The translations under genes and the position numbers were made by a program. Shown piece by piece: positions 1-32,979 of a DNA stretch of 32,979 bases. The notes below the pieces were generated by a model. That model had not been told where the DNA came from, searched no databases, and saw nothing but the letters and a program-made list of their open reading frames with translations. Within the stretch, counting starts at the first letter, position 1, and the number at the start of each line of letters is the position of its first letter. This DNA comes from an uncultured Lachnospiraceae bacterium (GTDB taxonomy: Bacteria; Bacillota; Clostridia; Lachnospirales; Lachnospiraceae), in the NCBI GenBank assembly GCA_902785055.1, contig CACZXG010000050.1, forward strand, positions 1 through 32,979, written 5' to 3'.

Positions 1-393
1 AATGTATCCGGCCAGATGATAATAGGGGCTGTCCGGCCCGATTCCTGACAGGCCTCCGGCCTCCTCCGCTTCCGCAGCAAGTTCTGCCAAAAGAGCGTCA
101 TCCAGCGCTCTCCCTTCCAGAGCCGTTTCTCTCTCATAAACGCCGCGGTCATAGGGACTGACCACCAGGTAGTTGATCAGAGCAATCCCCAACAGCATAC
201 CTGCACTTACAACCAGCGCCGGAATCGCTATTCTGCCCCGAAAAATCTTCCTGAGTTCGAAGCGCAATAATTCAACGTATATCGCCACTCTTGTCGTCAT
301 GCCCGCAAAGCGGGCACAAACAAGAGCGTGATGAAGACGCGCTCCGCGCGGCTTCCAAAAATGCGAGCCTCGTTGTGCGAGCTTTTTTTTCAC
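1..393 (-). CDS. ABC transporter permease, N-terminal part (cut by window edge)
   Basis: The reading frame runs off the left edge, so only the first 131 codons are visible. I choose a GTG start at 393-391 because a strong GGAGGT lies 7-8 bases upstream (401-407); an in-frame ATG at 300-298 has no good ribosome site. After a basic N-terminus comes a transmembrane helix (about residues 48-70, around AIPALVVSAGMLLGIALI) and then an acidic, probably extracytoplasmic region. A helix followed by a large outside loop is typical of ABC-2 type permeases. It lies just downstream of an ABC ATPase on the same strand (stop at 414), so it is probably the membrane partner of that ATPase. Family assignment rests on context and topology only. 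Codons 2-32 overlap a hairpin-rich element (301-382) that may be a later insertion. Confidence 0.6.
   Translation of the reverse strand, partial: MKKKLAQRGSHFWKPRGARLHHALVCARFAGMTTRVAIYVELLRFELRKIFRGRIAIPALVVSAGMLLGIALINYLVVSPYDRGVYERETALEGRALDDALLAELAAEAEEAGGLSGIGPDSPYYHLAGYI
301..382. repeat. hairpin-rich palindromic element at the permease start
   Basis: Within about 80 bases there is a perfect hairpin GCCCGC-AAA-GCGGGC (301-315), a second hairpin CGCGC-TCC-GCGCG (338-350), and a direct repeat TGCGAGC (362-368 and 376-382) whose second copy can pair with the CTCG between them. The segment lies between the GTG start and the first internal ATG of the permease and encodes an odd Arg/His-rich leader. 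It resembles a REP-like mobile palindrome, but with one copy in view this is only a suggestion. Confidence 0.4.
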
Positions 394-413
394 TCTTTGC
401 CACCTCCAATCGG

Positions 414-1106
414 TTACTCCCGGAACTCCCGAAGATAGAATTCCTCAAGACTGCCGTCTGATTCCTTCCACTCTCCCTGCCACAGGAGCTGCCCGTTCTT
501 CATCATGAGAATGTGGTCCGCGATGTGCTCCACGTCGGAAACAATGTGTGTCGAGAGCAGCACGATGCTGCTCTTTCCGATCTCTCCGATCAGCTCCCGA
601 AAGCGCACCCGTTCCATGGGATCCAATCCGGCTGTCGGCTCATCCAGGATCAGCACTTGAGGCCTGTTCAGCAAAGCCTGCGCAATGCCGAGGCGCTGCT
701 TCATGCCGCCCGAATATGTGCGCACTCTCTTTTTTGACACATCGGCCAGTCCTACTGTTTCAAGCAGTTCCTCGCTGCGGATCTCGGCTTCGTTCCTGGG
801 CATCCCTTTTAACGCGGCAAAATAGAGCAGAAAATCTCTTCCTGAAAACTCTGGATAACATCCGAACTCCTGGGGCAGATAGCCAAGGACGCTCCGGTAG
901 CGCTCCTCGGACACCGGCACCCCGTTGTATGTGATCTCCCCGCTGGTCGGCGTGAGGACGCCGCAGATCATGCGCATGAGTGTCGTCTTGCCAGCGCCGT
1001 TTGCACCTAACAGCCCCGTCACACCGGCGTGAAGAGTGGCGCTGAGACGGTCCACCGCGATCTTGTTCTTATATTGCTTGGATACTCGGTCAATTCTCAA
1101 CTCCAT
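414..1106 (-). CDS. ABC transporter ATP-binding protein (BcrA/CcmA-like exporter class)
   Basis: This is a 230-residue ATPase, the usual length for a single-domain exporter ATPase. It shows Walker A (GANGAGKTT, about residues 34-42), a Q-loop (LPQEFG), the signature YSGGMKQR, Walker B VLILDEPTAGLD and the switch histidine in STHIVSDVE. It should power a membrane partner, probably the permease at the window edge, for export of an antibiotic, lipid or peptide; the substrate cannot be read from sequence. The start is ATG at 1106, giving MELRID. It overlaps the upstream membrane-protein gene by 10 bases, which suggests translational coupling. A longer frame reaching 1199 exists but would overlap the upstream gene heavily, so I reject it. 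Confidence 0.9.
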   Translation of the reverse strand: MELRIDRVSKQYKNKIAVDRLSATLHAGVTGLLGANGAGKTTLMRMICGVLTPTSGEITYNGVPVSEERYRSVLGYLPQEFGCYPEFSGRDFLLYFAALKGMPRNEAEIRSEELLETVGLADVSKKRVRTYSGGMKQRLGIAQALLNRPQVLILDEPTAGLDPMERVRFRELIGEIGKSSIVLLSTHIVSDVEHIADHILMMKNGQLLWQGEWKESDGSLEEFYLREFRE

Positions 1107-1867
1107 AGGGTTGTCATCTCCGTTTCCTGTTTTACATTTGTGCAGAAAAGTGCGATCACTGTGATCAACATGAGAACAGCTGCAATTTCCAATATCCACG
1201 CATAGCCTTGCATTATTAAAGTCTTATTAAGGGACATTGCAAGAGGGCCAGCTGGTAGCAGGAGGAATCCAGTCCCGGCCGAAATGAGCAGGGCAAGGAC
1301 TCCCGAACCATAAGGATGACTTCGCCCGAAGGCAGTCCGCTCTAAAAGAAGCGCGCCGGTCATCGTCAGAAGAAACGGCAAAAGCAGGTGGGCCAATGTC
1401 AGCAGTACGCTCATCGCGACGTATTTTCTGATCAGCAGCGATATTCCTGCCAAAACTGCCATATCAAATAGTCCCAGTATCATAAATCGAGCGTACCGGA
1501 TACTCCTGAGAGAAAACGCCGTAGTCATCTCCAGTTCCGCCATGCCGTAGGCGTAGGACCTTCTCGTCTCAATCTCTGTAACGAATGCCAGAAGCGGAGT
1601 CAGCGCAGCAATCTGTAATACACTGTCCGGGTTCCCTTTTGTGATCAGTGCAGCTATCAGCAGGATCATGAGGGCTGCCAGCCAAGCCGTTTTTCGGATG
1701 TATTTAACTTGGATCAGCAGCATCCGATGCAATGTCATTTTTGTGGCTCTTGTTATTTGTCCTGTCATCACATTCTTCAAAAAAGCTTCCTTTTTTGCCG
1801 GATCCGGCTTCTCGTCGGGCTCAAAGAATAAGAGCAGCAGTTCCCTGTTTTTTGCCTCAGTAGTCAC
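1097..1867 (-). CDS. multi-pass membrane protein of the ECF sigma/ABC operon
   Basis: The 256-residue protein has a soluble N-terminus of about 55 residues followed by roughly six hydrophobic segments (for example TAWLAALMILLIAALI, FMILGLFDMAVLAGISLLI and ILEIAAVLMLITVIALF). The start is a GTG at 1867-1865 with AAGGAGG 8-9 bases upstream. The start overlaps the end of the sigma factor gene by 11 bases and the end overlaps the ABC ATPase. This position, directly after an ECF sigma factor, is where anti-sigma factors are usually found, so a membrane-anchored regulator of the sigma factor is possible. A second ABC-2-like permease subunit is equally possible. I see no zinc-binding anti-sigma motif (HxxxCxxC). 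Specific function unknown. Confidence 0.75.
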   Translation of the reverse strand: MTTEAKNRELLLLFFEPDEKPDPAKKEAFLKNVMTGQITRATKMTLHRMLLIQVKYIRKTAWLAALMILLIAALITKGNPDSVLQIAALTPLLAFVTEIETRRSYAYGMAELEMTTAFSLRSIRYARFMILGLFDMAVLAGISLLIRKYVAMSVLLTLAHLLLPFLLTMTGALLLERTAFGRSHPYGSGVLALLISAGTGFLLLPAGPLAMSLNKTLIMQGYAWILEIAAVLMLITVIALFCTNVKQETEMTTLWS

Positions 1868-2357
1868 CGTCTATTCCCTCCTTTCCAAGTTCTGTCCGGA
1901 GATGTTTCTGCGCGAGACGCAGCCTTCGGTATACGGCAAATCTCGAGATTCCGAGAATCATGCCGGCCTCTCTGGCAGAAACTTCGTTTACACTTATCAG
2001 AAGCAACAATTCCCGCTCTTCTTCCGATAATCTCGACAGGGCTCGCTGGACGCTTAATTTGGTGATCAGGGTGTTGTCTTCCGATTCTGTCAAACCTATG
2101 GTTTGCTCTTGCTCGTAAGTCTGCTCCTGCAGATACTTCTCAGCTTGCGTACCTTGTCTGCGATAATGATCTATGCACAGATTCCTTGCGATCACATACA
2201 GGTACGGTACAGCATTCTTCTCATTCAGGCTTCCGTACCGCTCCATATAGCGGGTAAATGCTTCCTGCACGATGTCCTGCGCCAATATTCGGTTGTAAGT
2301 ATGGTAATAGCAGTAGCGATACAATCGGTCGTACTGCATACTGATGTCGAAACTCAT
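1857..2357 (-). CDS. ECF-type RNA polymerase sigma factor
   Basis: The protein has 166 residues, a normal length for an ECF sigma factor. Region 2 is visible as AQDIVQEAFTRYMERYG followed by YLYVIARNLCIDHYRR (core binding and -10 recognition). Region 4 is LSRLSEEERELLLLISVNE followed by a helix-turn-helix (SAREAGMILGISRFAVYRR). It should direct RNA polymerase to a small regulon, probably including its own operon with the ABC exporter. The ATG at 2357-2355 has AGAGG about 8 bases upstream. It overlaps the next gene by 11 bases. The divergent region between this gene and the MATE gene holds small dyads (2381-2402) that could be regulatory. Confidence 0.9.
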   Translation of the reverse strand: MSFDISMQYDRLYRYCYYHTYNRILAQDIVQEAFTRYMERYGSLNEKNAVPYLYVIARNLCIDHYRRQGTQAEKYLQEQTYEQEQTIGLTESEDNTLITKLSVQRALSRLSEEERELLLLISVNEVSAREAGMILGISRFAVYRRLRLAQKHLRTELGKEGIDGDY

Positions 2358-2380
2358 TTTTTAACCTCTTAACATGTATA

Positions 2381-2402
2381 ACGAATATCGTACATGATAT
2401 GT
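2381..2402. promoter_or_regulatory. two abutting 11-bp dyads upstream of the sigma factor operon
   Basis: ACGA-ATA-TCGT (2381-2391) is followed directly by ACAT-GAT-ATGT (2392-2402). They lie 24-45 bases upstream of the sigma factor start and upstream of the divergent MATE promoter, a place where an operator or an ECF autoregulatory promoter is expected. The arms are only 4 bp each, so chance is a real alternative. Confidence 0.3.
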
Positions 2403-2436
2403 GCGGGTGGTGGAAGAGATTTAAAGGGCATCGTTC

Positions 2437-2466
2437 TTGACAATACTTTTCCTTTTCTGCTAATAT
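2437..2466 (+). promoter_or_regulatory. sigma-A promoter of the MATE gene leader
   Basis: A perfect -35 box TTGACA (2437-2442) and a TAATAT -10 box (2461-2466) are separated by 18 bases. Transcription would start near 2473 and give a leader of about 105 bases before the MATE start codon. Confidence 0.75.
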
Positions 2467-2472
2467 AACTGC

Positions 2473-2562
2473 GTCCTCGGAGGGCAAATCATTCAGCTGG
2501 AAATGATAAGCCGGATAAGAGAATGGGCTGAAACGCTCATTTGCTTATCCGGCTTTTGTTTT
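2473..2562 (+). promoter_or_regulatory. structured leader with terminator; candidate guanidine-IV (mepA-type) riboswitch
   Basis: Three helices follow the promoter. The first is GTCCT-CGG-AGGGC (2473-2485). The second is ATCATT/AATGAT with loop CAGCTGGA (2488-2507). The third is a long hairpin with outer arms AAGCCGGATAAG (2508-2519) and CTTATCCGGCTT (2544-2555), an inner stem AATGGGC/GCTCATT, and a T-rich tail ending at the ribosome site. The third is an intrinsic terminator inside the 5' leader, so the MATE gene is probably controlled by termination or antitermination. Loop 2 (CAGC) can pair with GCTG in the terminator loop. Guanidine-IV riboswitches (mepA motif) are known from clostridia upstream of MATE genes with a terminator, which fits the position. 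I did not match the consensus base by base, so the ligand is an inference. Confidence 0.5.
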
Positions 2563-2578
2563 GGAGGTATCACAGGTA

Positions 2579-3907
2579 ATGGAACACACTATGGATTTCA
2601 CTAAGGGGCCTATTGTAGGACCGCTTTTAAAATTCTCAATGCCGATATTGTTTGCACTGTTTCTGCAGGCACTTTACGGTGCTGTCGACCTTATGGTCGT
2701 AGGAAAATTCGCGCTGGCGCAGGATGTCTCCGGCGTCGCGGTCGGCTCACAAATCATGCACACGGTGACAGGACTCATCAGTTCTCTCGCCATGGGCACA
2801 ACAATTCTGCTCGGGCAGAAACTCGGTGAGGGTAACGAAAAACTCTGCGGAAAAATCATCGGAACCAGTATCGTTCTGTTTTTTGCCGCAGGTCTTGCGC
2901 TGACTCTTCTGATACCCCTGTTTTCCGGGCAGCTGGCAGCGCTCATGAACGCGCCGGAAGAAGCCTTTGAACAGACGAGCAGGTATATCGCGATCTGTGG
3001 TGCCGGTTCTCTGATGATCGTCGCCTATAATGTCCTGGGAAGTATCATGCGCGGCCTTGGCGATTCCAACACGCCTCTGATCACCGTTGCAATCGCAAGT
3101 GTCTGCAACATTGCGGGTGATCTTCTTTTGGTCGCGGGTTTTCATATGGGTGCCGCAGGAGCTGCGCTTGCGACAGTCTCCTCCCAGACGATCAGCGTCC
3201 TCATTTCGCTTCTCATACTGAGCCGCCGGACTCTGCCCTTCCCTTTCTCTCGAAAGGATATACGGGTTGAGACGCCCATTCTGACCCGGATCGTGCGCTT
3301 CGGAGCACCCATCGCACTGCAGGATCTGCTGGTCGGACTTTCCTTCCTCGTAGTGCTGGCCATCGTCAATACACTGGGGCTCATCGCCTCTGCGGGCGTC
3401 GGCGTAGCTGAAAAAGTCTGCGCTTTCATCATGCTCATTCCAGCCGCCTTCATGCAGGCTATGAGCGCCTTCGTTGCGCAGAATCACGGCGCCGGGAAGC
3501 CTGAGCGTGCCATTGAAGGCCTTAAGACCGCGATCGGTCTCTCTACTGCTTTCGGAGTCGCTATGTTTTGGCTAGCCTTCTTTCACGGAGACCTTCTCTG
3601 CGGCGCTTTCTCCTCCGATCCTGAAGTCGTCGCTGCCGGCTTCGACTATTTGAAAGCCTATGGAATCGACTGCCTGCTGACCTGCTTCCTGTTCTGCTTC
3701 ATCGGCTTTTACAACGGGCTCGGGCGCACGGGTTTTGTCATGCTACAGGGAATCGCCGCGGCCTTTCTGATCCGAATTCCTGTAGCTTACATCATGTGCC
3801 AAACGACCGGAAGACTCTTCTACATCGGGCTTGGAATCCCGTGTTCTACGGTGTTCCAGATTTTGCTGTGTTTCGCATACTTTAGCATGGTGCGGAGGCG
3901 CAGGTGA
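2579..3907 (+). CDS. MATE family multidrug/cation efflux transporter
   Basis: The 442-residue protein is almost entirely hydrophobic, with about 12 transmembrane segments in two related halves, as in MATE (MatE) proteins. The N-terminal stretch FTKGPIVGPLLKFSMPILF and the repeat-like GLISSLAMGTTILLGQKLGEGN and MQAMSAFVAQNHGAGK are typical of the family. It should exchange Na+ or H+ for an organic cation. The ATG at 2579 is preceded by GGAGGT (2563-2568) at a normal distance; a TTG at 2561 would sit on the ribosome site and is rejected. It is monocistronic: its own promoter and leader lie upstream and a terminator follows at 3917-3949. If the leader is a guanidine-IV riboswitch, guanidinium or related cations would be the substrate. 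Confidence 0.92.
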   Translation: MEHTMDFTKGPIVGPLLKFSMPILFALFLQALYGAVDLMVVGKFALAQDVSGVAVGSQIMHTVTGLISSLAMGTTILLGQKLGEGNEKLCGKIIGTSIVLFFAAGLALTLLIPLFSGQLAALMNAPEEAFEQTSRYIAICGAGSLMIVAYNVLGSIMRGLGDSNTPLITVAIASVCNIAGDLLLVAGFHMGAAGAALATVSSQTISVLISLLILSRRTLPFPFSRKDIRVETPILTRIVRFGAPIALQDLLVGLSFLVVLAIVNTLGLIASAGVGVAEKVCAFIMLIPAAFMQAMSAFVAQNHGAGKPERAIEGLKTAIGLSTAFGVAMFWLAFFHGDLLCGAFSSDPEVVAAGFDYLKAYGIDCLLTCFLFCFIGFYNGLGRTGFVMLQGIAAAFLIRIPVAYIMCQTTGRLFYIGLGIPCSTVFQILLCFAYFSMVRRRR

Positions 3908-3916
3908 TTTTGTTTA

Positions 3917-3949
3917 CTGATTTCACATCTTTTGTGAAACCAGTTTTTT
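3917..3949 (+). terminator. intrinsic terminator of the MATE gene
   Basis: CTGATTTCAC and GTGAAACCAG form a 10-position stem with one mismatch and a 7-base loop, followed by six T (3944-3949). It lies 10 bases after the MATE stop, between convergent genes. The reverse direction has no good T tract, so it mainly serves the plus strand. Confidence 0.8.
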
Positions 3950-3992
3950 CATGACGCAGCAGATCGGTGGGGAGATTTCGGAAAGACTTTTA

Positions 3993-4487
3993 TCAGTTCT
4001 TGTCCGCCAGGGAAAAGTATGATCTCGGAATATGGCAGTATCCTCCGGGATTCTTATCCAAATATTTCTGGTGATACTCCTCAGCTGAGAAGAAATTCCG
4101 GATCGGCTCGATAGCAACTGCAAGGGGCTTCCCCACCTCTGCCTGCTGTCTTTCATATACTTTTCGGATGACCGGAAGCTGAGCCTCGTCCGTGTAATAT
4201 ATACCGGTTCGATACTGGATTCCGATATCATTTCCCTGCCTGTTTACTGACAGCGGATCGATCACCATAAAGTAGTAGTCGAGCAGCGCTTCCAAATCCA
4301 TCTCTTTATCATCGTACTCCACCAGAACTGTCTCTGCATGACCGCTGTTCCGGCAGACTTCCTGGTAGCTAGGTGCCTTGTCAGGCCCATTGGCGTACCC
4401 CACTTCCGTTCTGATAACTCCGTCAAACTGGTCGAAAAACTTCTGAAGTCCCCAGAAGCAGCCGCCTGCAAGATAAATCGTACCCAT
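3993..4487 (-). CDS. msrA: peptide-methionine (S)-S-oxide reductase MsrA
   Basis: The 164-residue protein repairs oxidised methionine (S-sulfoxide) in proteins and as free amino acid, in the cytoplasm. The catalytic motif GGCFWG is at residues 8-13 (nucleophile Cys10), followed by the family's GYANG and the Y-Q-E-V-C-R-N-SGHAE-V segment. The C-terminus carries NPGGYCHI. There is no fused MsrB domain. The ATG at 4487 has AAGGAG 7-8 bases upstream; a longer frame to 4535 lacks support. It is a single gene convergent with the MATE gene; the hairpin repeat array begins about 140 bases upstream of its start. Confidence 0.95.
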   Translation of the reverse strand: MGTIYLAGGCFWGLQKFFDQFDGVIRTEVGYANGPDKAPSYQEVCRNSGHAETVLVEYDDKEMDLEALLDYYFMVIDPLSVNRQGNDIGIQYRTGIYYTDEAQLPVIRKVYERQQAEVGKPLAVAIEPIRNFFSAEEYHQKYLDKNPGGYCHIPRSYFSLADKN

Positions 4488-4624
4488 GTGGTTTCTCCTT
4501 TGTACTAAGGTTGGAATCTGTTTCCAGTGTATCATTTCTCTTTATTTTACCACTTTTCTGAAACACTCTTTATGAAAAGTGGCGGTGATATAACTTCCCT
4601 GCGGTATGCTTATATGGGCCTTTC

Positions 4625-5207
4625 CATCCGATATAGGCAAGTTCCTTTATGGATGGGGCCCTTTATGTAAACATGCCATCGGATTCAGCTGAGGCCGGAA
4701 TCGGATGTAGAGCTTGTGCCAGACCAGCTTCTAACATGCCATCGGATTCAGTAGAAGCCGGAATTGGATGTATAACTTGTGCCAGTCAAGCCATAAACAT
4801 GCCATCGGATTCAGCTGTAGCCGTTATCGGATGTATAGTTTGTGCCAGACAAACCATAAATATGCCATCGGATTCAGCTGTAGCCATAATTGGATGTATA
4901 GCTTGTGCCAGACCAGCTTCTAACATGCAATCGGATTCAGCAGAAGCCGGAATTGGATGTATAACTTGTGCCAGGCAAGCCTTAAACGTGCCATCGGATT
5001 CAATCAAGACCGAAATTGGATGTATGATTTGTGCCAGACAAGCTTTTCGTGTACCATCGGATTCGGCTCAAACTGAAGATGGATGTAGAGCAAGTACCAG
5101 ACAAGCTTTCGCGTGCCATCCGATTTGGCGACAAGCCAAAAAGGATGGAAAAAGTGCCAGAAAAGTATCAGAAAAGTGTCAGAAATGTGCCAGACAAGCG
5201 CACAGGA
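4625..5207. repeat. 63-bp tandem repeat array, two hairpins per unit
   Basis: Seven units start at 4677, 4740, 4803, 4866, 4929, 4992 and 5055, a period of exactly 63 bases, with diverged flanking units at 4625 and 5117. Each unit begins with CATCGGATTC and 11 bases later carries GAATYGGATG or a variant, which pair around one G-G mismatch. Each then has a small hairpin of the type CTTGT-GCCAG-ACAAG. Pairing is kept where bases change: TTTGT/ACAAA in unit 3, CTTGT/GCAAG in unit 5, and CATCC/GGATG with inner TTTGGC/GCCAAA in the last unit. The last part (5154-5197) changes to an 11-bp tandem repeat (GTGCCAGAAAA type, four copies). The block is open in one plus frame for about 200 codons only because 63 is a multiple of 3; unit-to-unit changes are mostly amino-acid changing and no ribosome site precedes it. 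I see no gene in 4488-5345. Confidence 0.85.
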
Positions 5208-5293
5208 AAGCTTTAAGTCCCTCCACAACCGCCCATCACCGCAGGAATAATCGTCATTAAGATGGAGTAGTGACAGCTAACCCGTCCCAATAG

Positions 5294-5335
5294 AAAAAGG
5301 GAGCTGCCCCCGTTGATGAATCAACAAGATGCAGC
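5294..5335 (-). terminator. possible terminator after the CoA-transferase gene
   Basis: On the minus strand, downstream of the stop at 5346, a GCTGC/GCAGC outer stem encloses GTTGA-TTCA-TCAAC. Next comes a short GGGG/TCCC pairing and then five T (5298-5294). The stems compete with each other and none is long, so this is a weak candidate for the end of the three-gene operon. Confidence 0.35.
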
Positions 5336-5345
5336 GCCCAATAAA

Positions 5346-6512
5346 TCACACCATCGTATCTATCTCCTCCTTCGCATAGCCAAGCGAAGTCAGGATCTCT
5401 TCAGTATGGTACCCTTCCGGATATCCCGCGTGAGTGTAGCGGGGCGGGCACTTGGAGAGGTGCACGGGGCACCCCATCTGTTTGATCGTCACGCCGTCTG
5501 AGAGCGGGATCTGTACTTCCGGCCACATGCCGCGATGAAGCAGATGTTCGTCGTCAGACACTTCCTGAAGGTCCATAACAGGCTCCACACAGGCGTCAAG
5601 CGTGCTGAAAACTTCCACCCACTCTTTCTGTGTCTTTGTCCTGAATACCTCCCGGAAAGTCTGCTTGACCATAGCCGCTTCGGTACGCAGTATTTTGCCG
5701 TCTTTCCACTCGGGATGTCCCATTGCCTCGCACAGCGCTGCAAAGAACTTGGGTTCCAGGGAACCGACGCTCATATATCTGCCGTCAGCGGTCTCATAGA
5801 AATCATAGATCCCGCCTCCGTTCAGAAGGCCGCTCTCCCGCGCGGGCATCGGTCCGCCGGCAAAATAGGCTGCGCCGTCCATTGAGTTGAAAGGAATGAC
5901 GCAGTCCTGCATGGAGACGTCAATGAACTGCCCTTCTCCGGTCCGCTCGCGATAAATGATCGCCGCGAGGATCGCGGAAACTGCGTTCATTGAGCCGCCT
6001 GCGACATCAGCGATCTGGAAATTGTAGAGGGAAGGCCCGCTTTCGCGGCGTCCCGCCGCCCATGCAATCCCGGATCGGGAGAGGTAGTTGATATCATGCC
6101 CTGCTTTCATGGCAAATGGCCCGTCCTGACCGTACCCTGTGATAGCACAGTAGATCAGTTTCGGGTTCACTTCCCGGAGGGCCTCATAGCCGACTCCGAG
6201 TTTGTCCATGACTCCCGGGCGGAACTGCTCGACCACAATGTCGTATTCCGCGATCAGCTTTTTGACAGCTTCTACAGCTTTCGGCTTTTTCAGATTCAGG
6301 AACATGGTCTTCTTATTGCGTCCGAGCCACGCCTGAACTCCCGTCACCTGTGTGCCGCTGACCACCGGAGGCCAGTTGACCACAAGGTCATACTTGTCCT
6401 TTCCGCTGATCTTGAGCACCTCGGCGCCCATATCCGCCAATGTCATTGTCGCGTAAGGCCCCGGCAGGAGCGTCGTAAAATCAAGTATCTTATATCCGTC
6501 CAGTGCTCCCAT
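5346..6512 (-). CDS. CaiB/BaiF family CoA-transferase or alpha-methylacyl-CoA racemase-like protein
   Basis: The 388-residue protein is a complete family III CoA-transferase fold member. The N-terminus GYKILDFTTLLPGPYATMTL and the RNKKTMFLNLK segment are typical. His139 (in GHDINYL) and Asp169 (in IADVAGGSM) are 30 residues apart. Asp169 corresponds to the nucleophile of CoA-transferases such as formyl-CoA transferase. The His plus Asp pair with this spacing is, as I recall, what alpha-methylacyl-CoA racemases use, so racemase activity is a serious alternative. The ATG at 6512 has GAGGCGG upstream. It is the last gene of a three-gene operon, 26 bases after the flavoprotein gene. Substrate unknown; together with a hydratase it suggests breakdown of a hydroxy or unsaturated carboxylic acid as its CoA ester. 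Confidence 0.88.
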   Translation of the reverse strand: MGALDGYKILDFTTLLPGPYATMTLADMGAEVLKISGKDKYDLVVNWPPVVSGTQVTGVQAWLGRNKKTMFLNLKKPKAVEAVKKLIAEYDIVVEQFRPGVMDKLGVGYEALREVNPKLIYCAITGYGQDGPFAMKAGHDINYLSRSGIAWAAGRRESGPSLYNFQIADVAGGSMNAVSAILAAIIYRERTGEGQFIDVSMQDCVIPFNSMDGAAYFAGGPMPARESGLLNGGGIYDFYETADGRYMSVGSLEPKFFAALCEAMGHPEWKDGKILRTEAAMVKQTFREVFRTKTQKEWVEVFSTLDACVEPVMDLQEVSDDEHLLHRGMWPEVQIPLSDGVTIKQMGCPVHLSKCPPRYTHAGYPEGYHTEEILTSLGYAKEEIDTMV

Positions 6513-6538
6513 TTCTGCCGCCTCTGAGATTTAAGTGA

Positions 6539-7165
6539 TCACTTTCCGTCAGGAAAACTTGTAAAGGAATCTCTCTCGAATACCGGATATCCATACTTTT
6601 CCTTCGCGTCGGCAAACGCTTTGATCATAAAGCTCATGCTTCTGGCGAGGTTTCGCATGGTCTGAAGGCCTTCGAGATCCTTCTTAACGTCCTCTGCGGT
6701 AAAGCCGTGGACCTGATTCCAGTAAGTCGAGGAAGCCACCGGCATGCCGCTGATCGTGAAGTATTTGTTCAGGGCATCAAAAGATGCCGTATTGCCGCCT
6801 CTTCTGCAGCTCACCACAGCCGCGCCGACCTTCATCTGTTTGGAAAACTCGGTGCTGTAGAACAGTCTGTCCATGAAGGAGAGGATGGTTCCGTTGGGAG
6901 ATCCGTAATAAACGGGGCTTCCCACAACAAGTCCGTCCGCCTGCTCAAACTTCGGCGCGACTTCGTTCACGAGGTCGTCAAAAACGCACTTGCCCTTTAA
7001 GCTGCAGCTTCCGCAGGCGACGCATCCGCGGATTTCTTTGATCCCGACCTGGATCAGCTCGGTCTCCACGCCCTCTTCCTCAAAGACTTTGATCATCTCT
7101 TCCAGCGCGGTCGCCGTGCATCCGTGCACATGGGGACTGCCGTTCAGCAATAATACTTTGCTCAT
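6539..7165 (-). CDS. iron-sulfur flavoprotein (NADPH-dependent FMN reductase fold)
   Basis: The 208-residue protein begins with the flavodoxin-like FMN-binding segment KVLLLNGSPHVHGCTATAL and has GLVVGSPVYYGSPNG for the second phosphate/flavin contact. Cys48, Cys51, Cys54 and Cys60 form a compact CX2CX2CX5C motif, which in the iron-sulfur flavoprotein (ISF) family binds a [4Fe-4S] cluster next to FMN. It is therefore likely an electron carrier rather than a simple quinone reductase. It sits between the hydratase (12-base gap) and the CoA-transferase-like gene (26-base gap), so it probably supplies or removes electrons in the same pathway. The ATG at 7165 begins MSKVLLL. Confidence 0.88.
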   Translation of the reverse strand: MSKVLLLNGSPHVHGCTATALEEMIKVFEEEGVETELIQVGIKEIRGCVACGSCSLKGKCVFDDLVNEVAPKFEQADGLVVGSPVYYGSPNGTILSFMDRLFYSTEFSKQMKVGAAVVSCRRGGNTASFDALNKYFTISGMPVASSTYWNQVHGFTAEDVKKDLEGLQTMRNLARSMSFMIKAFADAKEKYGYPVFERDSFTSFPDGK

Positions 7166-7177
7166 TATCTACCTCTG

Positions 7178-9475
7178 TTATTTCGCTTTGCGATTTCTGT
7201 TGAAATTGATCAGGCATCCCGCCTTCACGATCTCGCGCTCGTTCTGCGTCATATCCTGGATGTAGAGGCTGATCTCCTGCGGCTTGCCGTCCTTGATCAC
7301 ATAAGCCTTGATGTCGGAGAGATCTCCGTCCATGATCTTACGGATTCCGGGAACATAGATATAGTCATCTACTTCGATCATATCCGGCTCGCCCTTTAAG
7401 TGGAACGGGATCATGCCCCAGTTCATGACGTTAGAGCGATATCTCTTGGTCGCGTAGTCCTGTGTGATGTTAGCCAGACCGCCGATGACACGCTGACAGG
7501 AAGCTGCCTGCTCACGGGCGGAGCCGTCGCCGGGCTTGTTGGCATAGATCATGGAGCCGATCTCGATGGACGCGGGATCCACGTTCTCGCTGCCGGGGAT
7601 CTGCGCGATCGCCGCATAGACTGCGTTCAGCACGGGATCCAGCTCAGCTGCGTTCTGGCCTGCGACGCGGGCTCTCTCGGTCTTGTCGACTGCTTTGGAT
7701 CTGCCGACGTACTCGGGATCTCTTCTGGAAAGTGTGAACTCCGCAAGGCCCAGAGGGTTGGAGCGGAAGGAAGAAGTCTCGCCGGAAGGGATCAGCTCGT
7801 CAGTGGTCGTAACTTCGTCAAGGATCTTGGAGCAGACCTTGAGCAGGATGTTCTCGCCCAAAGCTTCCATGCTCGGCCAGGGCTTGATGTTGGGACCGTC
7901 AAACAGTTCCTCAGCCTGGTCAGCCTTGCCGTAGCCGTTGTACACTCTTGCTTTGTAAACGGTATCATCGAAATTGTACTCCGGAACATTGCCCCAGCAG
8001 TCATACTGCTCTGCGGATGTCAAAATACCGCCGTTCGCCGCTGTCGCCGCAATAGAGCGCGCATCCATGAGTGCCACAGCCGCCATCTGGCCGTTGCCGG
8101 GCTTGGAGCCTTCGCGGTTGGGGAAATTTCTGGTCGTGTGGCGGACAGAAAGACCGTTGTGCATAGGCGTATCGCCCGCGCCGAAGCAAGGTCCGCAGAA
8201 AGCAGTCTTGACGATCGCGCCTGCTGCCATGAGATCCGCGACCGCTCCCTTTCTGGCCAGGTCGATGAATACAGGCTGGGAGGAAGGATATACGTCGAGG
8301 GAGAACTCGCCGAAGCCGCAGCTCTTGCCGCGAAGGAGGTTCGCCGCCTCAATGACGCTGCTGTAGCAGCCGCCCGCGCAGCCTGCGATGATACCCTGCT
8401 GGACCTGAAGTTTTCCGTCGGGAGTCATCTTGTCCATAAGGGTATATTTTGCCCTGCCGCCGGCAACCTTCTCTGCGGCCTTCTCTGTCTCGCGAAGAAG
8501 ATCCGGAAGATTTGCGTTCACTTCGTCGATGGTGAAAGCATTGCTGGGGTGGAAAGGCAGCGCGATCATAGGCTTGATCGTGCTCAGGTCGATATATACG
8601 CAGCCGTCGTAATATGTGACGTCAGCGGGATTGAGTTCCTTGTAGTCCTCTCCTCTGCCATGCATGGTGAGGTATGCCTTGGTATCCTCATCGGTTCTCC
8701 AGATAGAGGACAGGCAGGTGGTCTCTGTCGTCATGACGTCGACGCCGTTGCGGTAGTCAGTGCCCATGGAAGCGACGCCGGGTCCGACGAACTCCATGAC
8801 CTTATTCTTGACATACCCCTTCTTAAAGACCGCACTAACGATCGCAAGAGCGATATCGTGAGGTCCCACATAGGGAGCCGGCTTGCCGTCGAGGTATACA
8901 GCGACTACGCCGGGATAAGCGATATCATAGGTGTCTTCGAGGAGCTGCTTGACGAGCTCGCCGCCGCCTTCGCCGATGGCCATGGTGCCCAGCGCGCCGT
9001 AGCGGGTGTGGGAGTCGGATCCCAGGATCATCTTGCCGCATCCGGCCATCATCTCACGCATGTACTGGTGGATAACTGCGATGTGCGGAGGAACGTAGAT
9101 TCCGCCATACTTCTTAGCAGATGTCAGACCAAACATGTGGTCATCCTCGTTGATGGTTCCGCCTACCGCGCACAGAGAGTTGTGGCAGTTGGTCAAAACA
9201 TAGGGCAGCGGGAATTTATCCATTCCCGAAGCTCTCGCTGTCTGCACGATGCCGACAAAAGTAATATCGTGGGAAGCCATGGAATCAAATTTGATCCGAA
9301 GCTTGTCCATATTGTCATTCTGGTTATGCGCTTTCAAAATTGAGTAAGCGATCGTACCTTTTTTGGCCTCTTCGGGACAGGCACCCTGAAGTTCCGGTAC
9401 TCCCGCAGCCTCTGCCTCCGGGACGATCTTGTTCCCGCCGACAAGGTAAACACCGCCGTCGTATAATTTAATCAT
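7178..9475 (-). CDS. aconitase-superfamily hydratase (YbhJ-like)
   Basis: The 765-residue protein has the aconitase family layout, with a large N-terminal cluster-binding part and a C-terminal swivel-like part. Visible motifs are [12 protein letters not shown] (152-163), GCAGGC (365-370) and [10 protein letters not shown] (426-435); Cys427 and Cys430 with an earlier Cys are the expected [4Fe-4S] ligands. Its length and motifs fit the poorly studied hydratase group that includes E. coli YbhJ (about 750 residues) better than true aconitase. It should add or remove water on a di- or tricarboxylic acid. It is the first gene of the operon with the flavoprotein and the CoA-transferase-like enzyme. 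The ATG at 9475 has a strong AAGGAGG 7-8 bases upstream, and a promoter lies at 9514-9542. The exact substrate is not determined. Confidence 0.88.
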
Positions 9476-9513
9476 GCGTAAACCTCCTTTGTGTTCAAAG
9501 TAATATCGTTCCT

Positions 9514-9542
9514 ATTATAGTTTAAAAATCGTGATATGCAAA
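9514..9542 (-). promoter_or_regulatory. promoter of the hydratase operon
   Basis: On the minus strand a perfect TATAAT (-10, 9519-9514) is 17 bases downstream of TTTGCA (-35, 9542-9537). It starts the three-gene operon about 30 bases upstream of the ribosome site. Confidence 0.65.
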
Positions 9543-9560
9543 AATAAATTTTCGTTCTGC

Positions 9561-9572
9561 CCGTTCAAACGG
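9561..9572. promoter_or_regulatory. dyad upstream of the hydratase promoter
   Basis: CCGTT-CA-AACGG has perfect 5-bp arms and lies about 20 bases upstream of the -35 box, a typical site for an activator. No regulator gene adjoins it, so this is a weak call. Confidence 0.3.
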
Positions 9573-9592
9573 CCCTTTTCGAACATTTACGC

Positions 9593-9629
9593 AAAAAAAC
9601 AACACCTTTTCCTCGGAAAAAGTGTTGTT
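9593..9629 (-). terminator. strong intrinsic terminator ending the cobalamin operon
   Basis: On the minus strand AACAACAC pairs with GTGTTGTT, continued by TTTTCC/GGAAAA around a short loop, and is followed by seven T (9599-9593). It lies 30 bases after the cobD stop and separates the B12 operon from the hydratase operon promoter. Confidence 0.88.
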
Positions 9630-9658
9630 CTATTGCATTAATTCCGATATGCAAGTCC

Positions 9659-10783
9659 TCAATCGGGGACTTCCCTGATCTTACTTATCAGCCTCATATT
9701 CTCCGCATGGCTTCTGAGACCGATCCTGTAGTAATGACCGTTCTCCTCAGAGGGATCTCTGACTCCCCTTATTCCATCGCATCTTCGGATCAGGATCCCC
9801 TTTTCTTTCAGGGGCTCATACAGTTCTTTCCTGCTCAGGAACATCACAAACGGCGCTTCCCCGTCAAAAACTTCCATTCCCAGTTCCTGCAGCTGCCCGC
9901 TGATGTACTCCCTCTCCACCCGTACTGCTTGCCTTGCCTCCTCCAGATAGCCTCTGGAGCTCAAAGCCGCGATTCCAGCCATTTGGGCGAGCATCGACAC
10001 GCTCCACTCCGGCTGCTGCATCCGGATTCCTTCGAGCAGCTCCTCATTACCTGTCGTCAGATATCCAAGCCTGATTCCGGGCAGAGCATAAGCCTTTGTA
10101 AAGGCATTCACAATGATCAGATAAGGGTTTTCCGGCAGTTTGCGTTTCATCGTCCTGCTCTGAGCGTCCGTAAGAAGATCAAGGTAGCACTCGTCCATGA
10201 CAAGGTAAATATGATTTGCCTTGCAGTAGTCCGCGATCTTGTTGAGCAAAGCAGGTTCTATACACTTCCCTACAGGATTATTCGGGTTGCAGAGGAAAAG
10301 CATAGTTTCCTCTTTCGTTCCCGCAAGCTTTTTCAGTCCGTCAGCCCCCTCCAGAATATCTTCCGTAAGCGCAAACCCTTTTCCTTTATCCAGTTCATAG
10401 AACAGGATCTCCGTTCCGACAGCTTGCAAGGCTCTTTCGTATCCCTGATAGGAAGGCACCGGAATCATCGCTCTCTTCGGGCGCACTGCCTGCACCACTG
10501 CCATCAGAAGTTCTGACGCGCCATTTCCGCACAGGATCCAATCTTCCGGAAGTTCCAGTTTTTGCGATAATTCCTGCTTCAGTTCTCTGTATGCCGGATC
10601 TGGGTAGCTGCTGAGAATCTCTGTCAAGTCCTCCTCTTTCAGCAGTCTGCACACCTCCTGCGGCGGCCCGATCGGGCTCAGATTCACAGAAAAATCCAGT
10701 TCAATATTCTTATTTCCGTAGATATCTCCGCCGTGTTCCAACTGCGCCCTCCAGTTTAATTCCACGAGTTCATGTGCCACCAT
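9659..10783 (-). CDS. cobD: L-threonine-O-3-phosphate decarboxylase (CobD)
   Basis: The 374-residue PLP enzyme of the class I/II aminotransferase fold makes (R)-1-amino-2-propanol phosphate, the linker between corrin ring and nucleotide loop. The N-terminal HGGDIYG plus DFSVNLSPIGPP is characteristic of CobD and separates it from the related histidinol-phosphate aminotransferases. The PLP lysine is Lys230 in NAFTKAYALPGIRLGY, and LCNPNNPVGK is the usual cofactor-pocket segment. It is the last gene of the B12 operon, 48 bases after cobS. The ATG at 10783 has a GGGGG stretch 10-14 bases upstream. The start region is preceded by a diverged copy of itself 32 bases further up. Confidence 0.93.
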   Translation of the reverse strand: MVAHELVELNWRAQLEHGGDIYGNKNIELDFSVNLSPIGPPQEVCRLLKEEDLTEILSSYPDPAYRELKQELSQKLELPEDWILCGNGASELLMAVVQAVRPKRAMIPVPSYQGYERALQAVGTEILFYELDKGKGFALTEDILEGADGLKKLAGTKEETMLFLCNPNNPVGKCIEPALLNKIADYCKANHIYLVMDECYLDLLTDAQSRTMKRKLPENPYLIIVNAFTKAYALPGIRLGYLTTGNEELLEGIRMQQPEWSVSMLAQMAGIAALSSRGYLEEARQAVRVEREYISGQLQELGMEVFDGEAPFVMFLSRKELYEPLKEKGILIRRCDGIRGVRDPSEENGHYYRIGLRSHAENMRLISKIREVPD

Positions 10784-10831
10784 CGTTCAGCCCCCGCAAA
10801 TTCATGTGCTGCCATCGCACACCGCAGGCGA

Positions 10832-11644
10832 TCATCCCACGCAGATGCACACCACTGCCAGCGTGCATGCCGCAAAGACCTCGCACTTGCATAAGAACCA
10901 TCCCTCCAGGTCTCCGGTGATCCCGCCGAGTTCCTTATAAGCCCTGCGTTTATAGCTCACCCAGGCAAGTACAGATATGATTACCGCTGCACCTCCTGCG
11001 ACCGGTTTGAGCAGGATCATTCCGGCCGCCGCTGCAAATCCGATAGCGCACAGCAGTGCCAGATTAGTCCGCCTCGCCTCTTCTCCGAAGTCGGTAAAGG
11101 CCCACAGGGTCCCCTCGCCGCGCGCATTCTTAAAGAGCACTGCCGCCAGTCCGCTCAAGGCCCTCGCCAGCACATACTCCAATGCAAACACGCCAAAATA
11201 TCGACTGTCTCCGCTCCCGGCAACAACCGCCACTGCACTTACCCAGAACGCAGCCAAAATCATCAGTGAAATAACTGAAAAAGCACCGATATGCGGATCG
11301 GACAGGATCTGCAATTTTTTGCCCTGTTCTGCCCAGGAGTGGAAAGCGTCGCTGGTGTCCATAAAGCCGTCCACATGAATCCCTCCCGTCACCAAAACGG
11401 GCAGAATTGCCGCGATCAGGGTGCTCGCCAATAAGATGACCACTTCCGGCAAGTCAGTCATGCCTTCCGCGGCGATCCAATGCATCCCCCACAGCCACAG
11501 CCATGTCATGACGCCAATCACCACTCCCACTACAGGAAAGAGGCCTATCGAATACCTCATCTCTTTTTTGTCCCAGTTTCCATAAGGGACAGGGATCCGC
11601 GAATACATGGAAACTGCAATACATAAAGATCGTAAAAAAGTCAT
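10832..11644 (-). CDS. cobS: adenosylcobinamide-GDP ribazoletransferase (cobalamin synthase, CobS)
   Basis: The 270-residue membrane protein joins adenosylcobinamide-GDP to alpha-ribazole (or its phosphate). Family motifs are visible: MYSRIPVP near the N-terminus, GGIHVDGFMDTSDAF (acidic metal-binding residues), SDPHIGAFSV and the C-terminal GGITGDLEGWFLCKCE. Several hydrophobic helices place it in the cytoplasmic membrane. Its ATG overlaps the stop of the upstream cobU-cobU-cobC gene as ATGA, so the two are probably translationally coupled and produce consecutive steps. Confidence 0.95.
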   Translation of the reverse strand: MTFLRSLCIAVSMYSRIPVPYGNWDKKEMRYSIGLFPVVGVVIGVMTWLWLWGMHWIAAEGMTDLPEVVILLASTLIAAILPVLVTGGIHVDGFMDTSDAFHSWAEQGKKLQILSDPHIGAFSVISLMILAAFWVSAVAVVAGSGDSRYFGVFALEYVLARALSGLAAVLFKNARGEGTLWAFTDFGEEARRTNLALLCAIGFAAAAGMILLKPVAGGAAVIISVLAWVSYKRRAYKELGGITGDLEGWFLCKCEVFAACTLAVVCICVG

Positions 11645-13269
11645 TTCTGATTCTCTCCGCGCGCCGGGTACTTCTCATACTCTGCGGCGCATTCAGCAAG
11701 GGAACTGCCAGTGATCCTCAGCAGGTATCCCTCTCCGCACTCCGGCTGCCACTCATATCGATTCAGGTTCTTCTCAGGGAAAAGCAGCTGCAAGATCGCC
11801 GCGATCGGACCGCCGTGGGTCACGATCACGATACGCTTAGCCGGGTCTCTTTGCAGGATCCGGTCCAGTGCAGACAGCACTCTTACCCTCATCTGTTCGC
11901 CGCTCTCGCCGCCTGGGCAGACCTTGCGCTCGTTATCTCCTGAAATCCATTCCTGATAGGCCGGATCGTCTTTGAGCATCTCATAGGACTTGCCCTCAAA
12001 GTCGCCAAAATCCATCTCCATGAGGTCCGGCTCCTCTATAACTGTCTCCTGCTCTCCGAACAGAAGCTCCATAGTCTCCTTGGTCCTGATAAGGCCGCTC
12101 GTGTAGAAGGATTCCCAGTCCGTACCGTAGACGCCGCGCTTCTGCATCAGGCACTTTCTTCCCTCTTCGCTGAGCGGCCAGTCCGTGCTGCCGCAGTAGA
12201 GGTGTCCCTCATTGGCCTTTGTTCTCCCGTGGCGCAGAAGAAGGATCTGACGGGTTTGGGAAGGATCGGCCTTTGGTTCTTCTATCCCCGCCTTTGACAG
12301 TTCTTCTTTTTCCGGCAATTCACACTTGTCAATCTTACCCAGTTTCTGCGCAAAGCCACAGAAGACTCGGGAAACTTCAGCTCCGCCGCCGGCCAATCTC
12401 TGCAGGTAGCGTCCGGTGAGCTCCCGCCACTTTCGGTCCAAAGCATTGATCGGAACAATTCCGCATGTGATATCTTCGCAGATCAGGATCGCATCTTTTC
12501 TGAAGGCATCCGGCGCGACCGGCTCCCTGTCCTCCGCAGCGCATCTTCTGAGATATCGCTCCAAGTGATCGATGCAGCGCACAGTAAGGTCCGGTTCACC
12601 GTCTTCTGTACAGGTGAAGATCTCCCCGTCTTTCAGGCCAAAATGGCTAATGGCGTACTCTTTTTTGCCCTGGCAGGCGCCTCCGATAATAAGTTCCATT
12701 TGGGTATCTCCGGTATTTGAAATCCTGAATCCTGCAGGAAGCTTGCCTTTGTGAACGATGGCGCCGCCTGCCACGCACTCGATCACAGTGTCACACTGCG
12801 CAGCCATCTGCCGCTCGATGTAAGCAAGCCCGCGTCGATAGCCATCCGTCATCTCATCGTAGAGTGCCGCGTCGCTGCAAATGCCATCTGAGACGACGAC
12901 AAAGTGCTTCACTCGTTCGGAAAAGAGCCGCAGGTCTGCTGCAACCTTTTGTGCGGCATCCGACTCATAGACGAAATCCCGCTCGCCGAACATAGCATTT
13001 GCGAGCATTGCTGTGGCGCTGTCAAGCAGATACGTTCCCTCGGAATCAGGCGTGATGCGCTCCGTGAGGCTGCAGGGGCACTCGATCGTCCTGTATCCCA
13101 TGCCGGCTCTGTCTTCGATATGCCGCGAGATCCTGCGCCGGTCCTCGTCGTCACGGGGAACCATCGTCGCCACGTAATAATGAGGCTCTCCCGCCGCCAG
13201 AGTGGCTGCAAGTTTCTGGGCCAGCGAGGACTTTCCGCTGCCGGCTCCGCCTGTGATCCAGATTTTCAT
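11641..13269 (-). CDS. fusion of two CobU-type kinase/guanylyltransferase domains and a CobC phosphatase
   Basis: The 542-residue protein has three parts. Residues 1-180 resemble CobU (adenosylcobinamide kinase/guanylyltransferase): P-loop GGAGSGKSS, YVATMVPRDDEDRRRISRH with the His region that carries the GMP in CobU. The CobU C-terminal motif is degenerate here. Residues 191-312 are a second CobU-like domain with an atypical P-loop GGACQGKK, a shortened middle, but a well-kept end (ICEDITCGIVPINALDR, then GRYLQRLA). Residues 340-535 are a histidine phosphatase (LLLRHGRTKANEG, EMDFGDFEG, VTHGGP), as in CobC, alpha-ribazole phosphatase. So one chain covers activation of cobinamide and dephosphorylation of ribazole phosphate. 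Met191 has a GGAG 9-10 bases upstream and could be an internal start. The gene is coupled to cobS by ATGA and is separated from cbiA by the hairpin repeats. Confidence 0.88.
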   Translation of the reverse strand: MKIWITGGAGSGKSSLAQKLAATLAAGEPHYYVATMVPRDDEDRRRISRHIEDRAGMGYRTIECPCSLTERITPDSEGTYLLDSATAMLANAMFGERDFVYESDAAQKVAADLRLFSERVKHFVVVSDGICSDAALYDEMTDGYRRGLAYIERQMAAQCDTVIECVAGGAIVHKGKLPAGFRISNTGDTQMELIIGGACQGKKEYAISHFGLKDGEIFTCTEDGEPDLTVRCIDHLERYLRRCAAEDREPVAPDAFRKDAILICEDITCGIVPINALDRKWRELTGRYLQRLAGGGAEVSRVFCGFAQKLGKIDKCELPEKEELSKAGIEEPKADPSQTRQILLLRHGRTKANEGHLYCGSTDWPLSEEGRKCLMQKRGVYGTDWESFYTSGLIRTKETMELLFGEQETVIEEPDLMEMDFGDFEGKSYEMLKDDPAYQEWISGDNERKVCPGGESGEQMRVRVLSALDRILQRDPAKRIVIVTHGGPIAAILQLLFPEKNLNRYEWQPECGEGYLLRITGSSLAECAAEYEKYPARGENQK

Positions 13270-13317
13270 AGTCTCTTCCCTTGTCGTATGCTTTCTTTAT
13301 ATTTCTAGATTTTGTTA

Positions 13318-13516
13318 CTGCCGTTTTAGCGCCCTTTGAAGTGCCTTAAGGGCACTTAAGCGGCAATTTTCGTGTTTTTAGCAATTTCTGCCGTTTTAGT
13401 GCCCCTCGACACCCTTTAAGGGCACTCAAGCGGCAGTTTTTTGCATTTTTGGCAATTTCTGCCTTTCTAGTGCCCCTCGACACCCTTTAAGGGCACTTAA
13501 ACGGCAGTTTTTTTTT
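13318..13516. repeat. hairpin repeat family A, three tandem units of about 70 bp
   Basis: Units start at 13318, 13388 and 13459. The clearest folds TGCCGTTTTAGTGCCC against GGGCACTCAAGCGGCA with 15 of 16 positions paired, and the other two keep the same fold. Each is followed on the plus strand by a T-rich stretch. That makes terminator-like signals for plus-strand transcription, but the flanking genes run on the minus strand, where no T tract follows. The block lies in the gap between cbiA and the cobU-cobU-cobC gene. No gene is seen in 13270-13743. Confidence 0.85.
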
Positions 13517-13731
13517 CTGACCAAACCGAGCCCTTAGAGCACCTTCTAAGGGCTCTATTACAGCAATCAATATCTGCGGGTTCTTAATCTGACCAAACTG
13601 AGCCCTTAGAGCACCCTCTAAGGGCTCTATTACAGCAATCAATATCTGCGGGTTCTTAATCTGACCAAACTGAGCCCTTAGAACACTCTCTAAGGGCTCT
13701 ATTACAGCAATCAAAGTCCGAGGATTCTTAT
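13517..13731. repeat. hairpin repeat family B, three tandem 72-bp units
   Basis: Units start at 13517, 13589 and 13661, exactly 72 bases apart, and are nearly identical. Each contains the hairpin GAGCCCTTAGAG / CTCTAAGGGCTC (arms overlapping a short loop) followed by the conserved stretch TATTACAGCAATCAA. A diverged single copy is at 29527-29578. A minus-strand frame of 97 codons passes through the block only because 72 is a multiple of 3; I do not call it a gene. Confidence 0.88.
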
Positions 13732-13743
13732 CTGAGTTCTTAG

Positions 13744-15225
13744 CTAATTTCTGCCTCTTTCCTCTCTGAACTTCCTGCACTCCGCGACGAACGCTTCCGC
13801 AAAAGCAGGGTCAGACCTGTAGTACAGGTGCGGGTACCCTGCTGTGATGCGCCCCTGAACAACCATGCAGTCCCATGCTCTTCCGTCAGGCTTCACAGCT
13901 CTGCACACGCTTCCGTTATTTGTGCTGTCGCTGTAGTGAAATTCATGTCCCCGGATTGTTTGTCCTGAGCCAAAATATCCCCCTTCACCGCTCACTTCCA
14001 CATAACCGAATCGAACCAGTTTTTTTGTCATTCGGCTGAAGCCTTTCAGAACACCGCACATGCGGTGCTCGATTCCCTCAGAATCAACAAGTTTCTCCTG
14101 CAGATATTGAAAGCCTCCGCATTCCGCGAGAATCGGCATTCCCTGTTCTGCCGCCCGGCGAATGGACGAAACCATAAAAGTGTTTGCCGCCAATTCCTGC
14201 GCTCTTAATTCCGGATAGCCGCCCCCAATAAGAAGTCCGTCGGCTTCGGGAAGGCTTGTGTCATGCAGAGGCGAGAAACTCACGATTTCCGCTCCCAGTT
14301 CCTCCAGGAGTTCCAGATTGTCCTCATAGTAGAAGGAAAAAGCCTCATCTTCCGCCACAGCAATAGTGACCGGCGAAGCCTTCGCCGCAGCATCCTCTCG
14401 GGCACTCACAGCTGCAGAATCTTCTCGGGCACTCTCCGATACAGCATCCCCCCAATCACTCTCTGGTACAGTTCCGGGCGCCTTCAGGCGCTCCTTCTCC
14501 ACTCGCAGAACCGGCGCGCTCTTGGCGATCTCAAGCAGCAGTTCCAAATTCAGTGTCTGCTCCAGAAGGTCTGCCGCGTGGTCGATCTTTTGCAAGAGAT
14601 CCGGTATCTCATCGGGCTCCACAAGCCCCAGGTGCCTGCTTTCAATGCAGAGCGTCTCGTCCAAAGGAAAACTCCCCAGTACAGGTATCGCCGCTTCACT
14701 TTTCAGCCAGCCGGAAATTCGGTCCGCCATGGCCGGTGAGACGCGGTTTAAGAAAGCGCCGCGGATCATCCGCTGCTCCCCATAATCTGCAAATCCCTTG
14801 ATCAGGGCGGCTGCCGATCGGCTCATGCCGCGCACATCGGCTGCGAGCAATACAGGTGCCTGCAGCAAAGAGGCCAAATGATAGGATGAGCCCTCCATGC
14901 CGGAGGCTCCTGTCCCGTCAAAATATCCCATGACTCCTTCTATCACAGCGATCTGCGCCCCTGTGCATCCCGTCGCAAACGACCTGCGCACGCCGTCCTC
15001 GCCGGCAAGATACAGGTCCAGGTTCCTCGAGGGCGTTCCGAGCACCTTTTTGTGGAACATGGGGTCAATGAAGTCCGGGCCGCACTTGAAAGCCGCCGCC
15101 CGGATCCCTCTTCTGCCGAGAAGGCGCAGGAGGGCACAGGTCAGGAGCGTTTTGCCGCTGCCGCTTCCCGGAGCCGCGATCAGGATTCTCGGTATTCGGA
15201 TTTCAGAGGAATAGTTTTGTTTCAT
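13744..15225 (-). CDS. cbiA: cobyrinate a,c-diamide synthase (CbiA)
   Basis: The 493-residue enzyme amidates the a and c side chains of (cobalt) cobyrinate using glutamine and ATP. The N-terminal synthetase domain has the P-loop APGSGSGKTL and AFKCGPDFIDPMFH. The C-terminal glutamine amidotransferase domain has GGGYPELR and the nucleophile Cys in ILAECGGFQYL, with a late His in GYPHLYYRS. A low-complexity linker around residues 258-285 contains a short internal duplication (SAREDSAA then SAREDAAA), which makes the protein slightly longer than usual. The ATG overlaps the stop of the cbiJ-cbiE-cbiT gene by 4 bases. It is the last gene before the hairpin repeat block. Confidence 0.95.
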   Translation of the reverse strand: MKQNYSSEIRIPRILIAAPGSGSGKTLLTCALLRLLGRRGIRAAAFKCGPDFIDPMFHKKVLGTPSRNLDLYLAGEDGVRRSFATGCTGAQIAVIEGVMGYFDGTGASGMEGSSYHLASLLQAPVLLAADVRGMSRSAAALIKGFADYGEQRMIRGAFLNRVSPAMADRISGWLKSEAAIPVLGSFPLDETLCIESRHLGLVEPDEIPDLLQKIDHAADLLEQTLNLELLLEIAKSAPVLRVEKERLKAPGTVPESDWGDAVSESAREDSAAVSAREDAAAKASPVTIAVAEDEAFSFYYEDNLELLEELGAEIVSFSPLHDTSLPEADGLLIGGGYPELRAQELAANTFMVSSIRRAAEQGMPILAECGGFQYLQEKLVDSEGIEHRMCGVLKGFSRMTKKLVRFGYVEVSGEGGYFGSGQTIRGHEFHYSDSTNNGSVCRAVKPDGRAWDCMVVQGRITAGYPHLYYRSDPAFAEAFVAECRKFREERGRN

Positions 15226-17282
15226 TCAGCTTTTCCCTCGAAGTCGATCAGATAGATCGGATTCAGAGCTTTCATCATGTGATAGCTGCCCATTTTATGC
15301 GCCCGGTTCACCGCGATCTGGCGGACCTGCGGCTCTGTGACGGGAAGTTCCCGCAGAGCCTGCAGTGTCTGCGAGAGCGTCTCAAGTGTCACACAGGTCA
15401 CCACCACGCGGACAGCAGGATTCTTAGCCAACACTACATTCAGGATTTCAGGCATGGCATGTCCACTCCCTCCTATGAAAACATGGGTGGGAGCAGGAAG
15501 TTCCTGCAGCCCTTCGGGTGCTTCCGCCTCGATGACGGATACATTCGGAAGGCAGAATTTTGACAGATTGGCGCGCAGAAGCGCCGCCGCTTCCGGCTTC
15601 TTCTCAATTGCATAGACCAGCGCGTCAGGGCACAGGCGGGCTGCCTCCACGCTGACGGAACCTGTCCCTGCGCCGATGTCGTAGAGCACTGCTTTCCGGG
15701 TCAGGCGCAGACGGCTCAGGGCCAGTACGCGCACCTCCTCCTTGGTCATGGGGACATCCGCGCGCGCAAACGCCTCATCCTCCATGCCGGGTGTGACCGG
15801 GCAGGCGTCCGCCGCCGGATTCTCCAGGTAGAGGATGTACAGACCGCGCTTGTCCAGGCTCTCCAGCTGCTCCAAAGAGACAAATCCTGTCTCTGCTGAG
15901 TCATGGGACAGATTGAAACCGTAACCGATCCGGATCTCCTGAGGCAAAACATCGTTTGCCACGGCCTCTTTCAGGAGCTCCGCAGTGCTGTGAACGCCGC
16001 CAAGCCCCGACACAAGCAGGAAGACTTTGCGCTCCCTGCGCAGATGGCCGACGACATTCCGCTCCCTTCCGTGAGTACTCAGAATGACCGCGTCCTCCCA
16101 GGTCACCTGCAAGGCCGCAGCAAGCACTGCCACTGATGAGATGCCGGGCAGATAGCGGAAGCGTACAGGCTCCGCCTCTTCTTCGAGTGCAGCGCGAAGC
16201 TGCGCCGCCCCGCTGTAGAGGCCTGTGTCTCCGGACAAAAGGACTGCCGCGCGCCGCAATTCCTGATGCTCCTTCATGTAAGGGAGAACCTGACGCGCTT
16301 TATAGAAAGGCTGGCTGAGCTTGCCGGCTCTCAGGAGGCCGGTCTCCTTCGCCCGCGCGATGACCGACGGAGCGCCGAATACGACATCCGCCCCTTCCAC
16401 GGCCTCTCTGGCTTCTTCCGACAGATGGCGCGCATCGCCGGGGCCCGCCGCGACCATAACGTATTCCCGCTCCGGCTGCGCCAACGCACGGACCCCTGTG
16501 ATCTTCGCAAGGCGCTCCAAAACCTCTTCAAAGGACAGAAGATCACTGTCTTTTGACCCTTTTTCCGGATTGCGGACAACTACTATCGGGATCCCGACTT
16601 CCTTTGCGGCTGCGACCTTCTCGTCAAATCCGCCGACTTTGCCGCTCTCTTTGGTGAGTACTGCTCTCGCCCCGGTCTGCAATAGTATGTCCACGTTGAG
16701 TTCCTGTGTGAAAGGACCCTGCATGGCGATCAGGTGCCCGGCGGGAATCCCGCACTCCATGCAGATACTCAGACTCTCTACTGACGGCAGAACGCGCACA
16801 TACAGTCTTTGGGGCTCTCCAATCTCTTCGGCCAAAAGAGGCAGGTCTTTGCTCCCTGTCGTAAGAAACAGGTTGCCGGGTATGCCGCGCAGGATCTTCG
16901 CTGCCTCCTGCATCGAAGACGCCTCATATATTCCAAACCCGCCATCAGGCAGTTCCCCTTCCGTGTCCCTTGCAAGGCGCAGATAAGGGACGCCTGCTGC
17001 CTCGCAGGCTTTTCTGATCTGTGCCGAAACTTCCGTCGCGAAAGGATGGGTCGCATCAACGACGCAGGTATAGTCCTCCTCACGGATCAGAAACTCCATC
17101 TGCTCCTGTGTGAGTCTTCCCTGCAGGACAGTCCGTCCTTTTCCGGGTCCGAGGATCTGCGCTCCGTATTCTGTCGCCACGCTCACCGTGCAGTGCACTC
17201 CTGCCCCTGCAAGATGCTCTGCGAGTTCGCGCCCTTCCGTTGTCCCTGCAAAGATAAGAATCTCTGTGCCATATTCACTCAT
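15222..17282 (-). CDS. CbiJ-CbiE-CbiT fusion (precorrin-6A reductase, C5 and C15 methyltransferase/decarboxylase)
   Basis: The 686-residue protein joins three consecutive corrin-ring enzymes. Residues 1-262 are the reductase CbiJ/CobK: LIFAGTTEGRELAEHL, VVDATHPFATEVS, and TTGSKDL, TKESGKVGGFDEK near its end. Residues 274-490 are CbiE, a tetrapyrrole methylase: VMVAAGPGDARHLS, LLSGDTGLYSGAA and YLPGISSVAVLAAAL. Residues 500-686 are CbiT: PMTKEEVRVLALSRLRL and the SAM motif LYDIGAGTGSVSVEAA. CbiE-CbiT fusions are common (CobL); adding the reductase in front puts C5/C15 methylation, C12 decarboxylation and ring reduction on one chain. The gene follows cbiGH by 63 bases and overlaps cbiA by 4. 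Start ATG at 17282. Confidence 0.93.
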   Translation of the reverse strand: MSEYGTEILIFAGTTEGRELAEHLAGAGVHCTVSVATEYGAQILGPGKGRTVLQGRLTQEQMEFLIREEDYTCVVDATHPFATEVSAQIRKACEAAGVPYLRLARDTEGELPDGGFGIYEASSMQEAAKILRGIPGNLFLTTGSKDLPLLAEEIGEPQRLYVRVLPSVESLSICMECGIPAGHLIAMQGPFTQELNVDILLQTGARAVLTKESGKVGGFDEKVAAAKEVGIPIVVVRNPEKGSKDSDLLSFEEVLERLAKITGVRALAQPEREYVMVAAGPGDARHLSEEAREAVEGADVVFGAPSVIARAKETGLLRAGKLSQPFYKARQVLPYMKEHQELRRAAVLLSGDTGLYSGAAQLRAALEEEAEPVRFRYLPGISSVAVLAAALQVTWEDAVILSTHGRERNVVGHLRRERKVFLLVSGLGGVHSTAELLKEAVANDVLPQEIRIGYGFNLSHDSAETGFVSLEQLESLDKRGLYILYLENPAADACPVTPGMEDEAFARADVPMTKEEVRVLALSRLRLTRKAVLYDIGAGTGSVSVEAARLCPDALVYAIEKKPEAAALLRANLSKFCLPNVSVIEAEAPEGLQELPAPTHVFIGGSGHAMPEILNVVLAKNPAVRVVVTCVTLETLSQTLQALRELPVTEPQVRQIAVNRAHKMGSYHMMKALNPIYLIDFEGKAE

Positions 17283-17345
17283 GGTCTGCTCCTTCTTCCC
17301 TTTCCTCTATGCTGTCTGAATCAATACCGCGAGAGGCCGGCCTGC

Positions 17346-19176
17346 TTACTTTTCCGATCTGTATCCGCGCGGCGTCACCATTCTGTTCCCAAGCCGCCGC
17401 GTGCTGCTGTTTCCGACGAAAACTGTCGAAAACATATCTGTCTCAGTATCCGCCAGTTCCTCAAGTGTCATCACTCTGGTTTTCTCGCCATCTCTGCCGA
17501 TCCTGTCCGCGATCCCGCAGACCCGGCTGCCGGGCACATGCTCCATCAGGATCTGAGCCGCTCTGTGCAGATGCTCCTTCCTGCCCCGGCTGGACGGGTT
17601 GTAAAGGACAATGCACAGATCCGCCTCCGCTGCAGCTCTCAATCTCTTTTCAATCTTTTCCCACGATGTCAGCCTGTCGCTGAGACTGATCACGGCAAAA
17701 TCGTGCACCAGCGGAGCTCCCAGAAGAGCCGCGCCGCTGAGCGCCGCCGTCACGCCGCTTATGATTTCTATGTCAAATCCTAAGTCGATGTCTGTTCCGC
17801 AAGACCTGCCGTCTTCCTTCTCATTTCCGGCAAGTTCCAGCACAAGCCCTGCCATACCGTAGACGCCCGGGTCGCCGCTGCAGATCAGGGCAACTGTGTG
17901 ACCGGCCCTCGCCTCTTCGATCGCCATCCTGCAGCGCGCCTCTTCTCCGGTCATCGGCGTTGTGAGATATCTCTTATCCGGATAATACGGTTTTACCAGA
18001 TCGTTGTAGACTGAATATCCGATGATCGTATCACTGCTCTCAAGGGCTGCTGCTGCCTGCCCGGTCATCCCTTCGGGGTTTCCGGGGCCGATTCCCACTA
18101 CAAATAAGTGTCCTTTTGGATCATTTCTCCGAGAGCTGTCCTCAGGCTGCCACCATAATTCCACCGGTCTCATCCCAACGCAGATAGTCATCCCATCCTT
18201 CGCCGTCTTTCCTCTGAGAATCTTCTCAGCTCCCGCAGCTGCCGCCGCTCTCTCACACACATTGCCTGTGCCGACATGCTCTCTGACTCTGTCAGATTCG
18301 GCAAAAGTCCAGTTCTCCAGTTCAGACTTCTCCAGCTCCTCAGCGCTGAAGGTCTGCAGAGGAACACCGAGATCGGCCGCTAAGGATACCAGGCCCGGTT
18401 CCTCTTTTTTGACATCAATGCTTGCGATCGCACATACCGCTTCCCGGCCAAGACCGAGTTCACGCAGCGTCTCTTCCGCAAAATCTCTGAGTTCCTCATA
18501 AGACTTGCCCTTGCGGCAGCCCATGCCCAGAATGACGCAGCGCGGGATGAGTCTTAGCGGCGCATCCGGACTAGTCGAAAGTTCCGCGTCAGGTGTGATC
18601 AATGCCACATTAGTGCCTTGCAGGCCCGCCAACTCTTCATCCGGCAGATCACATACCTTCAGTTCACCGGGGATTTCTCCTTCCAATCGAATCAGATCTG
18701 CATATTTGCGCGGAATTACCACACCCGCTTTTCCCTCTTCGAAAAGAGACGCTGTGAAGCGGCCCGCCTTTTTAAGATCGCCGATCAGAAGCCCGTTGTC
18801 CTTTGCAAAAAGATCCACGGCAAATACCCCGTTCACATCGGTCGCCGTTGTCAGCACGGCTTTCCCTTTTGTGCACTCCGCGATCTTCCGCGCCCACTCA
18901 TTGGCGCCGCCCAGGTGCCCGGCAAGGATCGGGATGATCCGTATCCTTGCTGCCAATGTGAGGTGCGATCGCGCGGACAGCGATCCCGCAGGCACCGATA
19001 TAGACCAGGACATTCCCTTTTCGAAAATGCTCCGCAGTCCACTCTTTGCAGCATCCTTTGCCGGATTTGTATGTGACACTCGCTTCCGGCGTCAGTTCTC
19101 GCGTTAACTTAGCCGCCAGATCCGCGCCGGCCTGTGTGAAATACAGAATATGAATCTGAATTTTTCCTGGATTCAT
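17346..19176 (-). pseudogene. cbiG/cbiH: cbiG-cbiH fusion gene with internal deletion and frameshift in cbiG
   Basis: The N-terminal CbiG part starts at ATG 19176 (GGAGA upstream) and reads normally through VLVYIGACGIAVRAIAPHI and GSKDTD, then leaves frame and stops near 18898. The rest of CbiG continues in the +1 frame from about 18946 with IPILAGHLGGANEWARKIA, then VILGMGCRKGKSYEEL. About a dozen residues that normally join SKDTDP to IPLLSGHLGG are missing, so a deletion of length 3n+2 near 18931-18946 explains both gap and shift. Downstream CbiH is intact: LFVVGIGPGNPEGM, GYSVYNDLV, ICSGDPGVYGMA, VLYNPSSRGRK. CbiG opens the ring-A delta-lactone with loss of acetaldehyde and CbiH does the C17 methylation and ring contraction. 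Either the gene is inactivated or this is an assembly or sequencing error. I see no slippery signal for programmed frameshifting. Confidence 0.85.
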
Positions 19177-19206
19177 TTTACTCTCCGTTTGTTCCGTCCG
19201 GGGAAA

Positions 19207-20193
19207 TCACCCCCAAAAAGCAGCTCCCGCAAGCACAACAACCGCCATTACCAGTCCCAGCCCTGACGCCGTATACATGAGCCTGCACGCCCGGGGAATG
19301 TCTTCCGCCTCGATTTCCCTGCAAGGGTCTCCAATGGTCGGTTTGTGCACTACCAGACCTCCGTAGACCGCATCGCCCGCCAGCTGTACGCCCAGTGCGC
19401 CCGCCGCGGCGCTTTCCGACTGCGCGGAATTGGGGCTCTTGTGGGCGTATCGGTCGCGGCAGAAGATCCGCCATGCACCGGCAGCATCCATACCGGTCAG
19501 ACCGGCCGCTGCCACCAGCAATAGGCCGCTAAGCCGGGCGGGTATAAATCCCGCCGCATCGTCCAGGCGCGCTGCCGCCGTGCCAAAATACTGATATCTC
19601 TCATTCTTGTACCCAAGCATGGAGTCCATGGTATTGACCGCTTTGTAGGCCATGCCGCCGACCGCGCCTCCGAGGGCAAGGTAAAACAGGGGTGCAATGA
19701 CGCCGTCCGCCGTGTTCTCGGCCACGGTCTCCACAGCTGCGCGGATGACACCTTCCCTGTCCAGTTTCTCCGTGTCGCGGCCCACGATCATCGATACTGC
19801 GCGGCGAGCCTTGGAAAGGCTTCCATCAGCCGCTGTCAGCGCTTCATACACTTCCATCGCCGAATCACGGAGGTTTCTCGCCGCCAAAGCATAGCAGCAC
19901 AAAATGGATTCCGCGGCAACTCCCGCCGCGGGGTACAGCCCGTAAAGTCTTATGAGCAGTCCCCATGTGATCTGAATTGTCGTCGAGAGCACGAACACCG
20001 TTACCACAAGGCCCTTGAACCGGAGTTCCGCCGCAGAGTCTTCCTCTCTGCGCAGGAGTTTTTCCAGCGCCGAGATCAGCGCCCCCATAAGGCGCACCGG
20101 ATGCGGCATCCAGTGCGGATCCCCGATCAGGCAGTCCAGCCCGGCCCCTATCAAAATACTGATCAGCCTGTAACGAATCATAAAACCCCTCAT
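19207..20193 (-). CDS. cbiB: adenosylcobinamide-phosphate synthase (CbiB)
   Basis: The 328-residue integral membrane protein attaches aminopropanol (phosphate) to the f side chain of adenosylcobyrate. Family motifs are visible: LDCLIGDPHWMPHPVRLMG at the N-terminus, SMIVGRDTEKLD, ETVAENTADGVIAPLFY, NTMDSMLGYKNERYQYFG and SPNSAQSESAAAGALGVQL. Two starts are possible. The ATG at 20193 overlaps the upstream stop as ATGA. The ATG at 20181 has GAGGGG just upstream, perhaps too close. I keep the longer form because overlap coupling is the rule in this operon. Its product needs the aminopropanol phosphate made by CobD at the far end of the operon. Confidence 0.94.
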   Translation of the reverse strand: MRGFMIRYRLISILIGAGLDCLIGDPHWMPHPVRLMGALISALEKLLRREEDSAAELRFKGLVVTVFVLSTTIQITWGLLIRLYGLYPAAGVAAESILCCYALAARNLRDSAMEVYEALTAADGSLSKARRAVSMIVGRDTEKLDREGVIRAAVETVAENTADGVIAPLFYLALGGAVGGMAYKAVNTMDSMLGYKNERYQYFGTAAARLDDAAGFIPARLSGLLLVAAAGLTGMDAAGAWRIFCRDRYAHKSPNSAQSESAAAGALGVQLAGDAVYGGLVVHKPTIGDPCREIEAEDIPRACRLMYTASGLGLVMAVVVLAGAAFWG

Positions 20194-22361
20194 TTACGAA
20201 GTTTTGTTTCTGAATCTTTCTTTTCCGGTTCCCGGATCTCTTCCAGATAGCTGTCGTCGATTCCGGCTTTCTCAAAGGTCGCCATCCTCTCCAGGATCGC
20301 ACAGGCCGCCTCCATCACCGCAAAGGACATCGTGCAGCCGCTGCCCTCCCCGAGCCGCATGTCCAGCTTGAACCACGGTTCGATCCCGAGCGCTTCCATT
20401 GCTGCCATGTAACCTGGCTCCACAGACTGATGAGACGGGAAAAGATAATCCCTGCACGCCGGACACATCCTCACGGCGCACAGCGCGGCTGCCGCAGAGA
20501 TCACGCCGTCTATGACTGCGGGAATACCGTATTTCGCGCATCCGAGGAAGACTCCGCACATAGCCGCGAGATCAAATCCGCCGACTTTGGCCAGAACATC
20601 CGTCGGAACATCAGCATCCGGCTTATTGACATCTATGGCTCTCTGAACACACTGCACTTTGCGGAGATAAGCCTGCTCTGTGATCCCCCCTCCAAAGCCG
20701 GTCACTTTGGCCGGCTCTGCGCCTGTGAGGACCGAGATGACCGCCGCAGAGGTCGTAGTATTGCCGATTCCCATCTCGCCGACGCCGACAATGTCCACCT
20801 GCTCAGCAAAGGCCTGATAAGCCAGACTTATGCCCGTCATGACTGCCTTTTCAGCCTCTTCCATCGTCATGGCGGGACCTTTTGCGATATTGTCTGTGCC
20901 GCGCCTGATCCTGCGGTTCAGAACCTGCGCGCACTCATAAGGCGTGGCGATCCCCATATCCACCACCTGCACTTCGTCGCCGCGCTGCGCGGCGATCGAT
21001 GACATTCCCGTAAGCCCTTTTGTCATGTTCACAGCCTGTTTCGCCGTCACTTCCCGCGGTGCGCTGGAGACATTTTCTTCCACCACGCCGTTGTCGGCGC
21101 ACAGGACGATGATCCGTCTCTTTGCGGCGCGCGGGCGGCGCCTCTTCTGGATCGCGGCCATGCGGGCGGCGGTGGTCTCTATTTTGCCAAGGCTGCCGGG
21201 GGGCATAGCGAGCCTCGAGAGGTCTATGCGAACAAGTTCCAACATCTCCTTCGAAGGACTTTCAATGTCGGAGATCACCTGACGCAGTGTAGAATCCGGA
21301 AACTGCACGCTTGCAGTTACTGCGGCAGTCTTCGCAGCAGCCCGGTTCCTCGCCCGAAGCTTCTCCATGATCCTCTCATAGTTCTCCCTGCGATGCGGCA
21401 CAAGACAGCCGGTGCAGTCCTTGACGCCGCTCTGCGTCAGACGGTAGTTCCCGCCGCAGTCCGGTCCCATGGCATAGAGCGGGCAGTAGCAGAACAGGCA
21501 GTTGAAATCCTCCGGATCAGCGCCCTTGTGGCACGGAAAATACTTGCAGCTGCGATTAGTGAAGAAAGTGTGGTCCGACACTGCATCAGAGCCGCAGAGT
21601 CTGCTCTTAGTCTCCCTGAAGAGCTTTTCGTACATCTCTCCCGGCATTCCGAACAGGTCCCTGATCCGGTCCTGCTCGAGAACTTCCCGCGGGCTTCCGC
21701 ACCAGACGCTCTTTCCCTCCTGAACGCACAGGATCCTGTCGCTGACTTCCAATGCCAGGTCGATCTCGTGCAGGGACATCAAAACAGTGCGCCCCTCCCG
21801 TGCGAGATCCTTCAGGGTCTCCATCAGTTCTGTCCTGTAGCGCAGGTCCAGATAAGAAGTGGGCTCATCGAGAAGGAGGACCGGCGTATCCTGGGCGATG
21901 GCTCTCGCCACAAGGACGCGCTGCTTCTGCCCGTCGCTGATCGCGTTAAAGTCGCGCTCTGAGAGCTCCGTCACCTTCATGCGGGCCATTGCCTCTTCCA
22001 CGATCTCTTTGTCCCGCGGCTGCAGAATACCCATCCTCCCTGTGTAGGGATAGCGGCCCGCCGAGACCACTTCGCGGCAGGTCATATATTCCGGGCGGAT
22101 GTGCTCCGTAAGGACAACAGCCATCTTCCTGGCTCTTTCAGCCGCGCTGCACTTCCCAATGTCCTCTCCCTGCATGACAACACTGCCTCCCAGGAGCACA
22201 AGCTGCCCGCTTATGCTCTTAAGAAGCGTCGATTTTCCGGCGCCGTTGGGTCCGATCACAGACAGGATCTCGCCGCGGAGGATCTCCAGATCTATATTTT
22301 GCAAAACTACTCTGTCCGGGTATCCCACTAAGAGCCCGCGCAGAGACAGGAAGTTTTCCAT
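20190..22361 (-). CDS. BtuD ABC ATPase - cysteine-rich domain - CobT phosphoribosyltransferase fusion
   Basis: The 723-residue protein has three parts. Residues 1-250 are a FecCD/BtuCD-type ABC ATPase: Walker A GPNGAGKST (37-45), signature ISDGQKQR (141-148), Walker B VLLLDEP, His198. Residues 265-335 are a cysteine-rich segment with eight Cys in 48 residues (272, 277, 288, 291, 293, 302, 316, 319), resembling the cysteine-rich small domain found in clostridial cobalamin loci. Residues 355-715 are CobT (nicotinate mononucleotide:dimethylbenzimidazole phosphoribosyltransferase): LSRLAMPPGSLGKIE, GVGEMGIGNTTTSAA, GGFDLAAMCG and the catalytic Glu in RLGEGSGC. Uptake energy and lower-ligand activation are thus on one chain. 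It lies 3 bases after btuC and overlaps cbiB by 4. No frameshift or stop separates the parts. Confidence 0.92.
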   Translation of the reverse strand: MENFLSLRGLLVGYPDRVVLQNIDLEILRGEILSVIGPNGAGKSTLLKSISGQLVLLGGSVVMQGEDIGKCSAAERARKMAVVLTEHIRPEYMTCREVVSAGRYPYTGRMGILQPRDKEIVEEAMARMKVTELSERDFNAISDGQKQRVLVARAIAQDTPVLLLDEPTSYLDLRYRTELMETLKDLAREGRTVLMSLHEIDLALEVSDRILCVQEGKSVWCGSPREVLEQDRIRDLFGMPGEMYEKLFRETKSRLCGSDAVSDHTFFTNRSCKYFPCHKGADPEDFNCLFCYCPLYAMGPDCGGNYRLTQSGVKDCTGCLVPHRRENYERIMEKLRARNRAAAKTAAVTASVQFPDSTLRQVISDIESPSKEMLELVRIDLSRLAMPPGSLGKIETTAARMAAIQKRRRPRAAKRRIIVLCADNGVVEENVSSAPREVTAKQAVNMTKGLTGMSSIAAQRGDEVQVVDMGIATPYECAQVLNRRIRRGTDNIAKGPAMTMEEAEKAVMTGISLAYQAFAEQVDIVGVGEMGIGNTTTSAAVISVLTGAEPAKVTGFGGGITEQAYLRKVQCVQRAIDVNKPDADVPTDVLAKVGGFDLAAMCGVFLGCAKYGIPAVIDGVISAAAALCAVRMCPACRDYLFPSHQSVEPGYMAAMEALGIEPWFKLDMRLGEGSGCTMSFAVMEAACAILERMATFEKAGIDDSYLEEIREPEKKDSETKLRK

Positions 22362-22364
22362 CGG

Positions 22365-23390
22365 TTACCTCTTTCTTACTGCCAACATGTAAATGACCAC
22401 CGGCGCGCCCAGAAGCGACGTCACAGTGCTGATCCCCAGCTCGGTCGGCGCAAACGCCATTCGGGCGATCAGGTCTGAATACAGGCAGAAAACCGCGCCC
22501 GCGAGAAAGCATGCAGGCACCATGACAGGAGGCCGGGAGCTCCTTAAGAGCTTACGCATGAGGAAGGGCACCGCAATACCGACAAAGGACACCGGTCCCG
22601 CAAAAGCCGTCACGCAGGCCGACAGAAGGCTCGACAGCAGGATCAGGATCACACGATACCGCTTTACGTCGACTCCCATGCTGGCTGCGTATGCCTCCCC
22701 CAGTTCAAAGGCTCCGATCGGCTTACTGCACAGCACGGTGAGTACCATCGCGGCTGTCACGATGACCGCTGCGGCCGCCACATCTCCCCAGTCCATTCCT
22801 GAGAAAGTCCCCTGGGACCATCCCCGCAGGTTCACGATCTGCGCGTCCTCCGCAAAAGTCACGAGAAAGTCCGTCACGGCGTTGCAAATATATCCCACCA
22901 TGATGCCCGCCGCCAGGAGCGAAGCCATGTGCCGCACTCTGTGCGAGAGCAGGACGATCGCTCCGGTCGTCACAAGCGCGCCTCCGAAAGCTGCCAGGAT
23001 CATCAATAATCCGGACGACTGTTTCTCTCCTCCCGCGACAAACAGGAGCGCCGCGCAGACGGCCAGTTTGGCTCCCGACGATATACCCAGTACATAAGGT
23101 CCCGCGATGGGATTTCCGAAAAAGGTCTGCAGCAGATATCCCGAAACCGCCAGCGCGCCCCCGAGGAGCACTGTCATGCACATCCTGGGAAGCCGGATCT
23201 GGGTCAAAATATTCCTCTCCGCATCGCTCCCGCCTCCCAGCAGGATCTCCGCGACTTTTCCGGGCGCGATGGATACGCTTCCCAGCACCGTACAAAGCAG
23301 AGCGCCGACGACAACTGCCGCCGCCAGCGCGGCAAACACCGCCGCGTATCCTCCTCTATGCAGTTGTCCCTCTGTCCGATCTTTCGTCAT
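22365..23390 (-). CDS. btuC: cobalamin/corrinoid ABC permease, FecCD family (BtuC)
   Basis: The 341-residue protein has about ten hydrophobic helices and the FecCD family pattern: IRLPRMCMTVLLGGALAVSGYLLQTFFGNPIAGPYVLGIS near the N-terminus is split here only for description, and GPVSFVGIAVPFLMRKLL lies in the C-terminal half where the ATPase contact helix is expected. It should form the membrane channel for corrinoid import with the BtuD domain encoded immediately downstream and the lipoprotein at 27875-29503. Iron-siderophore permeases look similar; the location inside the B12 operon favours corrinoids. It overlaps cbiF by 4 bases. Confidence 0.93.
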   Translation of the reverse strand: MTKDRTEGQLHRGGYAAVFAALAAAVVVGALLCTVLGSVSIAPGKVAEILLGGGSDAERNILTQIRLPRMCMTVLLGGALAVSGYLLQTFFGNPIAGPYVLGISSGAKLAVCAALLFVAGGEKQSSGLLMILAAFGGALVTTGAIVLLSHRVRHMASLLAAGIMVGYICNAVTDFLVTFAEDAQIVNLRGWSQGTFSGMDWGDVAAAAVIVTAAMVLTVLCSKPIGAFELGEAYAASMGVDVKRYRVILILLSSLLSACVTAFAGPVSFVGIAVPFLMRKLLRSSRPPVMVPACFLAGAVFCLYSDLIARMAFAPTELGISTVTSLLGAPVVIYMLAVRKR

Positions 23391-24199
23391 TCTTTTGACT
23401 TTGCGCTCCTGTAACCTGTCTCAAAATCCGCGTCGTAGAGGCAGGATCTCATGACCCTGCTCTGCGGGGATCTCCCGTCACCGCTCTCTGCTGTGGGCTG
23501 CGCTCCGTTATAGCGGACAGCCTCCCCTACAATGATCAGAGCCGTCCTGTCGATATCATTGTCCGCCGCTGTCTTCTCCAGCGTATCGATCGTGCAGACA
23601 AAAACCTTCTCTTCGGGCCAGGTCGCCTTATAGACGATCGCCGCGGGAGTCTGCGGCGCGTACCCGCCTTTCACAAGCTTTTCTGCCAGTTCGCCGATCA
23701 TCGAACTGCTGAGAAACAGCACCATGGTCGCCTGATGCGCCGCGAAGGACTCGATGTTCTCTTTCTCCGACACCTTGGTCCTGCCCTCCATTCTCGTCAG
23801 GATCACGCTCTGCGAAATACCTGGCAGGGTGTATTCCATCCCAAGTGCTGCAGCTGCTCCGCAGAAAGAACTGACGCCGGGCGTCACATCGTAAGCGATG
23901 CCCCGCTTTTCCAGTTCCTCCATCTGCTCCCGGATCGCTCCGTAAATGGAAGGATCCCCGGTGTGCAGGCGCACTGTTGTGAGCCCTTCTTTTTCAGCGT
24001 CCTCCATGACTCTGAGGACTTCTTCCAGGGTCATGTATGCGCTGTTATAGATCCGGCATCCTTCTCCTGCCGCCCTCAGCAGTTCCGGGTTTACCAGGGA
24101 GCCCGCATAAATTATGACGTTCGCTTCCGCAAGAAGCTTCTGCCCCCGAACAGTGATGAGGTCCGGGGCTCCCGGCCCCGCTCCGACAAAATGGATCAT
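23387..24199 (-). CDS. cbiF: cobalt-precorrin-4 C11-methyltransferase (CbiF)
   Basis: The 270-residue SAM-dependent tetrapyrrole methylase adds the C11 methyl group. Motifs: HFVGAGPGAPDLITVRG at the N-terminus, IIYAGSLVNPELL, RLHTGDPSIYGAIREQM and VTPGVSSFCGAAAALG. IYAGSLV and LHTGDPS are typical of CbiF/CobM and distinguish it from CbiL, CbiH and CbiE. It is overlapped by 4 bases at both ends (btuC downstream, cbiD upstream), showing tight coupling. The C-terminal 25 residues after VGEAVRYNG are variable. Confidence 0.95.
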   Translation of the reverse strand: MIHFVGAGPGAPDLITVRGQKLLAEANVIIYAGSLVNPELLRAAGEGCRIYNSAYMTLEEVLRVMEDAEKEGLTTVRLHTGDPSIYGAIREQMEELEKRGIAYDVTPGVSSFCGAAAALGMEYTLPGISQSVILTRMEGRTKVSEKENIESFAAHQATMVLFLSSSMIGELAEKLVKGGYAPQTPAAIVYKATWPEEKVFVCTIDTLEKTAADNDIDRTALIIVGEAVRYNGAQPTAESGDGRSPQSRVMRSCLYDADFETGYRSAKSKE

Positions 24200-25437
24200 A
24201 AAATCTCTCTCCGCAATAGTTCTTCCGCGCCTTCCGTGCGCACCAGTTCCCGGTCCTTATTCGCGAACACGATCGCCTCTGCCCGCAGTTTCCCTTCAGA
24301 CCATTCCTCTAGGTATCCGCAGATCCGCCGCGCCATTTCCTGCGCCGTCTGCTCCTTCACACCATACCGATCCAGGACTTCCAGAGCCGCGTCCGTCATG
24401 ACGCAGTCCTCAAGTTCACTCTTCAGCTTTTCCCGTTCCTGCTCAGCGCAGTACTCTTCAGCGATCTCCCACAGAATCTCCATTCTGAGGTCTCCGTACA
24501 TGGAGTGCGTGTTTCGTACGCCGCCCGCTATTTTGACAAGTTTGCCGATGTGGCCGGCGAGCAGGATCCCCTCAAATCCGGCTTCCGCCGCGAGTTTCAC
24601 CGCTTCCGCCGCATAATTGGAGATCAGGACGACTCTGTCCTCCCGTATTCCATACTTCTGTGTCAAAAATGCGAGCCCGTAATTTCCGGGTGCCATTACC
24701 ACAGACCGGGCTCCTTCCGCTTTCTGAACGCTCATCTGCGCCCGTATGGTCTCCACCACAGCGCGGTCGCTCATGGGCTCCACAATACCGGTGGTTCCCA
24801 GAATGGAGATCCCACCGGTGATCCCCAGCTTGGGATTGAAAGTCCGGACGGCCAGAGCCTCCCCTTCAGGCGCGCTGATGATAACGCGCAGGCCGGGAAT
24901 TGTATCGGGAGACTTGCCGAGCGGCATGTCGGCGTGCTCTTCCCTCCACACTTCCAGAACACTATCAACACTCGCAGTGATCATCTGCCTGGGAACATGG
25001 TTTATTGCCGCCGCTCCGACCGGCTGATCCAGCCCGGGCTTTGTGACCCTTCCTATGCCGGTTCCGCCGTCTATGGTAATTCCCGGCTGTTCAGACCACG
25101 ATACTTCTGCCCCGATCAGCGTCCCTGTCGTGATGTCCGGGTCGTCGCCTCCGTCCTTTCTGACTGCGCATGAAGCACATACCGGCCTTGCGGATTCCGA
25201 CCCCTGATCTTCTTCATAACAGATTTTCTGCTCAAGGATCTGTGCCCGGAACACCGGTCCGCCCGGCGTGCGGATCTCTGCTTCCTGCACACTCTCCCCG
25301 GTCAGCAGCATTCGTGCCGCCGCTGCAGCAGCTGCCGCCGCACAGCTTCCGGTCGTAAAGCCGCAGCGCAGGCGCATACCGTCCTTCTCTATGTATCTCG
25401 CTGTTTTTGTCTTCTTCAGATCTGCATGTTCTGTCAT
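24196..25437 (-). CDS. cbiD: cobalt-precorrin-5B C1-methyltransferase (CbiD)
   Basis: The 413-residue protein methylates C1 of the ring in the anaerobic pathway and is a marker of that route. Typical segments are LRCGFTTGSCAAAA near the N-terminus, GTGIGRVTKPGLDQPVGAAAIN, SILGTTGIVEPMSD and LLAGHIGKLVKIAGG. The N-terminal motif is followed by a run of alanines (nine in a row) that is longer than usual but lies in a helix where it can be tolerated. The start ATG at 25437 has a poor ribosome site and lies 9 bases after cbiC, so coupling is likely. Confidence 0.95.
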   Translation of the reverse strand: MTEHADLKKTKTARYIEKDGMRLRCGFTTGSCAAAAAAAAARMLLTGESVQEAEIRTPGGPVFRAQILEQKICYEEDQGSESARPVCASCAVRKDGGDDPDITTGTLIGAEVSWSEQPGITIDGGTGIGRVTKPGLDQPVGAAAINHVPRQMITASVDSVLEVWREEHADMPLGKSPDTIPGLRVIISAPEGEALAVRTFNPKLGITGGISILGTTGIVEPMSDRAVVETIRAQMSVQKAEGARSVVMAPGNYGLAFLTQKYGIREDRVVLISNYAAEAVKLAAEAGFEGILLAGHIGKLVKIAGGVRNTHSMYGDLRMEILWEIAEEYCAEQEREKLKSELEDCVMTDAALEVLDRYGVKEQTAQEMARRICGYLEEWSEGKLRAEAIVFANKDRELVRTEGAEELLRREIL

Positions 25438-25446
25438 CGCTGCTGA

Positions 25447-26073
25447 TCACATCCCATAGAGCAGGGCATTGCAGATGGCCGCGGCGACGCCGCTTCCGCC
25501 TTTTCTCCCTCTGCCAACGATCCACGGGACATCCGTCTCCATGATCTGTTCCTTGGCATTCACCACATTGACAAAGCCAACCGGTACTCCGATGATCAGG
25601 GCCGGTCTGAAGCCTGTCTTATCCATCAGCTCTTTAAGCGCCAAAAGCGCTGTCGGCGCGTTTCCGATCGCGAAGATCGTCTCTCCGCCCAGCGCTGCCG
25701 CCTTCTCCATGCTCACCGCCGCGCGCGTCATCCCTCGCGCCGCAGCCTCCGCCGCAACTTCCGGATCTGCCATGAAACACAGAGCTTCTCCGCCCCACTT
25801 AGCCAGCGCTTTTTTGTTCACACCGGCAAGGGCCATATTCGTATCCGTCACGATCCGTGCACCTCTTCGGATCGCCTCTCTTCCTTTCTCCACTGCATCC
25901 GGAGAGAAGGTCATCGTATCCGCGTATTCGAAGTCCGCAGTCGCATGGATCACGCGCAGAACGACCGGAGCCAGCTCCTGAGGGACCTCTTTTCCCATCT
26001 GAGCGAGCTCGCTGCGTATGATCTGCATGCTGGCATTCTCTATGTCTGCAGGTTTTATGTGATCGATCTTCAC
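25447..26073 (-). CDS. cbiC: cobalt-precorrin-8 methylmutase (CbiC)
   Basis: The 208-residue enzyme moves a methyl group from C11 to C12. The active-site histidine is in VIHATADFEYADTM, and the family segments DTNMALAGVNK, AIGNAPTALLAL and GVPVGFVNVVNAKE are present. The start is a GTG at 26073-26071 with AAGGAG 5 bases upstream. A gap of 74 bases separates it from cbiP upstream, in which I see no clear signal. The length matches the family. Confidence 0.95.
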   Translation of the reverse strand: MKIDHIKPADIENASMQIIRSELAQMGKEVPQELAPVVLRVIHATADFEYADTMTFSPDAVEKGREAIRRGARIVTDTNMALAGVNKKALAKWGGEALCFMADPEVAAEAAARGMTRAAVSMEKAAALGGETIFAIGNAPTALLALKELMDKTGFRPALIIGVPVGFVNVVNAKEQIMETDVPWIVGRGRKGGSGVAAAICNALLYGM

Positions 26074-26147
26074 TGCGGCTCCTTTCCTGAGCGGTTCATT
26101 TTTTTTGGCTGTTCGCGGCGGTTCGGCAGCTTCCGGGCTCCTGATCG

Positions 26148-27839
26148 TCAGATTCCGATCGCTTTATAGATCAGCTTCCAGTCCAGACTCTCCCTGAGCA
26201 TGCTCGCAAGGATATCCAGCTGTCTGTCCTGCATCTGCCGGGCGCTCTGCGGATTCCCCGCTGCGATGGTATTGGAGTTCGCCGCAGACCAGAAAAGCCC
26301 AGCATCTTTCTCCAATACAGCGGTACCTTTTCTATCACGCAAAAGCGCGATCAGCGCCTTCCGAAATGCCGGCTCGTCGAAGATTCCATGTAAGTATGTT
26401 CCCAGAGCATTGTCATATACGGCGCCATCCGGTCCGCCGAGCTTTGCAAAAACAGATCCCGCGGGCAGGCCGTCCTGGCGGATCCTGTCACCATCCGGAT
26501 CCCCCAAATACACGGTCTCTCCCATGTGGATCTCATACCCGGAAACCGGAAGATCCGAAAGCGCTGTCCAGGCCCCTGCCAGCAGGCAGGTCCTTCCGGC
26601 GCTTTGCTTCGTCAGTTTCTCTTCCCGGAACACCGTTTCAACGGGCAGCAGATCCAGCCCTTCCTCTGCGCCTCCCGCTTCGCTTGAAAACGGATCCAAA
26701 ATCCTTTTTCCCAGCATCTGGTAACCGCCGCAGATGCCCATGAGCAGCGGGGCATTGGGAAACTCCCCTTCTTCCGGCATACTCTGAAGGCCGGCGTTCC
26801 GGGCGCGGTGATAGCCGGCAAGCCTGTCGATCCATCTTGCCAGCCCCGACTTTTTGAGCCATCGCAGGTCCTCGATCGTATTGCGGGTCCCGGGCAGAAG
26901 GATCAGATCCGGCATCCCCATTTCCGAAATCTTCGACACGTAGTAGAGATTAACGCCCTCCTCCTGTTCGAGGGGCGCGAAATCCGTGTAATTACTCATG
27001 TAAGGGAGTCTGATCACCGCTATGTCTATCGTTACTGATCTTGCAGCGTCGGTGCTGTCTGCCGGGCACGGACCTTCCTGCTCCGGCTTGAAGCGCGTTG
27101 TGCCTGACCCGCCGGAAAGCTTATCCGACAAACTGTCCTCTTCGTCAAGATTCAGCCTGAGCCAGGGTACAATACCTGCAAACGGAATATCGCAGTACTC
27201 CCGGAACATGGAAAGCCCCGGCTCGAGAAGCCTCACATCGCCTCTGAATTTGTTGATGATCAGTCCTTTCACGCGCTCTCTTTCTTCGGGCCGCATCAGC
27301 TGTACCGTTCCCAGAAGTTGTGCGAAGACCCCGCCCGGATCAATATTTCCTGCGAGCAGGACCGGCGCGTCCACCATCTGCGCAAGGCCCATATTGACAA
27401 AGTCTCCCTCGCGCAGGTTGATCTCCACAGGGCTTCCGGCTCCTTCGATCACGATGATCTCTGCCTGCTCCTCAAGCCTGTGGTAGGCTTCAAGAATCTG
27501 TGGGACTAACGATTTTTTGACCCGGTAGTAGTCGGCAGCACGCATCTTGCCAATCGACCTGCCGTTTACGATCACCTCAGAGACCGCATCGCCCATTGGT
27601 TTTAGGAGAATCGGGTTCATGTCCGCCGACGGTTCTATTCCCGCCGCTGCCGCCTGCACCGCCTGCGCGCGCCCCATCTCAAGCCCGTCCCGGGTCACGA
27701 AGGAATTGAGCGCCATATTCTGGGACTTAAAGGGCGCCACGCGAAAGCCGTCCTGCCGCAGTACGCGCAGGATCCCCGCTGTCAGTATGCTCTTGCCCGC
27801 ACCGGACATAGTGCCCTGGATCATCAGATTACGTGCCAT
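26148..27839 (-). CDS. cbiP: cobyric acid synthase (CbiP)
   Basis: The 563-residue enzyme amidates side chains b, d, e and g using glutamine and ATP. The N-terminal synthetase part has MIQGTMSGAGKSILTAGILR (P-loop), PFKSQNMALNSFVT and EGAGSPVEINL. The C-terminal amidotransferase part has the nucleophile Cys in LMGICGGYQMLGK and His in LGTYLHGIFD. A linker of about 25 residues (DKLSGGSGTTRF onward) separates the halves and makes it longer than the usual 480-500. The ATG at 27839 has GGGAGG upstream; a frame open to 28052 overlaps the btuF-like gene and has no family match, so I reject it. Confidence 0.94.
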   Translation of the reverse strand: MARNLMIQGTMSGAGKSILTAGILRVLRQDGFRVAPFKSQNMALNSFVTRDGLEMGRAQAVQAAAAGIEPSADMNPILLKPMGDAVSEVIVNGRSIGKMRAADYYRVKKSLVPQILEAYHRLEEQAEIIVIEGAGSPVEINLREGDFVNMGLAQMVDAPVLLAGNIDPGGVFAQLLGTVQLMRPEERERVKGLIINKFRGDVRLLEPGLSMFREYCDIPFAGIVPWLRLNLDEEDSLSDKLSGGSGTTRFKPEQEGPCPADSTDAARSVTIDIAVIRLPYMSNYTDFAPLEQEEGVNLYYVSKISEMGMPDLILLPGTRNTIEDLRWLKKSGLARWIDRLAGYHRARNAGLQSMPEEGEFPNAPLLMGICGGYQMLGKRILDPFSSEAGGAEEGLDLLPVETVFREEKLTKQSAGRTCLLAGAWTALSDLPVSGYEIHMGETVYLGDPDGDRIRQDGLPAGSVFAKLGGPDGAVYDNALGTYLHGIFDEPAFRKALIALLRDRKGTAVLEKDAGLFWSAANSNTIAAGNPQSARQMQDRQLDILASMLRESLDWKLIYKAIGI

Positions 27840-27874
27840 ACTTACCTCCCTGCCGAAGCCCTCCGGGGAGCCGC

Positions 27875-29503
27875 TCACTTCAGCCTGTAGAAAAACTCCG
27901 TCTCTTCGTCCGCTTCCCCCGCCACGATCGCGTGCAGATCCCGGATGATCGCTCCGGTCCTGCTTGCGTTCTGGTAAAGCGAACTTCGCATGCACCAAAC
28001 ATTTCCCTCCCGGACCGCACGGAACTGTGTCAAAATACTGTCCTTCGCACACATCTGCTGCAAATCTTCCGGCGCGTCCTCGATCGAAGCATTGTAGATC
28101 AGGATATCCGCCTGCTCCGCCGCCGCATAGAAGGACTCCATGCTGACGGTCTGCGTAGCCCTGCCTGCATCCGTTGCCGGTGTGCTCAATGTACCTCCGG
28201 CGATCTCAACCATTTTGCCAAAATAGTCCCCCGCTCCTCTCGTCACGACCTGCCGCGTGGAATTGATCGAAAAGATGGCGACAGTCTTTTGCGGCGCAGC
28301 GCTGTCGCTTCCGGAGGTGCTCGCTGCATCTGCCTCTGTATTCCCGCGGAGCGCCTCTACATAGCTTTTCTGCTCCTCAAAAGCCTGCGCCGCTTCCTCT
28401 TCACGCCCTGTCAGGAGCCCATAAGCCTTCACCCACTCCGCTCTTCCGAGAGGTTCGCTCTCATAGCTGGATCGGTCGATCAGGACAGGTATCCCGAGCT
28501 TTTCCAGTTTCTCCTGCACCTTTGGTGTGTGGTGGATCATAGTGGATTCCACCGCAAGATTTACGCCCGAGGCGACAATCCTCTCATAGTCGGGTGCGCT
28601 GTACTTGCCGCCGTATTCCAGAGTGCCCTTTTCCATTGCTTCGCGGGCGGCTTCAATGTACCATCCGTCCTTCTCAAGTCCTGACAAAATCACATTATCC
28701 ACTGCGCCAATCTCGTCGAACTGGCACATGACCGCTGATGCTGCAAGATAGATTCGATTCAGCGGCCGGCGAAGAATGATCAGGTCTTCTGTTGTTTCCT
28801 CCGGAATCTCCGCGCCCTCCGGTATGATCAGGTAGCTCCTGCCGTCGTCGATCGCGAGCACAGTATACTCATTCTCATAACGGTAAATCGCAAAGCTCTG
28901 GGCATATTCATTCTCATCTTTTGAGAGGTACTGAAGTCCTGAAAGTTCGGGTGCTTCTCCGATGTCAGCAGTAGTCACAGCTTCTTCCTGAGTCGCACCG
29001 GTACTGTCTTCCTCTTGTTGAGGCTCACCGGCACTTTCAGCCTCTTCCTTCGTCTTGAAAAAGCGGAAGGACAACGTGTAATCAACCAGATGCGGTGTAC
29101 TCATAGCCGTCGTGTCCGACTGCACTTGCATTTCACAATCTTCCGGAAGAGTTTCCGACTGGCTTGTACCAGTTGATCCCACCGCGCTTTTCAGGGGAAT
29201 CTCAAATTGAGAATTCCCTTCTTTATTCACAGGCAGGATTTTCTCCCCATCTATGACCATAAAGTCATAGTGAGAACTACTCCAAGTAATTACAGCCAGC
29301 AATTCTCCGGACCGCTCCAGCACAGGGCATGGCGATTCCACAGAAGCCTTACCGCTTCCGCCTTCCAAGATCACAGTCGCCCAACAGTACTGTGATTCTT
29401 CAGAATTAACAGTCTGCTCTGGTTTTGGGCCGGTGCAGCCTGCTGCCGACATGATCCATATGAACAATAGAAGGCCGCCCAGGACCGCTCTCATTCTTTG
29501 CAT
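27875..29503 (-). CDS. corrinoid-type ABC substrate-binding lipoprotein (BtuF-like) with extra N-terminal domain
   Basis: The 542-residue protein has a lipoprotein signal ending SAAGC (Cys23 lipidated), so it sits on the outside of the membrane. Residues about 38-155 form a beta-rich domain (VITWSSSHYDFMVIDGEKIL, then FEIPL and MSTPHLVDYTLSFRF) whose layout resembles the N-terminal domain of the lipoprotein CbiK encoded just upstream. After an acidic linker, residues about 190-542 match the periplasmic-binding fold of the BtuF/FecB class (LIILRRPLNRIYLAASAVM, VESTMIHHTPKVQEKLEKLG, IPVLIDRSSYE, VAIFSINS, ADILIYNAS). It should deliver a corrinoid or related tetrapyrrole to BtuC and the BtuD fusion. 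Start ATG 29503 with GGAG 6-7 bases upstream. Iron complexes remain possible as substrate. Confidence 0.85.
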   Translation of the reverse strand: MQRMRAVLGGLLLFIWIMSAAGCTGPKPEQTVNSEESQYCWATVILEGGSGKASVESPCPVLERSGELLAVITWSSSHYDFMVIDGEKILPVNKEGNSQFEIPLKSAVGSTGTSQSETLPEDCEMQVQSDTTAMSTPHLVDYTLSFRFFKTKEEAESAGEPQQEEDSTGATQEEAVTTADIGEAPELSGLQYLSKDENEYAQSFAIYRYENEYTVLAIDDGRSYLIIPEGAEIPEETTEDLIILRRPLNRIYLAASAVMCQFDEIGAVDNVILSGLEKDGWYIEAAREAMEKGTLEYGGKYSAPDYERIVASGVNLAVESTMIHHTPKVQEKLEKLGIPVLIDRSSYESEPLGRAEWVKAYGLLTGREEEAAQAFEEQKSYVEALRGNTEADAASTSGSDSAAPQKTVAIFSINSTRQVVTRGAGDYFGKMVEIAGGTLSTPATDAGRATQTVSMESFYAAAEQADILIYNASIEDAPEDLQQMCAKDSILTQFRAVREGNVWCMRSSLYQNASRTGAIIRDLHAIVAGEADEETEFFYRLK

Positions 29504-29526
29504 TTATGCTCCTGATTAAATAACTT

Positions 29527-29578
29527 CTGACCTTTCACTGCCCTTACAACTACCTCCAGGGGCTCGATTACAGCAATC
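29527..29578. repeat. single diverged copy of hairpin repeat family B
   Basis: In the 115-base gap between cbiK and the btuF-like gene, CTGACC is followed 7 bases later by a 39-base stretch that matches the family B units at 13517-13731 in 32 of 39 positions without gaps. It ends in the shared ATTACAGCAATC. The central hairpin is weakened here (GCCCTTA against AGGGGC). Same orientation as the tandem copies. Confidence 0.75.
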
Positions 29579-29618
29579 CGCCAAGCATCACAGCCGCCGC
29601 CAGCCTCTACAACTCTTA

Positions 29619-31343
29619 TTAATTCACAACCGCCCCTGCATGCTCCACATAGATCTGCTGCACAGCAGGAATGCTGCCCATACCAGCGATCTGTGTGTCA
29701 ACCTTCTCGAAGCCGGCCGCCTTGAACATGCTCAGCCAGGAATCCTCGTCCTCACCGGCCATGTCGTTGTTGGCGTGATCGCCCGCCACGACCATGAGAG
29801 GTCTGAGAACAACCTTAGTGTATCCCGCCGCCTTCACTTTTTCGATGACTGCTTCACAGGCTGTGTCTTCCGGCTCTCCCTCAACGGTTCCGATGAAGGC
29901 GTTTTCATATCCAAGCTGTTCCATCTGTGCCTGCATCTGATCGTATGTTACCTTTGCCGTGTGAGATGTTCCGTGTCCCAGGAAGACAAATGCCGTGCCG
30001 TCTTCCTTAGCTGCGTCGAGACTGTCGTATCCTGCCTCAGCGACCGCTGCCTCTGTGACTGCCTTTGCTACGGCTTCCTTGTCGGCGTTGATCTCTGCAG
30101 CGTCCGCTCCGACCGCTCCCAGAAGGGGCTCCGCTATTTTCACAGACTCAAACATGCTGCTGAAATCTTCCACTGTTTTTGTAAGTTCATCGTATTCCGC
30201 GCCGTGCATCAGGTGTGTGGGCTGGATGACCAGCTGCTTCACGCCGTTTGCAGCGGCACGCTCGAGTGCCTGCTCCACGTTGTCGATCTTTTCGCCGTCT
30301 CTTGCCAGCACGTGATTAAGGATGATCTGAGCGGTAAATGCTCTTCTCACCGACCAGTCGGGATACGCCTCCTGCAGGGCCTTCTCAATCCCGCCGATAT
30401 CCGCCGCGCGGCTGTTATTGAAAGATGTTCCGAAACTCACGACCAGCAGTTCCTTCTCTCCGATGTCGCTGCCATTAAGCGGGTCATCTTCAGATGCATC
30501 CCCCGTATCTGCGCCAAAATAGTCCGGATCCGCAAATTCACCCTCAACAAGCGTCTTCTGCTCGTCTGTAAGGGCGTCCCATGCCGCCTTGGCTTCTTCA
30601 CACATCAGATCGGTCTCTTCGGTCCACTGCTGCACGTAGATCGCGTCGATCTTATCGGCAACTGCTTTTGCCGCCGTGAGGTCCTCTTCGCTTGCAGGCT
30701 TTGCGTCTGCTCCGGAATCAGTTCCGTTCTCTGTCTTCTTACCGTCCTCAGCAGGGTTCCCTGACTCAGCCTCCGGAGAGTCTCCCGGGATTATCTCATC
30801 GAGAGAAACAGGATTCGATACGATAACTTTGTGGTCATACCATTTTCCTTTTGTCCCGACCAGAGCCACGTCAAATTCCTTATCTAAATACGGCACAGGG
30901 ATATCAAAAGTGTTCACTTCCTCTCTTGTGCCGTCGCTGTAGGTCACTTCCTCGGTCAGCGGTTCCAGCAGCTCCGCTCCTTCTTTCTGCGCATCCTCAG
31001 CCGTACCGCAGTAGAGATTCACGATATTCTTGGAAGGCATTACAACATGGATCGTCATCCTGCCGTCGCTCACGACGAGAATACCCTTGCCGTCTTTGGT
31101 CTCGTTTACATGAAACATCGAGCCATCGGTATTGAAATCCGCCTGATACATACCGTCCGCAATGGGTGCGCCGTTCTCGGCCGTTGTTCCTTCCTGGCCG
31201 GTCTTTCCGGCCTCTCCTGCCTCTGTCTGCGCTGTCACGCCGGTATCAGCTGCTGCCGGATCTCCTGAGGAGCCGGATCCGCAGCCGGCCGCAGTCGCTG
31301 TGATCAGCATCAGCGTTATGAGAAGTGCTATTGTCTTTTTCAT
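29619..31343 (-). CDS. cbiK: sirohydrochlorin cobaltochelatase CbiK, lipoprotein form
   Basis: The 574-residue protein is about twice the usual CbiK length. A signal peptide ends in TAAGC (Cys21), predicting lipid attachment outside the membrane. After a Gly/Ala/Glu-rich spacer, residues 62-178 form a beta-rich domain (YQADFNTDG, IVNLYCGTAEDAQKEGAE, FDIPVPYLDKEF, KWYDHKVIVSNP). A helical linker follows (221-268, ending WDALTDEQKTLV). Residues 297-574 are the chelatase: LLVVSFGTSFNNSRAADI, QPTHLMHGAEYDEL (His377, His380) and FLGHGTSHTA (His457, His461), then LRPLMVVAGDHANNDMAG. It inserts cobalt into sirohydrochlorin, the entry step of the anaerobic pathway. It is the first gene after the B12 riboswitch. 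AGGAGG precedes the ATG at 31343. Why it is exported is unclear. Confidence 0.92.
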   Translation of the reverse strand: MKKTIALLITLMLITATAAGCGSGSSGDPAAADTGVTAQTEAGEAGKTGQEGTTAENGAPIADGMYQADFNTDGSMFHVNETKDGKGILVVSDGRMTIHVVMPSKNIVNLYCGTAEDAQKEGAELLEPLTEEVTYSDGTREEVNTFDIPVPYLDKEFDVALVGTKGKWYDHKVIVSNPVSLDEIIPGDSPEAESGNPAEDGKKTENGTDSGADAKPASEEDLTAAKAVADKIDAIYVQQWTEETDLMCEEAKAAWDALTDEQKTLVEGEFADPDYFGADTGDASEDDPLNGSDIGEKELLVVSFGTSFNNSRAADIGGIEKALQEAYPDWSVRRAFTAQIILNHVLARDGEKIDNVEQALERAAANGVKQLVIQPTHLMHGAEYDELTKTVEDFSSMFESVKIAEPLLGAVGADAAEINADKEAVAKAVTEAAVAEAGYDSLDAAKEDGTAFVFLGHGTSHTAKVTYDQMQAQMEQLGYENAFIGTVEGEPEDTACEAVIEKVKAAGYTKVVLRPLMVVAGDHANNDMAGEDEDSWLSMFKAAGFEKVDTQIAGMGSIPAVQQIYVEHAGAVVN

Positions 31344-31388
31344 GTTGTCCTCCTTTTTTCGGCTTTGAAGAGCCGCACATGATATAGT

Positions 31389-31442
31389 TCAGCACACTAA
31401 GTGCTGAATTAAACAAAGAAACTCCGCCGCAAGGCGGAGTGC
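31389..31442 (-). terminator. riboswitch-controlled terminator and second hairpin before cbiK
   Basis: On the minus strand ACTCCGCC-TTGC-GGCGGAGT (31440-31421) is followed by the T-rich stretch TTCTTTGTTT (31420-31411), an intrinsic terminator. A second hairpin TTCAGCAC-TTAGT-GTGCTGAA (31409-31389) follows. The terminator's 5' arm TCCGCC can instead pair with GGCGGA at 31473-31468, which offers a ready antiterminator for the B12 riboswitch. Confidence 0.8.
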
Positions 31443-31540
31443 ATACCACAAGCAGACCGGCTCAGATTCCGCCGATCTCACTTTTCGTACAGCCAATGCC
31501 TCGTGGCCCGGAATCCATGTGTTCTCACGGATCCCCCGTA

Positions 31541-31719
31541 CTGCGGCAGGCAGGTCTCCCGGCTGATCGATCAGACGCGCCCTGCCTCCCTTCCCGGTCT
31601 CCCAGTGGTCTTAAGGCGGGCGCTCTCGAATCACGGTGACGAGATCGTGCGGGACTTGCACCCGCTTCCCTTTTCACCGGGCCAGGCGTGGATTAACCCA
31701 CGCCTGCCCGACACCTTCC
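31541..31719 (-). promoter_or_regulatory. cobalamin riboswitch
   Basis: On the minus strand the class I cobalamin aptamer is recognised in order: GGAAGGTG (5' side of P1), a strong hairpin CAGGCGTGG-GTTAAT-CCACGCCTG (31706-31683), GGTGAAAAGGGAAGCGGGTG, CAAGTCCCGCAC, the B12 box region ACCACTGGGAGACCGGGAAG, and the closing GCCGGGAGACCTGCC. It sits between promoter and cbiK, followed by an antiterminator/terminator pair. Adenosylcobalamin binding should cause termination and turn the whole biosynthesis and uptake operon off. Confidence 0.93.
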
Positions 31720-31738
31720 GCATCATTTACTTATACGC

Positions 31739-31767
31739 ATCCTATCACAATCCGGACGATCAAACAA
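31739..31767 (-). promoter_or_regulatory. promoter of the cobalamin operon
   Basis: On the minus strand TTGTTT (-35, 31767-31762) and TAGGAT (-10, 31744-31739) are 17 bases apart, placing the transcript start about 10-15 bases before the riboswitch P1 strand. Confidence 0.65.
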
Positions 31768-31791
31768 TGCGCAGAGGGAACCGGCACGGAT

Positions 31792-32625
31792 TTACAGATC
31801 CCACAAAAAGCCTATAGTCTCCTCCATCTCACCCAGGTCGATCCTGCAGGCGCTGTCCCAGATCAGAACAGGGATCACCGATTGGAAATTATAGATCGCC
31901 GGAATTCCCAAATGCTCAAGGTCATACTGAACTATCAGTTTCTTCTCAGGGTCCGCCATCCAGTACTCTCTGACGCCGGCCCCCGCATACTTGTACATTT
32001 TGAGCTGCATGTCTTTTCTGCGAGTCGAGGGCGAAAGCACTTCTATGACCAGATCCGGGGCTCCAAAGACCCTTCCGTTCTTATATTTCGTCCTGTCACA
32101 CACAACAAGTACATCCGGCTGCACAACCGTCTTGTCGTCGCAGTCCAGCTGTACGTCCACCGGCGACATGAAAGGGACACACGGTCCCTTGTTTTCCATT
32201 ACAAAATCCAAGAGCTTCTTATACAGAAAACCGGCAACCCCCTGATGGATCGTCGTCGGCGCCGCCATGTCATAAAAGACTCCGTCGATCAGTTCAACCC
32301 GCTGGTCATCCGGAAGACGAAGATAATCCTCCAAAGTAAAAAGCCGGTTTCCGGTTTCGTTCGAATTACCGTCTTCTGCGTGGGCGTTATAAGCTGCAGA
32401 TGTTTCACAGACTATACTCTCCGCAATGGCCGGATCTCCATATACCGTGGTCTTTCCTTTTTCAAGCACTTTCCCGAGTGCCTCGATCGTCTCCCTGCGC
32501 GGCGATGCAGTCGCTCCGGCGAACACTTTCTGCACTGTACTGAGCGGAATTCCGGAGCGGTCCGCAATCATCTGATTAGTAAATCCAAGTTCTCTCTTCC
32601 GCTGTCTCATCTCTTCTATGGTCAC
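31792..32625 (-). CDS. XRE-type HTH fused to Uma2/DUF820 nuclease-like domain
   Basis: The 277-residue protein begins with an XRE-type helix-turn-helix (LGFTNQMIADRSGIPLSTVQ, residues 14-33, continuing to EALGKVLEK). After a linker, residues about 110-277 match the Uma2 (DUF820) family, a PD-(D/E)XK nuclease-like fold: LTLEDYLRLPDDQRVELIDG, VVQPDVLVVCD and APDLVIEVLSPST supply the acidic and Glu residues, with KMYKYAGAGVREYWMADP after them. The function of Uma2 proteins is not well established; the DNA-binding head suggests a DNA-targeted role or autoregulation. The start is GTG at 32625-32623 with GGAGGT 5 bases upstream. It is monocistronic, immediately upstream of the B12 promoter, and has operator-like repeats over its own promoter. 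Confidence 0.88.
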   Translation of the reverse strand: MTIEEMRQRKRELGFTNQMIADRSGIPLSTVQKVFAGATASPRRETIEALGKVLEKGKTTVYGDPAIAESIVCETSAAYNAHAEDGNSNETGNRLFTLEDYLRLPDDQRVELIDGVFYDMAAPTTIHQGVAGFLYKKLLDFVMENKGPCVPFMSPVDVQLDCDDKTVVQPDVLVVCDRTKYKNGRVFGAPDLVIEVLSPSTRRKDMQLKMYKYAGAGVREYWMADPEKKLIVQYDLEHLGIPAIYNFQSVIPVLIWDSACRIDLGEMEETIGFLWDL

Positions 32626-32667
32626 TTTGCACCTCCGTGATTTGAATGATTATCTGTTATTTCCTTT

Positions 32668-32737
32668 ATATTACCATATTTTCCATTTTAAACAACGGCA
32701 TTTCCATATTATTTCCATTTATGCATGTAATGGAAAT
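32668..32737 (-). promoter_or_regulatory. promoter of the HTH-Uma2 gene with phased operator-like boxes
   Basis: On the minus strand TTGTTT (32695-32690) and TAATAT (32673-32668) are 16 bases apart. Plus-strand boxes TTTTCCAT (32679-32686), ATTTCCAT (32700-32707) and ATTTCCAT (32711-32718) and the inverted ATGGAAAT (32730-32737) surround it. The first three start 21 and 11 bases apart, that is on one face of the helix; the last two form a perfect 8-bp inverted repeat. Autoregulation by the HTH domain is likely. Confidence 0.6.
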
Positions 32738-32779
32738 CTTCTTCAGCAGGCCGGGGCGCTGAATTATAACAAAAAATCA

Positions 32780-32852
32780 TTGACTCATTCCCCAAACAGT
32801 GCTACACTTCAAAGCGTCGGTGCATTGCACTTTAAAGTGTTAAACTTTAAAG
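32780..32852 (+). promoter_or_regulatory. plus-strand promoter followed by CTTTAAAG palindromes
   Basis: TTGACT (32780-32785) and TACACT (32803-32808) are 17 bases apart on the plus strand. Downstream are CTTCAAAG (32807-32814), the perfect palindrome CACTTTAAAGTG (32828-32839) and CTTTAAAG (32845-32852). No plus-strand gene follows inside the window, so it may drive a small RNA or a gene beyond the edge. Confidence 0.4.
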
Positions 32853-32914
32853 CACTAAACCAACCGAAGTGGCCATAACCTGAGAACTTTGCAAAAAAGT
32901 TACACTAAACGCCA

Positions 32915-32979
32915 TCAGGGCTTCAAAAACGTCATGATCTCGTCGAGCGTTTTGCCGCTTTTCAGGTATGCATCCATGA
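32915..32979 (-). CDS. C-terminal end of an unknown protein (cut by window edge)
   Basis: The minus strand has an open frame from the right edge to a TGA at 32917-32915, ending MDAYLKSGKTLDEIMTFLKP. Only about 21 residues are visible and I do not recognise the family. The amphipathic composition looks like a real protein end, but this is a weak call. Confidence 0.4.
   Translation of the reverse strand, partial: MDAYLKSGKTLDEIMTFLKP

Follow-up and report, generated by a model that had tools for sequence, protein, structure and literature searches.

A polar, 63-bp tandem array in an uncultured Lachnospiraceae bacterium as a copy of a dispersed composite repeat with putative protein-binding units

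Results

The tandem array studied here lies in a stretch of 32,979 nucleotides from an uncultured Lachnospiraceae bacterium; this whole stretch is called the window in the following. We put the chances at roughly even (a probability of about 0.5) that the array belongs to a dispersed family of composite extragenic repeats, the unit of which is a putative protein-binding site on double-stranded DNA. The evidence comes from the distribution of the family, from the number, spacing and order of its units, and from the rates at which the parts of the unit change.

A dispersed family in a few related genomes

With the array as query, the genome to which the window belongs (G000; 3.13 Mb in 196 contigs, 87% complete) returns matches at E <=2e-12 on 12 other contigs. 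The exact core, CATCSGAT-N17-20-GGATGKA, occurs 74 times in this genome, as opposed to 0 occurrences of the reversed-pattern control. A model built from 87 units, without any structural term, recovers 104 units, all of them inside 17 intergenic array loci, one of which is situated at a contig end. Solo units were not found among the scored hits (150 first-look candidates per genome), and with 150 candidates scored per genome the model gave nothing at E 0.01 in five array-free relatives. A sequence-only reading of the window had left room for the case that no similar arrays exist at other sites or in other strains; with 17 loci here and carriers among 5 of the 61 sampled genomes of the genus, this case does not apply.

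Searched against 84,980 species, a pattern of two units matches 42 stretches, of which 40 belong to five Lachnospiraceae MAGs: RUG14002, RUG12657, UBA6998, UBA4348 and SRR873608_bin.40 (RUG stands for rumen uncultured genome). The other two stretches, in a Myxococcota MAG (L107) and a Gammaproteobacteria MAG (L114), are known as pattern matches alone. Viral contigs, phages and plasmids contain no match to the array, and a phage or plasmid origin was rejected on this ground. The aconitase gene is 99-100% identical among the five carriers; G024, G078 and G079, whose own copies reach 94-96%, are without an array match. Judged from the aconitase gene alone, the five carriers thus appear to form one clade. 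We found no paper on such arrays in the open-access literature, a weak negative given that scope.

Two further observations concern the aconitase comparison. Within the more distant MAG G024, a contig of 3179 bases (L132, G024:C2) is 99% identical to the window and carries a 100% aconitase copy; this short contig is probably misbinned. In addition, four of the five carriers possess a distant aconitase-family match with one TAG (G000:C12, G003:C81, G033:C68, G070:C24), which may reflect either an in-frame stop that is conserved or a pair of neighboring genes.

Number, spacing and order of the units

Altogether, 54 arrays from 27 locus groups were parsed. Orthologous arrays are counted apart, hence the 54 arrays are not 54 independent cases. 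A mismatch cut removed 15 of 69 clusters: 13 were reverse-strand shadows, and the remaining two are a degenerate array (L077) and a three-unit cluster in L102. Seven units are present in 26 arrays and six to eight units in 48; the lengths range from 5 to 13 units, and some arrays reach contig ends.

Among 298 distances below 200 bp between consecutive cores, 280 fall at 59-65 bp, 9 at 51-54, 3 at 74 and 6 at 126-188, with none at 55-58 or 66-73. Since a turn of B-DNA takes 10.5 bp, spacings of 52, 63 and 74 bp would keep the same face of the helix. The off-phase distances are a single 59 and a single 60; admitting cores with up to 4 mismatches adds one spacing of 41 and one of 57, and a false unit accounts for the 57. 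All off-period steps (51-54 or 74 bp) come from seven loci, including the window. Because equal spacing arises by duplication in any tandem repeat, the helical argument rests on these seven loci, and for one of the seven, the window copy, an assembly artefact is possible.

The arrays also have a direction. Linkers of the TGCC type occur in 4, 7, 12, 27 and 39 of the 54 first, second, third, fourth and fifth units, respectively. Of the 54 last units, 24 have CATCC and 47 have GGATGG; among the 266 inner units, the counts are 11-12 and 71-72, respectively. That last units and first-half linkers are unlike the inner ones is a tendency and no rule.

A conserved core that changes slowly

The conserved core of the family reads CATCSGAT-N18/19-GGATGKA, and GGATG is near-universal in the units. 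According to the column counts, from which the stray single matches L051, L053-L058, L060 and L063 were left out, the left block CATCSGAT resembles the reverse complement of the right block, roughly CATCCANT; this likeness produces a hairpin-like inverted repeat by itself. The unit set A1 comprises 87 non-redundant of 142 units from five genomes, all picked by a pattern that demands the core.

Restricting the analysis to orthologous units with at least 75% identity leaves 293 comparisons across 28 array pairs, both directions being counted. These give substitution rates of 0.022 and 0.014 for the two core blocks, 0.068 for the spacer, 0.082 for the linker and 0.150 for the flanks: the core changes three to six times more slowly than the rest. 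Without a filter and with one pair per locus (16 pairs), the rates are 0.058 for the core, 0.180 for the spacer, 0.173 for the linker and 0.088 for the flank. Here, spacer and linker exceed the flank because several arrays had inner units replaced, and where units are replaced the core is trivially conserved, being common to all units. In nine locus pairs of low divergence, picked after seeing all 16 (7 of the 16 were dropped for high divergence), the core counts 18/900 changes versus 131/2732 for spacer plus linker (P = 1.4e-4), and the arrays show 5 small and 3 whole-unit indels in 3.7 kb versus 26 indels in 2.3 kb of flank.

The copy in the window

The features of the window array and its surroundings are listed in Table 1. 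The tandem-repeat search calls a 63-bp period with 7.0 copies at 4668-5106, which confirms the earlier description of a 63-bp tandem array with degenerate units at both ends. The nine cores start at 4625, 4677, 4740, 4803, 4866, 4929, 4992, 5055 and 5117. As the two-unit pattern is present five times in the window and in none of 100 shuffles, the array is not a product of chance. It also contains a super-repeat of 189 bp, equal to three units, that was absent from the earlier description.

Table 1. Position of the array, its parts and the neighboring genes in the window
Feature	Position	Strand	Remark
Whole array of nine units, oriented like the family core CATCSGAT-N18-GGATGKA	4625..5155	+	Spacings 52, 63 (six times), 62
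First unit (CATCC...GGATGG), shorter by one helical turn at 52 bp	4625..4676	+	63 in the orthologues L082 and L096
Units 2-6	4677..4991	+	Best matches, 0.89-0.98, are units of the G000:C34 array (L126, minus strand)
Units 7 and 8	4992..5116	+	Unit comparison with L082
Last unit, terminal type CATCCGATTTGGCGACAAGCC..AAGGATGGA	5117..5155	+	Last unit of L082 matches at 0.92
Tail of degenerate 11-bp repeats (AAAAGTGCCAG)	5150..5210	+	Tandem-repeat search
Frame of 203 aa, open across the array and regarded as incidental	4649..5260	+	No Pfam family
Peptide methionine sulfoxide reductase (PF01625), flanking gene	3993..4535	-	Array upstream of gene start
CoA-transferase family III (PF02515), flanking gene	5346..6512	-	Pfam

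This copy is atypical for the family, with inner units that match another locus, and an artefact is possible. Units 2-6 reach only 0.75-0.77 with their own orthologous arrays, and they may owe their likeness to the C34 array to an exchange between loci or to a chimera of the metagenome assembly. Unit 8 is identical to unit 6 of the orthologue L082 over 53 compared bases; the best match of unit 7 within L082 is just 0.83. The best foreign match lies in an orthologous array for 3 of the 9 window units versus 56 of 95 own units elsewhere. Genome G070, which corresponds to RUG12657 by its match coordinates, has a run of N exactly at this locus, which calls for caution over the assembly of the window copy. 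In G003, about 780 bp are missing at the window locus, array included; hence the window copy is dispensable.

Elsewhere in the window, a second tandem repeat with units of 71-72 bp occupies positions 13318-13735. It contains the inverted repeats AGTGCCC..GGGCACT and GAGCCCTTAGAG..CTAAGGGCTC and has four further partial matches elsewhere in the same genome. A cobalamin riboswitch (RF00174, 92 bits) is located at 31532-31733 on the minus strand, upstream of the open frame 29619-31343.

Loci and neighboring genes

For 14 of the 16 parsed arrays of G000, an array is present at the same locus in another genome; whole-unit gains and losses as well as the replacement of units do occur. At the C9 locus, the array of G000 sits between a stop codon (identified by eye) and a terminator-like hairpin, and the array-free G024 has a short intergenic stretch in its place. 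At C34 (L126, ~6240-11000), a segment of about 3.3 kb is enclosed by two oppositely oriented arrays. Compared with the array-free G024 and, as far as the contig reaches, with G078, this segment is inverted; the two arrays may have served as recombining inverted repeats.

In the window, a hairpin at ~5299-5340 (by eye) follows the 3' end of the CoA-transferase gene, between this gene and the array. Across the loci, 20 out of 29 flanking frames were scanned. The Pfam matches obtained for 17 of these 20 proteins are ordinary chromosomal gene families, with products including pyruvate kinase, a PEP-utilizing enzyme, a family-28 glycosyltransferase, S-adenosylmethionine synthetase, TrkH and ketopantoate reductase; a mobile-element theme is absent among the 20. 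Well-scored genes on both sides are available for 28 arrays: 10 arrays are placed between convergent genes, 10 among genes running in the direction of the array, 8 among genes running against it and 0 between divergent genes (raw counts). A weakly scored divergent gene pair surrounds the array at the C34 locus in three genomes. Some loci have a terminator-like hairpin between the array and the neighbor gene; at another locus, such a hairpin is located beyond the array.

Discussion

A putative site for a multimeric protein

The sequence-only reading had offered three interpretations of the array: a multi-hairpin RNA, a protein-binding array, and a minisatellite made by replication slippage on a structured element. 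Binding by a putative protein is the best supported of the three, given the conserved core, its slower change and spacing steps of one turn. The element is a polar row, usually of 6-8 units, in a few closely related genomes. CATCSGAT and GGATGKA, 18 (or 19) bases apart, would constitute two inverted half-sites at a distance of ~22 bp, i.e. about two turns of DNA, and the units recur every six turns (63 bp), which would place them on the same face of the helix. A protein would load as a multimer on one face of the double-stranded DNA, along 0.4 kb. Such binding would keep the core, be it for chromosome organization or for the docking of a machinery that spreads the element. A bolder version, namely that a genome-wide set of polar, helically phased arrays of about seven putative binding units would nucleate a multimeric DNA-binding protein, serve chromosome organization and have been acquired by one Lachnospiraceae clade, is speculative, and we hold it to be rather unlikely.

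Alternative explanations

The main rival is a selfish composite repeat of the BOX or MITE sort, copied as blocks by a transposase and without a role for the host; the conservation of the core would then reflect the needs of mobilization or conversion. We regard this as a tentative possibility, held at clearly less than even odds. Arrays seem to spread as blocks, since collinear blocks of three units are shared by 19 of 351 pairs of non-orthologous arrays (identity >=0.75), whereas 20 shuffles of the unit order gave 8.8 on average and 11 at most. The limitation of the family to few related genomes points in the same direction, as do the array-free site in G024 (C9 locus), the array-free interval in G003 (window locus) and the lack of a well-scored divergent gene pair around the 28 arrays. 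A purely selfish element is harder to reconcile with the slower change of the core, relative to the rest, at orthologous loci, and with the absence of solo copies among the scored hits. Furthermore, none of the five Y1 transposase matches in G000 neighbors an array, and the one that shares a contig with an array is 21 kb distant. The Y1 family is present in all 5 carriers, but also in 38 of the 56 array-free genomes. An association with Y1/RAYT was rejected because no Y1 match is adjacent to an array in this genome, which is 87% complete.

According to a further model, the array is transcribed into a structured RNA in which every unit forms two hairpins. The window units do carry the complementary arms that had been named from the sequence, and the folding of the array beats all 100 shuffles on either strand; however, with z -2.81 and -2.75 it is equal on both. 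The pair test comprised these two hairpins plus an inner stem added here, applied to the 87 non-redundant units of five genomes with 500 shuffles. Pairs changed on both sides number 11 versus 11.5 in the shuffles and further pair types 32 versus 37.2, so that the changes said to preserve pairing do not exceed expectation. Two weaker measures of the five lean slightly toward that claim, in the top 4-7% of shuffles: 65.1% of the cells are paired versus 64.0 shuffled (19 of 500 shuffles as high), and 83 cells are changed on both sides versus 70.6 (32 of 500 as high). Slid versions of the structure pair less (33-45%), but related sequences, and a structure drawn from them, raise such pairing measures without a fold. 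In 16-17 of 77 distinct segments, the 5' arm of hairpin 2 has an A in place of a T, which breaks the hairpin.

Two further searches for a fold were negative. RNAalifold keeps only CATC/GATG (4 bp) with a covariation term of 0; this invariance is in part due to the choice of units by that very pattern, and a sequence-constrained RNA is therefore formally possible. In an unbiased helix scan of 115 two-unit stretches, the top helix scores 0.29, within the 0.18-0.57 spanned by 20 null maxima, and the strong linker correlations of the scan reflect two linker types rather than stems. Promoter-like sites are not enriched upstream of the arrays (best score 8.31 versus 8.40 shuffled, 26 loci), and terminator-like hairpins precede the array at some loci but follow it at another. 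At the gathering score, Rfam yields no match at the array, the cobalamin riboswitch being its only match in the window. Despite the favorable folding energy, we thus find neither convincing covariation nor promoter enrichment. We conclude that conservation concerns the letters of the two blocks more than a fold; the hairpin RNA was rejected after the stated-pair test, RNAalifold and the helix scan, and we consider it improbable.

An ordinary minisatellite, grown by slippage and functionless, is quite improbable too. Slippage would explain the 189-bp super-repeat and the alike units of the window copy, and whole-unit indels and unit replacement are indeed seen; it is insufficient alone, since 14 of 16 own arrays have an orthologous array and the copy number is near-constant. 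The many loci common to the genomes and the polar order of the units likewise argue against it.

The 203-aa frame raises the question of a repeat protein with 21-aa units and a CxxC motif, which we judge to be very improbable. In the window, the sense frame is open from the second core on, across most of the array, but a sense frame open across the entire array is found in only 1 of 16 own arrays and 3 of 38 others. L082 and L096 both lack a sense frame spanning the second to the last core, and the sense ORFs of L082 reach 77 aa at most. The coding repeat was rejected on this rarity of open frames. The earlier placement of the array outside any gene is probably right functionally, as there is neither a Pfam match nor an orthologous frame, although the 203-aa frame does cross the array.

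The odds are close to nil for a sponge of the RNA-binding protein CsrA, suggested by the near-universal GGATG, by the GGAUGU of the units, which recalls what we take to be the CsrA SELEX consensus, and by the string RUACARGGAUGU in the CsrA literature: none of the 5 carriers (incomplete MAGs) and 2 of 61 genomes of the genus yielded a match to CsrA (PF02599), and the candidate was rejected. With CsrA not found in the carriers and no Y1 match by the arrays of G000, neither explains the array.

Comparison with known repeats

In its working, the array seems closest to the composite extragenic repeats BOX and BIME; we file it as a member of neither. The BOX element of Streptococcus is a composite boxA-boxB(n)-boxC, dispersed and intergenic, and shares with the arrays distinct end modules, a repeatable middle and large copies with incidental open frames (PMC3049150). 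Many intergenic copies, as in BOX, exist here at the 17 loci of G000, and distinct terminal modules exist as a tendency; of a shared stem-loop RNA fold, the arrays show nothing beyond the invariant 4 bp. BOX typically has few boxB modules, whereas the arrays, which belong to another bacterial order, usually have 6-8 phased units, and the two are likened by architecture, not by sequence.

REP and BIME elements with their RAYT transposases are dispersed extragenic repeats that also form arrays and for which protein binding has been proposed (PMC2817692, PMC3733652). BIMEs alternate in orientation, whereas all units here point one way, and REPs end in GTAG beside a palindrome, which is often broken here. 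GTAG is frequent in the units, but GTAT, GTAA and GGAG occur as well; a RAYT gene flanked by the repeat is not seen among the five Y1_Tnp matches in G000 (87% complete). The MIRU minisatellites of mycobacteria, likened by description, also occupy many intergenic loci and consist of tandem units about as long as those of the arrays here; unlike the arrays, however, they are to our knowledge not known for polar unit types or helical spacing steps. CRISPR arrays are rows of short, identical repeats with unique spacers. The units of the present arrays diverge, the conserved blocks flank the variable part and unique spacers are absent, in line with the earlier view that the array is not CRISPR-like.

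Implications

The family gives a warning for the interpretation of single arrays: inverted half-sites can by themselves give rise to the hairpins seen in an array. Should the core be a binding site, a small uncultured clade would seem to have gained some seventeen multi-site DNA platforms, scattered among ordinary chromosomal genes, and the array-free relatives would be the controls for studying how a repeat turns into a chromosome-organizing or mobilization system.
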